Shown: piece after piece, positions 1-64,000 of the stretch
How the letters are laid out: every line of letters starts with the position of its first letter
How positions within the stretch are numbered: the stretch's first letter is position 1
DNA from: Streptomyces mirabilis
GTDB taxonomy: Bacteria > Actinomycetota > Actinomycetes > Streptomycetales > Streptomycetaceae
NCBI RefSeq assembly: GCF_039503195.1
Contig: NZ_JBCJKP010000001.1
Location: 7,440,001-7,504,000 of the forward strand
Direction of reading: 5' to 3'
Length of the DNA: 64,000 nt
Translations under genes and position numbers: made by a program
The notes under the pieces: model-generated
Told to the model about the DNA's origin: nothing
Databases searched by the model: none
Seen by the model: only the letters and a program-made list of their open reading frames with translations

Positions 1-4068
<4,068 letters not shown>

Positions 4069-4197
4069 GCGGGATGGGTGTCGCCGGGTGGTGTCGGCGG
4101 CCGGGAGGCCGTGCTGTGCGCGCCGAGTCGGCGGCGCGGGGCGTCCGACGTCGTATAACTGACGGTGGCCGAGGCCGTGTAGAAGTGCGGGATTCGG

Positions 4198-4223
4198 GGA
4201 ACCTTCTGGTCTCCCGCTACGTT
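4198..4223 (+). promoter_or_regulatory. Candidate ECF-sigma-type promoter upstream of osaB
   Basis: GGAAC at 4198-4202 is separated by 18 bp from CGTT around 4220-4223, the geometry of ECF (SigR/SigE-like) promoters. It lies about 150 bp upstream of the osaB start. Pattern match only. Confidence 0.3.
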
Positions 4224-4369
4224 TCTGCTACGTGCACAGTGACATCGCGGTGACAGGGTGTGGCGACAGGCGGGGTGCGGCTACCATGACCGGCACAAGG
4301 ACGGGCGACGCAAGGGAGTCGTCCCCTGGGGCGGCGCCCGGTGCACTGCCGGGGCGAGGAGGGCGGGCC

Positions 4370-5053
4370 ATGGTGCAGAAGGCCAAGATCCTTCTGGTCG
4401 ATGACCGGCCGGAGAATCTGCTGGCGCTGGAGGCGATCCTCTCCGCGCTCGATCAGACACTGGTACGGGCATCGTCCGGAGAGGAAGCGCTCAAAGCGCT
4501 ACTGACCGACGACTTCGCGGTCATTCTGCTGGACGTCCAGATGCCTGGAATGGACGGTTTCGAAACCGCGGCGCACATCAAGCGGCGTGAACGGACTCGG
4601 GACATCCCGATCATCTTTCTCACGGCGATCAACCACGGCCCGCACCACACCTTCCGGGGGTACGCGGCGGGTGCGGTGGACTACATCTCCAAGCCGTTCG
4701 ACCCATGGGTGCTGCGTGCGAAGGTCTCGGTCTTCGTCGAGCTCTACATGAAGAACTGCCAACTGCGCGAGCAGGCAGCGCTGCTGCGGCTGCAGCTGGA
4801 GGGCGGCGGCAAGACGGCGCTCGGCTCGGCCAAGGAGCCGGCCGGTCTCCTCGCCGAACTCTCCGCGCGGCTCGCGGCCGTTGAGGAGCAGGCCGAGGCG
4901 CTGTCCAAGCAGCTCGACGACGACTCGGCGGACGCGGCGGCGGTGGCGACCGCGGCCCATCTCGAACGCAAACTCACGGGACTGCGCCGGGCGCTGGACG
5001 CGTTGGAGCCGGGCACGGGAAGCGGCGCACCGTCGGTGCCGTCGCAGAACTGA
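4370..5053 (+). CDS. osaB: Response regulator OsaB (receiver plus C-terminal coiled coil)
   Basis: 227 residues. The N-terminal receiver (about residues 4-125) has the acidic pair in ILLVDDRPEN, phospho-acceptor Asp55 in VILLDVQMPG, the conserved Thr/Ala and the Lys of SKPFDP. The remaining hundred residues are Leu/Ala/Glu-rich with heptad character and include no DNA-binding domain, so output is probably by protein contact. I chose ATG 4370 because GAGGAGGG sits 6-8 nt upstream. An in-frame extension to 4232 or 4289 adds residues that do not resemble a receiver. It lies 300 bp after the hybrid kinase on the same strand. In S. coelicolor the equivalent orphan-like regulator is needed for growth and aerial development under osmotic stress. 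That role is taken from the family, not shown here. Confidence 0.88.
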   Translation: MVQKAKILLVDDRPENLLALEAILSALDQTLVRASSGEEALKALLTDDFAVILLDVQMPGMDGFETAAHIKRRERTRDIPIIFLTAINHGPHHTFRGYAAGAVDYISKPFDPWVLRAKVSVFVELYMKNCQLREQAALLRLQLEGGGKTALGSAKEPAGLLAELSARLAAVEEQAEALSKQLDDDSADAAAVATAAHLERKLTGLRRALDALEPGTGSGAPSVPSQN

Positions 5054-5164
5054 CCTCCGAGGAGTCCGCCGTTCGCGGTGAGCGCGCGTCAGTTCTGGTC
5101 CCTGGTGCGGGCGACACGAACGGGTGAAGCAGTAGGCACACGTGTCCGCTGTCGTCTCCACCGG

Positions 5165-5170
5165 TAACCT
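5165..5170 (+). promoter_or_regulatory. TAACCT -10 hexamer, leaderless ftsK
   Basis: TANNNT hexamer ending 7 nt before ATG 5178, with no Shine-Dalgarno in between. It supports a leaderless transcript and the choice of 5178 over GTG 5142. Confidence 0.5.
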
Positions 5171-5177
5171 CACACTC

Positions 5178-7916
5178 ATGGCCTCACGTCAGTCCGCAGC
5201 CAAGAAGCCGCCCGCGAAGAAGGCGGCCGCTCCGACGAAGGCTCCGGCGAAGAAGGCCCCCGCGAAAAAGGCAGCCGCCAAGAAGGCGCCCGCCAAGAAG
5301 GTCGCGGCGAAGAAGGCCCCACCCGCGTCGGCGCCCAACCCCACCGCGGGTGTGTACAAGCTCGTACGCGCCGTGTGGCTGGGGCTCGCGCATGCCGTCG
5401 GCGCGATGTTCCGCGGCATAGGACGGGGCGCGAAGGGGCTCGACCCGGCGCATCGCAAGGACGGACTCGCGCTGCTGCTGATCGGGATCGCGCTGATCGT
5501 CGCGGCAGGCACCTGGTCCAACCTGCACGGTCCCGTCGGCGACCTCGTCGAGATGCTGGTGACGGGTGCCTTCGGCCGCCTCGACCTGCTGGTGCCGATA
5601 CTGCTCGCGGTCATCGCCGCCCGCTTCATCCTGCATCCCGAGAAGCCGGAGGCCAACGGGCGCATCGTGATCGGCCTGTCCGCGCTCGTCATCGGCGTCC
5701 TCGGCCAGGTCCACATCGCCTGCGGGGCGCCCGCGCGCAGCGACGGCATGCAGGCGATAAGGGACGCGGGCGGGCTCATCGGCTGGGGGGCGTCGACGCC
5801 GCTGACGTACATGATGGGTGACGTCCTCGCGGTGCCGTTGCTCGTGCTGCTCACGATCTTCGGCCTGCTGGTCGTCACGGCGACCCCTGTCAACGCGATC
5901 CCGCAGCGGCTGCGGCTGCTCGGTCAGAAGCTGGGCGTCGTCCAGGCCGACCCCGACGAGGACGCCTTCGGTGAGGACGACGAGCGCTACGACGAGCAGT
6001 GGCGTGAGGCGCTTCCCGCCCGTTCCCGGCGGCGTGCACGCGCCCCTGAGGGGTACGACGCGGAGAGCGCGGAGGAGGAGGCGCTCACCAAGCGCCGTGG
6101 CCGTCCCCGGCGGCCCGGTGTGCAGCAGCCCGACATGAACCGGCCCATGGACGCGGTGGACGTCGCCGCGGCGGCCGCCGCCGCGCTCGACGGCGCCGTG
6201 CTGCATGGGATGCCGCCCTCCCCGCTGGTCGCCGATCTGACGCAGGGCGTCACGGCGGAGCGTGACGGCTACGAGGAGACGTCCCCGGTGCCGGCCGCGC
6301 GCGCCAAGGTCGTCCCGGGCGCCAAGCGGCCCAAGCAGGAGGCCCTGGCCGTCGAGTCCGTCGTGCCCGACCTCACCAAGTCCGCGCCCGACGCGCCCCG
6401 CGACCTGCCCCCGCGCGCGGAGCAGCTCCAGTTGTCCGGCGACATCACCTACTCCCTGCCGTCGCTCGACCTCCTGGAGCGCGGCGGGCCCGGCAAGACG
6501 CGCAGCGCCGCCAATGACGCCGTGGTCGCCTCGCTCCAGAACGTCTTCATGGAGTTCAAGGTCGACGCCGCCGTCACCGGCTTCACGCGTGGTCCGACGG
6601 TCACGCGCTACGAGGTCGAGCTCGGCCCCGCCGTGAAGGTCGAACGGATCACGGCGCTCACCAAGAACATCGCGTACGCCGTCGCAAGCCCCGACGTGCG
6701 GATCATCAGTCCGATCCCCGGCAAGTCGGCGGTCGGCATCGAGATCCCCAACACCGACCGCGAGATGGTCAACCTCGGTGACGTGCTGCGCCTCGCGGAC
6801 GCGGCGGAGGACGACCACCCGATGCTGGTCGCGCTCGGCAAGGACGTCGAGGGCGGCTATGTGATGGCCAACCTGGCGAAGATGCCGCACGTGCTCGTGG
6901 CCGGAGCCACCGGTTCCGGTAAATCCTCGTGCATTAACTGCCTGATTACGTCCGTCATGGTCCGGGCGACCCCCGAGGACGTCCGGATGGTCCTCGTCGA
7001 CCCCAAGCGGGTCGAGCTGACCGCCTACGAGGGCATCCCGCACCTGATCACGCCGATCATCACCAACCCGAAGCGGGCCGCCGAGGCGCTGCAGTGGGTC
7101 GTACGGGAGATGGATCTGCGCTACGACGACCTCGCGGCGTTCGGCTACCGGCACATCGACGACTTCAACGAGGCCATCAGGAACGGCAAGGTGAAGCTGC
7201 CCGAGGGCAGCGAGCGCGAGCTGACGCCGTACCCGTATCTGCTGGTGATCGTCGACGAGCTCGCCGACCTGATGATGGTCGCCCCGCGCGACGTCGAGGA
7301 CGCGATCGTGCGCATCACGCAGCTCGCGCGTGCCGCCGGCATCCACCTGGTGCTCGCCACGCAGCGACCGTCCGTGGACGTCGTCACCGGTCTGATCAAG
7401 GCGAACGTGCCGTCCCGGCTCGCGTTCGCCACGTCGTCGCTGGCGGACTCGCGCGTCATCCTCGACCAGCCGGGCGCCGAGAAGCTGATCGGCAAGGGTG
7501 ACGGGCTCTTCCTGCCGATGGGGGCCAACAAGCCCACCCGTATGCAGGGTGCCTTCGTCACCGAGGACGAGGTCGCGGCCATCGTGCAGCACTGCAAGGA
7601 CCAGATGGCGCCGGTCTTCCGGGACGACGTCACCGTGGGCACCAAGCAGAAGAAGGAGATCGACGAGGACATCGGCGACGACCTCGACCTGCTGTGCGCC
7701 GCCGCCGAACTGGTCGTCACCTCGCAGTTCGGGTCCACCTCGATGCTCCAGCGCAAGCTGCGGGTCGGCTTCGCCAAGGCAGGGCGGCTGATGGACCTCA
7801 TGGAGTCCCGTGGCATCGTCGGGCCCAGCGAGGGATCCAAGGCGCGTGATGTTCTGGTGAAGGCCGACGAGCTGGACGGAGTGCTCGCCGTGATGCGTGG
7901 GGAAGCTGAAGCGTAG
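5178..7916 (+). CDS. ftsK: DNA translocase FtsK/SpoIIIE
   Basis: 912 residues. A Lys/Ala/Pro-rich N-terminus (KKAPAKKA repeats, residues 5-55) precedes four hydrophobic segments (roughly residues 94-240), which anchor it at the septum. An acidic/proline linker then leads to the motor: Walker A GATGSGKS near residue 577 and Walker B LLVIVDELADLM near 687. A winged-helix gamma domain (about 834-912, ending TSQFGSTSMLQRKLRVGF and following) reads chromosome polarity sequences. It pumps chromosomal DNA through closing septa, which in Streptomyces matters mostly for sporulation septation. The start is set by the leaderless-type hexamer at 5165-5170. GTG 5142 would add 12 residues. Confidence 0.97.
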   Translation: MASRQSAAKKPPAKKAAAPTKAPAKKAPAKKAAAKKAPAKKVAAKKAPPASAPNPTAGVYKLVRAVWLGLAHAVGAMFRGIGRGAKGLDPAHRKDGLALLLIGIALIVAAGTWSNLHGPVGDLVEMLVTGAFGRLDLLVPILLAVIAARFILHPEKPEANGRIVIGLSALVIGVLGQVHIACGAPARSDGMQAIRDAGGLIGWGASTPLTYMMGDVLAVPLLVLLTIFGLLVVTATPVNAIPQRLRLLGQKLGVVQADPDEDAFGEDDERYDEQWREALPARSRRRARAPEGYDAESAEEEALTKRRGRPRRPGVQQPDMNRPMDAVDVAAAAAAALDGAVLHGMPPSPLVADLTQGVTAERDGYEETSPVPAARAKVVPGAKRPKQEALAVESVVPDLTKSAPDAPRDLPPRAEQLQLSGDITYSLPSLDLLERGGPGKTRSAANDAVVASLQNVFMEFKVDAAVTGFTRGPTVTRYEVELGPAVKVERITALTKNIAYAVASPDVRIISPIPGKSAVGIEIPNTDREMVNLGDVLRLADAAEDDHPMLVALGKDVEGGYVMANLAKMPHVLVAGATGSGKSSCINCLITSVMVRATPEDVRMVLVDPKRVELTAYEGIPHLITPIITNPKRAAEALQWVVREMDLRYDDLAAFGYRHIDDFNEAIRNGKVKLPEGSERELTPYPYLLVIVDELADLMMVAPRDVEDAIVRITQLARAAGIHLVLATQRPSVDVVTGLIKANVPSRLAFATSSLADSRVILDQPGAEKLIGKGDGLFLPMGANKPTRMQGAFVTEDEVAAIVQHCKDQMAPVFRDDVTVGTKQKKEIDEDIGDDLDLLCAAAELVVTSQFGSTSMLQRKLRVGFAKAGRLMDLMESRGIVGPSEGSKARDVLVKADELDGVLAVMRGEAEA

Positions 7917-7954
7917 AGCTTTTGGCGGAGGGAAACGGGACAGGTCGGTCACCG

Positions 7955-8037
7955 TACGGGTGAGATCTCGGCGGCTCGGTCATGGCGCGGACGGTTCGCT
8001 CCGTGACACGGGGATATTCGAACGTGACTCACCCGTA
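7955..8037. repeat. Inverted repeat in ftsK 3' region
   Basis: A perfect 10-bp inverted repeat, TACGGGTGAG (7955-7964) and CTCACCCGTA (8028-8037), is separated by 63 bp inside the 313-bp gap after ftsK. Its role is unknown; it could extend a transcript-end structure or be an operator. Confidence 0.5.
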
Positions 8038-8087
8038 AGGGAAATACGGGCAACCGTTTCCCTTCGTCGTACGTCAAGTTGAGCGAG

Positions 8088-8105
8088 GGGACAGGTCCCT
8101 GTCCC
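8088..8105. terminator. Palindrome, possible ftsK terminator or operator
   Basis: GGGACAGG-TC-CCTGTCCC forms an 8-bp perfect dyad with a 2-bp centre. It is a weak hairpin because of the tiny loop, so a protein-binding site is equally possible. It lies between ftsK and the promoter hexamer at 8182. Confidence 0.35.
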
Positions 8106-8181
8106 AACATCATGGTGACCGGCCATTCTGATGGCGTACAAAGTCCCACCGCCCGGTTGCCCCACCCTTTCGTACCCCCCC

Positions 8182-8187
8182 TAAACT
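8182..8187 (+). promoter_or_regulatory. TAAACT -10 hexamer before the RodZ-like gene
   Basis: Good TANNNT match in an unusually AT-containing spot. It would start a transcript about 35 nt before GTG 8230, which is preceded by GAAAGG. Confidence 0.4.
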
Positions 8188-8229
8188 GAACCTCCAGCAC
8201 AGGTGGCTACACGCTCGAAAGGCGCCCCC

Positions 8230-9084
8230 GTGTCCATCGGCAACTTCCCTGACGGCAACTCCCCTGAAGACGAGCGCCCGTTCGAAGAGCACCGCGAAGA
8301 AGGCCTCTCGGTCGGTCGTGCCTTGCGGCAGGCCCGCATCGAGGCAGGACTGACCGTTGACGACGTCAGCAACGCCACCCGGGTCCGTATCGCCATCGTG
8401 CACGCGATCGAGCAGGACGACTTCGCCCCCTGCGGCGGTGATGTGTACGCGCGCGGCCACATCCGGACGCTGGCCCGGGCGGTGCGCATCGATCCGGCCC
8501 CGCTGCTCGCCCGCTACGACGCCGAACACGGCGGGCGACCCGCGCCCACCCCCGCCGCCCCGATGTTCGAGGCGGAACGTATCCGTCCCGAGCGCCGCGG
8601 GCCGAACTGGACCGCCGCCATGGTCGCGGCGATCGTCGCCGTGATCGGCTTCGTCGGGTTCACCGTGGTCAAGGGCAACGGCGGGAGCGACGCGAAGTCG
8701 TCGGTCGCCGAAGGCTCCACACCGACCGCCAGTACGTCCACCACCTCGGCCAGCTCCAAGATCAGCAAGCCCGCCGACCCGAAGCCCGAGCCCACCGACA
8801 GCGCCATCGCGGCGGCCCCGCAGGACAAGGTGACCGTCCAGGTGAGCGCCCCCGACGGGCGCAGCTGGATCTCCGCCAAGGACCACAACGGCCGACTGCT
8901 CTTCGACGGTCTGCTCAAGCAGGGCGAGTCCAAGACCTTCCAGGACAAGACGAAGATCGACCTGGTCCTCGGCGACGCGGGCGCCATCAAGCTGTACGTG
9001 AACGGCAAGAAGATCGACGACCAGTTCCAGCCCGGCCAGGTCGAGCGACTGACGTACACGAAGGGCGACCCCGTCGTCGGATGA
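8230..9084 (+). CDS. RodZ-like helix-turn-helix membrane protein
   Basis: 284 residues. The N-terminal Cro/RodZ-type HTH (about residues 25-95: VGRALRQARIEAGLTVDDVSN, cut here) is followed by a charged linker and one transmembrane helix (about 128-150). After a Ser/Thr/Pro-rich stretch comes a C-terminal DUF4115 beta domain (about 195-284). This is the RodZ architecture: cytoplasmic HTH, single-pass membrane segment and extracytoplasmic domain. RodZ links MreB to the wall-growth machinery, though the exact role in Streptomyces is not shown here. GTG 8230 is chosen for the GAAAGG ribosome site 6 nt upstream; an in-frame GTG at 8203 would add nine residues. It lies between ftsK and rimO on the same strand. 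Confidence 0.85.
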   Translation: MSIGNFPDGNSPEDERPFEEHREEGLSVGRALRQARIEAGLTVDDVSNATRVRIAIVHAIEQDDFAPCGGDVYARGHIRTLARAVRIDPAPLLARYDAEHGGRPAPTPAAPMFEAERIRPERRGPNWTAAMVAAIVAVIGFVGFTVVKGNGGSDAKSSVAEGSTPTASTSTTSASSKISKPADPKPEPTDSAIAAAPQDKVTVQVSAPDGRSWISAKDHNGRLLFDGLLKQGESKTFQDKTKIDLVLGDAGAIKLYVNGKKIDDQFQPGQVERLTYTKGDPVVG

Positions 9085-9213
9085 CTTCGGACGGCCGTGA
9101 GGGTCGCACAACGGGCTCACGAAGCGGGCGCACAAAGGGCTCACCGCACAGGCGGGTACGGGGTTGGCCAAGATCGGCCAACCCCGTCGACGTGGGCTGT
9201 CAGTGAGACAAAG

Positions 9214-9219
9214 TAGTCT
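9214..9219 (+). promoter_or_regulatory. TAGTCT -10 hexamer, leaderless rimO
   Basis: The hexamer ends 7 nt before ATG 9227, with no ribosome-binding site between. This is the leaderless pattern. Confidence 0.5.
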
Positions 9220-9226
9220 TGAGCCC

Positions 9227-10714
9227 ATGCCTGAACGCCGTACCGTCGCACTCGTCACCCTTGGCTGCGCCCGTAACGAGGTGGACTCGGAGGAGCTCGC
9301 AGGCCGCTTGGAGGCGGACGGCTGGCAACTCGTGGAGGACGCCGAAGAAGCGGACGTCGCCGTCGTCAACACCTGTGGCTTCGTCGAAGCCGCCAAGAAG
9401 GACTCCGTCGACGCCCTCCTGGAAGCCAATGACCTCAAGGGGCATGGCAGAACCCAGGCCGTCGTGGCGGTGGGCTGCATGGCCGAGCGGTACGGCAAGG
9501 AGCTCGCCGAGGCCCTCCCCGAGGCCGACGGTGTGCTCGGCTTCGATGACTACGCGGACATCTCGGACCGCCTCCAGACCATCCTGAACGGCGGCATCCA
9601 CGCCTCCCACACCCCCCGCGACCGGCGCAAACTGCTGCCGATCAGCCCCGCCGAGCGGCAGAGCGCGGGCGAGGAGGTGGCCCTTCCCGGCCACGGCGCC
9701 CCCTCGGACCTCCCGGAGGGCGTCGCCCCGGTCTCCGGCCCGCGTGCGCCTCTGCGCCGCCGCCTGGACGGCTCCCCGGTGGCCTCGGTGAAGCTCGCCT
9801 CCGGCTGCGACCGGCGCTGCTCCTTCTGCGCCATCCCGTCCTTCCGCGGCTCCTTCATCTCGCGCCGCCCCAGCGACGTGCTGAACGAGACCCGCTGGCT
9901 GGCCGAGCAGGGCGTCAAGGAGATCATGCTGGTCTCCGAGAACAACACCTCGTACGGCAAGGACCTGGGCGACATCCGCCTCCTGGAGACCATGCTGCCC
10001 GAGCTCGCCGAGATCGACGGCATCGAGCGCGTGCGCGTGAGCTACCTCCAGCCCGCCGAGATGCGCCCCGGGCTCATCGACGTGCTGACCTCCACGCCGA
10101 ACATCGCGCCCTACTTCGACCTGTCCTTCCAGCACTCCGCGCCCGACGTGCTGCGCGCGATGCGGCGCTTCGGCGACACGGACCGCTTCCTGGAGCTGCT
10201 CGACACCATCCGCTCCAAGGCCCCGCAGGCCGGCGTGCGGTCCAACTTCATCGTGGGCTTCCCCGGCGAGACCGAGGCCGACCTCGCGGAGCTGGAGCGC
10301 TTCCTCACGGGTGCGCGCCTCGACGCCATCGGCGTCTTCGGGTACTCCGACGAGGACGGCACGGAGGCGGCGACGTACGAGAACAAGCTCGACCAGGACG
10401 TGGTCGACGAGCGCCTCGCGCGCGTGTCCCGGCTCGCCGAGGAGCTGGTCGCGCAGCGCGCCGAGGAGCGCGTCGGTGAGACCGTCCATGTGCTCGTCGA
10501 GTCGGTCGGCTCCGTCGACGGGGAGGAGTGGGGGGCGGTCGGCCGTGCCGCGCACCAGGCGCCCGAGACCGACGGTCAGGTGCAGTTCACGAGCGGCGAA
10601 GGTCTGACGGTGGGCCGTATCGTCGAGGCGAAGGTGGTCGGTACGGAAGGTGTCGACCTGGTGGCCGAGCCGCTCCTGGGCTCGCTCCCGTGTACTGAGG
10701 AGGCGGCCAGATGA
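9227..10714 (+). CDS. rimO: Ribosomal protein uS12 methylthiotransferase RimO
   Basis: 495 residues. It is a radical-SAM methylthiotransferase that adds the beta-methylthio group to the conserved aspartate of ribosomal protein S12. The N-terminal UPF0004 domain supplies three cluster cysteines (LGCARN, NTCGF, VGCMAE). The radical-SAM core has [11 protein letters not shown] (CxxxCxxC), and a TRAM-like domain closes the protein. [11 protein letters not shown] and the [10 protein letters not shown] motif are RimO-like rather than MiaB-like; the MiaB paralogue is at 53822. An unusual Pro/Gly-rich stretch of about 40 residues (nt 9640-9770) lies between the N-terminal and radical-SAM domains. ATG 9227 is fixed by the leaderless hexamer. 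The stop overlaps pgsA by ATGA. Confidence 0.95.
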
Positions 10715-11424
10715 CCGGAGCCCCGGCGTCCGCGGCGGGCGGCTCCCCCAGCGCGAACGGCGCGGCGGGCGCTCCCGGCGTTCCCGGGGGCTCCAAGCCG
10801 GCGCGGGGCGGGAAGCTGGGCGCTGTGGCCGTCAATCAGGCCAGCCTCTGGAACATCGCGAACATCCTGACCATGATCCGGCTCGTCCTGGTGCCGGGCT
10901 TCGTGGCGCTGATGCTGGCCGAGGGCGGGTACGACCCCGCTTGGCGAGCCTGGGCGTGGGCGGCCTTCGCCGTCGCCATGATCACCGACATCTTCGACGG
11001 GCACCTGGCGCGTACGTACGACCTGGTCACCGACTTCGGGAAGATCGCGGACCCCATCGCCGACAAGGCGATCATGGGTGCGGCGCTGGTCTGCCTGTCC
11101 TACCTCGGTGATCTGCCGTGGTGGGTGACGGGAGTGATCCTCGGGCGCGAGCTCGGGATCACTCTGATGCGTTTCCTGGTGATCCGCTACGGGGTCATTC
11201 CGGCCAGCCGTGGCGGCAAGCTGAAGACGCTCGCGCAGGGCACCGCGGTCGGGATGTACGTCCTGGCGCTGACGGGGCCGCTGGCCACCCTGAGATTCTG
11301 GGTGATGGCCGTGGCGGTCGTCCTGACCGTCGTCACCGGGCTCGACTACGTAAGACAGGCCGTTGTGCTGCGCAGGAGCGGGATCGCCGAGCGGCAGGCG
11401 GCGGCCGAGGAGGCTGAGCGGTGA
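10711..11424 (+). CDS. pgsA: CDP-diacylglycerol-glycerol-3-phosphate 3-phosphatidyltransferase
   Basis: 237 residues. The enzyme makes phosphatidylglycerol phosphate from CDP-diacylglycerol and glycerol-3-phosphate, the committed step to phosphatidylglycerol and cardiolipin. The CDP-alcohol phosphotransferase signature DGx2ARx8Gx3Dx3D is complete ([20 protein letters not shown], then IAD). Several hydrophobic helices surround it. The N-terminal 45 residues are a Gly/Ala/Pro-rich, probably disordered extension. It overlaps rimO by ATGA and cinA by GTGA, so the three genes are probably translationally coupled. The pgsA-cinA-clgR order is widely conserved in actinobacteria. Confidence 0.95.
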
Positions 11425-11966
11425 GTTCTACGGCCGCCGAAGTGCTGCGACTACTCACGGTGAGGGGCGAGACGCTCGCCGTCGCCGAGTCGCTGACCGG
11501 TGGTCTGGTGGCGGCGGAGATCACCGCGACGCCCGGGGCCTCCCAGGCCTTCCGGGGCTCCGTGACGGCGTACGCCACCGAACTCAAGCACGAACTGCTG
11601 GGAGTCGACGCCACTCTGTTGGCCGAGCGTGGTGCGGTGGATCCGCAGGTCGCGGCCCAGATGGCGGCCGGGGTGCGCAAGGCGCTCGGCGCGGACTGGG
11701 GGATCGCCACCACCGGTGTCGCCGGTCCCGAACCCCAGGACGGGCAGCCGGTCGGGACGGTTTTCGTGGCCGTCGACGGCCCGTCCCGAGCATCTTTTCA
11801 TGCTGCCGGCGGCGGGAAAGTGATACCGCTGCGGTTGAACGGCGACCGGACGGAAATCCGTATGGAGAGTGTACGGAGCGTACTCGCCCTGCTCCTGAAG
11901 GAGCTGGCGGGCGAACAGACCGGGAATGAGCGGGCACAGGATACGGAACAGAACGGGGGGTTTTGA
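11421..11966 (+). CDS. cinA: CinA family protein (NMN deamidase domain)
   Basis: 181 residues, only the C-terminal CinA domain, without the N-terminal MoCF-like half found in Escherichia-type CinA. Recognisable motifs are VAESLTGG, FRGSVTAYA and GIATTGVAGP. The domain deamidates nicotinamide mononucleotide in pyridine nucleotide salvage. It starts with GTG inside the pgsA stop (GTGA). The last 20 residues are polar and likely unstructured. Despite the family name, there is no evidence here for a role in competence. Confidence 0.92.
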   Translation: MSSTAAEVLRLLTVRGETLAVAESLTGGLVAAEITATPGASQAFRGSVTAYATELKHELLGVDATLLAERGAVDPQVAAQMAAGVRKALGADWGIATTGVAGPEPQDGQPVGTVFVAVDGPSRASFHAAGGGKVIPLRLNGDRTEIRMESVRSVLALLLKELAGEQTGNERAQDTEQNGGF

Positions 11967-12075
11967 TGTTTGCAGCCCTGAGTGAACACGACATCGCTCC
12001 CCGCACGGCCGCGGCGCAAGGCGGTACGGTGGGGCGTGAAGGATGCGGCTACGCGGTCCGAGGAGGGAGCCACCG

Positions 12076-12453
12076 ATGATTCTGCTCCGTCGCCTGCTTG
12101 GTGACGTGCTGCGTCGGCAGCGCCAGCGCCAGGGCCGTACTCTGCGCGAAGTCTCCTCGTCCGCCCGAGTTTCACTCGGCTATCTCTCCGAGGTGGAGCG
12201 GGGGCAGAAGGAGGCATCCTCCGAGCTGCTCTCCGCCATCTGCGACGCGCTGGACGTACGGATGTCCGAGCTCATGCGGGAAGTGAGCGACGAGCTCGCT
12301 CTCGCCGAGCTGGCCCAGTCTGCAGCGGCCACCGAGCCGGTGCCCACACCGGTGCGCCGTCCGATGCTGAATTCCGTATCGGTCACCGGCGTACCACCGG
12401 AACGGGTCACCATCAAGGCGCCAGCCGAGGCGGTCGACGTCGTCGCCGCCTGA
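12076..12453 (+). CDS. clgR: XRE-family transcriptional activator ClgR
   Basis: 125 residues. The HTH (about residues 8-70, with [18 protein letters not shown]) is very similar to ClgR, the activator of clp and lon protease genes in actinobacteria. The protein ends VDVVAA. The C-terminal Ala-Ala is the reported recognition tag for ClpP-dependent degradation of Streptomyces ClgR, so the protein controls the protease that destroys it. ATG 12076 follows GGAGGGAGC with good spacing. It sits downstream of pgsA-cinA, as in Corynebacterium and Mycobacterium, but after a 109-bp gap that could hold its own promoter. Confidence 0.93.
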
Positions 12454-12491
12454 CGCTCACGAGTTCTCGCTCATGAGCTGAGCATGCTTGT

Positions 12492-12549
12492 GAAAGCCCC
12501 GGCCGGGGCTGCTCCAGGGAAGTCTGGAGCGGTTTCGGCCGGGGCTTTC
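12492..12549 (+). terminator. Strong terminator after clgR
   Basis: Perfect 13-bp arms GAAAGCCCCGGCC (12492-12504) and GGCCGGGGCTTTC (12537-12549). The loop holds its own hairpin, GCTCCAG/CTGGAGC (12511-12530). Confidence 0.85.
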
Positions 12550-12665
12550 GATGTCTCCGGGTCCACTCGCTCCAGGTGACCCGAATTGTGCGTCTATGCC
12601 ATGGTTGATGAGGTCGTGATGGATGAGACCGTTGTTGATGAGGCCGAGTGGATCGGAGAATCCCG

Positions 12666-13136
12666 ATGTACGTCGTGAAGAGCCCGTTGTCCGACGCGGA
12701 TCTTAAGACCGTGTCCGGCGCCCTCCAGGGAGCGCTGGTCGACCTGGTGGATCTCTCCTTGGTGGCGAAGCAGGTCCACTGGAACGTGGTCGGACCGCGT
12801 TTCCGCTCCATCCACCTCCAGCTCGACGAGGTCGTGGACACCGCACGGCTGCACTCCGACACGGTGGCGGAGCGCGCCTCGACGCTCGGGGTCCCGCCCG
12901 ACGGACGGGCCGCGACCGTGGCCACCACCAGCGGCATCGGTGTGACGCCCGAGGGCTGGATCAAGGACACCGACGCCGTGGGGGAGCTCGTGGACGCGCT
13001 GAGCGCGGTGATCAGCCGGATGCGGGTGCGAGTGGACGCGACGGGCGAAGCCGATCCGGTGAGCCAGGACATCTTCATCCAGATCACCGCCGACCTCGAG
13101 AAGCATCACTGGATGTTCCAGGCGGAGAACGGGTGA
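12666..13136 (+). CDS. dpsB: Dps-family ferritin-like protein DpsB
   Basis: 156 residues, typical Dps length. The ferroxidase signature is present: KQVHWNVVGPRFRSIHLQLDE, then HSDTVAER, supplying the His, Asp and Glu ligands shared across the subunit interface. Dps dodecamers oxidise and store iron, protect DNA and in Streptomyces affect nucleoid condensation in spores. The symbol follows its position next to clgR, where S. coelicolor has its second Dps. ATG 12666 follows CGGAGA; an in-frame ATG at 12648 lacks a ribosome site. Upstream, 12603-12648 holds three imperfect copies of a GATGAG-containing unit that would lie in the mRNA leader. Confidence 0.88.
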   Translation: MYVVKSPLSDADLKTVSGALQGALVDLVDLSLVAKQVHWNVVGPRFRSIHLQLDEVVDTARLHSDTVAERASTLGVPPDGRAATVATTSGIGVTPEGWIKDTDAVGELVDALSAVISRMRVRVDATGEADPVSQDIFIQITADLEKHHWMFQAENG

Positions 13137-13138
13137 CG

Positions 13139-13178
13139 CCCGGAGGCGGGCGGCTCACGGTGGTGACCGCCGGGCGCT
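13139..13178 (+). terminator. Possible dpsB terminator
   Basis: GGCGGCTCAC and GTGACCGCC can pair with one bulged base. They are nested in CGCCCGG...CCGGGCG arms just after the dpsB stop. GC-rich, no T tract. Confidence 0.4.
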
Positions 13179-13300
13179 CCGTGGGGGCCGCGGGGCGCCA
13201 TGGTCGGCTTCGGATGTGCCTTGGGTGCGCCTCTGTGCCGTTGGTGCGCCCTGCCGGTGGGTGAGAGCGCGGGTCTAGCTTCGGGCTGGAGGTGGACACC

Positions 13301-13561
13301 ATGGCAGGGCGGATAGGGCGCTGGGGGGCAGTGCTGGGGCTCGGTGCGCTGTGGTGGTGGGGCGTCCTCCGGCTCGCGCTGGCGCCCGATGCCGGGGCGC
13401 TGGAAGGGGCGGTCGTGGCCGGGGGATGGGGGTTGAGCCTGCTACCGGTGCACTGTGTGCCGAAGGCGGAGGTCGTGCGCGCCGACGCCGGGGCGCACGG
13501 GCGGCGGGAGGGGTGGCTACGGCGTGGGGCGCGTCGGGAGCGCGAGCCGGGGGCTTCGTAG
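13301..13561 (+). CDS. Small membrane-associated hypothetical protein
   Basis: 86 residues. The N-terminal half is hydrophobic, with one or two helices (GAVLGLGALWWWGVLRLAL and GAVVAGGWGLSLLPVHCV). The C-terminal half is Arg/Glu-rich and likely cytoplasmic. ATG 13301 is preceded by GGAGGTG at 6 nt spacing; GTG 13292 is inside that ribosome site. I do not recognise a family or function. Coding character is moderate. Confidence 0.55.
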   Translation: MAGRIGRWGAVLGLGALWWWGVLRLALAPDAGALEGAVVAGGWGLSLLPVHCVPKAEVVRADAGAHGRREGWLRRGARREREPGAS

Positions 13562-13761
13562 GGGCGGGGCGCTTGGTGGAAGGGGCGGGGGACGGGTGCG
13601 GCGCGTTGGGGGGCGCGTGGTGCCTGGGGCTCGGTGCGGGAGGGGGCTGGGCTCAGCGGGGGCGGGTGCAGAGGGGAGACGCCGCAGGGCGGATGCCCGG
13701 GGGTGGCGGCGTGGGGGTGCCGCTGGGGTTGCTGGGGGCGGCGTGGAGGTGCTGCTGGGGG
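13562..13761. other. G-rich non-coding stretch between convergent genes
   Basis: No gene is supported. The + strand carries many runs of 4-6 G, for example four runs at about 13699-13738 with 5-9 nt loops. These could form G-quadruplexes or explain spurious long ORFs here. Confidence 0.4.
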
Positions 13762-14523
13762 CTACCAAGGCATCGCTACGCCGCCGTTCGGGCGCAGGAT
13801 CTGCCCCGTCGTGAACGCCGAAGCGTCGGAGGCCAGGTGCAGCACGGCGTGGGCGATGTCCTCGGGTTCGCCGACCCGGCCGAGTGGCGACAGCCGGGCC
13901 ATGACCGCTTCCGTGCGCGCCTGGGCGTCCCCGTGACGGTCGGTCATCGGCGTACGTGTCCAGCCGGGCGCGACCGCGTTGACACGGATGCCGTGCGGGC
14001 CGATCTCGGTCGCCAGGGTCTTCGTCAGCTGCACGACGGCCGCCTTCGACGCGCCGTAGCAGAGCAGGCCGGGGCCGCCGGTGTCGATGGCGCCGGACGC
14101 CATCGTGATGATGCTCCCGCGGACGCTCTTCTCGATCATGAGGAGGGCGGCCTCCTGGCAGGCGTACAGCACGCCCTTGAAGTTGACGCCCAGTACGCGG
14201 TCGAGGTCCTCGTCCCGGGTCTCCAGGACCGGGCTGCTGTGCATGATCCCGGCGACCGCCGCCATGACGTCGAGCCGTTCGCAGGACGCGACGGCCTGTC
14301 GGAGTTGCGCACGGTCGCCGACGTCGAGCGGATGTGTGTGGGCCGTACCGCCCTGGGCCTTGATGAGGGTCGCCGTCTCGTGCAGGCCCTGCGGGTCCCG
14401 GTCCGCGCAGTGGACGGCGGCTCCCGCCTCCGCCAGCAGGACGGCTGACGCGCGGCCGATCCCGCTGGCGGCGCCGGTGACGAATGCGGTGCGTCCGGTG
14501 AGGTCGTACGCCTTGACGGGCAT
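13762..14523 (-). CDS. Short-chain dehydrogenase/reductase (SDR)
   Basis: 253 residues. A classical SDR Rossmann fold has the cofactor motif TGAASGIG (TGxxxGxG, residues about 14-21). An Asp follows beta-2 (CADRD), favouring NAD(H). The catalytic Tyr-Lys appears as YGASK, with Ser in MASGAI, and the structural motif is AGIM in place of NNAG. Loss of the usual NNAG Asn is unusual but found in some SDRs. ATG at 14523 is supported by a TACCGT hexamer (complement of 14530-14535) 6 nt upstream, the leaderless pattern. A TTG at 14559 would add 12 residues. The substrate cannot be inferred. It is convergent with the small gene at 13301. Confidence 0.85.
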   Translation of the reverse strand: MPVKAYDLTGRTAFVTGAASGIGRASAVLLAEAGAAVHCADRDPQGLHETATLIKAQGGTAHTHPLDVGDRAQLRQAVASCERLDVMAAVAGIMHSSPVLETRDEDLDRVLGVNFKGVLYACQEAALLMIEKSVRGSIITMASGAIDTGGPGLLCYGASKAAVVQLTKTLATEIGPHGIRVNAVAPGWTRTPMTDRHGDAQARTEAVMARLSPLGRVGEPEDIAHAVLHLASDASAFTTGQILRPNGGVAMPW

Positions 14524-14613
14524 GAAGGGACGGTACGAGGGTTTCTGACGGGCCGTCAATTAGTTGTACGGCAAGGAGTTGGTCGTACGGCGGGTAGTTG
14601 TGCGGCGGGTGGT

Positions 14614-15450
14614 CTACGGGAGGGGCCGGCGCTCGGAGGGCGGGATACGGCCCAGGGGCGGAGTCGGGCCCGTCTGGCACGTCGGACACCAGTACGTGGG
14701 GCGCTCTCGGGAGCCGTCGCCCTGGTCGGCCCGGCGGATCGAGGTGCCACAGCGCAGACAGGGGCGGGGTGCGCGGCCGTACACGAAGAGGTTCTGGTCG
14801 CGGCGGCCGGTGGTGATGCGGGTCGGGCGGTCGCGGTTGGTCTCCAGGAGCTTCTTGGCCAGGGGCGGGAGCAGGGTGGCACGGTCGGCGGGAAGCTCAC
14901 CGATGGGCAGCCAGGGGGTGACCCGGAGGAGGAAGCACAGCTCGCTCTTGTAGACATTGCCGATCCCGGCGAGGTTGCGCTGGTCGAGGAGGGCCTCGCC
15001 GAGGGAGCGGGCGGGGTCTTGGAGGAGGTTCTCCAAGGCGCTGTCGGGGTTCCAGTCCGGGCCGAGGAGGTCGGGGCCGAGGTGGCCGACGGCGCGGTCC
15101 TCGTCCGCGGTGCGGAGCAACTCCAGGACGGGGAGCCGGTAGCCGACGGCCGTGCGGTCCGCGGTGCCGAGGATGGCCCGGATCTGGTGGGCGGGGCCGC
15201 CGCTCCAGCGCCGGCCGTTCTCGTACACCTTCCAGGAGCCGTCCATCCGCAGATGCGAGTGCAGGGTCAGGCCGCCCTCGATCCGGGTCAGGAGGTGCTT
15301 GCCGCGCGGGGTGACGTCCAGGACGGCGCGGCCGGTGAGGTCGGCGGTGGCGTACTTGGGCACCCGCAGATCGGAGCGGGTCAGCACGTTGCCCGCGAGG
15401 GCGGTGTGCAGCCGCCTCGCGGCTTGCCAGACGGTGTCTCCTTCGGGCAT
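14614..15450 (-). CDS. nei: Fpg/Nei family DNA glycosylase (endonuclease VIII-like)
   Basis: 278 residues. It begins MPEGDT, giving the catalytic N-terminal proline and Glu of the family, and MPEGDT favours Nei over MutM. The H2TH region QRNLAGIGNVYKSE and a C-terminal zinc finger (CLRC ... CPTC) are intact. It excises oxidised pyrimidines and cleaves the abasic site. It ends 91 bp from the SDR start and is followed upstream by Lhr on the same strand, so a small repair cluster is plausible. The last 25 residues form a Pro/Arg-rich tail beyond the zinc finger. Confidence 0.9.
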   Translation of the reverse strand: MPEGDTVWQAARRLHTALAGNVLTRSDLRVPKYATADLTGRAVLDVTPRGKHLLTRIEGGLTLHSHLRMDGSWKVYENGRRWSGGPAHQIRAILGTADRTAVGYRLPVLELLRTADEDRAVGHLGPDLLGPDWNPDSALENLLQDPARSLGEALLDQRNLAGIGNVYKSELCFLLRVTPWLPIGELPADRATLLPPLAKKLLETNRDRPTRITTGRRDQNLFVYGRAPRPCLRCGTSIRRADQGDGSRERPTYWCPTCQTGPTPPLGRIPPSERRPLP

Positions 15451-15544
15451 GGGTTCCAGGGTGGCACGAGTGGGGTGGGGTGCGGCGGGGTGGGGGCGGC
15501 GTCAGGTGGGATGCGGGTATGTGGGGTGCGTGTGGGTGGGGTGT

Positions 15545-20488
<4,944 letters not shown>

Positions 20489-20753
20489 GCGTCCATCCTG
20501 CACCCCGCCACTGACAATCGCTCTGACCTGCGGAAATGTGGCCGGTGGCCTAGTGGGACGCCTGCGGCTCGGTGACGGGGCGGGGCCGCGCCGGGGGTAT
20601 CCGTCCTCGGGCAGGCGCGGAATCGGTCGATCACCGACTTGGCGGCGTTGACGCGCCAGCCGCTGCGGGCGCCCCCCGACACGACCCCTCGCCGCCGTGG
20701 GCGGCCGACGGCGGCGTGGGGGTGCACCACCCGAGCCGGTCGTCCGTGGTGTC

Positions 20754-21767
20754 ATGCCGGAGAATGAATGGGTGGCAGGTTCGGGGCAGGAGCGGGCGCG
20801 GCACTGGCGGTACGCGGAGCTGCCGGGTGTCGATCTGCTGCGGGCGCGGTTCGTCGAGAAGATATTTGTGCGGCACACCCACGAGAACTTCGTGATCGCC
20901 GCCATCTCCGACGGTGTCGAGGTCTTCCACCACGGCGGCGCCGACCAGTACGCGGGTCCGGGCGCGCTCGCGCTGGTCAACCCCGACACCCCGCACACGG
21001 GCCGGGCGGGTGTTCCCGAGGGTTGGCGGTACGGGGCGGTGTACCCCTCGCCCGAGCTGGTGGCGGAGATCGCCGCGGAGATCACCACGATTCGTGGCAC
21101 CCCCGGATTCGTCAGCCCGGTGCTCGACGATCCGTACGCGGCGGGTCTGGTTCACGAAGTGCTTCGGGCCGCGGAGGAGGGCAACGCGCTCGCGGCCGAC
21201 ACGCTGCTCCGGGTTGCGGTGACCCGGCTGCTGCGCCTGAACGGCGGTCCGCTGCCGCAGCGGGGTGTGCACACCGCGGGCGCCCGTGTCGCCGCACGCG
21301 CGCGTGCCGTGCTGGAGGAGCGGATGGCCGAGCCTCCGACCCTGGAACGGCTCGCCGCCGACCTCGGCACCAGCCCGTTCGCCCTGCTGCGCGCGTTCCG
21401 CGAGACCTACGGCATGCCGCCCCACACCTGGCTGACCGACGCCCGGGTACGCCGGGCACGCCACCTCCTGGATGCCGGTTCCGCGCCCGCCGAGGCGGCC
21501 GTCGCCGTCGGCTTCACCGACCAGCCCCATCTCAATCGTCACTTCACCCGGATCGTGGGCGTGCCTCCGGGCGCCTACCAGCGCGAGCGCAAGAACGTAC
21601 AAGACGTCGACGGGCGGCCGCACCTACCGTCCGGGGTGTGGCAGAACAGACAACTCTCGCAGACATACGCAGTGAAGAAGGCGGCGGAAAACCCGACGCG
21701 GCCGTCGTTCGGGACGCCCTGGGAGTCGGGGTCGCCGTCGGACTGTCCGGGTTCGCCTTCGGAGTGA
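20754..21767 (+). CDS. AraC-family transcriptional regulator
   Basis: 337 residues. The N-terminal cupin-like ligand domain (HTHENFVIAAISDG, PDTPHTG) is followed by a double HTH (about residues 195-285: LERLAADLGTSPFALLRAFRE, cut here, and AVAVGFTDQPHLNRHFTR). The HTH ends near nt 21600, but the frame runs a further 55 polar residues that overlap the start of azlC by 130 nt. ATG 20754 has no clear ribosome site. Its position directly before azlCD, and the family's use as local activators, suggest it controls the exporter. The stop position could be affected by an indel; see findings. Confidence 0.85.
   Translation: MPENEWVAGSGQERARHWRYAELPGVDLLRARFVEKIFVRHTHENFVIAAISDGVEVFHHGGADQYAGPGALALVNPDTPHTGRAGVPEGWRYGAVYPSPELVAEIAAEITTIRGTPGFVSPVLDDPYAAGLVHEVLRAAEEGNALAADTLLRVAVTRLLRLNGGPLPQRGVHTAGARVAARARAVLEERMAEPPTLERLAADLGTSPFALLRAFRETYGMPPHTWLTDARVRRARHLLDAGSAPAEAAVAVGFTDQPHLNRHFTRIVGVPPGAYQRERKNVQDVDGRPHLPSGVWQNRQLSQTYAVKKAAENPTRPSFGTPWESGSPSDCPGSPSE
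21625..21630 (+). promoter_or_regulatory. TACCGT -10 hexamer, leaderless azlC
   Basis: TANNNT ending 7 nt before GTG 21638, located inside the 3' end of the AraC-family gene. Confidence 0.45.
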
Positions 21768-22405
21768 CCTCGGCCGGCAGCGGGCTCACCGTGCTGCAGA
21801 CCTGCGCGCTCAGCCTCCTGGTGTTCACCGGTGCCTCGCAGTTCGCGCTCGTGGGCGCGCTCGCAGGCGGCGGCAACCCGCTCACGGCGGCCGCGGGCGC
21901 GTTCTTCCTCGGGGTGCGCAACGCGTTCTACGGACTGCGGCTGTCACAACTGCTGGCCCTCCCGCGCGCGGTGCGTCCGTTCGCCGCGCAGTGGGTCATC
22001 GACGAGACCACGGCCGTCGCGCTCGCCCAGCCCTCCCGCCGCAGTGTCCGGATCGGCTTCACCGTCACCGGGCTCACCCTGTACGTGCTGTGGAACCTCA
22101 CCACGCTGCTGGGCGCCGTCGGGGCCGAGGCCATCGGGGACACCGACGCGTGGGGGCTGGACGCCGCCGGGCCCGCCGTCTTCCTCGCGCTGCTCGCACC
22201 GATGCTGAAGACCACCACGGAGCGCGCGGTCGCCGGTGCCGCGGTTCTTCTGGGGCTCGGTCTGCTGCCGGTGCTGCCCGCAGGAGTCCCCGTCCTGGTG
22301 GCGGCGCTGGCCGCTCCCGCCGCCCTCTACATGGAGGGGCGACGCGCTCCGAAGTCCGCCGGTCGTATGAAGGCCGACAACGACGCACCGAGGGACGACC
22401 GTTGA
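21638..22405 (+). CDS. azlC: AzlC family branched-chain amino acid exporter, large subunit
   Basis: 255 residues with about seven hydrophobic helices and the family motifs GFAFG, TGASQFA and FFLGVRNAFYGLR. With the small AzlD subunit it forms an exporter of branched-chain amino acids or analogues (BrnFE/AzlCD type). GTG 21638 is inferred from the leaderless-type hexamer and the start of homologous sequence; no ribosome site is visible. It starts inside the AraC-family gene and ends at TTGA overlapping azlD, so regulator, azlC and azlD are one unit. Confidence 0.87.
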   Translation: MAEQTTLADIRSEEGGGKPDAAVVRDALGVGVAVGLSGFAFGVTSAGSGLTVLQTCALSLLVFTGASQFALVGALAGGGNPLTAAAGAFFLGVRNAFYGLRLSQLLALPRAVRPFAAQWVIDETTAVALAQPSRRSVRIGFTVTGLTLYVLWNLTTLLGAVGAEAIGDTDAWGLDAAGPAVFLALLAPMLKTTTERAVAGAAVLLGLGLLPVLPAGVPVLVAALAAPAALYMEGRRAPKSAGRMKADNDAPRDDR

Positions 22406-22710
22406 ACATCTGGATCGCGATCGGGGCGACCGCCGTCGGCTGCTACGCCGTCAAGCTCATCGGCCTGCTGGTCCCCGACGGCGTCCTGGAGCGGCCGCTC
22501 GTCAAGCGCCTCGCCGCTCTGCTGCCCGTCGCCCTCCTGGCCGCGCTCACGGCTCAGCAGACCTTCGCCGACGGGCCCGTCCTGGTCGTGGACGCGAGGG
22601 TCGCAGGACTCGCCGCGGCCGCCGTCGCCCTGCTCCTGCGCGCCCCCTTCCTGCTCGTGGTCGGCGCGGCCGTGGTCGTGACGGCGGGAGTGCGGGCGCT
22701 GACAGGCTGA
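22402..22710 (+). CDS. azlD: AzlD family small exporter subunit
   Basis: 102 residues with four predicted helices: IWIAIGATAVGCYAVKLIGLL, RLAALLPVALLAALTAQQ and two more (first shown cut). The length and LLPVALLAAL motif fit AzlD/BrnE. TTG 22402 overlaps the azlC stop (TTGA), giving translational coupling; AGGGACG upstream may serve as the ribosome site. It partners AzlC. Confidence 0.85.
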   Translation: MNIWIAIGATAVGCYAVKLIGLLVPDGVLERPLVKRLAALLPVALLAALTAQQTFADGPVLVVDARVAGLAAAAVALLLRAPFLLVVGAAVVVTAGVRALTG

Positions 22711-22725
22711 CGCCCGGTACGCGGG

Positions 22726-22751
22726 CGGCCCGCACGCGTGTGTGCGGGCCG
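22726..22751. terminator. Bidirectional terminator between azlD and the convergent gene
   Basis: 10-bp arms CGGCCCGCAC (22726-22735) and GTGCGGGCCG (22742-22751) with a 6-nt loop, placed between convergent stops. Confidence 0.7.
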
Positions 22752-22768
22752 GGAACCGTCGGGGGCGC

Positions 22769-23722
22769 TCAACCGATGGGCCGTCCGTACGCCCGTAGGG
22801 TGCGCAGGGCCTCGATCGTCACCATGGGGCGGCACTCCAGGGCGGTACCCGGTGCCCACTGGCGCCAGCGGATCGGCCAGCCGCCGTCCTCACGCTGCTC
22901 GCCCGCCAGGAAGTCGAGTGAGCGCGCCATCTCCTCGTCGGTGAACCATGCGCGCGCGAGCGACCCCGGGGCCTTCGCGTAGTCGTGCGGGAAGTGGTGC
23001 TCGTCCGGCGCGTATCCGGGCGCCACCGGAAACGCCTCCAGGTGTGCCGGGTCCAGTGCCGCGAGCCGGTGCTCGCGCACCAGACGGCCCAGCCGGTCGG
23101 CGGCGGCCTCCGCGCGCGGGCGGTCGGGGGCCCAGTCCAGGAAGGCCACGGCCGCCTCGATCTCGTACGGGTGGGACTTGTCCAGGGACTCGACCGCCCG
23201 CCAGCAGAAGTCGGTGGCCCGGAACAGCCAGGCGTGCCACACCTCGTTGCGGTGCAGCAGGCCCACCACGGGGCCGGTGGCGAGGAGTTCACTCGGCGGG
23301 TCGTCGACGACGGGCACGAAAGGAGCGTGCGGGTAGCCACGCTGACTGGGATGGATGGCCGGCAGTGCGCCGTCCGCCGTCGACACCGAGGTCAAGTAGC
23401 GGCACACGCGCTCCACGCGCTGTCCGCCGCACCGCCCGATCGAGTCCAGGACGCGCAGCGCGTGCCCGGTGTGCAGCGGCTGGCTGACCGGGCCGCGGAG
23501 ATCGGGTTCGAGCGCGTGACCATATCCCTCGTCGTCGTTGCGGTAGGCGGCCAGCGCGGTCTCCACCGCGTCGGCCGCGCCGACGTCGCTGTCCAGGAAG
23601 TGGTACGCGAAACGGCGCTGCTCCAGCACGCGTGCGGTGAGCCAGATGAAGTGCTCGGCGCGCGAGAGCGGGGTGTGCGCCGGGGGCGTCGGGGGGAGTG
23701 GGGATGCTCCTGATTCGGCCAT
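22769..23722 (-). CDS. Conserved protein of alpha/alpha-toroid (terpenoid cyclase/prenyltransferase-like) type
   Basis: 317 residues, alpha-helical, with repeated aromatic segments such as YRNDDEGYGHALEPDLRG, LLHRNEVWHAWLFRATDF and EQREDGGWPIRWRQWAPG. The QREDGGW motif resembles the QW-type repeats of squalene cyclases and prenyltransferase beta subunits. No DxDD or DDxxD catalytic motif is evident, so it may be a fold relative without that chemistry. A TACGGT hexamer (complement of 23730-23735) ends 7 nt before ATG, suggesting a leaderless transcript. Function unknown. Confidence 0.75.
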   Translation of the reverse strand: MAESGASPLPPTPPAHTPLSRAEHFIWLTARVLEQRRFAYHFLDSDVGAADAVETALAAYRNDDEGYGHALEPDLRGPVSQPLHTGHALRVLDSIGRCGGQRVERVCRYLTSVSTADGALPAIHPSQRGYPHAPFVPVVDDPPSELLATGPVVGLLHRNEVWHAWLFRATDFCWRAVESLDKSHPYEIEAAVAFLDWAPDRPRAEAAADRLGRLVREHRLAALDPAHLEAFPVAPGYAPDEHHFPHDYAKAPGSLARAWFTDEEMARSLDFLAGEQREDGGWPIRWRQWAPGTALECRPMVTIEALRTLRAYGRPIG

Positions 23723-23802
23723 GTCTCAGACCGTAGGACGGAAAGCGGTCTCGGCAAGGGGTCCCGGCCCGGGCCCACTCTCAGGGGCGGGATACTGGAG
23801 TC

Positions 23803-23997
23803 ATGCGGTTGACGGTCTTCTGGCAGCGGATGGCGGATCACTTCGGTGAGGCGTACGCCGACACCTTCGCGCGCGATCATGTGATGACGGAGCTCGGCGG
23901 ACGGACCGTGAACGAGGCGCTGAACGCCGGCTGGGAGGCCAAGGACGTGTGGCGCGTGGTGTGCGCGACCATGAACGTTCCGTACGAGAACCGCTGA
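23803..23997 (+). CDS. DUF3046 protein
   Basis: 64 residues, full length for the DUF3046 family: small acidic proteins of actinobacteria usually encoded near recA, as here. Characteristic stretches are FWQRMADHFGEAYADTFARDH and AGWEAKDVWRVVCATMNVP (first shown in part). No catalytic motif or membrane segment. ATG 23803 is preceded by CTGGAG at very short spacing. Function unknown. Confidence 0.85.
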   Translation: MRLTVFWQRMADHFGEAYADTFARDHVMTELGGRTVNEALNAGWEAKDVWRVVCATMNVPYENR

Positions 23998-24057
23998 CGA
24001 ACCCCGAAGATCCGGGGCGGGGCACAGATTGTCGGTGGAGTCGGCGACACTTGCCCC

Positions 24058-25272
24058 GTGGCCCCGACAGACGAGACCGCGCAGGTCGACCAGCAGACAT
24101 CCCCCTTCGGCACGACGCCGCCCCCTTCGCCCCCGGGCGGGGACGCCTCCGGGCAGGGCGCGCGCATGCCGCGCTGGCTGCCGCGCGCGATGGTGCTCGC
24201 ACTCACCCTCGTCGCCCTGTTCCAACTGGGCAGTTGGGCGTTCCACCAGCTCATCGGGCTGTTGATCAACATTCTGATCGCGTTCTTCCTGGCGCTCGCC
24301 ATCGAGCCCGCGGTGAGCTGGATGGCCTCGTACGGTATGCGCCGGGGGCTGGCCACCTTCCTCGTCTTCTTCGGTCTGCTGATCGCGACGGCCGGATTCG
24401 TCACGCTGCTCGGCTCGATGCTCGCGGGTCAGATCATCAAGATGATCGAGGGCTTCCCCGAGTACCTGGACTCGGTGATCAACTGGATCAACTCGAGCTT
24501 CCACACCCACGTGAGACGGGTGGACGTCCAGGACAGCCTGGTGCACTCCGACTGGCTGCGGAAGTACGTGCAGAACAGCGCGACCGGCGTCCTGGACGTG
24601 TCCGCGCAGGTGCTCGGCGGTCTCTTCAAGCTGCTGACGATCACGCTGTTCTCGTTCTACTTCGCGGCCGACGGGCCCCGGCTGCGGCGCGCGTTGTGCT
24701 CGGTGCTGCCGCCCGCGCGACAGGCCGAGGTGCTGCGCGCGTGGGAGATAGCCGTCGACAAGACCGGCGGCTATCTGTACTCGCGCGGTCTGATGGCGCT
24801 GATCTCCGGCGTCGCGCACTACATCCTGCTGCAGGCCCTGGGCGTGCCCTACGCGCCCGTGCTCGCCGTCTGGGTGGGTCTGGTCTCGCAGTTCATCCCC
24901 ACCATCGGTACGTATCTCGCAGGCGCCCTGCCGATGCTGATCGCCTTCACCATCGACCCCTGGTACGCGCTGTGGGTGCTGATCTTCGTCGTGGTCTACC
25001 AGCAGTTCGAGAACTACGTACTGCAGCCCAAGCTGACCGCCAAGACCGTGGACATCCACCCGGCGGTCGCCTTCGGCTCGGTCATCGCGGGCACGGCCCT
25101 CCTCGGGGCCGTCGGCGCCCTGATCGCCATCCCCGCGGTCGCCACTCTCCAGGCCTTCCTGGGGGCCTATGTGAAGCGGTACGACGTCACGGACGACCCC
25201 CGGGTGCACGGCCACCGGACCAGGAGGTCGCCCTCCTTCCGCACCCGTCTGCGGGAACTGCTCGCCCGATGA
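24058..25272 (+). CDS. AI-2E family transporter (PerM/YdiK type)
   Basis: 404 residues. A Pro/Gly-rich cytoplasmic N-terminus of about 40 residues precedes eight predicted membrane helices with a central soluble stretch (about 140-200). The C-terminal signature has QFIPTIGTYLAGALP and VVYQQFENYVLQPKL, with the YQQFENYVLQPK motif of the family. These proteins export AI-2 or act as sodium/proton antiporters; the substrate here is undetermined. GTG 24058 lies 60 nt after the DUF3046 stop. The C-terminal Arg-rich tail is cytoplasmic. Confidence 0.87.
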   Translation: MAPTDETAQVDQQTSPFGTTPPPSPPGGDASGQGARMPRWLPRAMVLALTLVALFQLGSWAFHQLIGLLINILIAFFLALAIEPAVSWMASYGMRRGLATFLVFFGLLIATAGFVTLLGSMLAGQIIKMIEGFPEYLDSVINWINSSFHTHVRRVDVQDSLVHSDWLRKYVQNSATGVLDVSAQVLGGLFKLLTITLFSFYFAADGPRLRRALCSVLPPARQAEVLRAWEIAVDKTGGYLYSRGLMALISGVAHYILLQALGVPYAPVLAVWVGLVSQFIPTIGTYLAGALPMLIAFTIDPWYALWVLIFVVVYQQFENYVLQPKLTAKTVDIHPAVAFGSVIAGTALLGAVGALIAIPAVATLQAFLGAYVKRYDVTDDPRVHGHRTRRSPSFRTRLRELLAR

Positions 25273-25294
25273 GGCCGATGAGGTTCACCGGGGT

Positions 25295-26134
25295 TCACCA
25301 GGTGAGGGCCGCCCACACTCCGGCGCCCAGGACCGCCGCCGCGTAGCAGCCGACCGCCGCCTGGATGACCCGCTGCCGTGTCCGGTCGCTCCATGGTGTG
25401 TGCGACAGCAGCCAGGCCAGTGCGGGCAGGACCAGCACGGCGTGCAGGCTCACTCCGTGCAGCGGCTTGAGCGGGGCCGTCGAGTGGTACGCCGCCTCCT
25501 GGTGACCGGTGCGGGTGAGGACGACCCCGCGCGCGATCATCGCGGCGCCCGACGCCAGCGCGACGAGCAGGATCGCGAACCCGGAGCGCAGCGCGAGCGG
25601 CATCCCCAGAGGGCCCGTGGGCCGGTTTTGGAAGGAGGCCACCGCGAACACGGTGAGCAGCACCACGAGAACCCCGCCGCCCACCGCGAGCGTCATCGAC
25701 ACCGCCGTGTCGAAGCCGGTCTCCATGTTGAGGTGCGAGGGCACCCGGCGCCACGCCTGAAGGGTGATCCCGCCCACCTCCACGACACAGTCGGCGGCGA
25801 ACACGACGAGCAGCGCCGAGCGCAGACGCGTTCCGACCCGCAGATACGACGTGACCCATGTGATCGCGATCAGCGTCAGCCCGAAGGAGAGCCCGAACGT
25901 GACGGGCTTGCGCCAGGAGACGGGCCCGTCCCAGGGGCCGCCGTCCACGGCGAAGACGACCAGATGCGCCAGCCCGGAGAGCACCAGCACGGCGCCGGTC
26001 ACATGGCAGAGCCGCTCGGTGGGACGCACTCCGCGCCACGCCCCACGCCACCCGGAGCGCACCGGAGACGGTCGTGCCGGTGGGGCGACGGCGGTGGTCA
26101 CGGCGGGATCGGGGGTTCCGCTGTGGCTCTCCAT
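25295..26134 (-). CDS. Integral membrane protein, unknown function
   Basis: 279 residues with about seven hydrophobic helices, including VTGAVLVLSGLAHLVVFAVDGG and the conserved-looking WRKPVTFGLSFGLTL (first in excess of the helix). It then has ITWVTSYL, and the C-terminal HGVSLHAVLVLPALAWLLS contains His residues that could bind a ligand or haem. I cannot assign a family with certainty. ATG 26134 is the first methionine before the polar N-terminus MESHSGTPDP. It is divergent from recA, with its upstream region in the 327-bp gap that carries the recA promoter. Confidence 0.75.
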   Translation of the reverse strand: MESHSGTPDPAVTTAVAPPARPSPVRSGWRGAWRGVRPTERLCHVTGAVLVLSGLAHLVVFAVDGGPWDGPVSWRKPVTFGLSFGLTLIAITWVTSYLRVGTRLRSALLVVFAADCVVEVGGITLQAWRRVPSHLNMETGFDTAVSMTLAVGGGVLVVLLTVFAVASFQNRPTGPLGMPLALRSGFAILLVALASGAAMIARGVVLTRTGHQEAAYHSTAPLKPLHGVSLHAVLVLPALAWLLSHTPWSDRTRQRVIQAAVGCYAAAVLGAGVWAALTW

Positions 26135-26271
26135 GAGGTCCAAGCTTCGGCGGCCAGGGCCCTGAGGTCGTCGTACGGCCGAAGACTTCGGTGGTACGCC
26201 CTGGGGAGTAGGCGGGGATCCCGGTCGTTGTCGGTCCGCGAACGTAGGCTCGGAGGTGCCGCATGGTGCGC

Positions 26272-26299
26272 TTGACACCAAAATCGAACATCCATTCTC
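26272..26299 (+). promoter_or_regulatory. recA promoter with SOS (LexA) box
   Basis: TTGACA (26272-26277) is a consensus -35. GAACATCCATTCTC (26286-26299) matches the SOS element known from Streptomyces recA promoters and would overlap the -10 region, so LexA binding would block RNA polymerase. The transcript would have a leader of about 155 nt before ATG 26462. Confidence 0.75.
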
Positions 26300-26461
26300 A
26301 TGGAATCTCCGGCTGGGCTCTCGGCGGGGATTTCGGCAGGGTTTTCACAGAGATGTACCCGAGTTATCCACAGGCTGGACGGGCGTCGGGGCGCATTGTC
26401 AGTGGCAGGCGTTAGCGTCTTTGACGTGAAGCGATCGACTCAAGCAAATCGGGTGGAACCC

Positions 26462-27586
26462 ATGGCAGGTACGGACCGCGAGAAGGCGCTCGACGCCGCG
26501 CTCGCACAGATTGAACGGCAATTCGGCAAGGGCGCGGTGATGCGCCTGGGCGAGCGGCCGAACGAGCCCATCGAGGTCATCCCCACCGGGTCGACCGCGC
26601 TCGACGTGGCCCTCGGTGTCGGCGGCCTGCCGCGCGGCCGAGTGGTGGAGGTGTACGGCCCGGAGTCCTCCGGTAAGACGACGCTGACGCTGCACGCGGT
26701 GGCGAACGCGCAGAAGGCCGGCGGTCAGGTGGCCTTCGTGGACGCCGAGCACGCCCTCGACCCCGAGTACGCGAAGAAGCTCGGCGTCGACATCGACAAC
26801 CTGATCCTGTCCCAGCCGGACAACGGCGAGCAGGCGCTGGAAATCGTGGACATGCTCGTCCGCTCCGGCGCGCTCGACCTGATCGTCATCGACTCCGTCG
26901 CCGCCCTGGTGCCGCGCGCGGAGATCGAGGGCGAGATGGGCGACTCGCACGTGGGTCTGCAGGCCCGTCTGATGAGCCAGGCCCTGCGGAAGATCACCAG
27001 CGCGCTCAACCAGTCGAAGACCACCGCGATCTTCATCAACCAGCTGCGCGAGAAGATCGGCGTGATGTTCGGCTCCCCGGAGACCACGACGGGTGGCCGG
27101 GCGCTGAAGTTCTACGCCTCGGTGCGACTCGACATCCGCCGCATCGAGACGCTGAAGGACGGCACCGACGCGGTCGGCAACCGCACCCGCGTCAAGGTCG
27201 TCAAGAACAAGGTCGCGCCGCCCTTCAAGCAGGCCGAGTTCGACATCCTCTACGGGCACGGCATCAGCCGCGAGGGCGGTCTGATCGACATGGGCGTGGA
27301 GCACGGCTTCGTCCGCAAGGCCGGCGCCTGGTACACGTACGAGGGCGACCAGCTCGGCCAGGGCAAGGAGAACGCGCGCAACTTCCTGAAGGACAACCCC
27401 GACCTCGCCAACGAGATCGAGAAGAAGATCCTGGAGAAGCTGGGCGTCGGTGTGAGGCCGACGGAGCCCACCGCCGAGCCGGGCGCGGACGCGGCGGTCT
27501 CGACCGCCTCGGACGAGGCCGCGAAGACGGTGCCCGCTCCGGCGGCCAAGGCCACCAAGTCCAAGGCCGCGGCGGCCAAGAGCTAG
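26462..27586 (+). CDS. recA: Recombinase RecA
   Basis: 374 residues. Walker [10 protein letters not shown], Walker [12 protein letters not shown]1/L2 regions ([20 protein letters not shown] cut at 20, and [10 protein letters not shown]) and the multifunctional motif are all intact. RecA forms the strand-exchange filament and the LexA co-protease. The C-terminal 40 residues are Ala/Lys/Glu-rich ([14 protein letters not shown]), as in other Streptomyces RecA. ATG 26462 follows GGTGGAACC. recX follows 3 bp after the stop. Confidence 0.98.
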
Positions 27587-27589
27587 TCC

Positions 27590-27852
27590 ATGACGCGACG
27601 AACCGACTGGGCCGAGTACGCCTACCCCGTCCCCCGCGGGGGCAGGGGCACGGGGGGAACGGCGACTCGGCCGGAGACGGTGAAAGAGCGCACGGCGGGG
27701 ACGGGCCGTACGGGGACGAGACGCACGGCGGCTCCTCCGCGTACTCCGGTGGCACGTATGGCCCCGAAGGGTTTCATGGCGGGGATCCGTACGGCGGTGA
27801 CGGTCCGGCGGGCGACGGTGAAGGTGACGGCCTGACGGACGGTCACGGTTCT
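27590..27852 (+). other. Probable N-terminal part of RecX, split over two frames
   Basis: ATG 27590 begins [13 protein letters not shown], which I recall as the usual start of Streptomyces RecX, 3 bp after recA. The frame shifts near the G6 run 27652-27657. From there, frame 1 reads an uninterrupted Gly/Asp-rich sequence ([20 protein letters not shown] and on) straight into the recX body at 27853. A one-base loss, sequencing error or -1 slippage at G_GGG_GGA (27652-27658) would join them. Confidence 0.6.
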
Positions 27853-28527
27853 ATGGACGGTGGATCGCGCCGTGGCGGTGGGCGGCGCGGCGACAGGGGG
27901 CGCGGCGACGGGGGGCCGCGAGGTGGACGAGGGCGTCGGAGGCGTGGCGGTTTCGGTGAGCCGTCCGACGACCCACAGGACGGAGGCACTCCTTCCTCGT
28001 CGAGGGCCGAGAAGGGGGAGCCCCCAGGGGACCCGGCTGAGCGGGCGCGGGCGATCTGTCTGCGCCTGCTCACCGGGACCCCGCGCACGCGGAAACAGCT
28101 CGCGGACGCGTTGCGCAAGCGTGAGATCCCCGACGATGTGGCGGACGAGGTGCTGTCACGGTTCGAGGAGGTCGGGCTGATCAACGACGGTGCCTTCGCG
28201 GACGCCTGGGTGGAGTCCCGGCACCACGGCCGGGGTCTGGCCCGGCGGGCGCTCGCGCGGGAGCTGCGGACCAAGGGCGTGGACTCGACGCTGATCGACG
28301 AGGCCGTCGGGCAGCTCGACTCCGAGCAGGAAGAGGCGACGGCGCGTGAGCTCGTCGCGCGCAAGCTCCGTTCCACGCGCGGTCTCGACCGCGACAAGCG
28401 GCTGCGACGTCTTGCGGGCATGCTCGCCCGCAAGGGCTACTCCGAGGGGATGGCGCTGCGCGTGGTTCGCCAGGCGCTGGAGGAAGAGGGGGAGGCCACG
28501 GAGGGTCTGGGGGACGAGGGGTTCTGA
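27853..28527 (+). CDS. recX: Recombination regulator RecX (body)
   Basis: 224 residues from ATG 27853. The Gly/Arg-rich N-terminus precedes the three-helix repeats of Rec[25 protein letters not shown] (given in part), [18 protein letters not shown] and [21 protein letters not shown]. RecX caps and destabilises RecA filaments. It is co-directional with recA and surely co-transcribed. No ribosome site precedes 27853. The true start is probably 27590 with a frame change, which would make a protein of about 312 residues. Confidence 0.85.
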
Positions 28528-28738
28528 GCCTTGGGGGTGGGGGCGGGGAACCGAATGCGGTGGGCGCACGGGGGGCCGATCGCGTTCAGGGGGTGGCAGG
28601 TCTCCGAACCCGGCCCTGAACCCGGCTCCTGGCCCTCCCCTTCTCCCGTCTTCCCACCCTCGCCCGACCCAGGACTGTCCAACTCCCCTTTGTGAGGGTG
28701 GGGTTAACCCCCGGAGGGAGACGCCGGGTTGCCGCAAT

Positions 28739-28758
28739 GCACAGGTGTCTGTGCACAG
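28739..28758. promoter_or_regulatory. Operator-like dyads before the HTH regulator
   Basis: GCACAG-GTGT-CTGTGC (28739-28754) overlaps the perfect palindrome CTGTGCACAG (28749-28758), ending 14 nt before ATG 28773. This is a likely autoregulatory site. Confidence 0.4.
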
Positions 28759-28772
28759 AGGACTGTGTACGC

Positions 28773-29510
28773 ATGGCACAGGAACCCGGCGCGGAACGCT
28801 TGGTGAGGCGGAGCGAGGAGACTTCGCGCGGCTCCACCGAGCTCTCCGACCTCGCCACGCTCAAGGCCCTCGCGCAGCCCCGTCGGCAGCGCATGCTTCA
28901 GCACCTCACCGTGCACGGCTCCGCCACCTCGGCGACGCTGGCCCGGGCACTCGGGCTCAACACCGGAGCCACCAGCTATCACCTGCGTGAGCTCGCCCGG
29001 TACGGCTTCGTGGAGGAAGTCGACCGACCGGCCGAGGCGGGCGGCCACGGCAGGGAGCGCTGGTGGCGGGCCGTCCCCGGTGACCGCCGCTTCCCGCCGC
29101 GCAGTCGGCAGAGCGCCGAGATGCGGCTCGTCATGGACGAGCTGAACCACCACGTGTACGCCGCCGACCTCGAACTCTTCGAGCAGATGCAGGTGCAGGC
29201 GCAGAGGCAGTTACGGACGCGGGGGGCGGACGGGGAGGTGGGCGAAGCCGATCCCTGGGTCGACGCCTTCCCCTGCTCGCGCGGCAGCATCCGGCTGACG
29301 CTCCCCGAACTCCGCGCGTTCTTCGAGGAGTACATCGCGCTCCTCAACCGCTACAAGCGCCCCGAGGCCGACACCCCGCCCGGCGCCCGCACCGTGCTCA
29401 CCCGGTTCCTCGCCTTCCCGGCCCCCGACGCCGCGCCCGACGCCGCGCCCGACGCCGCGCCCGGGAACCGTCCGGCACCCCACGACAGACCAGGGAGCGA
29501 ACCCTCATGA
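28773..29510 (+). CDS. ArsR-like winged-helix transcriptional regulator
   Basis: 245 residues. The winged helix (about residues 25-100: ALAQPRRQRMLQHLTVHGSA, then LARALGLNTGATSYHLRELARYGFVEE in part) is of the HTH_20/ArsR-like type. A helical effector half follows, and the C-terminal tail contains PDAA repeats. No metal-binding Cys/His signature is visible. ATG 28773 is preceded by AGAGGAC; in-frame ATGs at 28692 and 28737 overlap the dyads and would conflict with an operator there. The stop overlaps the permease start (ATGA), so it probably regulates its own operon with the FtsX-type permease. Confidence 0.82.
   Translation: MAQEPGAERLVRRSEETSRGSTELSDLATLKALAQPRRQRMLQHLTVHGSATSATLARALGLNTGATSYHLRELARYGFVEEVDRPAEAGGHGRERWWRAVPGDRRFPPRSRQSAEMRLVMDELNHHVYAADLELFEQMQVQAQRQLRTRGADGEVGEADPWVDAFPCSRGSIRLTLPELRAFFEEYIALLNRYKRPEADTPPGARTVLTRFLAFPAPDAAPDAAPDAAPGNRPAPHDRPGSEPS
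29420..29462 (+). repeat. 12-bp tandem repeat encoding PDAA
   Basis: Three-plus copies of a GCCCGACGCCGC unit near the 3' end of the regulator gene. The coding effect is in frame (PDAAPDAAPDAAP). Confidence 0.75.
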
Positions 29511-32059
29511 TGCTGCGTTACGCCCTGCGGACCGTCCAAGCCCGCAAAGGTGGCTTCCTCGGTGCCTTCTTCGCCTTGATGTGCGCGGCCGCTCTCATCA
29601 CCGCCTGCGGCACCCTCCTGGAGACGGGCCTGCGCGGCACGATCGCCACCGAGCGGTATGCCGCGACGCCCGTCGTGGTCTCCGCCGACCAGAACGTCCA
29701 CCAGACCACCGTCAAACACAAGAAGGGCAAGACCAAGGTCAAACACAAGGCGAAGCCGATCGCCGAACGGTCCTGGCTCCCGGGCGACCTCGCCACCGAA
29801 CTCCGGAAGGCGCCCGGCGTACGTGAGGTCATCCCCGAACTGACCTTCCTGGCCGAACCCTTGGCACCCGGCGGAGCCGTCGACAAGGACCGGCCCGCCT
29901 ACGGGCACGCCTGGGACTCCGCCGCGCTGACCCCGTACACCCTCACCACCGGCACCGCCCCCGAGGCAGACGGCGATCTCGTCATCGACCGCCGTCTCGC
30001 CGAGCGCGCCCACCTCGAGCCCGGTGACCGGCTCACCGTCCAGTCGACGCAGAGCCCACGGACCTACCGGGTGACCGGAATCGCCGCCCCCGCCCAGGAG
30101 GTGCGGTACCAGACCGCCCTCTTCTTCTCCACCGCCGAGGCCCGCCGCCTCGCCGCCCACCCCGGACAGGTCACCGCCTTCGGGGTGCTTCCCACCAAGG
30201 GCACGGACGCGGCCGTGCTCAAGCGATCGGTCAGCACGGCGCTGCACGGAACCAAGACGCCGCACGGTACGACCGCGCAGGTCAGCGCCGGTGACGGCCG
30301 AGGGCCCGTGGAGTTCCTGGACGCGGCCGCCGCGCGCACGAAGCTGGTCAGCATGGGCGGTGCGATGGGCGGCACCTCACTGCTCGTGGCCGTCCTCGTG
30401 GTGGTCGGGACCTTCGCGCTCTCCGTGCAGCAGCGCCATCGCGAACTCGCCCTGCTGCGCGCCATCGCCGCAACGCCGGGCCAGATCCGGGCGCTCCTCG
30501 GCCGTGAGGCACTGATCGTGGGGGCCGCCGCGGGCACCGCCGGCGCGCTCGCGGGGCTGCCGCTGGGCAGTTGGCTGCACGGCCGGTTCGTGGCCATGGG
30601 CGCCGTGCCGGCCACGCTTCAGCACACCGTCAGCGTCTTCCCGCCGTTCGCCGCGCTCGCCGCGACGTTGCTCGGTGCGTGGGCCGCCGCCCGTATCTCC
30701 TCGCGCCGGATCGCCCGGATCCGCCCGGCCGAGGCGCTCGCCGAAGCCCACGCCGAGCGCACCCGCCCGGCGTGGGGCCGGATCCTCGCGGGTCTCGCCC
30801 TGCTCGCCGGCGGTGTCGCCCTCGTCGCCGTGCTCAGCGTCCTGCGCACGGAACCCGCCTCGACTCCCGTGACCTTCCTGGCCGTCGTGGTCCTCGCCTC
30901 CTCCGTCGCGCTGCTCGGTCCGCTGTTGGTCAGAGCGGCCGTAGCCGTACTCGGAGGTCCGCTCGCGCTGACCGGACCCAGCAGTCGGCTGGCGCGTGCC
31001 AACCTCCGTGGCCACGCCGCCCGGATGGCCTCCGTAGTCACCCCTCTGACCCTCCTCATCGGCATGACCTGCACCGTTCTCTTCGTCCAGCCGACCCTGG
31101 GCAACGCGGCCCGCGCCCAGGCCCGCGAGGGCATCCGCGCCGACTGGGTGGTGGCCGCCCAGGGCCCGGGTGTACCGGCCGAGGCCGCACGGCGGCTGCG
31201 TACGCAGCACGACACCGTCACCGAAGTGGTCCGCACGACCGTCCGTGTGGGACTCGACAAGTACGCGGCGCAGGGCGTCACACCCGGGGGCCTCACCCGC
31301 ACCTGGGACCCGGACGTCACCGCCGGCTCCCTGACGAAGCTCACCGAGGACACCGTCGCCGTCAGCGAACTCGCCGCCGACCAGCTCCACCTGAAGCCCG
31401 GCAGTCCCCTGAAGCTCACGCTGGGCGACGGAACACCCGCCACGCCGACCGTGGTGGCCGTCTACGCCAGAGGCCTCGGTTTCGGCGACCTCACCTTCGC
31501 CCACGACCTGGTCGCCCGCCATGTGGACAACCCACTCGCGACCTCCGTCCTCGTCAGCACCGCCCGTACACAGACACAACTCGCGGCTGCCCTCCGTGAG
31601 TTCCCGGGGGTCCACGTCCTCGCCCCGGCCGCCGCCGACTCGATCCAGGCCGCACGGCAGCAGGCGAACGCCGAGGTCAACTACCTCGCCATGGGACTCG
31701 TCCTGGCCTTCACTGCCATCGCCGTCGTCAACACGCTGGCCATGTCGGTCGCGGAGCGTGTCCGCGAGTTCGCGCTGCTGCGCCTCGCCGGGGCGACCCG
31801 GCGCCAGGTGTTGGGGATGCTGCGCACGGAGGCGCTCTCGGTCCTGCTGCTCGCCACCGCGCTCGGCAGTGGAATCGCGCTCGCCGTCCTCACCGCGTTC
31901 AGCGTCGGCATGACGGGCGAGGCAGCTCCGGCGGTCACCCCCCTGGTGTACGTCGCCGTGGTCGCGCTCGCCGGGCTGCTGGCGCTCGTCGCCACCGCGC
32001 TGCCGGGCCGGGTGGCGTTGCGGGTGCGCCCGGTCACGGTGGCCACGGCCAAGGAGTAG
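29507..32059 (+). CDS. FtsX-type ABC transporter permease (MacB/LolCE-like)
   Basis: 850 residues with two FtsX modules. TM1 near residues 16-38 is followed by a MacB-type periplasmic-like domain with a Lys-rich insert (VKHKKGKTKVKHKAKP). TM2-4 lie near 285-405, with a second half repeating this plan and TMs near 425-475, 720-760 and 805-840. The internal duplication typifies lipid/peptide or mechanotransmission exporters. ATG 29507 overlaps the regulator stop, with AGGGAGCG 8 nt upstream. No ATP-binding subunit is encoded beside it, which such permeases need, so the ATPase must come from elsewhere or has been lost. Confidence 0.87.
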   Translation: MMLRYALRTVQARKGGFLGAFFALMCAAALITACGTLLETGLRGTIATERYAATPVVVSADQNVHQTTVKHKKGKTKVKHKAKPIAERSWLPGDLATELRKAPGVREVIPELTFLAEPLAPGGAVDKDRPAYGHAWDSAALTPYTLTTGTAPEADGDLVIDRRLAERAHLEPGDRLTVQSTQSPRTYRVTGIAAPAQEVRYQTALFFSTAEARRLAAHPGQVTAFGVLPTKGTDAAVLKRSVSTALHGTKTPHGTTAQVSAGDGRGPVEFLDAAAARTKLVSMGGAMGGTSLLVAVLVVVGTFALSVQQRHRELALLRAIAATPGQIRALLGREALIVGAAAGTAGALAGLPLGSWLHGRFVAMGAVPATLQHTVSVFPPFAALAATLLGAWAAARISSRRIARIRPAEALAEAHAERTRPAWGRILAGLALLAGGVALVAVLSVLRTEPASTPVTFLAVVVLASSVALLGPLLVRAAVAVLGGPLALTGPSSRLARANLRGHAARMASVVTPLTLLIGMTCTVLFVQPTLGNAARAQAREGIRADWVVAAQGPGVPAEAARRLRTQHDTVTEVVRTTVRVGLDKYAAQGVTPGGLTRTWDPDVTAGSLTKLTEDTVAVSELAADQLHLKPGSPLKLTLGDGTPATPTVVAVYARGLGFGDLTFAHDLVARHVDNPLATSVLVSTARTQTQLAAALREFPGVHVLAPAAADSIQAARQQANAEVNYLAMGLVLAFTAIAVVNTLAMSVAERVREFALLRLAGATRRQVLGMLRTEALSVLLLATALGSGIALAVLTAFSVGMTGEAAPAVTPLVYVAVVALAGLLALVATALPGRVALRVRPVTVATAKE

Positions 32060-32095
32060 GGGGCGGTACGCGGAGGAGTGAGGAGCGGTACGCGA

Positions 32096-32130
32096 TGGTG
32101 GGCGCCCCTTACATCAGGGGGCGCCCACCA
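32096..32130. terminator. Bidirectional terminator after the FtsX permease
   Basis: Perfect 13-bp arms TGGTGGGCGCCCC (32096-32108) and GGGGCGCCCACCA (32118-32130) with a 9-nt loop, between convergent genes. Confidence 0.85.
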
Positions 32131-32195
32131 ACTGCGTACCGCCGACCAAGTGCGTAACGCGACCAAGTACGTGCCGCGACCAACTACGTGCCGCC
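32127..32195. repeat. 17-bp imperfect tandem repeat, four copies
   Basis: Units beginning ACCAAC or ACCAAG start at 32127, 32145, 32162 and 32179 (consensus ACCAASTRCGTRCCGCG). They lie between the terminator and the rhodanese stop. Confidence 0.7.
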
Positions 32196-32218
32196 GCACG
32201 GTGATCGTGAGCCCGGAG

Positions 32219-32614
32219 CTAGGCCGTCACCGGGAGACCGGCCGCCTTCCACGCCTGGAAGCCGCCCACCAGGTCGGTCGCCCGGTGCAGTCCGAGCTGG
32301 TGGAGGGAGACGGCGGCGAGGCTGGACGCGTACCCCTCGTTGCAGACCACCACGACCCGCAGATCATGGCTCGTGGCCTCCGGGGCGCGGTGGCTGCCCT
32401 GGGGGTCGAGCCGCCACTCCAGTTCGTTGCGCTCGACGACGAGGGCGCCGGGGATCAGTCCGTCGCGCTCGCGCAGGGCGGAGTACCGGATGTCGACGAG
32501 GAGGGCTTCGCCGGCCTGTGCGGCGGAGTACGCCTCCTCGGCCTCCACCCGGTCGAGTCCCTCGCGGACCCGTTCCAGCAACGTGTCGATGCCCACCGGG
32601 CGGGGTGCGCTCAC
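32219..32614 (-). CDS. Single-domain rhodanese-like sulfurtransferase
   Basis: 131 residues. It has the single rhodanese fold with active-site Cys in VVCNEGYASSL, substrate loop CNEGYA and the terminal GGFQAWKAAGLPV typical of the fold. It transfers sulfane sulfur to thiophilic acceptors. GTG overlaps the stop of the cysteine dioxygenase gene (GTGA), so the two are coupled, suggesting the rhodanese handles persulfide or sulfur species arising from cysteine catabolism. Confidence 0.9.
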   Translation of the reverse strand: MSAPRPVGIDTLLERVREGLDRVEAEEAYSAAQAGEALLVDIRYSALRERDGLIPGALVVERNELEWRLDPQGSHRAPEATSHDLRVVVVCNEGYASSLAAVSLHQLGLHRATDLVGGFQAWKAAGLPVTA

Positions 32615-33153
32615 TGCCAGTCCTCCGGACGCTCGACGTGCTCCAGGCGCAGCACCTGCCCCGTGCGGCTGTAGCGGCGGATCCGGGGCAGCGGCGGGTA
32701 GTACGCGTGGACGGAGATCGCGTGCTCCTCGGTGGACTCGTTGAGCACCTCGTGCACGTGGTGGCGGCCGAAGGAGCGGCCCTGGCCGGCCGGCATCCGA
32801 CGTTCGCGGTCGACGTCCTCGGAGAGTTCGAGGGTCTTCCAGCCGTCGGTGGGCAGGCGGGCGGCGAGCGAGTACTCCTTGAGTTCGCCCGCGGCGGCGA
32901 CGAAGGCGCCGACCGAGTCGGCGTGATCGTGCCAGCCGGTCCCGGTGCCGGGGGGCCAGCCGATGAGCCAGGCCTCGCTGCCGCCGGGGCCCTCCAGGCG
33001 CACCCAGGTGCGGCCCTCGGGGTCGAGGGGGAGGGAGGCGATCAGTTCGGCGTCGGCGGCGGTGCGGCGCACGAAGTCGAACAGGTCGGCCTGGGCGGGG
33101 GCCTGGACCGGTGCGGAGGCGGAAGGCGTGGTGGAGGGGGTGGACACAGACAC
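32611..33153 (-). CDS. Cysteine dioxygenase (cupin)
   Basis: 180 residues. Cupin motif 1, WHDHADSVGAFVAAAGELKE, and motif 2, GRHHVHEVLN then SVHAYYPPL, supply the three-His iron site (about residues 75-78 and 130). The enzyme oxidises L-cysteine to cysteine sulfinate. GTG 33153 (VSVSTPS) is chosen because AGGAC lies about 10 nt upstream; a longer frame to 33309 would run through the leader peptide region in a different frame. The gene follows the Cys-rich leader ORF at 33236-33283 and is coupled to the rhodanese gene. Confidence 0.88.
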   Translation of the reverse strand: MSVSTPSTTPSASAPVQAPAQADLFDFVRRTAADAELIASLPLDPEGRTWVRLEGPGGSEAWLIGWPPGTGTGWHDHADSVGAFVAAAGELKEYSLAARLPTDGWKTLELSEDVDRERRMPAGQGRSFGRHHVHEVLNESTEEHAISVHAYYPPLPRIRRYSRTGQVLRLEHVERPEDWQ

Positions 33154-33235
33154 GGGTACCGTCCTGGGCGTTCGCGTGGGTGCGCGCGGCAGCCGACAGG
33201 GAGGGGCGGCGCGCGGGGAGAGAACAGCTGCGAAT

Positions 33236-33283
33236 TCAGCAGGACGGGCGACACACGCAGCCCGCGTAGCGGACGAGGTCCAT
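33236..33283 (-). CDS. Cys-rich leader peptide, putative attenuator of the cysteine dioxygenase operon
   Basis: 15 codons reading MDLVRYAGCVCRPSC, three of them Cys, ending 82 nt before the cysteine dioxygenase start. GGAGGG lies 5-6 nt upstream of the ATG. Short Cys-codon upstream ORFs are known in mycobacteria as cysteine-responsive attenuators of sulfur genes, and similar putative leader peptides are annotated in Streptomyces. The position before a cysteine-degrading enzyme fits sensing of cysteinyl-tRNA supply. Translation is not proven. Confidence 0.65.
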   Translation of the reverse strand: MDLVRYAGCVCRPSC

Positions 33284-33329
33284 ATGGACCCTCCGCCACA
33301 GGCGCACACAGGTGTCGGTCACGATCCGG

Positions 33330-33358
33330 AGTACACCATGGCGGTCCGGGCCGGTCAA
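33330..33358 (-). promoter_or_regulatory. Candidate promoter of the leader/cysteine dioxygenase operon
   Basis: On the minus strand, TTGACC (33358-33353) and TGTACT (33335-33330) are spaced 17 bp, about 47 bp upstream of the leader ATG. The -35 is good and the -10 imperfect. Confidence 0.4.
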
Positions 33359-33364
33359 CTCACT

Positions 33365-33389
33365 GTCACCATGTGGACCATCTGGTGAC
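33365..33389. promoter_or_regulatory. Inverted repeat upstream of the cysteine operon promoter
   Basis: GTCACCA (33365-33371) and TGGTGAC (33383-33389) form a perfect 7-bp dyad with an 11-bp spacer, just upstream of the -35 hexamer. This is activator-site geometry. Confidence 0.4.
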
Positions 33390-33481
33390 CGGGGGTGCCG
33401 CGCTGGCCGTGGCTCCGCCCCCCCGGACGGGTTCGGCTACCTGAGCCTGGTGGTCCGGGACGGGCCGGACCACCAGGGTCG

Positions 33482-35317
33482 TCAGGTCCTACTGGCCGCG
33501 GTCTCCGCTTCCGCCTCCGCCGTGGCGGGGCCGCCCAGTGTCGTCTCGGCCGCCGCGTACAGGTCGGCCGGGCGCACCCCGCTCAGCGCGGTGACCAGGT
33601 GGCCGTCGGGGCGCACCAGGAGCACGGTGTGTGCCGCCGCGCCGGGATAGCTCTCGGCGACCAGCAGCTCGGCGCGGTGCGGCAGCGCGGTCACGGCGGC
33701 CGCGAGCCGGGGCATGATCCCGGCCGTGACCCAGTGCTTGCGCGCCCACACGCCCGTACCCGGAGCGATCAGTACGACGAGCAGCACCCCGCGACCGAGC
33801 CGCTCCCGCAGCTGTACGAACGAGCCGTCCTCCGCGGTCACGCGTACGTCGACGACCGGCGCACCGGGGGCCGTGTCCACAGGCGTCGCCGATTCGGTGT
33901 GCGCGGGCGCGAGCGGCGAGTCGGCGTACACCCCCGGCGCACCCAGCGGGCCGCGTCCCAGGTGGCCGTCCGTGAGCAGCGCGTCGTGGCCACGGGCCGA
34001 CCCGGGGACGTACGAGCGCAGGCCTCCGCCGCTGCGCAGCAGTGGCAGCGCCTGGTCGGCGGCGCGCAGCCGGGCGGCGACGACGGCCCGCCGCTCCGCC
34101 TGGTAGCTGTCGAGCAGTGCCTCGTGCGGGCCGTGGTGCCAGGCGAGCGCGAGTTTCCAGGCGAGGTTGTCGGCGTCCCGCAGGCCCTCGTCCAGCCCCT
34201 GGGTGCCGAGCGCGCCGAGCAGGTGCGCGGCGTCCCCGGCGAGGAAGACCCGGCCGGACCGCCAGCGGCGGGCGAGGCGGTGGTGGACGGTGTGGACTCC
34301 GGTGTCGAGCAGCTCGTACGGGGGTGTGGAGCCCGCGTTCCAGCCCGCGAGGGTCTCGCGGATGCGCGCCACCAGCAGGTCGGGCGTGACCAGGTCCTTG
34401 CCGGGCGGCAGCAGCCAGTCCAGCCGCCACACGTCGTCGGCGAGGGGGCGCGCGGTCACCTCCCCGCTCGCGGGGCCCGACGTCCGCCACGGAGGCATCC
34501 GGTGCAGCAACGCCTGGCCGGGCCAGGGGAGTTCCGTACGCAGCGCCGCCACGGCGTATCGTTCGACGGCTGTACGTCCGGGGAAGCGGATGTCCTGGAG
34601 CTTGCGCACGGTCGAGCGCGGTCCGTCGCAGCCGACCAGGTAACTGCCGCGCCACCACGTGCCGTTGGGGCCGCGGGTGTGCGCCGTGACGCCCGAGGAC
34701 TCCTGCTCGATCGAGTCGAGGCGGCTGCCCACGGCGACCTTGATCAGCCGCTCGTGGAGGATGGCCTCGCGCAGGGCGCCGGTCAGCGCGTGCTGGGTTA
34801 GGTGCAGCGGGGCGGGTGCGTGGGCGCCGTCGGAGTCCTGCGCGTCCCCGGTCGCGCCGACCCCGGCGCTTTTCTGGCGCTGCGCGCTTCCCTTCGGGTT
34901 CCGCGCACTTCCCTCGGAGCGCTGGGCGCCGCTCGCCGAGCCGTGCGCGCCGCCCCCGGAGGCCTGCGCACCGCTTTCCGAGCCGTGCGCCGCGCCCCCG
35001 AGGCCTCGCAGATCCGATGCGAAGTCCAACGGGTCCGTGCCGGATCCCCCGGCATCGAATCCGATCTCGCGCATCACCTGCTTGCGTCGCATCGACCGCC
35101 ATCCGGCCCAACGGAAACCGGCATCGGTGAGGGGCGGGCCCGTCAGGCGCTCGACGAGCGCGGCGGTGTCCTCGCGCAGCACCACCGTTCGCGCGAGCCG
35201 TTGTTCGTCCTTGCCCGGCCCCTCGTCGAGGACCACGCAGGGGACCTCCTGGCGGGCCAGCGCAAGGGCCAGCGTGAGGCCCACGGGCCCCGCGCCGACG
35301 ATGATCACCGGGTCCAC
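33482..35317 (-). CDS. FAD-dependent aromatic monooxygenase (PheA/TfdB, PHBH fold)
   Basis: 611 residues. The FAD-binding Rossmann motif VIIVGAGPVGLTLALAL lies at the very N-terminus. The DG motif is YLVGCDGPRSTVRK, and the GD motif is GRVFLAGDAAHLLGALGTQG (cut). A C-terminal thioredoxin-like domain occurs as in phenol hydroxylases. It hydroxylates an aromatic or polyketide substrate with NAD(P)H and O2; the substrate is unknown. GTG 35317 places the Rossmann motif at residue 5; a TTG at 35407 would add 30 residues. Between the Rossmann and DG motifs is a Gly/Ser/Ala-rich insert of about 65 residues (AAHGSESGAQ, GAHGSASGAQ repeats, about 34800-35005) absent from normal family members. Confidence 0.85.
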   Translation of the reverse strand: MDPVIIVGAGPVGLTLALALARQEVPCVVLDEGPGKDEQRLARTVVLREDTAALVERLTGPPLTDAGFRWAGWRSMRRKQVMREIGFDAGGSGTDPLDFASDLRGLGGAAHGSESGAQASGGGAHGSASGAQRSEGSARNPKGSAQRQKSAGVGATGDAQDSDGAHAPAPLHLTQHALTGALREAILHERLIKVAVGSRLDSIEQESSGVTAHTRGPNGTWWRGSYLVGCDGPRSTVRKLQDIRFPGRTAVERYAVAALRTELPWPGQALLHRMPPWRTSGPASGEVTARPLADDVWRLDWLLPPGKDLVTPDLLVARIRETLAGWNAGSTPPYELLDTGVHTVHHRLARRWRSGRVFLAGDAAHLLGALGTQGLDEGLRDADNLAWKLALAWHHGPHEALLDSYQAERRAVVAARLRAADQALPLLRSGGGLRSYVPGSARGHDALLTDGHLGRGPLGAPGVYADSPLAPAHTESATPVDTAPGAPVVDVRVTAEDGSFVQLRERLGRGVLLVVLIAPGTGVWARKHWVTAGIMPRLAAAVTALPHRAELLVAESYPGAAAHTVLLVRPDGHLVTALSGVRPADLYAAAETTLGGPATAEAEAETAASRT

Positions 35318-35433
35318 GGCGCGCGGCCCCCTGCCCGGAGCGGTGTCCTGAGGAACGGTCGGGAACAGGCAGTTGGAACGGGGTGCACGATCACAGAACG
35401 TATGCAACCCATTGCCGGTGCTTGCGTCAAGTG

Positions 35434-35467
35434 ACGGGGGCAGTGGCGATCATGCCACTGCCCCCGT
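35434..35467 (-). terminator. Terminator of the gluABCD operon
   Basis: Perfect 14-bp arms ACGGGGGCAGTGGC (35434-35447) and GCCACTGCCCCCGT (35454-35467) with a 6-nt loop, 27 bp past the gluD stop. Confidence 0.85.
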
Positions 35468-35493
35468 TGACGTCGACGAAGGGTGAGGATCCG

Positions 35494-36387
35494 TCAGATG
35501 GAGATGCCGCCGCCCGCGCCGGTCGACTCCGTGCCCCCGACCGCGGCCGGCGCAAGCACCGCGCCCGTCGACTTCTTGCCGCGCCGCAGTCGTCCCTCGA
35601 GCCAGCTCGCGAAGCTCGTGAGGCTGAAGTTGAGCGCGATGTAGATCAGGGCCACGACGGTGAAGCTGGCGATGGTGTTCGCGCCGTAGTAGGCGCTCAT
35701 CGGGCCGACGGAGGCGAGCAGCTCGGGGAAGGTGAGGATCGCGCCGCCGATCGCGGTGTCCTTCACGATCACGACGAGCTGACTGACGATCGCGGGCAGC
35801 ATCGCGGTGACCGCCTGCGGCAGCAGGATGAACCGCATGACCTGGTTCTTGCGCAGACCGACGGCCATGGCCGCCTCGGACTGCCCCTTGGGCAGCGACA
35901 GGATGCCCGCGCGGACGATCTCCGCGAGGACCGAGGAGTTGTAGAGCACCAGTCCCGTGAAGACCGCATAGAGCGGACGGTCGTCCGAGCTGATGTTCGT
36001 GTACTCGGAGTACGCGGCGACGGCGAAGATCATCAGGACCAGCACCGGGATGGCGCGGAAGAACTCCACGATCGCGGCCGCGGGTATCCGGATCCAGGCG
36101 TGGTCGGAGAGCCGGGCGATGCCGAAGACGGCGCCGAGCGGCAGGGCGATGACCATGGCGAGGGCCGCGGCCTTGAGGGTGTTCAGCAGTCCCGGCCAGA
36201 GGTACGTGCTCCACGCCTCGCCATGGACGAAGGGCTTCCACTTCTCCCAGGCGAGCTGGTCCTTGTCGTTGAGGCTGGTGATCACCCACCACAACAGGGC
36301 CGCGAAGGCGACCAGGAACAGCGCCGAGTAGAGGATGTTGCGCCGCTTGGCGCGGGGGCCCTGGGCGTCGTACAGGACGGACGTCAT
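35494..36387 (-). CDS. gluD: Glutamate ABC transporter permease GluD
   Basis: 297 residues. It is a polar amino acid permease of the HisM type with about five to six helices and the EAA loop EIVRAGILSLPKGQSEAAMA (in part). It forms the channel with GluC. ATG 36387 overlaps the gluC stop (ATGA). The C-terminus extends about 30 residues past the last helix as a Gly/Thr-rich tail. It is the last gene of gluABCD, with a strong terminator 27 bp downstream. Confidence 0.92.
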   Translation of the reverse strand: MTSVLYDAQGPRAKRRNILYSALFLVAFAALLWWVITSLNDKDQLAWEKWKPFVHGEAWSTYLWPGLLNTLKAAALAMVIALPLGAVFGIARLSDHAWIRIPAAAIVEFFRAIPVLVLMIFAVAAYSEYTNISSDDRPLYAVFTGLVLYNSSVLAEIVRAGILSLPKGQSEAAMAVGLRKNQVMRFILLPQAVTAMLPAIVSQLVVIVKDTAIGGAILTFPELLASVGPMSAYYGANTIASFTVVALIYIALNFSLTSFASWLEGRLRRGKKSTGAVLAPAAVGGTESTGAGGGISI

Positions 36388-37049
36388 CGCTTCACCGCCA
36401 CCTTCTTGCCCACCCAGCCGAGGAGGAGGCCGGTCGGCAGCGTCAGACACATGAACCCGAAGGCGAAGACGGCCGAGATCGCGATGAGTTGGGCCTCGTT
36501 CTCGATCATGGACTTCATCAGGGTGGCCGCTTCGGCGACGCCGATCGCGGCCGCCACCGTGGTGTTCTTCGTCAGGGCGATCAGCACGTTCGTCAGGGGA
36601 CCGACGACCGAACGGAACGCCTGGGGAAGCACGATCAGGGTGAGGACCTGGGTGAAGTTCAGACCGATGGCGCGGGCCGCTTCCGCCTGCCCGACGGGCA
36701 CGGTGTTGATGCCGGAGCGCAGTGCCTCGCAGACGAAGGCCGAGGTGTAGGCGATCAGACCGAGCACGGCCAGCCGGAAGTTGACCGTCTCGAACTTGTC
36801 CGCGCCGAGACTCACCCCCAGGGTCTGGTTCAGGCCCAACGAGGTGAACAGGATGATCACGGTCAGCGGGATGTTCCGCACGATGTTCACGTAGGCGGTG
36901 CCGAATCCGCGCATGAGAGGCACCGGACCGACCCGCATGGCGGCCAGCACGGTTCCCCATATCAGGGAGCCGACGGCTGAGAGGACGGTGAGCTTCACCG
37001 TCATCCAGAACGCTCCCAGCAGGTCGTAACCTTGAAGAAAGTCGAACAC
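36384..37049 (-). CDS. gluC: Glutamate ABC transporter permease GluC
   Basis: 221 residues, normal for the family. Five hydrophobic helices and the EAA loop EALRSGINTVPVGQAEAARA identify the amino acid permease that contacts the GluA ATPase. GTG 37049 follows CGGGAAAT. It pairs with GluD as a heterodimeric channel. Confidence 0.93.
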   Translation of the reverse strand: MFDFLQGYDLLGAFWMTVKLTVLSAVGSLIWGTVLAAMRVGPVPLMRGFGTAYVNIVRNIPLTVIILFTSLGLNQTLGVSLGADKFETVNFRLAVLGLIAYTSAFVCEALRSGINTVPVGQAEAARAIGLNFTQVLTLIVLPQAFRSVVGPLTNVLIALTKNTTVAAAIGVAEAATLMKSMIENEAQLIAISAVFAFGFMCLTLPTGLLLGWVGKKVAVKR

Positions 37050-37124
37050 GATTTCCCGCGCTTCCGCGTGTGGTGATGCCCGGGCGCGCCGCCCCCCGAG
37101 GGCGGCGCACCGGCGGGCCCTACA

Positions 37125-37964
37125 TCAGCTGACGATGTTGCCGATCTTCGGAGCGGGCTCGTTCTTGTAGCTCGCCGGACCGAAGTTCTTGTCCACGGCC
37201 TTCTGCCAGGAACCGTCGGACACCATCGCCTTGAGAGCCGTGTTGATCTTGGCCTTGAGGTCGCTGCCCTTCTTGACGCCGATGCCGTAGTTCTCGTTGG
37301 TCATCTTGAAGCCGCCGAGCTTGAACTTGCCCTTGAAGGCGGCCTGCGAGGCGTAGCCGGCGAGGATCGAGTCGTCCGTCGTCAGGGCGTCGATCGCCTT
37401 GTTCTGCAGACCCGTCAGGCAGGCCGAGTACGTCGGGTACTGCTGGAGCTGGGCCTTGGGCGCCAGCTTGTCGTGCACGTTCTGCGCCGAGGTCGAACCC
37501 GTCACGGAACACAGCTTCTTGCTGTTGAGGTCCGACGGCGACTTGATGGCGGTGTCGTCGGCGCGGATCAGCACGTCCTGGTGGGCGAGCAGGTAAGGGC
37601 CGGCGAAGTCGACCTTCTGCTGACGCTCGGGGGTGATCGAGTAGGAGGCGGCGATGAAGTCGACGTCACCGCGCGAGAGCGCGTTCTCGCGGTCGGCGCT
37701 CTTCGTCTCCTTCCACTGGATCTGGTCGGGCTTGTAGCCGAGCTTCCCGGCGACGTACGTGGCGACGTCGACGTCGAAGCCCGCGTAACCCTGCGGGGTC
37801 TTCTGGCCGATGCCCGGCTGGTCGAACTTGATGCCGACGGTGATCTTGCCGCCGCCACTGCCCGAGGATCCGCTGTCCTTCTTGTTGTCGGAGCCGCACG
37901 CCGTGGCGGTCACGGCGAGCGCGAGTACGACGGCCGAGGCGGCGGTGACCTTGCGGAGCTTCAT
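37125..37964 (-). CDS. gluB: Glutamate-binding lipoprotein GluB
   Basis: 279 residues. A signal peptide ends in lipobox VTATAC (Cys about residue 23), so the protein is lipid-anchored outside the membrane. The SBP_bac_3 fold has GYAGFDVDVATYVA near the ligand site and ends in the usual polar C-terminus. It captures glutamate and delivers it to GluCD. ATG 37964 (MKLRKVTAAS) is chosen because AAAGGA lies 8 nt upstream; ATGs at 37973 and 38009 are less suited to a signal peptide. Its leader contains the 13-bp repeat array. Confidence 0.93.
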   Translation of the reverse strand: MKLRKVTAASAVVLALAVTATACGSDNKKDSGSSGSGGGKITVGIKFDQPGIGQKTPQGYAGFDVDVATYVAGKLGYKPDQIQWKETKSADRENALSRGDVDFIAASYSITPERQQKVDFAGPYLLAHQDVLIRADDTAIKSPSDLNSKKLCSVTGSTSAQNVHDKLAPKAQLQQYPTYSACLTGLQNKAIDALTTDDSILAGYASQAAFKGKFKLGGFKMTNENYGIGVKKGSDLKAKINTALKAMVSDGSWQKAVDKNFGPASYKNEPAPKIGNIVS

Positions 37965-37997
37965 GGTGAACATCCTTTGGGTGGGGAGGAGATGCAG

Positions 37998-38110
37998 GTC
38001 TTCAGGCATGGTCTTCAGGCATGGGCTTCAGTGATGAACGCAGGCGATGAACGCAGGCGATGAACGTCGGCGATGAACGCAAGCGATCAACGTCAGCGAT
38101 GAACGCCGGC
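37998..38110. repeat. 13-bp tandem repeat array between gluA and gluB
   Basis: A strict 13-bp period is marked by CAT/GAT at 38007, 38020, 38033, 38046, 38059, 38072, 38085 and 38098. The core is six copies of GATGAACGYMRGC, with two more divergent copies related to CTTCAGGCATGGT. It fills the transcribed spacer between gluA and gluB. Confidence 0.85.
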
Positions 38111-38160
38111 TCAGGAACTCGGTTCAGGAACGAACTTCAGTGATGACGAAGCGCAGGCCG

Positions 38161-38937
38161 TCAGTGGTGCAGGATCTTCGACAGGAAGTCCTTGGCCCGG
38201 TCGCTGCGGGGATTGCTGAAGAACTGGTCCGGCACGGCCTCTTCGACGATGCGACCGTCGGCCATGAAGACCACCCGGTTGGCAGCCGAGCGAGCGAAGC
38301 CCATCTCGTGCGTGACGACGATCATCGTCATGCCGTCGCTCGCGAGCTGCTGCATGACCTCCAGGACCTCGTTGATCATCTCGGGGTCGAGCGCCGAGGT
38401 CGGCTCGTCGAAGAGCATGACCTTGGGGTCCATCGCCAGCGCACGCGCGATCGCGACCCGCTGCTGCTGACCGCCCGACAACTGCGCGGGGTACTTGTCC
38501 GCCTGGGTGCCCACGCCCACCCGGTCCAGCAGCCGGCGGGCCTTCTCCTCGGCCGCCTTCTTGTCGGCCTTGCGGACCTTGATCTGCCCCAGCATCACGT
38601 TCTCGAGCACCGTCTTGTGCGCGAAGAGGTTGAAGGACTGGAAGACCATGCCCACGTCGGCCCGCAACCGGGCCAGCGCCTTGCCCTCGTCGGGCAGCGG
38701 CTTGCCGTCGATGGTGATGTCGCCCGAATCGATCGTCTCCAGGCGGTTGATGGTGCGGCACAGGGTGGACTTCCCGGACCCGGAGGGCCCGATGACCACG
38801 ACGACCTCGCCACGCGCGATCGTCAGGTCGATGTCCTGGAGCACGTGCAACGCGCCGAAGTGCTTGTTGACGCTCTTCAGGACGACCAGGTCCTCGGTCG
38901 CGGCCACGGCATCCTTGGCCACCGATACTTCGGTCAT
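38161..38937 (-). CDS. gluA: Glutamate ABC transporter ATP-binding protein GluA
   Basis: 258 residues. Walker [11 protein letters not shown]-loop VFQSFNLF, signature LSGGQQQR, Walker [15 protein letters not shown] and the switch His in [10 protein letters not shown] are all intact, typical of the polar amino acid (PAAT) family. It powers GluBCD. Its start lies 297 bp from the divergent gluR start. It is the first gene of gluABCD and the probable target of GluR. Confidence 0.95.
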
Positions 38938-39234
38938 CGCTCTGGGGCTCCGTCCTCCTCGGTTTCGGTGGACAGTAGTGACCCCGTGCGACCAGCGTCA
39001 TTACATCTGAGGGGAACTTGAGCATCACGATCCGGTAGCAACCGGACACGTGTCGTAGCAGCCGCTGCGCGACGGCGTACCTGCCGCGTACCGGCTGGGT
39101 AACGGAAGCCCTCCCCGACCCGAAGCCTCTTGACGCGGTCGTGATCCATCGGCGTGACTTCCTTGGTGCACACGTGTGTGCGCCGCGATCCAACAGGATC
39201 GGACCGTACGACCGATGAACCGGAGGGGGCCGGA
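38938..39234. promoter_or_regulatory. Divergent gluA/gluR control region
   Basis: 297 bp without genes. Toward gluA, ATGACG (39001-38996) and TACTGT (38977-38972) are spaced 18 bp. Toward gluR no clear hexamer pair is seen, although GGAGGGGG precedes the gluR start. From published S. coelicolor work, as I recall it, GluR acts in this interval. Confidence 0.45.
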
Positions 39235-39921
39235 ATGAGACTGCTGCTCGTCGAGGACGACAACCACGTCGCGGCGGCCCTGTCCGCGGTGCTGGCGCGA
39301 CACGGCTTCGACGTCACGCACGCCCGCAGCGGCGAGGAGGCACTGCAGGCACTGGTGCCGGAGAGCGACGGCTTCGGTGTGGTCCTGCTCGACCTGGGCC
39401 TGCCCGACCAGGACGGCTACGAGGTCTGCGGCAAGATCCGCAAACGCACCAGCACTCCGGTGATCATGGTCACCGCCCGCTCCGACGTACGGTCGCGGAT
39501 CCACGGCCTCAACCTCGGCGCCGACGACTACGTGGTGAAGCCCTACGACACCGGGGAGCTGCTCGCGCGTATCCACGCCGTCAGCCGGCGCAGCGTCCCC
39601 GACGACGCCGGCGGCTCCGGGGACAGCGCGCTGCGGCTCGGGCCGGTCCGCATCGAACTGCCCACCCGCCAGGTCAGCGTCGACGGTTCGGTGGTCCAAC
39701 TGACCCGCAAGGAGTTCGACCTGCTCGCGCTGCTCGCCCAGCGGCCCGGGGTGGTCTTCCGCCGGGAGCAGATCATCAGCGAGGTGTGGCGCACCAGTTG
39801 GGAGGGGACCGGGCGCACCCTGGAGGTGCATGTAGCGTCCCTGCGTTCCAAGCTGCGCATGCCGGCGCTGATCGAGACCGTGCGCGGCGTGGGGTACCGG
39901 CTCGTCGCTCCCACGGCGTAG
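39235..39921 (+). CDS. gluR: OmpR-family response regulator GluR
   Basis: 228 residues. The receiver has acidic pocket LLLVEDDNH, phospho-acceptor Asp53 in VVLLDLGLPDQDG, TARS and VVKPYD. The winged-helix DNA-binding domain (about 130-226) ends in TLEVHVASLRSKL and VRGVGYRLV. ATG 39235 follows GGAGGGGG. Gene position (divergent from gluABCD, followed by a sensor kinase) matches the GluR-GluK pair described in S. coelicolor as sensing glutamate and promoting gluABCD expression. Confidence 0.92.
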   Translation: MRLLLVEDDNHVAAALSAVLARHGFDVTHARSGEEALQALVPESDGFGVVLLDLGLPDQDGYEVCGKIRKRTSTPVIMVTARSDVRSRIHGLNLGADDYVVKPYDTGELLARIHAVSRRSVPDDAGGSGDSALRLGPVRIELPTRQVSVDGSVVQLTRKEFDLLALLAQRPGVVFRREQIISEVWRTSWEGTGRTLEVHVASLRSKLRMPALIETVRGVGYRLVAPTA

Positions 39922-39930
39922 CGTGCACCG

Positions 39931-41340
39931 GTGCGCACCCGCCTCCTTCCGCTGCTCATCGTCCTGATGGCAGCCGTGCTGCTCGCGCTCGGCATCCCGC
40001 TCGCCGTGAGCGTCGCGGCCGCCGAGCAACAGCGTGTGGTCGTCGACCGCATCGACGACACGGCACGCTTCGCCGCCCTCGCGCAGTTCGTCACCGACCA
40101 GCCGGCCGGCGGCTCCCGAGTGGGCACGACGGACGAGCGCGGGGAGACCCTGCGCAAGGAACTCGTCGCGTACTACGAGGTGTACGGCATCCGTGTCGGC
40201 GTCTTCTACCGCGACCTCGCGCCCATGGCCAACGCACCCGAGAACTGGTACGTGGTCGCGAAGGGCGAGGGGCGCGAGGCCTTCAACGAGGCGCTCCTGG
40301 GCCGCCGCAGCCACGACCCGGAGCAGGTCTGGCCGTGGCAGCGCAACCGGCTCGTCGTCGCGTCCCCGGTCATCCGGGACGGTGACGTCATCGCGGTCGT
40401 GGTCACCGACTCGCCCACCGGACAGATGCGTTCGAAGATCCTGCACGGCTGGGTGATCATCGGCGCGGGCGAGGTCGCGGCGATGCTCCTCGCCCTCGGC
40501 GCGGCGCTGCGGCTGACCGGCTGGGTGCTCAGGCCCGTACGTGTCCTCGACGCCACCACCCACGACATCGCGACCGGCCGGCTGAAGTCGCGGGTCGCGG
40601 TCGCGGGCGGTCCGCCGGAACTCAGGCGCCTGGCCCGGTCGTTCAACGAGATGGCGGACAACGTCGAAGACGTCCTGGAGCAGCAGCGCGCCTTCGTCGC
40701 CGACGCCTCGCACCAGTTGCGCAACCCGCTCTCGGCGCTGCTGCTGCGCATCGAACTGCTCGCGCTGGAACTACCGGAGGACAACGAGGAGATCGCGTCG
40801 GTCCGCACCGAGGGCAAGCGCCTCGCCGAGGTCCTGGACGACCTGCTCGACCTGGCGCTCGCCGAGCACGCCGAGGCGGACCTGCGGCTGACCGACATCG
40901 GTGAGCTGGCGGCCGAGCGCGTCGCGTCCTGGTCACCACTGGCCGACAGCAGGGGCGTACGCCTGACCGGCACCTGCCCGGCCACCACCGCCTGGGCCGA
41001 CCCGGTCACCCTGTCCAGCGCTCTGGACGCGGTGATCGACAACGCGCTGAAGTTCACGCCCGAGGGCGAGGACGTCGAGGTGGCGGTCGCGTCGAACGGC
41101 GAGGTCTCGACGGTGGTCGTCACCGACCGCGGTCCGGGCCTCAGCGACGAGGAACTGGCCCGCATCGGCGACCGCTTCTGGCGCAGCGCGGGGCACCAGA
41201 ACATCAAGGGCTCGGGCCTCGGCCTGTCCATCTCGCGGGTGCTGCTCTCGGCGGGCGGCGGCTCCATCGCGTACGCCCGTCACGAGCCGCACGGCCTCAA
41301 GGTGACGGTGACGGTGCCGAGGTCGCGGCCCGAGTCGTGA
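39931..41340 (+). CDS. gluK: Sensor histidine kinase GluK
   Basis: 469 residues. TM1 (about 5-27), an extracellular sensor of about 130 residues, TM2 (about 170-192), a HAMP linker, and HisKA with His261 in DASHQLRNPLSALLLR. The HATPase has NALKFTPEG, DRGPGLSDEE and KGSGLGLSIS. GTG 39931 lies 9 nt after the gluR stop. A TAGCGT hexamer containing that stop ends 6 nt before GTG, so an extra leaderless transcript is possible. It is predicted to sense extracellular glutamate and phosphorylate GluR. Confidence 0.92.
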   Translation: MRTRLLPLLIVLMAAVLLALGIPLAVSVAAAEQQRVVVDRIDDTARFAALAQFVTDQPAGGSRVGTTDERGETLRKELVAYYEVYGIRVGVFYRDLAPMANAPENWYVVAKGEGREAFNEALLGRRSHDPEQVWPWQRNRLVVASPVIRDGDVIAVVVTDSPTGQMRSKILHGWVIIGAGEVAAMLLALGAALRLTGWVLRPVRVLDATTHDIATGRLKSRVAVAGGPPELRRLARSFNEMADNVEDVLEQQRAFVADASHQLRNPLSALLLRIELLALELPEDNEEIASVRTEGKRLAEVLDDLLDLALAEHAEADLRLTDIGELAAERVASWSPLADSRGVRLTGTCPATTAWADPVTLSSALDAVIDNALKFTPEGEDVEVAVASNGEVSTVVVTDRGPGLSDEELARIGDRFWRSAGHQNIKGSGLGLSISRVLLSAGGGSIAYARHEPHGLKVTVTVPRSRPES

Positions 41341-41382
41341 GCGGGGCGGCCAGGGCCACCGGGGCCGACGTGGTGGTCGGCG

Positions 41383-42381
41383 CTACGGCTTGACCGAGCG
41401 GTAGTAGCGCCGGGCGCCCTCGTGCAGGGGCAGCGGATCCGTGTAGATGGCCGTGCGCAGGTCCACCAGCTGGGCCGCGTGCACCTGACGGCCGATGCCG
41501 TCGCGGCTGTTGATCACCGTGCGGGTGAGCTCCTCGGTGAGCCGGGCGTCCGAGTCCTCCCGTGTGATCAGGAAGTTCGCCACCGCCAGCGTCTGCACGG
41601 ACGAGCCCTGCTGGGCCTCGGGGTAGGCGTCGGCGGGCATCACCGCGGACCGGTAGTAGCGGGCCGCGCCGCCCTGCTCGTGCAGTTTCGCGACGAGGTC
41701 GCCGGTGATCGGCACCAGCCTGACGGCGAAGCGCTTCGAGAGCTGCTGCACCGCGCTCGTCGGCAGGCCGCCCGACCAGAAGAAGGCGTCGATCTTGCGT
41801 TGTTCGAGCAGGTCCGGCATGGTGCCGATGCCGTCCGGAAACGGCTTGATGTCCTTCGCGGAGTCGAGCCCGGCCGCCTGCAGAACATGCTCCGCTATCA
41901 GCCGTACCCCGGAACCGTCCGGCCCCACGGCGACCCTCTTGCCCCGCAGGTCCGCCACCGACTGGACGGACGAGGAGCGCGGGACGACCAGGTGCACATA
42001 GTCGTCGTACAGCCGGGCGCAGCCGCGCAGTTGGCCCGCCCCGGGCTTGTTCTCCAGGATGTACGTCTCCACCGCGTCGGCCGCCGCGATGGTGAAGTCG
42101 GCCTGGCCCGTGGCCACCCGGCGGACGTTCTCCTGCGAGCCGTCGCTGTTCTTCAGCCGGACGTCCAGGCGCGGCATGTCCTTGGCGAGCGCGGTCTGCA
42201 GGAGCGTGCCGTACTTCTGGTACACCCCGGTCGGGGTGCCCGTGCTGAACGTGATCCTGCCGCCCGGCGACTCCTCGCCCAGCGGCAGCAGCCACCACAA
42301 CAGCAGCCCGAACACCACGAGGGCGGCGGCCGAGCCGAACAGCGCGCGGCGCCGGTCGATACGGGGGAGTGGCAGGAACAT
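41383..42381 (-). CDS. TAXI-family solute-binding protein
   Basis: 332 residues. An N-terminal hydrophobic anchor (RALFGSAAALVVFGLLLWWLL in part; no lipobox) precedes a TAXI-type binding domain: TFSTGTPTGVYQKYGTLL, LKNSDGSQENVRRVATGQAD (cut) and GKRVAVGPDGSGVRL. TAXI proteins bind small dicarboxylates or amino acids such as glutamate and usually work with a fused TRAP membrane protein, which is absent nearby. It could serve as a sensor accessory for the adjacent gluRK system; this is only an inference from adjacency. It is convergent with gluK. Confidence 0.85.
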   Translation of the reverse strand: MFLPLPRIDRRRALFGSAAALVVFGLLLWWLLPLGEESPGGRITFSTGTPTGVYQKYGTLLQTALAKDMPRLDVRLKNSDGSQENVRRVATGQADFTIAAADAVETYILENKPGAGQLRGCARLYDDYVHLVVPRSSSVQSVADLRGKRVAVGPDGSGVRLIAEHVLQAAGLDSAKDIKPFPDGIGTMPDLLEQRKIDAFFWSGGLPTSAVQQLSKRFAVRLVPITGDLVAKLHEQGGAARYYRSAVMPADAYPEAQQGSSVQTLAVANFLITREDSDARLTEELTRTVINSRDGIGRQVHAAQLVDLRTAIYTDPLPLHEGARRYYRSVKP

Positions 42382-42477
42382 GCGCGCGATCCTGCCAGCC
42401 GGGGGCAGTCCTGACCAGGGCGGGGCCGGGAGAGGCAGAGAGGGGGGCGAGAGGGGCCGAGAGCGGCCGCGGGTCGG

Positions 42478-42577
42478 CGGGGGCGGGGAACCGGACTCGG
42501 ATGGGTCGGCGGGGGGCGTGGAACCGGACTCGGATAGGTCGGCGGGGGCGTGGAACCGGGCTCGGTATGGTCGGCGG
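42478..42577 (+). repeat. 33-bp direct repeat, three copies, reaching a start codon
   Basis: Copies of GGGCGTGGAACCGGACTCGG plus WWDGGTCGGCGG are aligned at AACC 42489, 42522 and 42554 (periods 33 and 32). The third copy supplies TATGGT (42566-42571) and ends at ATG 42578. Confidence 0.85.
42566..42571 (+). promoter_or_regulatory. TATGGT -10 hexamer, leaderless MazG-like gene
   Basis: The hexamer ends 6 nt before ATG 42578. The other two repeat copies read ATGGGT and ATAGGT at this place, so only copy 3 has the promoter-like form. Confidence 0.45.
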
Positions 42578-43039
42578 ATGCAGACCTCGCCCGACTCCCC
42601 GGTCACTTCTTCCGCGTCTCCCGATCGCTGCCCCGCATCTCCGTCCCCCGCTTCCCTGGTCCGTGAGTTCCACCTCGCCTTCGGGCTCGACGCGCGCAGC
42701 ACGCCGGCGGAGGTCTCCCCGGCGCTCGCCGCCCACCGCGGTGAACTGCTCGCCGAGGAGGCCGCCGAAGTCGCCGAGGTCTCGGTCTCGGGCCCGCTGG
42801 ACCGGCTGGCGCACGAGCTGGCCGACGTCGTGTACGTGGCGTACGGCACCGCGCTCGTCCACGGCATCGACCTCGACGCGGTGATCGCCGAGGTCCACCG
42901 CTCCAACATGACGAAGCTGGGCCCCGACGGCCGCGTCGCCCGCCGGGCCGACGGCAAGGTCCTCAAGGGGGAGCACTACCGGGCGCCGGACGTGTCGGAG
43001 GTGCTGCGGGGGCAGGGGTGGAGGGGCGGGGACGCGTAG
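42578..43039 (+). CDS. MazG-like / phosphoribosyl-ATP pyrophosphohydrolase-like protein
   Basis: 153 residues. All-alpha NTP pyrophosphatase signature: REFHLAFGLD, then ELLAEEAAEVAEV (ExxE) and LAHELADVVYVAYGTALVHG (ExxD), binding magnesium. HRSNMTKLGPDG matches the MazG-like family. It probably hydrolyses a (d)NTP or related nucleotide; the exact substrate is unknown. The first 25 residues are Ser/Pro-rich. The start is set by the leaderless-type hexamer. Confidence 0.82.
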   Translation: MQTSPDSPVTSSASPDRCPASPSPASLVREFHLAFGLDARSTPAEVSPALAAHRGELLAEEAAEVAEVSVSGPLDRLAHELADVVYVAYGTALVHGIDLDAVIAEVHRSNMTKLGPDGRVARRADGKVLKGEHYRAPDVSEVLRGQGWRGGDA

Positions 43040-43063
43040 ACCCCTCTGCTCGATCGGCCCGGC

Positions 43064-44323
43064 TCAGTCCCCGACGGCGGTCTGCTGTCGTGCCTCACCC
43101 TCCGCCTCGGGCTGTTCCGGTGCGGCCCCCTCGGGCTGCGCCACGGGGCCCCGGCGCTCGGGGAGACCGAACCGGGCCGTGAGCCGTTCGGCCAGCGGCT
43201 GGGTGTAGCGGGCGGTGAGCGGGCCGAGCACGACCAGGATCAGCACGTACGCCGTGGCCAGCGGGCCGAGTGAGGGTTCGATGCCGGCCGTGACCGCGAG
43301 CCCGGCGATGACGATGGAGAACTCGCCGCGCGCGACCAGCGCACCGCCCGCTCGCCACCGGCCACCCACGGAGATACCGGCCCGGCGCGCCGCCCAGTAC
43401 CCGGTGGCGATCTTCGTCAGAGCCGTGACGACGGCCAGCGCGAGCGCGGGCAGCAGCACCGGCGGGATGCTCGCCGGGTCGGTGTGCAGCCCGAAGAAGA
43501 CGAAGAAGATCGCCGCGAAGAGATCCCGCAACGGGCTGAGCAGCGTGTGCGCGCCCTCCGCGACCTCGCCGGACAGGGCGATGCCGACCAGGAACGCCCC
43601 GACGGCGGCGGAGACCTGGAGCTGCTGCGCGATGCCCGCGACGAGGATCGTCAGGCCCAGCACGACGAGCAGCAGCTTCTCGGGGTCGTCGCTGGAGACG
43701 AAGCGGGAGATGACACGGCCGTAGCGGACGGCCACGAACAGGACGAGTCCGGCGGCTCCCAGGGCGATCGCGAGTGTCACACTGCCCGCGGCCAGCCCGA
43801 CCCCGGCCACCAGCGCGGTGACGATGGGCAGGTAGACCGCCATCGCCAGGTCCTCCAGGACGAGGATGCTGAGGATCACCGGTGTCTCCCGGTTGCCCAC
43901 CCGCCCCAGGTCGCCCAGCACCTTGGCGATGACACCGGACGAGGAGATCCAGGTGACGCCCGCCAGGACCACGGCGGCCACCGGACCCCAGCCGAGCAGC
44001 AGCGCGGCGGCCGCGCCGGGCAGGGCGTTCAGGGTGCAGTCGACCAGGCCCGAGGGGTAGTGGGCCTTGAGGTTGGAGACCAGATCGCTGGCCGTGTACT
44101 CCAGGCCGAGCATCAGCAGGAGCAGGATGACGCCGATCTCGGCGCCGGTGGCGACGAACTCCTCGCTCGCGCCGAGCGGGAGCAGCCCGCCCTCGCCGAA
44201 GGCGAGGCCGGCCAGCAGATACAGCGGGATGGGGGAGAACCGCAGACGGGCGGCGGCCCGCCCCAGCAGCCCGAGACAGAGGATGATGGCGCCGAACTCG
44301 ATCAGCAGAACAGCAGAGTGCAC
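43064..44323 (-). CDS. khtU: CPA2 cation:proton antiporter (KhtU-like)
   Basis: 419 residues with about twelve helices and the Na+/H+ exchanger fold of the KefB/CPA2 group: IPLYLLAGLAFGEGG, GLEYTASDL, SAAVGAFLVGIALSG and ARGEFSIVIAG. The C-terminal 45 residues are a Pro/Glu/Ala-rich cytoplasmic tail with no RCK domain. GTG 44323 starts 4 nt after the preceding RCK-C protein, so the two form a membrane antiporter plus regulatory subunit, as in KhtTU (YhaTU) potassium/proton efflux. The symbol is by analogy. Confidence 0.8.
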   Translation of the reverse strand: MHSAVLLIEFGAIILCLGLLGRAAARLRFSPIPLYLLAGLAFGEGGLLPLGASEEFVATGAEIGVILLLLMLGLEYTASDLVSNLKAHYPSGLVDCTLNALPGAAAALLLGWGPVAAVVLAGVTWISSSGVIAKVLGDLGRVGNRETPVILSILVLEDLAMAVYLPIVTALVAGVGLAAGSVTLAIALGAAGLVLFVAVRYGRVISRFVSSDDPEKLLLVVLGLTILVAGIAQQLQVSAAVGAFLVGIALSGEVAEGAHTLLSPLRDLFAAIFFVFFGLHTDPASIPPVLLPALALAVVTALTKIATGYWAARRAGISVGGRWRAGGALVARGEFSIVIAGLAVTAGIEPSLGPLATAYVLILVVLGPLTARYTQPLAERLTARFGLPERRGPVAQPEGAAPEQPEAEGEARQQTAVGD

Positions 44324-44327
44324 CCGC

Positions 44328-44813
44328 TCACTCCCGTCCGAGTATCGCCGCGGCGCCGTCGACGCCTTCGCGGGTGCCGACGACGATCAGGGTGTCCCCG
44401 CCCGCCAGCCGGAAGTCCGGCGTCGGCGAGGGGATGGCCTCGGCGCGGCGCAGCACCGCCACCACCGACGCGCCGGTCTCGGTCCGCATCCGGGTCTCGC
44501 CCAGCACTCGGCCGTTCCAGCGGGAGGTCGCGGCGATCTCGATGCGCTCGGCGATCAGCCCGAGGTCAGTGGTGTAGAGCAGGCTCGGGCTGTGGTGGGA
44601 GGGCTTCAGCGCGTCGATCAGCGAGGCCGCCTCACCGCTCGTCAGCCGCAGCGACTGGGCGCAGGAGTCGGGGTCGTCGGCGCGGTACACGCTCACGGTG
44701 CGGGCGCCGTCGCGGTGCGCCACCACCGACAGGTGGCGCTGTTCGCGCGTCATGAGGTCGTACTGGACCCCGATGCCCGGCAGTGGCGTCGCCCGAAGGC
44801 GTGGCGTGGACAT
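44328..44813 (-). CDS. khtT: RCK_C (TrkA-C) regulatory subunit, KhtT-like
   Basis: 161 residues. The N-terminal half (LPGIGVQYDLMTREQRHLSV) resembles KhtT, and the C-terminal TrkA-C domain has SRWNGRVLGETRMRTETGAS then RLAGGDTLIVVGTREGVD (each in part). It binds a small ligand such as a nucleotide and gates the antiporter. ATG 44813 follows GGGGAG at 3-4 nt; an in-frame upstream ATG at 44930 reads through repetitive, non-protein-like sequence. It is cotranscribed with the antiporter. Confidence 0.83.
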   Translation of the reverse strand: MSTPRLRATPLPGIGVQYDLMTREQRHLSVVAHRDGARTVSVYRADDPDSCAQSLRLTSGEAASLIDALKPSHHSPSLLYTTDLGLIAERIEIAATSRWNGRVLGETRMRTETGASVVAVLRRAEAIPSPTPDFRLAGGDTLIVVGTREGVDGAAAILGRE

Positions 44814-44837
44814 GATCTCCCCTTGTTCATCGAGTCG

Positions 44838-44910
44838 GTTGCTCATCGCGTCGTGTCGTTCGTCGAGTCGCGTCGCGTCGCGTCGATTCGCGTCGAGTCG
44901 CGGTCGTGCG
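44838..44910. repeat. Degenerate GTCGCGTCG / GTCGAGTCG repeats
   Basis: About eight overlapping GTCGMGTCG-like units in the 257-bp spacer between the divergent antiporter subunit and histidine kinase genes. Role unknown. Confidence 0.55.
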
Positions 44911-45070
44911 TTCCCGTGCAAAACGGTCATGCTGCCATCCCCCGTACGGTGGCGACATGGGTGTTGGCACGGATGGACACGACCGCTCGGCAGGCGCGAA
45001 GCTGATCGGGACAGCGGCGTCGCCGCAGCTCGGAAGGGTTGGAGGGACAGGAAGGGACGGACAGAAGAAC

Positions 45071-46147
45071 GTGTCGCTGTTCCGGCGGATCTTCCTGCTC
45101 AATGCCGCGGGCCTGACCGTGGCCACCGCGCTGCTGCTGGGCCCGGTCACCGTGTCGACGCCAATACTGCCGGGCGAGGTGCTGGTCGTCGTCGCGGGGC
45201 TCGCGGCGCTGCTCGTCGTCAACGCCCTCGTGCTGCGGATAGGACTGGCCCCGCTGCAACGGCTCGGCCGGGCCATGGCCACCGCCGACCTGCTGCATCC
45301 CGGGGCCCGGGCACCGGTCACCGGCCCCGCGGAGGTCGCCGGGCTGATCACCACGTACAACACCATGCTCGACCGGCTGGAGACCGAGCGCGCCACCAGC
45401 TCGGCCCGCGCGCTCTGCGCGCAGGAGGGCGAGCGCCGACGTATCTCCCAGGAGCTCCACGACGAGGTGGGCCAGACCCTGACCGCCGTGCTGCTGCAGC
45501 TCAAGCGGGTCGCCGACCAGGTGCCCGGGGAGCTGCGGGAGGAGGTGCGGCAGGCGCAGGAGGCGACCCGCGGCAGCCTGGACGAGATCCGCCGTATCGC
45601 CCGTCGGCTGCGCCCCGGGGTCCTGGAGGAACTCGGTCTGCACAGCGCGCTGCGGTCGCTGGCGGCCGAGTTCACCCCGCACGGCCTGTCCGTACGCCAC
45701 CACCTCGACGGAGATCTGCCGCCGCTGACCGAGGAGACGGAACTCGTGGTCTATCGGGTGGCTCAGGAAGGGCTCACCAACACGGCCCGGCACGCGGGCG
45801 CCGATCACGCCGAACTGCGCTTGCGGCGGGTCGTGGATGTGGACGGTGGCGACGGCATCGAGCTCCTCGTGCGGGACAACGGCAAGGGCCCCGGCCGGCT
45901 GCGGGAGGGGGCGGGGATCAGCGGTATGCGGGAGCGGGCCCTGCTGGTCGGCGCCGCGCTCTCTGTCGGGGCCGGGCCGGGGGCGGGCACCGACGTACGG
46001 CTGCGCATCTCGACGGAGACCGGCGCATCGAAGACGGGCGCATCGAAGACCGGGGCATCGAAGACCTGCGCATCCACGACAGGCGCGTCGACGACCGGCG
46101 TACCGCCGCAGCTCCGCGCCGCTACCGCTTTCGAGGGAGACCGATGA
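45071..46147 (+). CDS. NarL-type sensor histidine kinase
   Basis: 358 residues from GTG 45071 (VSLFRRIFLLN). Two hydrophobic segments (about 3-27 and 33-52), HAMP, then HisKA_3 with His130 in RRISQELHDEVGQTLTAVLL (in part) and HATPase with NTARHAGADHAELRL, DNGKGP and GISGMRER. A longer start, ATG 44957, is preceded by TACGGT at 6 nt and cannot be excluded; related kinases begin at the SLFRRIFLLN segment. The C-terminus has five 15-bp repeats coding TGASK. The stop overlaps the response regulator (ATGA). Confidence 0.87.
   Translation: MSLFRRIFLLNAAGLTVATALLLGPVTVSTPILPGEVLVVVAGLAALLVVNALVLRIGLAPLQRLGRAMATADLLHPGARAPVTGPAEVAGLITTYNTMLDRLETERATSSARALCAQEGERRRISQELHDEVGQTLTAVLLQLKRVADQVPGELREEVRQAQEATRGSLDEIRRIARRLRPGVLEELGLHSALRSLAAEFTPHGLSVRHHLDGDLPPLTEETELVVYRVAQEGLTNTARHAGADHAELRLRRVVDVDGGDGIELLVRDNGKGPGRLREGAGISGMRERALLVGAALSVGAGPGAGTDVRLRISTETGASKTGASKTGASKTCASTTGASTTGVPPQLRAATAFEGDR
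46021..46095 (+). repeat. 15-bp tandem repeat encoding TGASK units
   Basis: Five consecutive 15-bp units (46021, 46036, 46051, 46066, 46081; consensus CGGCGCATCGAAGAC) extend the kinase C-terminus after the HATPase domain. Confidence 0.85.
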
Positions 46148-46863
46148 CGTCCGTGCCGCCCATGTCGTCCGTTCCGGCCATGTCGTCCGAGCCCGACCGG
46201 CGGCCCGGTGGGGGGCGGCCCACCCGGGTTCTGCTCGCCGACGATCACACGCTCGTGCGCCGTGGCGTACGGCTCATCCTGGACGGCGAACTGGACCTGG
46301 GCGTCGTGGCCGAGGCCGGGGACGGTGCCGAAGCGGTCGCGCGGGCCCGAGACACGGACGTGGACCTCGCCGTCCTCGACATCGCGATGCCCCGGATGAC
46401 CGGACTCCAGGCGGCCCGCGAACTCTCCCGCCGCCTTCCCGGCCTGCGCATCCTCATCCTGACGATGTACGACAACGAGCAGTACTTCTTCGAGGCGCTC
46501 AAGGCCGGGGCCTGCGGTTACGTACTGAAGTCGGTCGCCGACCGCGATCTGGTCGAGGCGTGCCGGGCGGCGATGCGCGACGAGCCGTTCATCTATCCCG
46601 GCGCCGAGACCGCGCTCGTACGCACCTATCTGGAGCGGATGCGGCGCGGCGAGGCACTGCCCGTGCGGACCGTCACCGACCGCGAGGAGGAGGTGCTCAA
46701 GCTGGTCGCCGAGGGCCATACGACGAAGGAGATCGCCGAACTGCTCTACATCAGCGCCAAGACCGTGGAGAGCCACCGGGCGAACCTGCTGCACAAGCTC
46801 GGCCTGCGCGACCGCCTCGAACTCACCCGGTACGCGATCCGGGCCGGGCTCATCGAGCCGTGA
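46144..46863 (+). CDS. NarL/LuxR-family response regulator
   Basis: 239 residues. The receiver has VLLADDHTLVRRGV, phospho-acceptor Asp79 in LAVLDIAMPRMTG and GYVLKSV. The LuxR HTH (about 170-232) has TDREEEVLKLVAEGHTTKEIAE and KTVESHRANLLHKLGL (in part). It is translationally coupled to the upstream kinase. By position this corresponds to the S. coelicolor pair described as affecting the transition to secondary metabolism, as I recall. The first 25 residues are low-complexity (MSSVP repeats). A strong terminator follows. Confidence 0.92.
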   Translation: MTSVPPMSSVPAMSSEPDRRPGGGRPTRVLLADDHTLVRRGVRLILDGELDLGVVAEAGDGAEAVARARDTDVDLAVLDIAMPRMTGLQAARELSRRLPGLRILILTMYDNEQYFFEALKAGACGYVLKSVADRDLVEACRAAMRDEPFIYPGAETALVRTYLERMRRGEALPVRTVTDREEEVLKLVAEGHTTKEIAELLYISAKTVESHRANLLHKLGLRDRLELTRYAIRAGLIEP

Positions 46864-46903
46864 CCCGGGCCGGACAGGAACTGGACAGGCACTGGACATG
46901 GAA

Positions 46904-46931
46904 AGGGCCGACCCGTGCACGGGTCGGCCCT
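46904..46931. terminator. Bidirectional terminator, 28-bp perfect palindrome
   Basis: AGGGCCGACCCGTG and its complement are directly abutted (46904-46917/46918-46931), followed by CTCTTGG, between convergent genes. Confidence 0.85.
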
Positions 46932-46951
46932 CTCTTGGTGGTGCCGCCGGA

Positions 46952-47452
46952 TCACTTCACCGTCACGACGACGGTGGGCGAGACGACCTTGCCCGCCATG
47001 ACCCGAAGCTGCTCCGTGCCCTTGTTGTTGAACTTGGTGACCAGGGAGTAGCTGCTGCCGTTCTTGAGCACGGTGCTGGACTTCAGAGCGGTCCACTTAC
47101 CGTTGTGCATGCGCAGCAGCACCACCTTGGTGCCGACCTTCACTCCCTTGGCGCGTCCGGTGAACGTCACCGACTGGCCGGCCTTCACCTGGGTCTTGCT
47201 CGCCCTGGCGGTGATCGAACCGTTGGCCATGGGCATGCCGGTCCTGGTCGGCTTCGCGGTGCTGGTCCTGGTGGGCTTGGCGGTTCCGGTCCTGGTCGGC
47301 TTCGCGCTGCCGGTCATGCTCGGCATCGGGCTCGGTGAGGCCGCGCTCGGGGACGCGGCGAAAGCGCCCGCCGTCCCGGCCGACAGCAGAGCGACGGAGA
47401 GCGCGCCGGCGCCGATCGCCTTGGCACAGCGGCTGCGGAGTGTGGAATTCAC
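46952..47452 (-). CDS. Secreted Ser/Thr/Pro-linker protein, unknown function
   Basis: 166 residues. The signal peptide (residues about 1-35, ending AGAFAASP) precedes a linker of three eight-residue repeats (AKPTRTGT, AKPTRTST, AKPTRTGM; nt 47237-47312). A C-terminal beta-rich domain of about 75 residues (GKWTALKSSTVLKNGSSYSL and following) resembles immunoglobulin-like or SH3-like secreted modules. GTG 47452 follows AGGAG at 7 nt; the frame extends to 47533 without a ribosome site. Probably exported; function unknown. Confidence 0.78.
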   Translation of the reverse strand: MNSTLRSRCAKAIGAGALSVALLSAGTAGAFAASPSAASPSPMPSMTGSAKPTRTGTAKPTRTSTAKPTRTGMPMANGSITARASKTQVKAGQSVTFTGRAKGVKVGTKVVLLRMHNGKWTALKSSTVLKNGSSYSLVTKFNNKGTEQLRVMAGKVVSPTVVVTVK

Positions 47453-47748
47453 GTGTGACTCCTGACGTGGCGGGTCCCCCCACAAACGGATCACGCCCGT
47501 ATGGGCGAAATGTTCGCTTTTGAGGTTATCCACGTCAGGGCCGAGCCTGCGACCGGACGAGGGTTCGATCCTTGTGGGAAAAGCGTCAAAAAACCCTCAC
47601 TATCGGACAAAAACGCCTGGTCGGCGCCGCCTGCGGAGGGTTACCAACTTCTTACCCAGCGTCCATTGTGATCGCTCCGAGGTGATCGCTCCGGGCAGCG
47701 CCCCCGCCCCGTCGCCTTGGCCGACGAGTCCGCGGACGTCCGCGGACG
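47453..47748. other. Intergenic region upstream of the secreted-protein gene
   Basis: 296 bp without a supported gene. It contains a short CGCCCGTATGGGCG dyad (47493-47506) and a tandem TCCGCGGACG pair near 47729-47749, but no convincing promoter hexamers. Confidence 0.4.
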
Positions 47749-48265
47749 TCAGGAGCGACGGCGCATGTCCGCGCCGTACACCGTGCGGTGGTCCGGGACG
47801 ACGATCCGGCTCGCCGGAAACTCCCGGTGCCCCTGGGCGAGGAAGCCGTCCAGGTCCAGCGACGGGTCGCGGCGCGGTGGCTCGCGCAGGGGCTCCTCGA
47901 AGTTGTCCCGGTGGACGGGTGCGACGACGCCGGCGCTGCCCAGGGTACGCAGCAGCCGGGGTACGTAGTGGTGGGTGGCGGTGCTGGAGGGCACGGCGAC
48001 CATCGCGGCGTCCACCGCCGGCCGGATGGCGTTCGGCTCACGGGTACGGGCGAAGACGGACACCGCGTAGCTCCCGCCGCCGGGGTACCGGACGCCTCCC
48101 GCTGTACAGCCCGGGCAGGGTCCCGGTCTTGGCCGCGATCGTCACGTCGTCCGGGAACTGCGCCACTCAGCCGCTGAGTGAGGCGACGGCCCGAGACGTG
48201 ATGAGCCATCAGTTCCTCCGGCACTGGCCGATGTCGGGGGCCACGGGGGCGTGGTGGGACGTCAC
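47749..48265 (-). pseudogene. Decayed chimeric hydrolase: class A beta-lactamase-like fragment joined to MBL-fold tail
   Basis: Three successive frames of the minus strand carry recognisable pieces. At about 48200-48265: LMAHHVSGRRLTQRL. At 48080-48170: FPDDVTIAAKTGTLPGLYS with the KTG motif of serine beta-lactamases. At 47749-48080: GVRYPGGGSYAVSVFARTRE, the strand after KTG. That last frame then continues into VAPVHRDNFEEPL and ASRIVVPDHRTVY, which resemble the C-terminus of UlaG-like metallo-hydrolases. Two frameshifts and loss of the N-terminal catalytic half make it non-functional. Confidence 0.6.
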
Positions 48266-48345
48266 GACCCTGATCACGCCCGCCCGGTCGTCGGTCCGCC
48301 GCGGACGACACCCCAAGGGGTCGACCGCGGCGAACCGACGTCGAA

Positions 48346-50205
48346 TCAGCCGTCGATGCGGTGCTGGGTCCAGAACGAGGTCAGGTCCGTGGTCGTGGCG
48401 GCCTGGGCGGCCGCCTTGAACTCGGCCGTGGTCGAGACGCCGTACCAGTGCGACGTGGCGTAGTCCTTCAGCAACTTCGCCATGGCGGTGTCACCGAGGA
48501 CGCGCCGCAGATCGTGCAGGGCGCACTTGCCGTAGCCGTAGACGACGGTGGAGTACCGGGACGAGTGGGCGTCCCAGTAGGCCATCGAGTTGGTGATCTT
48601 CTCCGCCGTCGAGGCCCAGGAGACGCTGTTCCAGCAGTTCGTGCCGGTACTGCCCAGCGCCAGGTCGGTGGCGTAGTCGGTGAACGCCTCGTCCAGCCAC
48701 GGGCTGTTGTACTCGTCGTCGCCGACGATCCCGTAGAACCACTGGTGCCCGATCTCATGGGTGAGCGCCGTGGTGGAGACCAGGTCGAGGACGAACCCCG
48801 GGTACTCCATGCCGCCGAACCAGAAGTTGTTGTCGATCACGGCGTCCAACTCGCCGTACGGGTAGGCGCCGAAGCGGCCCGCGTGGGCGTCCACCGCGGT
48901 CTTCGCGGTGGTGAGCATGGACTGTGCGCTGGACGAACTGATCCCCGAGACCGAGTAGATGTTGATCGGGGTGCCCGCCGCCGACGTACCCGAGATCTTG
49001 CTGAACGGGCCCGCCGCCCACGCGAAGTCACGGACCTTGGAGGCGGTGGCCGTGGTGACCGTGCGTCCGCTGGAGCCGGGGGTGTCCACCGAGGTGCCCG
49101 TGGCCGGGACCAGCAGGGTGGTCGGATGGTCGAGGGTCACCTTGAAGTCGGCGGCCAGGGAGTAGAACGACTCGCCGTTGTTGGTGTACGGGTCCAGGTG
49201 CCAGCCCGAGCCGTCCTTGATGGCGAGAACCGGCAGCGCGTTGCCGATCATGCTGAACGCGCCGTCGTAGCCGAACCGGTCGGCGCCGCTGGGGACGGTG
49301 ATCCCCAGGTCGAAGCCGATCGTGGTCGACTGGCCCTGCGCCAGCGGGGTCGGGAGGGCGATCCGGAGCGCGGTGCAGCCGACCGACAGGGCGCCCGCGG
49401 TGCCCCCGGTGACGTTGCTGACCGCGATCGGCATCGCGGAGCAGGTGCCGTGGTAGTTGTCCCACAGCCTCAGGTACACCTCGCTGAGCGCGGTGGAGGA
49501 GGCGTTGGTGAACGTCGCGCTCTCGTGGCCCGTCCAGACCGTGCCGCTCGTGTTGCTGCTCAGGCTGACGGTGTACGAGGGGGCGGCCGGCGTGCGCGTG
49601 GAGTCCGCCGGCGGGGTCGTGCCGCCGGAGGTGTCGAGGGCGATGTCGTCGAGGACGAAGCTCGTCTGGAGGCTGGAGTCCTCGGTCCCGGTGAAGGCGA
49701 GGCTCACGGTCTGGCCCGCGAACGCCGACACGTCGAACGACTTCTGTACGTAACCGGTGGCCTTGTTGAGGTTCGAGTACGTCGCCAGTGTCGTACTGCC
49801 GATCTTCGCCGTCAGCTTGTCGTACGCGGTCGACGAGGTCGTCTCGGCGGTGTCGATGTGCAGCCAGAAGGTGAGCGTGGCGCTGCTGCACCCGGACGGG
49901 ATCGTGACGCTCTGCGAGAGGGTGTCGGTGTGCGTACTGCCGACACCGTTCATCCAGGCGAAGCTGGTGCCGCCGTGGGCGCTCTGACCGGAACGGCTGG
50001 TGATCACGGTCGACGACGACTGGGTCCAGGGTGAAGTCCCGCTCTCGAAACCACCGTTGGTGACCACCTGGGCCGGAGTGCAGTCGGCGGCCAGTGGTGC
50101 CGTGGGCGGCGTGGCCGCCGCCGGGGTGACGGGGAGCAGGGCTGCGGCCAACGCGGCGATGCCCAGTGCGCTCGCGGCGAGGGCCTTGTGGGGGGTCGGT
50201 CTCAC
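48346..50205 (-). CDS. Secreted M1-family metallopeptidase with N-terminal carbohydrate/beta-sandwich domain
   Basis: 619 residues. The signal peptide (about 1-33, ending TPAAATPP) is followed by a jelly-roll-like domain (about 45-200: VVTNGGFESGTSPWTQ). After a short Pro/Thr linker comes an M1 aminopeptidase-like N-domain and catalytic domain with zinc motif HEIGHQWFYGIV and the third ligand Glu in WLDEAFTDYA. The usual GxMEN exopeptidase motif is GGMEY here, so the amino-terminal binding mode may differ. It lacks the large C-terminal HEAT domain of cytosolic PepN. GTG 50205 follows AAGGAG at 7 nt. Confidence 0.9.
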   Translation of the reverse strand: MRPTPHKALAASALGIAALAAALLPVTPAAATPPTAPLAADCTPAQVVTNGGFESGTSPWTQSSSTVITSRSGQSAHGGTSFAWMNGVGSTHTDTLSQSVTIPSGCSSATLTFWLHIDTAETTSSTAYDKLTAKIGSTTLATYSNLNKATGYVQKSFDVSAFAGQTVSLAFTGTEDSSLQTSFVLDDIALDTSGGTTPPADSTRTPAAPSYTVSLSSNTSGTVWTGHESATFTNASSTALSEVYLRLWDNYHGTCSAMPIAVSNVTGGTAGALSVGCTALRIALPTPLAQGQSTTIGFDLGITVPSGADRFGYDGAFSMIGNALPVLAIKDGSGWHLDPYTNNGESFYSLAADFKVTLDHPTTLLVPATGTSVDTPGSSGRTVTTATASKVRDFAWAAGPFSKISGTSAAGTPINIYSVSGISSSSAQSMLTTAKTAVDAHAGRFGAYPYGELDAVIDNNFWFGGMEYPGFVLDLVSTTALTHEIGHQWFYGIVGDDEYNSPWLDEAFTDYATDLALGSTGTNCWNSVSWASTAEKITNSMAYWDAHSSRYSTVVYGYGKCALHDLRRVLGDTAMAKLLKDYATSHWYGVSTTAEFKAAAQAATTTDLTSFWTQHRIDG

Positions 50206-50495
50206 ACGAAACTCCTTTGAGGCGGCCGGGATTCCGGCCTGCTCGGTGGCCGCCCTGACGGCCTGGGTGCGCCGGGGGCAGCCGGGGGCTGCGCGCATCG
50301 CTTGCGCGATCGCTGGGGTGAGATTTCCGTTGCGTCTCCCTGTGGTCAGGGCTACGGCTGCGGGAAGCCTGGCAGATTTGACCGGGGCATGCCATCAGTG
50401 ACGGGTAAAAGTGTTCGCTGACCTGAAGTGTTCGGGCTCCGCCCACGGCCGTGGTCGGTACGAGTCGGTCGAACTCAGTGATCAGTGATGAGCGA
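50206..50495. other. Spacer upstream of the M1 peptidase gene
   Basis: 290 bp without a supported gene. It includes a TGATC-rich stretch near 50478-50503 (GATCAGTGATGAGCGATCAG-like repeats) at the end of the next gene. No clear promoter is recognised. Confidence 0.35.
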
Positions 50496-51110
50496 TCAGT
50501 GATCCGGGAGCGCGGCGTGCGGGCCGAGCTGCCGGGAGAAGGCGTCCCGTGCCGGGGCGGACAGCAGGTCGCCCGCTCCGGTGAACAGCCGGTACAGGGA
50601 CGGGCCGTACCGCTCGGCCAGTTCCGCGTTGTGGGCCAGTACGTCGAGCTCGTTGGCGGCGGTGATCTCCAAGAACGCTCGCAGGTCGTCGTCCGCGGGG
50701 ATGTGCTCGCGGCCGGTGAAGCGATCACGGAAGACCACGGGCCGATCGCGCCCGATCCGGGGAAGGACGGTGTCGCGGTCGCAACTCGCGTACAGGTACA
50801 CCAGTGCCTCGGCCCGGTCGCCGATCAGCTCCGCCAGGGTCGCCCGCTCGGCGACCGGCAGCAGGTACGGGTCGAAGCCGTCGGTTCCGTACGCGGCATG
50901 GCACAGCCCCGCCGCCTGGATCGCGGGGTCACCGCCCCAGTCGGCCAGGAGCCGTCGGACACGGCCGAGGTGCTCCAGCAGCGTGCCGCCCGGATGCGGC
51001 ATCTCGGCGGTTCCCCGCGCACGTAGGAAGGCTTCGGCGCGCGACCACCGGGACGCGTCACGGTCGCCGGTCTCTTCGGGAACTTCGCGTGCTTCGGGTA
51101 CTTCGGTCAC
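50496..51110 (-). CDS. DUF6817/HD-like domain protein
   Basis: 204 residues. The segment HPGGTLLEHLGRVRRLLADW then GLCHAAYGTDGF and ALVYLYASCDRD resembles a degenerate HD-type helical domain with His residues but no clear HD doublet. It matches the DUF6817-type proteins, whose function is unknown. GTG 51110 follows AAGGGG at good spacing. The longer ORF to ATG 51170 would make its start codon overlap the start codon of the divergent acetyltransferase, so I reject that start. Confidence 0.72.
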   Translation of the reverse strand: MTEVPEAREVPEETGDRDASRWSRAEAFLRARGTAEMPHPGGTLLEHLGRVRRLLADWGGDPAIQAAGLCHAAYGTDGFDPYLLPVAERATLAELIGDRAEALVYLYASCDRDTVLPRIGRDRPVVFRDRFTGREHIPADDDLRAFLEITAANELDVLAHNAELAERYGPSLYRLFTGAGDLLSAPARDAFSRQLGPHAALPDH

Positions 51111-51168
51111 TTCAGCCCCTTCGGGATGAGGATTCAACGTCTCGGCAGGCCACTGAGAGACTCCCACC

Positions 51169-51723
51169 ATGGACACGAGTGCGGGGGCGGACCTGACAAG
51201 GCCGGGGCGGGCGCTGCCCGGGAACGGGTCGGGCCAAGGGGCGGGCCAAGGGCCGGGCCGTTCCGTGGAATGGGCGCTGCGCCCCGCGGAGCAGGCGGAC
51301 GTGGAGGTGATCGCCGAGCTGCGGGCGACGGTGATGCGCCCGGACCTGGAGCGGTTGGGCCGGTTCGACGAGTGCCGGGTCCGTCGGCGGCTGCGGGAGT
51401 CCTTCTTCCCGGGGCACACGTCGGTCGTCATCGTCGACGGCGACTTCGCGGGCTGTGTCACGCTGAGGCCGGCCGAGGACGGGCTGTGGCTGGAGCACTT
51501 CTATCTCGTCCCGGACTTGCAGGGCCGGGGGCTCGGTTCGGCCGTCCTGCGCGCCCAGCTGGACCGCACCGACGCCGACCGCCTGCCCGTCCGTCTGAAC
51601 GTCCTGCAGGGCAGCGCCGCCCGGCGACTGTACGAGCGCCACGGGTTCACCGTGGAGGTTCAGGACCCGATCGACGTCTTCATGGTGCGACGACCGGTGC
51701 GGGATGAAGAGGTCCGCTCCTAG
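51169..51723 (+). CDS. GNAT family N-acetyltransferase
   Basis: 184 residues. The acetyl-CoA motif A is LEHFYLVPDLQGRGLGSAVL (Q/RxxGxG/A). Motif B NVLQGSAARRLYERHGF is typical of small-molecule GNATs with a C-terminal FTVEVQDPIDVFM strand. The first 33 residues are Gly-rich; a start at GTG 51265 (VEWALRP) is possible. The substrate is unknown. The stop TAG shares CTAG with the stop of the convergent kinase gene. Confidence 0.85.
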   Translation: MDTSAGADLTRPGRALPGNGSGQGAGQGPGRSVEWALRPAEQADVEVIAELRATVMRPDLERLGRFDECRVRRRLRESFFPGHTSVVIVDGDFAGCVTLRPAEDGLWLEHFYLVPDLQGRGLGSAVLRAQLDRTDADRLPVRLNVLQGSAARRLYERHGFTVEVQDPIDVFMVRRPVRDEEVRS

Positions 51724-53666
51724 GCCGCGTTGCGCCAGACCCTCACGTCCAAGGTGGCGTACGTCGTCCCGGACGAACCCCGATACGTCACGAGCCCCAC
51801 GTGCCCCGTCCCGCTGACCACGCACATCTGCTGGCCGACGGTGAGGTCCTTGACCCAGATGTAGCTCTTGTAGCCGGTCGCCGCCTTGCACGCGTCCAGG
51901 CTTCCCTGCCGCCCCACGGGCAGCAGGGCGAGGGAGCTGCCGGAGTCGGTGCCGGGGGCGAGGACCGCCCCCGAGGAGTAGACGGCGTACGTCAGATCCT
52001 CGTCGGAGGTCCCGGTGTCCGCCTTGGACCGCACCGGAGTGTCCGCGAGATACAGGTCGTGGCTCGCGGTCATCCGGATCCCGGAGTACGTCACCGGGAC
52101 GGGGGCCGTCGGGGCCGCGGGCTTGCTGGACGCGACGGTCGGAGGAGCCGAGGTAGCGGTCCGCGTGGGCGTCGGGGGCCCCGAAGGGCTCGGCGGCAGA
52201 GCGGACTTGGCCGTCTTGGGCTTCTTCGAGGCCCGGGGTGACGGGGAGCCGGACGCCGACGGCGAAGCCTCCGCGGACGTGGCCGACTGCGACGCGGCGA
52301 CGTCCTGAGCCCGGTGGTCGTTCTTGTCGCCGTCCCGCGGGACGAGCAGCAGCGCGGCGGCCGCCCCACCGGCGACGAGTACGACCGCGGCTGCGGCCCA
52401 TACCCAGCCCCGGGCCTTGCGGCCGTTGCCGTCCGTGCCCACCGAGGAGGTCTGTGCGGAGTCCGGTTCCTGCGGCTGCTGCCAGGGGTGCGGAGCGTAC
52501 GGACCCGGCGCGGCCCCCGGCCCCCTCACGAAGGGTCCGCGCAGCGCGGCATGGGACGGCGCAGCGGGGGAGTAGGCCATCGGAGGCCCGAAAACGCCGG
52601 GACCGCTGGGACCGGCCGGACCGCTGGGACCGGCGGGAGCGAAGGCGCCGGATCCAGCGGGTCCGAAAGCCCCCGCGGCCTCCGCAGCCCCGGAGGTCCC
52701 CGAAGCGTGAGCGTCCGCAACCGCCTCCGCCCTGGCCCGATCGGCGCCTTCGGCCCGAGCCGCGATACCCGCCGCCAGCTCACCCGACAGCCACGCCCCG
52801 GACGCGGACCGCGCTTCGGCACCGAGATCCGCCTGGATCGTCTGGACGGAGCGTATGACCTCCTCGACGGAAGGTCGCTCGGCGGCGGGCTTGCGCAGAC
52901 ACCGTGCCACCAGCTCCCGTATCTCCGCCGGCACGCGGCTGAGGTCGGGCTCCTCGTGGACCACCCGGTAGAGCACCGCGTGCGGATCCCCGTCCCCGAA
53001 GGCGGCGCCGCCCGTCGCCGCGAACACCGCGGTCTGCCCCAGCGCGAACACGTCGGCCGACGGCATGGCATCCCCGCCGAGCACCTGCTCCGGCGCCATG
53101 TAGGCGACGGTTCCGAGGGCCGTGCCGCTCATCGTCACCGACGTGGCGTCCGCGGCCCGTGCGACACCGAAGTCGATGACCCGCGGGCCGTCGGCGGCGA
53201 GCAGCACGTTCGACGGCTTGAGGTCCCGGTGCACGATGCCCTCGCGGTGCACCGCCTGCAGGGCCTCCGCGACACCGGCGATCAGTCGCAGCACGGTGTC
53301 GAGGGGCAGCGGCCCGTGATCGCGTACCGCGTCGGCGAGGGAAGGCCCCGGCACATAGGCGGTCGCGCACCACGGGATCGACCCCCCGGTGTCGCTGTCG
53401 ACGACCGGAGCCGTGTAGAGCCCGTGCACCCGGCTCGCGGCGGCCACCTCGGCCTGGAACCGCTTCCGGAACTCGGCGTTCTCGGCCAGCTCCGGCCGGA
53501 TCACCTTGACCGCGACGGCCCGCCCGCCCGGCGTGTGCGAGAGATAGACCCGTCCCATGCCCCCGGACCCGAGCCGTGCCACCAGCCGGTAGCCGCCGAC
53601 GACCCGAGGATCACCGTCCTCCAGAGGCTGGAAACTCTCCACATCGGCCCCACCGTCGCTCAACAC
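51720..53666 (-). CDS. Membrane Ser/Thr protein kinase (PASTA-less, with C-terminal extracellular domain)
   Basis: 648 residues. The kinase domain (about 25-285) has P-loop GSGGMG, Lys in [19 protein letters not shown] and MAPEQ. A Pro/Gly/Ala-rich juxtamembrane region follows, then one transmembrane helix (about 422-442). A Ser/Pro-rich linker leads to an extracellular domain of about 130 residues ending YATLDVRVW, which probably senses an unknown signal. GTG 53666 (VLSDGGAD) is preceded by GGAGTGGGG; ATG 53705 would add 13 residues and lacks a ribosome site. It is divergent from miaB. Confidence 0.88.
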
Positions 53667-53808
53667 GCCCCACTCCACCCCGAGATCAGTTCTGTGGTGC
53701 CCCATTGCATCACGGGCCGCCCCGGCCCGGTGGGGACGGCCGCCGACCTCGTGGTCGGGCTCGGCCCGCTCCTCGAAACCCTCGGGCGGGGGCTCTCCCG
53801 AAACCGCC

Positions 53809-53814
53809 TACCCT
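53809..53814 (+). promoter_or_regulatory. TACCCT -10 hexamer, leaderless miaB
   Basis: TANNNT ends 7 nt before ATG 53822. A GGAGG lies only 1 nt from the ATG, too close to act as a ribosome site. Confidence 0.5.
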
Positions 53815-53821
53815 TGGAGGC

Positions 53822-55351
53822 ATGACCAGCAGCAGCGACCGGAGTCAGGCAGTGGACGTTCAGGAACCCAAGACCTACGAGGTGCGCACCTACGGGTGCC
53901 AGATGAACGTCCACGACTCCGAACGGCTCTCCGGGCTCCTCGAAGGCGCAGGTTACGTGCGCGCGCCCGAAGGGTCCGACGGGGACGCGGACGTCGTCGT
54001 CTTCAACACCTGCGCCGTCCGGGAGAACGCCGACAACAGGCTGTACGGCAACCTCGGCCGCCTCGCGCCGATGAAGACGAAGCGCCCCGGGATGCAGATC
54101 GCCGTCGGCGGCTGCCTGGCCCAGAAGGACCGCGACACCATCGTGAAGAAGGCGCCCTGGGTGGACGTCGTCTTCGGTACGCACAACATCGGCAAGCTGC
54201 CGGTCCTCCTGGAGCGCGCCCGCGTGCAGGAAGAGGCGCAGGTCGAGATCGCCGAGTCGCTGGAGGCGTTCCCGTCCACGCTGCCGACCCGCCGCGAGAG
54301 CGCGTACGCGGCCTGGGTCTCCATCTCCGTGGGCTGCAACAACACCTGCACCTTCTGCATCGTCCCGGCGCTGCGCGGCAAGGAGAAGGACCGCAGGACC
54401 GGTGACATCCTCGCCGAGATCGAGGCACTGGTCGGCGAGGGCGTCTCCGAGATCACCCTGCTCGGGCAGAACGTCAACGCGTACGGCAGCGACATCGGCG
54501 ACCGCGAGGCGTTCAGCAAGCTGCTGCGGGCCTGTGGGCAGATCGAGGGCCTGGAGCGGGTCCGGTTCACCTCCCCGCACCCCCGTGACTTCACCGACGA
54601 CGTCATCGCCGCCATGGCCGAGACTCCGAACGTGATGCCGCAGCTGCACATGCCGCTGCAGTCCGGTTCGGACCCGATCCTGAAGGCGATGCGCCGGTCC
54701 TACCGGCAGGACCGCTACCTCGGGATCATCGAGAAGGTGCGCGCCGCCATTCCGCACGCCGCCATCACCACCGACATCATCGTGGGCTTCCCCGGCGAGA
54801 CCGAGGAGGACTTCGAGCAGACCATGCACGTGGCGCGGGAGGCCCGCTTCTCGGCGGCGTTCACGTTCCAGTACTCCAAGCGCCCCGGCACCCCGGCCGC
54901 CACCATGGAGAACCAGGTCCCCAAGGAGGTCGTCCAGGCGCGCTACGAGCGTCTCGTCGCCCTCCAGGAGCAGATTTCCTGGGACGAGAACAAGAAGCAG
55001 GTCGGCCGCACCCTGGAGCTGATGGTCGCCGAGGGCGAGGGCCGCAAGGACGGTGCCACCCACCGCCTCTCCGGTCGTGCCCCCGACAACCGCCTGGTCC
55101 ACTTCACCAAGCCCGACCGGGAAGTACGCCCCGGCGACGTGGTCACCGTCGAGGTCACCTACGCCGCCCCGCACCACCTGCTCGCCGAGGGCGCCGTCCT
55201 GGACGTGCGCCGCACGCGCGCGGGGGACGCCTGGGGGAAGCGCAACGCGGCCGAGGCGCCGAAGTCCGCCGGTGTGATGCTGGGGCTGCCGAAGATCGGT
55301 GCCCCGGAGCCGCTGCCGGTCGCCACCGGCAGCGGGTGCGGCTGCGACTGA
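53822..55351 (+). CDS. miaB: tRNA (N6-isopentenyladenosine-37-C2)-methylthiotransferase MiaB
   Basis: 509 residues. Cluster cysteines in YGCQMN, NTCAV and GGCLAQ; radical-SAM motif [26 protein letters not shown] and a C-terminal TRAM domain. It converts i6A37 to ms2i6A37 in tRNAs reading UNN codons, acting after MiaA, whose gene is 1.8 kb downstream. The C-terminus extends about 45 residues past TRAM and ends GSGCGCD, adding two cysteines beyond the usual set. Confidence 0.97.
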
Positions 55352-55389
55352 CCCCGGGACGGGGGGCTCCTGGACCGGCCGCGCGGGGT

Positions 55390-55395
55390 TACGCT
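55390..55395 (+). promoter_or_regulatory. TACGCT -10 hexamer, leaderless LigB-like gene
   Basis: TANNNT ends 7 nt before ATG 55403; no ribosome-binding site. Confidence 0.45.
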
Positions 55396-55402
55396 GCCGA
55401 TC

Positions 55403-56122
55403 ATGCTTGTAGCCGCCGCAGTCTGCCCCTGTCCGCCGCTGCTCGTCCCCGAGGTCGCCGCCGGTGCGGCACCGGAACTGGCCGCCGCGCGCGCGGCCTG
55501 CACGGACGCTCTGGGGGTGCTGGCAGCCTCGCGCCCCGACCTGCTGGTCGTCGTCGGGCCGGCCGAGGAGAGCGGGCGCGGGCCGTTCCCGGAGGGGACG
55601 CCGGGCTCCTTCCGCGGGTTCGGTGTGGACCTCGACGTGCGCCTCGGGGGAGGGGCGTCGCCTGCCGGGTCGCCGGAGCGTCCGCTTCCGCCCTCGCTCG
55701 CCGTCGCCGCCTGGCTGCTGGAGCGCACGGGCTGGTCCGACGCCCCCGTCGAAGGCCTTGGAGTGGGGGAACCTCTCGAGGTCGAGCGGTGCGTCCAGGC
55801 CGGGGCGGGGATCGTCGCTCGGGCCGACCGGGTGGCCCTGCTGGTGATGGGCGACGCCAGCGCGTGCCGGACGCTCAAGGCACCCGGCTATCTCGACGAA
55901 CGCGCGGCGGGCTTCGACGCGGAGGTCGCGCGGGCGCTGGGTACGGCGGACGTGGCGGCCCTGAAGGCGCTGGACGCCGAGCTGGCGTACGAACTGAAGG
56001 TCTCGGGGCGGGCCCCCTGGCAGGTCCTCGCGGGCGCGGCCGAGGGCGCGGATCTGGGCGGGGCCCTGCTGTACGAGGACGCGCCGTACGGGGTGGGGTA
56101 CCTGGTGGCGGCCTGGTCCTAG
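55403..56122 (+). CDS. Class III extradiol dioxygenase subunit B-like protein
   Basis: 239 residues. The fold signature VCPCPPLLVPEVAAGAAPEL (in part) and VMGDASACRTLKAPGYLDERA place it with the LigB-like superfamily, usually annotated as extradiol dioxygenase B-like in actinobacteria. The His and Glu metal ligands of true LigB are not obvious, so enzymatic activity is uncertain. It sits between miaB and miaA, a position conserved in Streptomyces. A segment coding EGLGVGEPLEVERC (about 55750-55795) has GTGGGGGAACCTCTCGAG, reminiscent of Streptomyces dispersed repeats. Confidence 0.8.
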   Translation: MLVAAAVCPCPPLLVPEVAAGAAPELAAARAACTDALGVLAASRPDLLVVVGPAEESGRGPFPEGTPGSFRGFGVDLDVRLGGGASPAGSPERPLPPSLAVAAWLLERTGWSDAPVEGLGVGEPLEVERCVQAGAGIVARADRVALLVMGDASACRTLKAPGYLDERAAGFDAEVARALGTADVAALKALDAELAYELKVSGRAPWQVLAGAAEGADLGGALLYEDAPYGVGYLVAAWS

Positions 56123-56260
56123 GGGGCGGTCCCCGAGGCCCTGGGAGTCCTAGGGGCCTGGGAGTCCCAGGGTCCTAGCGGTCCTGGTGGTCCGAGCGGT
56201 CCTGGGGCTGCGCCCGAGCAGGCCGCCGGCCGACAGAGCCGAGCCTCGATACGGTCGGCC

Positions 56261-56288
56261 GGACAAGGTGGCCCGGACAAGGTGGCCC
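56261..56288. repeat. 14-bp direct repeat, two copies
   Basis: GGACAAGGTGGCCC occurs at 56261-56274 and 56275-56288. Nearby, CCGATGTGTG is also duplicated (56351-56360, 56361-56370). Confidence 0.8.
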
Positions 56289-56309
56289 GGATACAGCGGC
56301 CCCCGGACA

Positions 56310-56353
56310 CGGCGGACGGCCGGGAGCCCGATGTGCTCCGCGGCCGTCCGCCG
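56310..56353. terminator. Bidirectional terminator between LigB-like and antitoxin-like genes
   Basis: 13-bp arms CGGCGGACGGCCG (56310-56322) and CGGCCGTCCGCCG (56341-56353) are extended inward by GGAGC/GCTCC. Confidence 0.85.
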
Positions 56354-56374
56354 ATGTGTGCCGATGTGTGCCCG

Positions 56375-56638
56375 TCAGGGGGTCGGAGGCGGTGGGGGCA
56401 CGTCCGGCGGCGGCGTGGCGCCGTCGGATTCCTTGTGCGCGAGTCGGTCCATGGCGCCCTTGGCCTTGCCCGTGCCCGTCTGGATCTTGTCGCTGTACTT
56501 GCCCTTGGTCTTTTCGTCGACCACCTTCGCGGCCTTGTCGAGACCGTGCGTGACCTTGTCCCCGTGCTGTTGCGCGAGGTCCGAGACCTTGTCCTTGGCG
56601 GGTGCCAGCTTGGCTTTCAAATTGTCCAGGAGACTCAT
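56375..56638 (-). CDS. Rv0909-family antitoxin-like protein
   Basis: 87 residues, lysine-rich and alpha-helical: MSLLDNLKAKLAPAKDKVSD then GLDKAAKVVDEKTKGKYSDKI (each in part). The GLDKAAKxVDEKTKGKYSDKI core is characteristic of the small actinobacterial proteins related to mycobacterial antitoxin Rv0909. No toxin gene lies next to it, so a toxin-antitoxin role is doubtful; CsbD-like stress roles have also been suggested for similar proteins. The Pro-rich tail ends PPPPPTP. ATG 56638 follows GAAGGTGGA. Confidence 0.82.
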   Translation of the reverse strand: MSLLDNLKAKLAPAKDKVSDLAQQHGDKVTHGLDKAAKVVDEKTKGKYSDKIQTGTGKAKGAMDRLAHKESDGATPPPDVPPPPPTP

Positions 56639-56662
56639 GGTCCACCTTCCCTCGCGGGACAG

Positions 56663-56956
56663 TTACGTGCGGGCGCTTTCGCCGGCCTCGTTGTCCGCGG
56701 CCTTTTCGGCGGTCTGCTGCTGGGGGATCTCGACGTCATCCTTGGCGGTGGCCTCCGCGGGCTCGGTCGCCGCGGGCCCGCCATCGCTCTCGGGGCCTCC
56801 CGGGCTCTCGGAGCCTTCGGACTTCTCGGACGAACCCTTCGCCTCCTCCGTCACCTCCACCTCGGTATCGGCCGTTTGTGTGTCGGCCTGCACCGCGGCG
56901 GTTGACGCCTCCTCCGTAGCCTTCGACCTTCCAAGAAGTCGTGCAAAAACGCCCAT
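56663..56956 (-). CDS. Small acidic hypothetical protein
   Basis: 97 residues. It begins MGVFARLLGRSKATEEAS, a short basic/hydrophobic head, then a strongly acidic Glu/Asp/Ala/Thr-rich tail with no predicted fold. ATG 56956 is preceded by GGAG at 5 nt; GTG 56962 is two codons upstream. It is followed 25 nt later by the antitoxin-like gene on the same strand, so they are probably one transcript. Function unknown. Confidence 0.72.
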   Translation of the reverse strand: MGVFARLLGRSKATEEASTAAVQADTQTADTEVEVTEEAKGSSEKSEGSESPGGPESDGGPAATEPAEATAKDDVEIPQQQTAEKAADNEAGESART

Positions 56957-57136
56957 ATCCACTCCATACGGTACTCGTGAGGGCGAAATTCCGCGTCACC
57001 CGGTGCGTCCCATTGCGACGCACGGGTCACCGGCTTTCGAAAACCGGCGGCTGGAACCTCGCAACAGGCAACGACCCCGGGCCCGTGGCGTCACGTAGCT
57101 CGTTCGAGGAGAGGCCCCGAGGTTTGCGAGACTGGG

Positions 57137-58078
57137 GTGGTGAGTAGCGCACCCCCCGCCCCCCGGGTCATCGCCGTCGTAGGACCGACCGCCGCTGGAA
57201 AGTCCGATCTGGGCGTTTACCTCGCCCAACGGCTCGGCGGCGAGGTCGTCAACTCCGACTCCATGCAGTTGTACCGAGGGATGGACATCGGTACCGCCAA
57301 ACTGACGCCGCAGGAACGCGGCGGGATCCCGCACCACCTCCTGGACATCTGGGACGTGACCGTCACGGCCAGCGTCGCCGAGTACCAGCGGCTCGCCCGC
57401 GCCCGCATCGACGCGCTGCTCGCCGACGGCCGCTGGCCGATCCTGGTGGGCGGCTCCGGGCTGTACGTCCGTGGGGCCGTGGACCATCTGGAGTTCCCCG
57501 GCACCGACCCCGAGGTGCGGGCCCGGCTGGAGGAGGAGCTCACGCTGCGTGGCCCCGGAGCGCTGCACGCGCGTCTGGCCACGGCCGATCCGGAGGCCGC
57601 GCACGCGATCCTGCCCAGCAACGGCCGCCGTATCGTCCGCGCCCTCGAGGTCATCGAGATCACCGGAAAGCCCTTCACCGCGAACCTCCCCGGCCACGAC
57701 TCCGTCTACGACACCCTGCAGATCGGCGTCGACGTCACGCGCCCCGAGCTCGACGACCGCATCGCGCGCCGCGTCGACCGAATGTGGGAGGCGGGGCTCG
57801 TCGAGGAGGTGCGTGCGCTGGAGGCGCACGGACTGCGTGAGGGGCGTACGGCATCGCGGGCGCTCGGGTACCAGCAGGTGCTCGCGGCGCTCGCCGGGGA
57901 GTGCACCGACGCCGAGGCGCGCGCCGAGACCGTACGCGCCACCAAACGCTTCGCGCGGCGTCAGGACTCCTGGTTCCGGCGCGATCCCCGGGTGCACTGG
58001 CTGAGCGGCGCTGCGGCGGATCTCACAGAACTCCCGCAGCTCGCCCTGGCGTTGGTCGAACGACCGGTCACAGCCTGA
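57137..58078 (+). CDS. miaA: tRNA dimethylallyltransferase MiaA
   Basis: 313 residues. P-loop VVGPTAAGKSDL, DSMQLYRGMDIGTAK, LVGGSGLYVRG and NGRRIVRALEV with the insertion domain are all present. The enzyme transfers dimethylallyl to A37 of tRNAs reading UNN codons, making the substrate of MiaB. Two adjacent GTG codons (57137 and 57140) can serve as start. It is upstream of the membrane protein and dapF genes on the same strand. Confidence 0.96.
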   Translation: MVSSAPPAPRVIAVVGPTAAGKSDLGVYLAQRLGGEVVNSDSMQLYRGMDIGTAKLTPQERGGIPHHLLDIWDVTVTASVAEYQRLARARIDALLADGRWPILVGGSGLYVRGAVDHLEFPGTDPEVRARLEEELTLRGPGALHARLATADPEAAHAILPSNGRRIVRALEVIEITGKPFTANLPGHDSVYDTLQIGVDVTRPELDDRIARRVDRMWEAGLVEEVRALEAHGLREGRTASRALGYQQVLAALAGECTDAEARAETVRATKRFARRQDSWFRRDPRVHWLSGAAADLTELPQLALALVERPVTA

Positions 58079-58180
58079 TCACGTCATGGCATCGGGACGC
58101 TCCGGCCGCCGTCCGGGCCTTCGGCGCCGTGCCATCATCGAGCTTCGATCGACCAAGTGGAGTCCGAGTTGGGAGGGCGC

Positions 58181-58780
58181 GTGGCGATGGAGGCCGGCCC
58201 TCGCGACACCGCACAGGACGCGGAGCACGACACCGCGCAGGAGCAGCAGAAACCGCACGAACGGCTGGAACCGCTGGAACGTCAGGATTTCGTCGGAGAT
58301 CGACTGGGCCCTGACGGGGACCTGCTGGGCGGCGACGGTGAGCGGCTCGGTGGCGACGCCGCTCCACTGAGCTCCGACGGGCCCGACGAGCCTTCCGGCG
58401 GTGTGAGCGCCGACGGGCCGGCACCGGACGAGATGGTGCCGCCCGAGGTCGAGGTCGAGCTGCGCCCGCAGCGTCGACTGCGGATCTGGCAGCTCGCGCC
58501 GATCGTCATCCTGGCCGCGACGGGCTCCCTGATGTTCGCCTTCCCGCTCGCCTTCGAGTTCGGTGACGGCGGCGCGGTGGTCGCCATGCTCGGCCTGCTG
58601 ATCTGCTCGTGCGCCGCGGGCTGGGGCATGATGGCCGCCCGCCGGGTCGGCTACGTCTGGCCGGGCCTGCCGCCGCGGGGCACCGGCCGCCGTCTGGACT
58701 GGCGTGTCGTGCTCGCGTACGTCGTGGTGGTCGCGGCGGTGGCGGTACTCGCCGTCGGGCGCGTCGCCCGCCTCCGCTGA
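58181..58780 (+). CDS. Membrane protein with acidic N-terminus, unknown function
   Basis: 199 residues. About 100 Asp/Glu/Gly-rich N-terminal residues precede three hydrophobic segments (IWQLAPIVILAATGSLMFAF, AVVAMLGLLICSCAAGWGMM and VVLAYVVVVAAVAVLAVG). GTG 58181 or ATG 58187 follows GGGAGGG; GTG 58157 is possible but lacks a ribosome site. The miaA-membrane protein-dapF order is conserved in Streptomyces. No function is assigned. Confidence 0.75.
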   Translation: MAMEAGPRDTAQDAEHDTAQEQQKPHERLEPLERQDFVGDRLGPDGDLLGGDGERLGGDAAPLSSDGPDEPSGGVSADGPAPDEMVPPEVEVELRPQRRLRIWQLAPIVILAATGSLMFAFPLAFEFGDGGAVVAMLGLLICSCAAGWGMMAARRVGYVWPGLPPRGTGRRLDWRVVLAYVVVVAAVAVLAVGRVARLR

Positions 58781-58835
58781 GGTCCGCCTTCACCTGGGCC
58801 CCCTGCCGGGACCGGGGTGTGTCGGACCGACCCCT

Positions 58836-58841
58836 TAGGAT
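58836..58841 (+). promoter_or_regulatory. TAGGAT -10 hexamer before dapF
   Basis: Consensus-quality TANNNT ends 6 nt before ATG 58848. The intervening GAGGA could alternatively be a ribosome site for a longer transcript. Confidence 0.45.
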
Positions 58842-58847
58842 CGAGGA

Positions 58848-59717
58848 ATGAGCACGCGGATCGCCTTCCTCAAGGGTCACGGGACCGAGAACGACTTCGT
58901 GATCGTCCCGGACCCGGAGAACGCCATCGACCTGCCCCCGACCGCCGTGGCCGCTTTGTGCGACCGCCGCGCGGGCATCGGCGGCGACGGTCTGCTGCAT
59001 GTCGTTCGGTCCGCCGCGCACCCCGAGGCCAAGGAGATGGCGGCCGAAGCGGAGTGGTTCATGGACTACCGCAACGGCGACGGCTCGGTCGCGGAGATGT
59101 GCGGCAACGGAGTGCGGGTGTTCGCGCGCTACCTCCAGCGTGCCGGACACGTGGCCGAGGGAGACATCGCGGTCGCCACGCGCGGGGGCGTGAAGAGCGT
59201 GCACCTCGACGGTGACGGCGCCGTCACCGTCGGCATGGGCAAGGCGGTCCTCCCCGAAGGGGACGTCACCGTGAGCGTCGGCGAGCGCAGCTGGCCCGCG
59301 CGCAACGTCAATATGGGCAACCCGCACGCCGTCGCCTTCGTGGACGACCTCGCGCACGCCGGCAACCTGTTCACGCCGCCGCCGTTCGCTCCGGCCGCGG
59401 CCTACCCGGACGGGGTGAACGTCGAATTCGTGGTGGACCGGGGGCCGCAGCACGTCGCCGTGCGCGTCCACGAGCGCGGCTCCGGGGAGACCCGGTCGTG
59501 CGGTACGGGCGCGTGCGCCGTGGCCGTCGCGGCGGCCCGTCGTGACGGAGCCGACCCGGCTGTGACGGGGACTCCGTCGACGTACACCGTCGACGTGCCC
59601 GGCGGCCGTCTGGTGATCACCGAGCGCCCGGACGGCGAGATCGAGATGACCGGCCCCGCGGTGATCGTCGCCGAGGGCGAGTTCGACGCGGAGTGGCTGG
59701 GCACCGTCCCGTTCTGA
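58848..59717 (+). CDS. dapF: Diaminopimelate epimerase
   Basis: 289 residues. Both catalytic cysteines are present: first in AEMCGNGVRVFARY, second in ETRSCGTGACAVAVAAA. The enzyme interconverts LL- and meso-diaminopimelate for lysine and cell-wall synthesis. Streptomyces walls use LL-DAP, so the epimerase chiefly supplies meso-DAP for lysine. The stop lies in the first copy of a 15-bp tandem repeat. Confidence 0.97.
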   Translation: MSTRIAFLKGHGTENDFVIVPDPENAIDLPPTAVAALCDRRAGIGGDGLLHVVRSAAHPEAKEMAAEAEWFMDYRNGDGSVAEMCGNGVRVFARYLQRAGHVAEGDIAVATRGGVKSVHLDGDGAVTVGMGKAVLPEGDVTVSVGERSWPARNVNMGNPHAVAFVDDLAHAGNLFTPPPFAPAAAYPDGVNVEFVVDRGPQHVAVRVHERGSGETRSCGTGACAVAVAAARRDGADPAVTGTPSTYTVDVPGGRLVITERPDGEIEMTGPAVIVAEGEFDAEWLGTVPF

Positions 59718-59756
59718 ATGGACGTCTTCTGAACGGACGTCTTCTGAATGGACGTC
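59712..59756 (+). repeat. 15-bp tandem repeat, three copies, containing the dapF stop
   Basis: TTCTGAAYGGACGTC at 59712, 59727 and 59742. The first copy codes the final Phe and stop of dapF; the other two are downstream. Confidence 0.9.
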
Positions 59757-59882
59757 CCGGACGATGTCGTAACCCCGGTTCCTTCCAAAACCTCGCGTCC
59801 GTAAACCCCCTGAACCTTCGCTCGAATGGGTGATCCGTTTCACGCTCGGCGAGAGGCGGTCAGCCGGGCGTGATGGGCTCGG

Positions 59883-59888
59883 TAGCAT
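59883..59888 (+). promoter_or_regulatory. TAGCAT -10 candidate for rshA
   Basis: TANNNT about 95 nt upstream of ATG 59984, in an otherwise gene-free 266-bp interval. No good -35 is seen. Confidence 0.35.
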
Positions 59889-59983
59889 CAAGCACCGGCC
59901 CGGACGGGGGAATCGGGACCAACCCCTGAGCCGTGTACGCCATGGGGCGCCCCGTCCGCCGGTCTACGCAGCCGGAGGTGCCC

Positions 59984-62272
59984 ATGAGTGCGGAGGCGAC
60001 GAACCCCGCGACGCCAGCCCCTGCAACGCCCTCCCCCGAGCTCTCGGCCTCTCCCCCACTCTCGACTTCGCTCGAGCGGGGGGACCCCCATGAGCAGGGG
60101 GCACCCCCATCGCACCGCAGGAAGAGCCGTCCCCGGATCGATCTGCGCCGCCTCGGCCGCGCCGCGCTGCTCGGTACGACGCCCCGCGACCGGCTGCCCG
60201 ACGCGATCGGTCACGTGGCCGAGGCACATCGCGCGCACCACCCCGACGCGAACATGGAACCGCTGCGCCGGGCCTACGTACTGGCGGAGTCCTCGCACCG
60301 CGGCCAGATGCGCAAGAGCGGTGAGCCGTACATCACCCACCCGCTCGCCGTGACCCTGATCCTCGCCGAACTTGGCGCGGAGACCACGACGTTGACCGCC
60401 TCCCTGCTCCACGACACCGTCGAGGACACGGAAGTGACCCTCGATCAGGTACGCGAGGAGTTCGGCGACGAGGTCTGCTATCTCGTGGACGGCGTCACCA
60501 AGCTGGAAAAGGTGGACTACGGGGCGGCCGCCGAGCCCGAGACGTTCCGCAAGATGCTCGTCGCCACCGGCAACGACGTCCGCGTGATGTCGATCAAACT
60601 CGCCGACCGGCTGCACAACATGCGCACGCTCGGCGTCATGCGCCCCGAGAAACAGGCGCGCATCGCCAAGGTCACCAGGGACGTACTGATCCCGCTCGCC
60701 GAACGGCTCGGCGTCCAGGCGCTCAAGACCGAGCTGGAGGACCTCGTCTTCGCGATCCTGCACCCCGAGGAGTACGAGCACACCAGGGAACTCATCGTCG
60801 ACAACGCCTCGCGCGCGAGCGACCCGCTGGCCGAGATCGCCGAGGAGGTGCGCACGGTCCTGCGCGAGGCCGGGATCCCGGCCGAAGTCCTCATCAGGCC
60901 ACGGCACTTCGTCTCCGTGCATCGCGTGTCACGCAAACGCGGGCCCATGCGTGGTGCCGACTTCGGACGGCTCCTGGTGCTCGTGAACGAGGACGCGGAC
61001 TGCTACGGGGTCCTCGGCGAACTGCACACCTGTCTCACCCCGGTCGTCTCGGAGTTCAAGGACTTCATCGCGGTCCCCAAGTTCAACCTGTACCAGTCGC
61101 TGCACACGGCTGTCGCGAGCGGCGACGGCGAGATCGCCGAAGTCCTCATCCGCACCCACCAGATGCACAAGGTCGCCGAGGCCGGGGTCATCGCCCTCGG
61201 CAATCCCTACGCTCCTCCTTCGGAGGAGCAGTCGGACGAGCAGTCCGAGGGTCGGCCGGGTGTCGGCGGGCGCCCGGTGGACGGCGAGCGGGTGGACCCC
61301 ACCCGCCCCGGCTGGCTCTCCCGGCTCCTCGACTGGCAGGAGGGCGCCCCGGACCCGGACACGTTCTGGTCCACGCTGCGCGAAGACCTCGCCCAGGACC
61401 GCGAGATCACCGTCTTCCGCGCAGACGGCGGCTCGTTGGGCCTTCCGGAGGGCGCCAGTTGTGTGGACGCCGCCTACGCGCAGTACGGCGAGGACGCGCA
61501 CGCCTGCATCGGCGCCCGCGTCAACGGCCGCCTGGCGACGCTCAGTACGGTCCTGAAGGACGGCGACACCGTGCAGCTCCTCATGGGTCAGGAGCCCGCC
61601 TCGGAGCCCTCCAGAGAGTGGCTGGAGCACGCGCACACGCCCGCCGCGCGGATCGCCATCCAGCGGTGGCTGGCCGCACACCCCTCACCCGTCGCCACGG
61701 AGGAACCGGCGGCCCGGGAAGCCCCGGAAACCACCGAGCCCCCGGCCGCGGCCCGCAGGCCGTCCGCCGAGGCGCCCGCGGGCCGCCCCACCGACGCCCC
61801 TGCCGCCCGCCCCGCCGCCGCGAACGTCGTCGTCGACCAGCCCGGCGCCTCCGTACGCCTCGCGGGCTGCTGTACGCCCGTACCGCCCGACGAGGTGACC
61901 GGCTTCGCCGTACGCGGGGGAGTGGTGACCGTCCACCGCGTGGAGTGCGCCGGAGTGGCGCGCATGAAGAACTCGGGGCGCGCGGAGGTGGAGGTGCGCT
62001 GGGGCGACACCACCGAGTGCCGGGTCACGCTGGTCGCCGAGTCCTTCGGACGCCCGCATCTGCTCGCCGACCTCACCGAAGCCATCGCCCTGGAGGGCGT
62101 CGCGATCGTCTCGGCCACCGTCGAACCCCCCAGCCAGCAGCGCGTACGCCACACGTACACGCTGCAACTCCCGGACGCGGCCCACCTTCCCGGGCTGATG
62201 CGCGCGATGCGGAACGTGCCGGGCGTGTACGACGTGAGCCGGGCGCAGCACGCGGCGGCTGCCACGCAGTAG
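59984..62272 (+). CDS. rshA: RelA/SpoT homologue RshA
   Basis: 762 residues. The N-terminal low-complexity region (1-70) is followed by an HD hydrolase domain (about 95-270: HRGQMRKSGEPYITHPLAVT and LLHDTVEDT, the HDxxED site intact). A divergent synthetase domain (about 300-410) has EFKDFIAVPKFNLYQSLHTAV and EVLIRTHQMHKVAEAG. TGS is about 470-535, then a Pro/Ala linker and ACT (about 680-755). The usual AAHWxYK motif is replaced by GVIALGNPY. This is the second, non-RelA homologue of Streptomyces, with a minor or conditional role in (p)ppGpp metabolism. ATG 59984 follows GGAGGTG. Confidence 0.92.
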   Translation: MSAEATNPATPAPATPSPELSASPPLSTSLERGDPHEQGAPPSHRRKSRPRIDLRRLGRAALLGTTPRDRLPDAIGHVAEAHRAHHPDANMEPLRRAYVLAESSHRGQMRKSGEPYITHPLAVTLILAELGAETTTLTASLLHDTVEDTEVTLDQVREEFGDEVCYLVDGVTKLEKVDYGAAAEPETFRKMLVATGNDVRVMSIKLADRLHNMRTLGVMRPEKQARIAKVTRDVLIPLAERLGVQALKTELEDLVFAILHPEEYEHTRELIVDNASRASDPLAEIAEEVRTVLREAGIPAEVLIRPRHFVSVHRVSRKRGPMRGADFGRLLVLVNEDADCYGVLGELHTCLTPVVSEFKDFIAVPKFNLYQSLHTAVASGDGEIAEVLIRTHQMHKVAEAGVIALGNPYAPPSEEQSDEQSEGRPGVGGRPVDGERVDPTRPGWLSRLLDWQEGAPDPDTFWSTLREDLAQDREITVFRADGGSLGLPEGASCVDAAYAQYGEDAHACIGARVNGRLATLSTVLKDGDTVQLLMGQEPASEPSREWLEHAHTPAARIAIQRWLAAHPSPVATEEPAAREAPETTEPPAAARRPSAEAPAGRPTDAPAARPAAANVVVDQPGASVRLAGCCTPVPPDEVTGFAVRGGVVTVHRVECAGVARMKNSGRAEVEVRWGDTTECRVTLVAESFGRPHLLADLTEAIALEGVAIVSATVEPPSQQRVRHTYTLQLPDAAHLPGLMRAMRNVPGVYDVSRAQHAAAATQ
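60046..60115. repeat. Dispersed-repeat-like palindromic element inside rshA
   Basis: CTCCCCCACTCTCGACTTCG followed by CTCGAGCGGGGGGACCCCCA can fold (CCCCC/GGGGG, CTCGA/TCGAG). It resembles intergenic palindromic repeats I recall from Streptomyces genomes. It is translated as LSASPPLSTSLERGDPHEQG within the low-complexity N-terminus. Confidence 0.55.
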
Positions 62273-62339
62273 CACCCGATCGGGTGGGCCGGGTGCGAGT
62301 CGTCGCCGCGGGGCGGGTGCGCGCTGGTAGCCGTGGTCC

Positions 62340-63819
62340 ATGCTGCTCACCCCCCGCACCAGGAAACGTCGTATCCAGGGGGCGCTCCTCGCCTCCGCCG
62401 TCTCGGTCTGTCTCGTCGCCGCGAGCGCCCCGTCCCCGGCCACGCCCCTCGGTATCGGTGACCGCCTCTTCCCGCACCTGGGCAATCCCGGGTACGACGT
62501 CAAGTCGTACGACCTCTCCTTCACCTACCCCGGCGTCAACGACAAACCGCTGGCGGCCGTCACCACGATCGACGCCGTGACGTCCGAGCGGCTCGAGCGC
62601 GTCAATCTGGACTACACGCACGGCACGGTGGAATCGGTCGAGGTCAACGGCGCGCCGGCGACGTTCACGAGCGCCGGGGAGGACCTGGTGGTGACGCCCG
62701 GGGAACCGGTGCCCGCGGGCGGCTGGATGCGGATCACCGTGCGGCACTCGAGCGATCCGGTCACCACCGGGAACGGGGACGGCGGCTGGGTGCGGACGAA
62801 GGACGGCCTCGCCATGGCCAACCAGGCCGACGCCGCGCACCTGGTCTTCCCGTGCAACGACCACCCCTCGGACAAGGCGATGTTCACCATCCACGTCACC
62901 GCGCCCGACGGGTACACCGCCGTGGCCAACGGCCTGCCCGCCGGGGTGGACCGGGCCGGTACGTCCACCACGTGGACGTACCGCACCAGGCACCCCATGG
63001 CCACGGAACTCACCCAGGTGTCCATCGGCCGCTCCAGCGTGGCGCACCGCGAGGGTCCGCACGGCCTGCCGCTCCGTGACGTCGTGCCCACCAAGGACCG
63101 TGAGCTGCTCGAACCGTGGCTCAAGAAGACGCCCGACCAGATCGCCTGGATGGAGAGCAAGGTCGGCCCGTACCCCTTCGAGACCTACGGGCTGCTGATG
63201 GCCCAGGCGCAGACCGGCTTCGAGCTGGAGACACAGACACTCTCTCTCTTCGAGAGAGCTCTTCACGGAGCCCGCGCTGCCCAAGTGGTACGTCGAGTCG
63301 ATCATGGTGCACGAGCTGTCGCACCAGTGGTTCGGCGACAGCGTCAGCCCCCGCGTCTGGTCCGACCTGTGGCTCAACGAGGGCCACGCGACCTGGTACG
63401 AGGCCCTTTACGCCGAGGAGAAGGCGGACAAGCCCATGGAGACCCGTATGAAGGCGGCCTACCGCGCCTCCGACTCCTGGCGGGCCGCCGGAGGGCCGCC
63501 CGCGGCGCCCAAGGAGCCCGCTCCGGGACGGAAGATCAGCATCTTCCGGCCGAGCGTCTACGACGGGGCCGCGCTCGCCCTGTACGCGCTGCGCCAGGAG
63601 ATCGGACACCCCACCTTCGAGCGCCTGGAGCGCACCTGGGTCGCCCTCCATCGGGACGGCTCGGCGACCACCGCGGACTACGAGCGGCTCGCGTCCGACC
63701 TCGCGAACCGTGACCTGAGCGGGTTCTTCCGGGCCTGGCTCTACGACTCGAAGACGCCGCCGATGCCCGGTCACCCGGACTGGAAGAGCGACGCCCCGAA
63801 GGCACGCAAGGGCGCCTGA
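62340..63819 (+). pseudogene. M1-family metallopeptidase gene interrupted by a frameshift
   Basis: The first frame (ATG 62340) codes a signal peptide and the M1 N-domain through ELETQTLSLFE (nt about 63254). The catalytic part, ESIMVHELSHQWFGDSVSPR with third ligand Glu in WLNEGHATWYE, is in another frame (through 63819). The junction lies in a perfect hairpin CTCTCTC-TTC-GAGAGAG (63242-63258). Two extra bases (AG) would restore a protein of about 493 residues. Unless this is a sequencing error or recoded, the enzyme loses its zinc site. The paralogue at 48346 is intact. Confidence 0.8.
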
Positions 63820-64000
63820 GAACTCGGATGACGAGACGGGACGTGCCGTGCGACCATCATCAGGTCGGCGGCGCGGCCCCGCGGAGGGTTGGCCCGGCGG
63901 AATCCGGGAATCTCCCGGTGGTCCCGGACGTTCTTCCCTGTGACGGGCGGTGTCCGTCGCCAACAGGTTTCACCAGTGACGCCATCGATACCACCAGTGA
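63820..64000. other. 3' end of window, no gene recognised
   Basis: 181 bp after the M1 gene. No ORF with coding character is seen. It includes GGCGCGGCCCCGCGG-type dyads but no clear terminator or promoter. Confidence 0.4.

Follow-up and report, generated by a model that had tools for sequence, protein, structure and literature searches.

Mycobacterial polycysteine leaderless open reading frames (ORFs) were reportedly described by Canestrari et al. in 2020. Such ORFs are treated in PMC9031893, PMC13236596 and PMC9094748, and, according to PMC13236596, the genes behind them are regulated by translation attenuation; for mycobacterial cys leaders, PMC1262725 suggests the involvement of Rho. Translation attenuation through masking of the Shine-Dalgarno (SD) sequence is also described in PMC13236596, with reference to Ito and Chiba. 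In addition, an upstream ORF of Salmonella reportedly promotes the translation of a Mg2+ transporter, in a setting of ribosome-binding sites sequestered in structure (PMC8092293).

The element analyzed here lies in the window, i.e., a 64,000-nucleotide stretch of Streptomyces mirabilis DNA, in which its Cys codons are named C5 (codon 5 of the ORF) and, counting from a histidine set as 0, C9, C11 and C15. It resembles the mycobacterial polycysteine ORFs in being short and probably leaderless, in carrying Cys codons, and in standing before a sulfur gene. However, its Cys codons are not contiguous (C9 and C11 are one non-Cys codon apart), its target is a cysteine dioxygenase, and it scores only 17.9 bits against NF042933 (Ms5788A Cys-rich leader peptide), below the cut-off of 45. 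As in the SD-masking attenuators outlined in PMC13236596, the position of the leader ribosome is predicted to expose or hide a downstream SD; unlike in such attenuators generally, the strand that does the masking is formed by the final sense codons of the leader itself, and the gate is predicted to fall between a pair of Cys codons spaced two positions from each other. The Salmonella system likewise involves an upstream ORF that aids downstream translation, but it differs in signal and organism, and no homology to it is claimed.

The downstream part of the locus consists of two genes:

32611..33153, minus strand: cysteine dioxygenase (CDO) gene with a GTG start, matching profile PF05995 at 167.7 bits (cut-off 23)
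32219..32614, minus strand: rhodanese-like gene, matching profile PF00581 at 52.6 bits

The two profile matches uphold the first-pass annotation, which had placed a short Cys-rich ORF ahead of a cysteine dioxygenase and a rhodanese. The rhodanese start overlaps the CDO stop (GTGA). The nearest solved chains to CDO, 8qfr and 8qfl, are both named cysteine dioxygenase, and a comparison of the protein with NCBIfam matched no family; judged by its sequence, the product is a CDO_I cysteine dioxygenase with L-cysteine as its putative substrate. The upstream neighbor (window positions 33482-35407, minus strand) encodes a protein resembling FAD-dependent monooxygenases, into which a low-complexity Gly/Ser/Ala stretch is inserted.

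Upstream of CDO, the following features define the leader itself:

33236..33322, minus strand: leader ORF of 28 codons, from GTG at 33322 to TGA, encoding MTDTCVRLWRRVHMDLVRYAGCVCRPSC; NF042934 family
33236..33283, minus strand: mini-ORF of the first-pass annotation, the 3' part of the leader, from ATG to TGA, encoding MDLVRYAGCVCRPSC
33267..33298, minus strand: hairpin P1, codons RRVHMDLVR, -20 kcal/mol in the window

The first-pass annotation had delimited a 15-codon ORF with three Cys codons. Such an ORF does exist on the minus strand, but its boundaries are not supported, as the frame is open upstream to GTG 33322, and the extension brings in a fourth Cys codon (33310-33308). The mini-ORF is thus real but probably misdelimited, and the conserved unit is the 28-codon ORF. 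In a set of 118 loci (the window, the 80 relatives and another 37 that are more divergent), the mini-ORF ATG begins with A in 102 loci, with G in 6 and with C in 10, the internal ATG being replaced by GTG or CTG/CTC in other species; the start codon of the full leader alternates between GTG and ATG among loci. The GGAGG that ends 6 nt ahead of the internal ATG, which had been read as a ribosome site, is part of the conserved hairpin P1 inside the 28-codon ORF, and the GGAGG/ATG pair is not supported as the translation start. P1 spans codons -4 to 5 and folds below -8 kcal/mol in 117/118 loci; the four positions with variation in over 10% of loci all belong to its loop or bulge, and two further positions, both paired, vary in 5/118. 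The structure of P1 therefore explains much of the leader’s synonymous invariance and also accounts for the GGAGG taken as a ribosome site.

The leader matches the NCBIfam family NF042934 (actinomycete ‘putative leader peptide’, cis_reg_atten) at 37.1 bits against a cut-off of 27, over positions 1-19 of 19, and Rfam covariance models run against 32900-33500 gave no match up to an E-value of 1. Further NF042934 members occur elsewhere in the window’s genome: one stands before an SfnG monooxygenase (above cut-off), others before sulfite/nitrite-reductase, sulfurtransferase and MoaD matches (below cut-offs), and some before genes with no clear sulfur link, e.g., a ROK-type regulator. The CDO class is distinguished from the other NF042934 leaders by GC replacing the usual SA before the canonical Cys, which creates the extra Cys C9, by the structured codon stretch P1, and by a leader end complementary to the SD.

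Among the CDO relatives, taken as the best 80 of 507 and all titled Streptomyces except one ‘Actinobacteria bacterium’, the leader is found upstream of CDO in 79/80. The one relative with an incomplete leader (L062) has apparent IS200/IS605 transposase sequence, recognized by eye, immediately upstream, behind which only the mini-ORF part, MDLARYAGCVCRPSC, is left. A covariance model spanning the leader end to the CDO start (R1) matches in 129/150 Streptomyces genomes; the 39 matches with the lowest scores were read, and behind 38 of them stands a CDO motif. All 20 listed R1-negative Streptomyces genomes (one further genome is unlisted) carry some PF05995 protein; a close CDO occurs only in G010 (148.7 bits; the others reach at most 70.8), and G010 carries the leader too. 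In a class-wide sample, R1 matches in 19/246 genomes, of which 18 are Streptomyces, and these coincide with the 18 genomes whose PF05995 match exceeds 150 bits; the single match outside Streptomyces (33.4 bits) was rejected as false, with neither leader nor CDO nearby. A family-wide sample contains a CDO match at E-values up to 1e-30 in 76/121 genomes (12/17 genera), and the leader pattern was matched in 36 of the 40 CDO loci fetched out of those 76, while three of the four pattern-negative loci show a similar stretch by eye and were left uncounted. Locus L139, left out of the leader counts for its truncated CDO (as was L153, the false match), presents a second leader copy (G119:C5:1092-2124) followed by a CDO remnant covering PF05995 positions 122-169 only. 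More distant CDO-like genes of other species, at L181, L184, L185 and L221, are preceded by NF042934-type leaders that lack C9. Such conservation, in combination with the curated-family match, speaks against the view that the ORF upstream of CDO arose by chance or is non-regulatory; that view, to which the purely sequence-based prediction of leader translation lends something, is considered extremely improbable.

Ahead of the leader, a promoter candidate is composed of two boxes:

33353..33358, minus strand: -35 box TTGACC, its TTGA preceding the leader start codon by 36 or 37 nt in 115/118 loci
33330..33335, minus strand: -10 box TGTACT, after a 17-nt spacer and 7 nt before the leader GTG

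A promoter had also been suspected in the first-pass annotation, and the TTGACC-17 nt-TGTACT arrangement at 33358-33330, with its nearly constant spacing from TTGA to the start codon, is promoter-like. Among the 117 loci for which a start could be located, the hexamer at -13 to -8 reads TGTACT in 78, TCTACT in 19, TTCACT in 10 and otherwise in the remaining 10. A generic consensus promoter scan listed nothing for the leader region, TTGACC/TGTACT included, and the call is based on comparative spacing rather than on that scan. As the conserved -10 box ends 7 nt before the leader start, the leader mRNA is probably leaderless, with a transcription start deduced from the sequence.

The Cys codons of the leader are conserved to different degrees:

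33308..33310, minus strand: C5, TGT, lineage-variable (Cys in 50/80)
33257..33259, minus strand: C9, TGC, Cys in most CDO-class leaders
33251..33253, minus strand: C11, TGT, the canonical Cys of the NF042934 family

In the close set of 80 leaders (the window and 79 relatives), C9 is Cys in 78 and C11 is Cys encoded by TGT in all 80, and both are Cys, C11 again as TGT, in 38/38 divergent Streptomyces leaders. The third Cys codon of the mini-ORF is less constant, with C15 being Cys in only 69/80 close and 29/38 divergent leaders; the lack of Cys-codon conservation by which the first-pass annotation could have been refuted is thus not seen at C9 and C11, two of its three Cys codons. C15 is less conserved as an amino acid, although its nucleotides fall in the segment that pairs with the SD. 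All 36 matched family leaders have TGT at C11; at position 9, 28 of them carry Cys, 6 Ala, 1 Ser and 1 Leu. C9 as the defining mark of all CDO leaders was accordingly rejected, being absent in 8/36.

Codon choice at the canonical Cys was scored in 38 of 40 NF042934 loci (L001-L011, L013, L227-L254) from the window’s genome and 12 other Streptomyces, using the stretch from the core onward only and, for the other genomes, top-scoring matches. The canonical Cys is TGT in 38/38, of which 9 are CDO-type and 29 are not, before varied downstream genes, whereas the non-canonical Cys codons in the same stretches are TGC in 35 cases and TGT in 3 (Fisher 3e-18, for leaders that are related rather than independent samples). 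The other family leaders scored carry the canonical UGU Cys at position 11 and no Cys at position 9. For comparison, 32 ORFs of the window contain 89 TGC and 18 TGT codons. C5 of the CDO leaders is mostly TGT as well (44/50); hence, UGU is not unique to C11. The invariant UGU points to decoding and thereby argues against a nascent-peptide arrest, in which the core RxxHxDLxRxxxxxC would stall the ribosome on a sulfur metabolite and the SD would open with the ribosome parked near C11. Such an arrest could explain why the core is common to leaders before unrelated genes, which is more than codon starvation by itself needs; nevertheless, conservation in the CDO class is about equal at the nucleotide and the peptide level, a pattern partly explained by P1, and arrest is judged quite unlikely.

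The end of the leader and the ribosome-binding site of CDO are related by complementarity, for which four segments are relevant:

33240..33247, minus strand: anti-SD segment CCGTCCTG, within the final Pro-Ser-Cys codons of the leader and complementary to the CDO SD
33230..33234, minus strand: inner helix 5' strand TTCGC, pairing with GCGAA
33171..33175, minus strand: inner helix 3' strand GCGAA, with variants TGATcCGC/GCGATCA and ACGC/GCGT seen by eye
33159..33166, minus strand: CDO SD CAGGACGG, identical in 81/81 loci

CCGTCCTG is the exact complement of CAGGACGG, which follows 53-131 nt downstream of the leader stop in 81/81 loci (L137, with no SD within 200 nt, was left out of the SD counts), and the resulting stem encloses a variable GC hairpin and the TTCGC/GCGAA helix. 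Counted over the two strands of the window (128,000 positions), CCGTCCTG is present 13 times, i.e., a chance of about 1% per 100 nt; shuffling the SD letters gives a median duplex energy of -7.9 with a 1% quantile of -17.0, against an observed median of -15.6. In one sequence alone, the complementarity is unusual, though not beyond the 1% level.

The pairing was followed through alignment A1, which holds 80 of the 81 sequences (L054 was omitted for its long insertion). The SD and inner stems pair in 96.0% of cells, compared with 31-45% when slid by 1-3 columns; a letter-shuffling control on A1 was uninformative because the 3' columns hardly vary. Within the 80 sequences of A1, no pair changes on both sides, so that covariation rests on few lineages. 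A wider set of 126 gapless rows includes 10 of the 40 family loci (7 from sister genera and 3 Streptomyces, chosen for a recognizable leader end and SD); three inserted-base loci were set aside, and L177, which is out of register, counts as one low-pairing row. Over these rows, 94.6% of cells pair, with all 8 pairs present in 88 rows and at least 6 in 125; pair 7 is U-A in 105, C-G in 3, U-G in 3 and unpaired in 15 (C.A in 11). L147, L149 and L157 have an extra A in the SD, and it faces a leader-end position that has changed from G to U. The pairing nucleotides are also kept despite peptide changes, as L163 ends in CSASC and L046 in CTRSC. As read from these alignments, the SD/anti-SD pairing persists in most relatives, with a few compensatory changes. 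At the same time, CAGGACGG is also present in certain other genera without being paired to their leader end; the SD may therefore be conserved for other reasons. RNAalifold alone on A1 returned a different 12-pair fold, which was set aside as weak and without covariation.

Several leaders diverge from this layout or recall it elsewhere. In genus g109 (L257, L272, L273, L275-L278, L287), leaders end in CTAAR and share CAC(C) stretches after the stop; G-rich ribosome sites of the form GGTGG are present in several of them, which may indicate a different anti-SD arrangement. In two other leaders of the window’s genome, codons at or after the canonical Cys look complementary by eye to the downstream SD at L005 (TCCTGTT/AACAGGA) and at L009 (GTCC..TCTG/CAGA.GGAC). 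Between leader stop and CDO, L135 bears a long C run in the loop of the SD-masking structure, which could be an assembly artefact.

The same stem bears on classical transcription attenuation, in which an intrinsic or Rho-dependent terminator would lie between the leader and CDO. Terminator-bearing leaders for other amino-acid genes are on record in Streptomyces and related bacteria (PMC8079986, PMC1262725); however, a terminator scan of 33100-33482 returned 0 intrinsic sites, and the stem ends in the SD rather than in a U tract. Transcription attenuation is regarded as very unlikely.

The effect of a leader ribosome on the stem was predicted by folding with an assumed 29-nt footprint and computing the cost of opening the SD. 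As a mean of 118 RNAs, the predicted cost is 8.3 kcal/mol with no ribosome and 8.1 with the A site on C9; positions further along are cheaper, with 5.0 for codon 10, 4.0 for C11, 2.9 for codon 13 and 3.3 for the stop. For 40 of the 118, the probability of an unpaired SD is correspondingly 0.06 with no ribosome, 0.05 at C9, 0.26 at C11 and 0.30 at the stop, so the SD is mostly paired elsewhere even with the ribosome at C11 or the stop. Averaged over the 118 loci, the SD is thus predicted to be hidden by default and at C9, and freer from C11 onward. For the window’s own RNA, the computed costs are 2.8 with no ribosome, 3.2 at C9, 4.3 at codon 10, 5.2 at C11, 0.2 at codon 13 and 0.8 at the stop; in this model, the contrast is weak and is reversed at C11, and the lock would open only beyond C11.

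Beyond the family membership, conservation, SD complementarity, invariant UGU and promoter spacing that the compared sequences display, the element is likely to attenuate the translation of CDO and rhodanese in a ribosome-gated manner. In the proposed mechanism, the mRNA, which is presumed leaderless, would start at the 28-codon leader ORF, and by default the last leader codons CCGUCCUG would pair with the CDO SD in a lock closed further by the inner UUCGC/GCGAA helix and the GC-rich hairpin. In the locked state, CDO and the translationally coupled rhodanese would be poorly translated. The lock would be opened only by a leader ribosome that has moved past C9 and stands between C11, with its invariant UGU, and the stop; the supply of charged tRNA-Cys would set the waiting position of leader ribosomes and, through it, the output of CDO, which would amount to cysteine sensing. 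The Cys-rich leader that the first-pass annotation had cast as an attenuator of CDO is, in this form, retained as a conserved leader of a known family whose SD-pairing RNA suits attenuation, while the ORF boundaries and the SD/ATG start proposed for it are not.

The direction of the response can be argued from both ends. On average, though not in the window’s own RNA, a ribosome at C11 is predicted to free the SD; by simple kinetics, more CDO would thus be made in scarcity, and C11 is the same codon used before sulfur-metabolism-type genes in the window’s genome. Higher CDO under limiting cysteine is slightly favored, at a confidence just short of even. Alternatively, and close to the logic suggested in the first-pass annotation, CDO may be made only when cysteine is ample: starved ribosomes would wait at C5 or C9 and be rescued with the SD still hidden, while ample cysteine would let leader ribosomes pass through and open the SD. 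More CDO with ample cysteine suits the expected physiology of a cysteine-degrading enzyme and is consistent with the averaged folds, in which an A site at C9 leaves the lock intact and C11 loosens it; it is given serious, if tentative, credence.

A kinetic simulation resting on assumed rates was used to compare the two directions, with drop-off set to 0.05/s at hungry Cys codons. With drop-off, the coverage of the lock in the window’s layout is 0.16, then 0.29 in moderate scarcity, and then 0.01 in deep scarcity, compared with a rise from 0.17 up to 0.87 in a C11-only leader, so that the contrast in deep scarcity (0.01 against 0.87) speaks for CDO being restricted to ample cysteine. However, the same run first rises in moderate scarcity, and without drop-off the result is opposite, with coverage climbing from 0.17 to 0.72 in scarcity. 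Removing C9 alone (0.15, 0.34, 0.04) hardly alters the curve and does not restore the family behavior, whereas C5 weighs more (0.17, 0.54, 0.12 upon its removal). Since the simulated outcome depends on drop-off, the sign is not fixed by the sequence, and C5 carries no less weight than C9. Also counting against a restriction to ample cysteine, C9 is missing in 8/36 orthologous leaders and in the four distant leaders mentioned above (L181, L184, L185 and L221), and C5 is Cys in only 50/80. The resemblance to the family, together with CDO orthologues and paralogues without C9, favors the family sign, i.e., more CDO in scarcity; physiology and the extra Cys codons favor the opposite sign of the first-pass annotation. 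C9 lies two positions ahead of C11 and would be slightly too far upstream to reach the SD lock; it is conceivable, though improbable, that the extra upstream Cys codons set the attenuator’s sign, with C9 (and C5 in many leaders) stopping ribosomes before the lock so that the operon would be off in deep scarcity and active only with sufficient cysteine. That CDO shows no response to cysteine is, likewise, held to be unlikely.

In the literature searched, which lies mostly outside subscription papers, no description of the SD lock of the CDO leader was found, nor any mention of NF042934, cis_reg_atten, or a ‘Cys-rich’ or ‘cysteine-rich leader peptide’; the type of switch is known, and its CDO variant and target appear to be new. 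If the attenuator reading is right, ribosome sensors of one class would control both sulfur acquisition and, in Streptomyces, cysteine breakdown, and the spacing of the Cys codons would allow a clear-cut test of whether the sign of a regulator can be reversed by codon position. Moreover, the invariant UGU among mostly UGC Cys codons makes the role of codon choice in starvation sensing directly testable. Should CDO rise in cysteine scarcity, the enzyme pair would resemble a sulfur-scavenging program, and its substrate would need to be re-tested.
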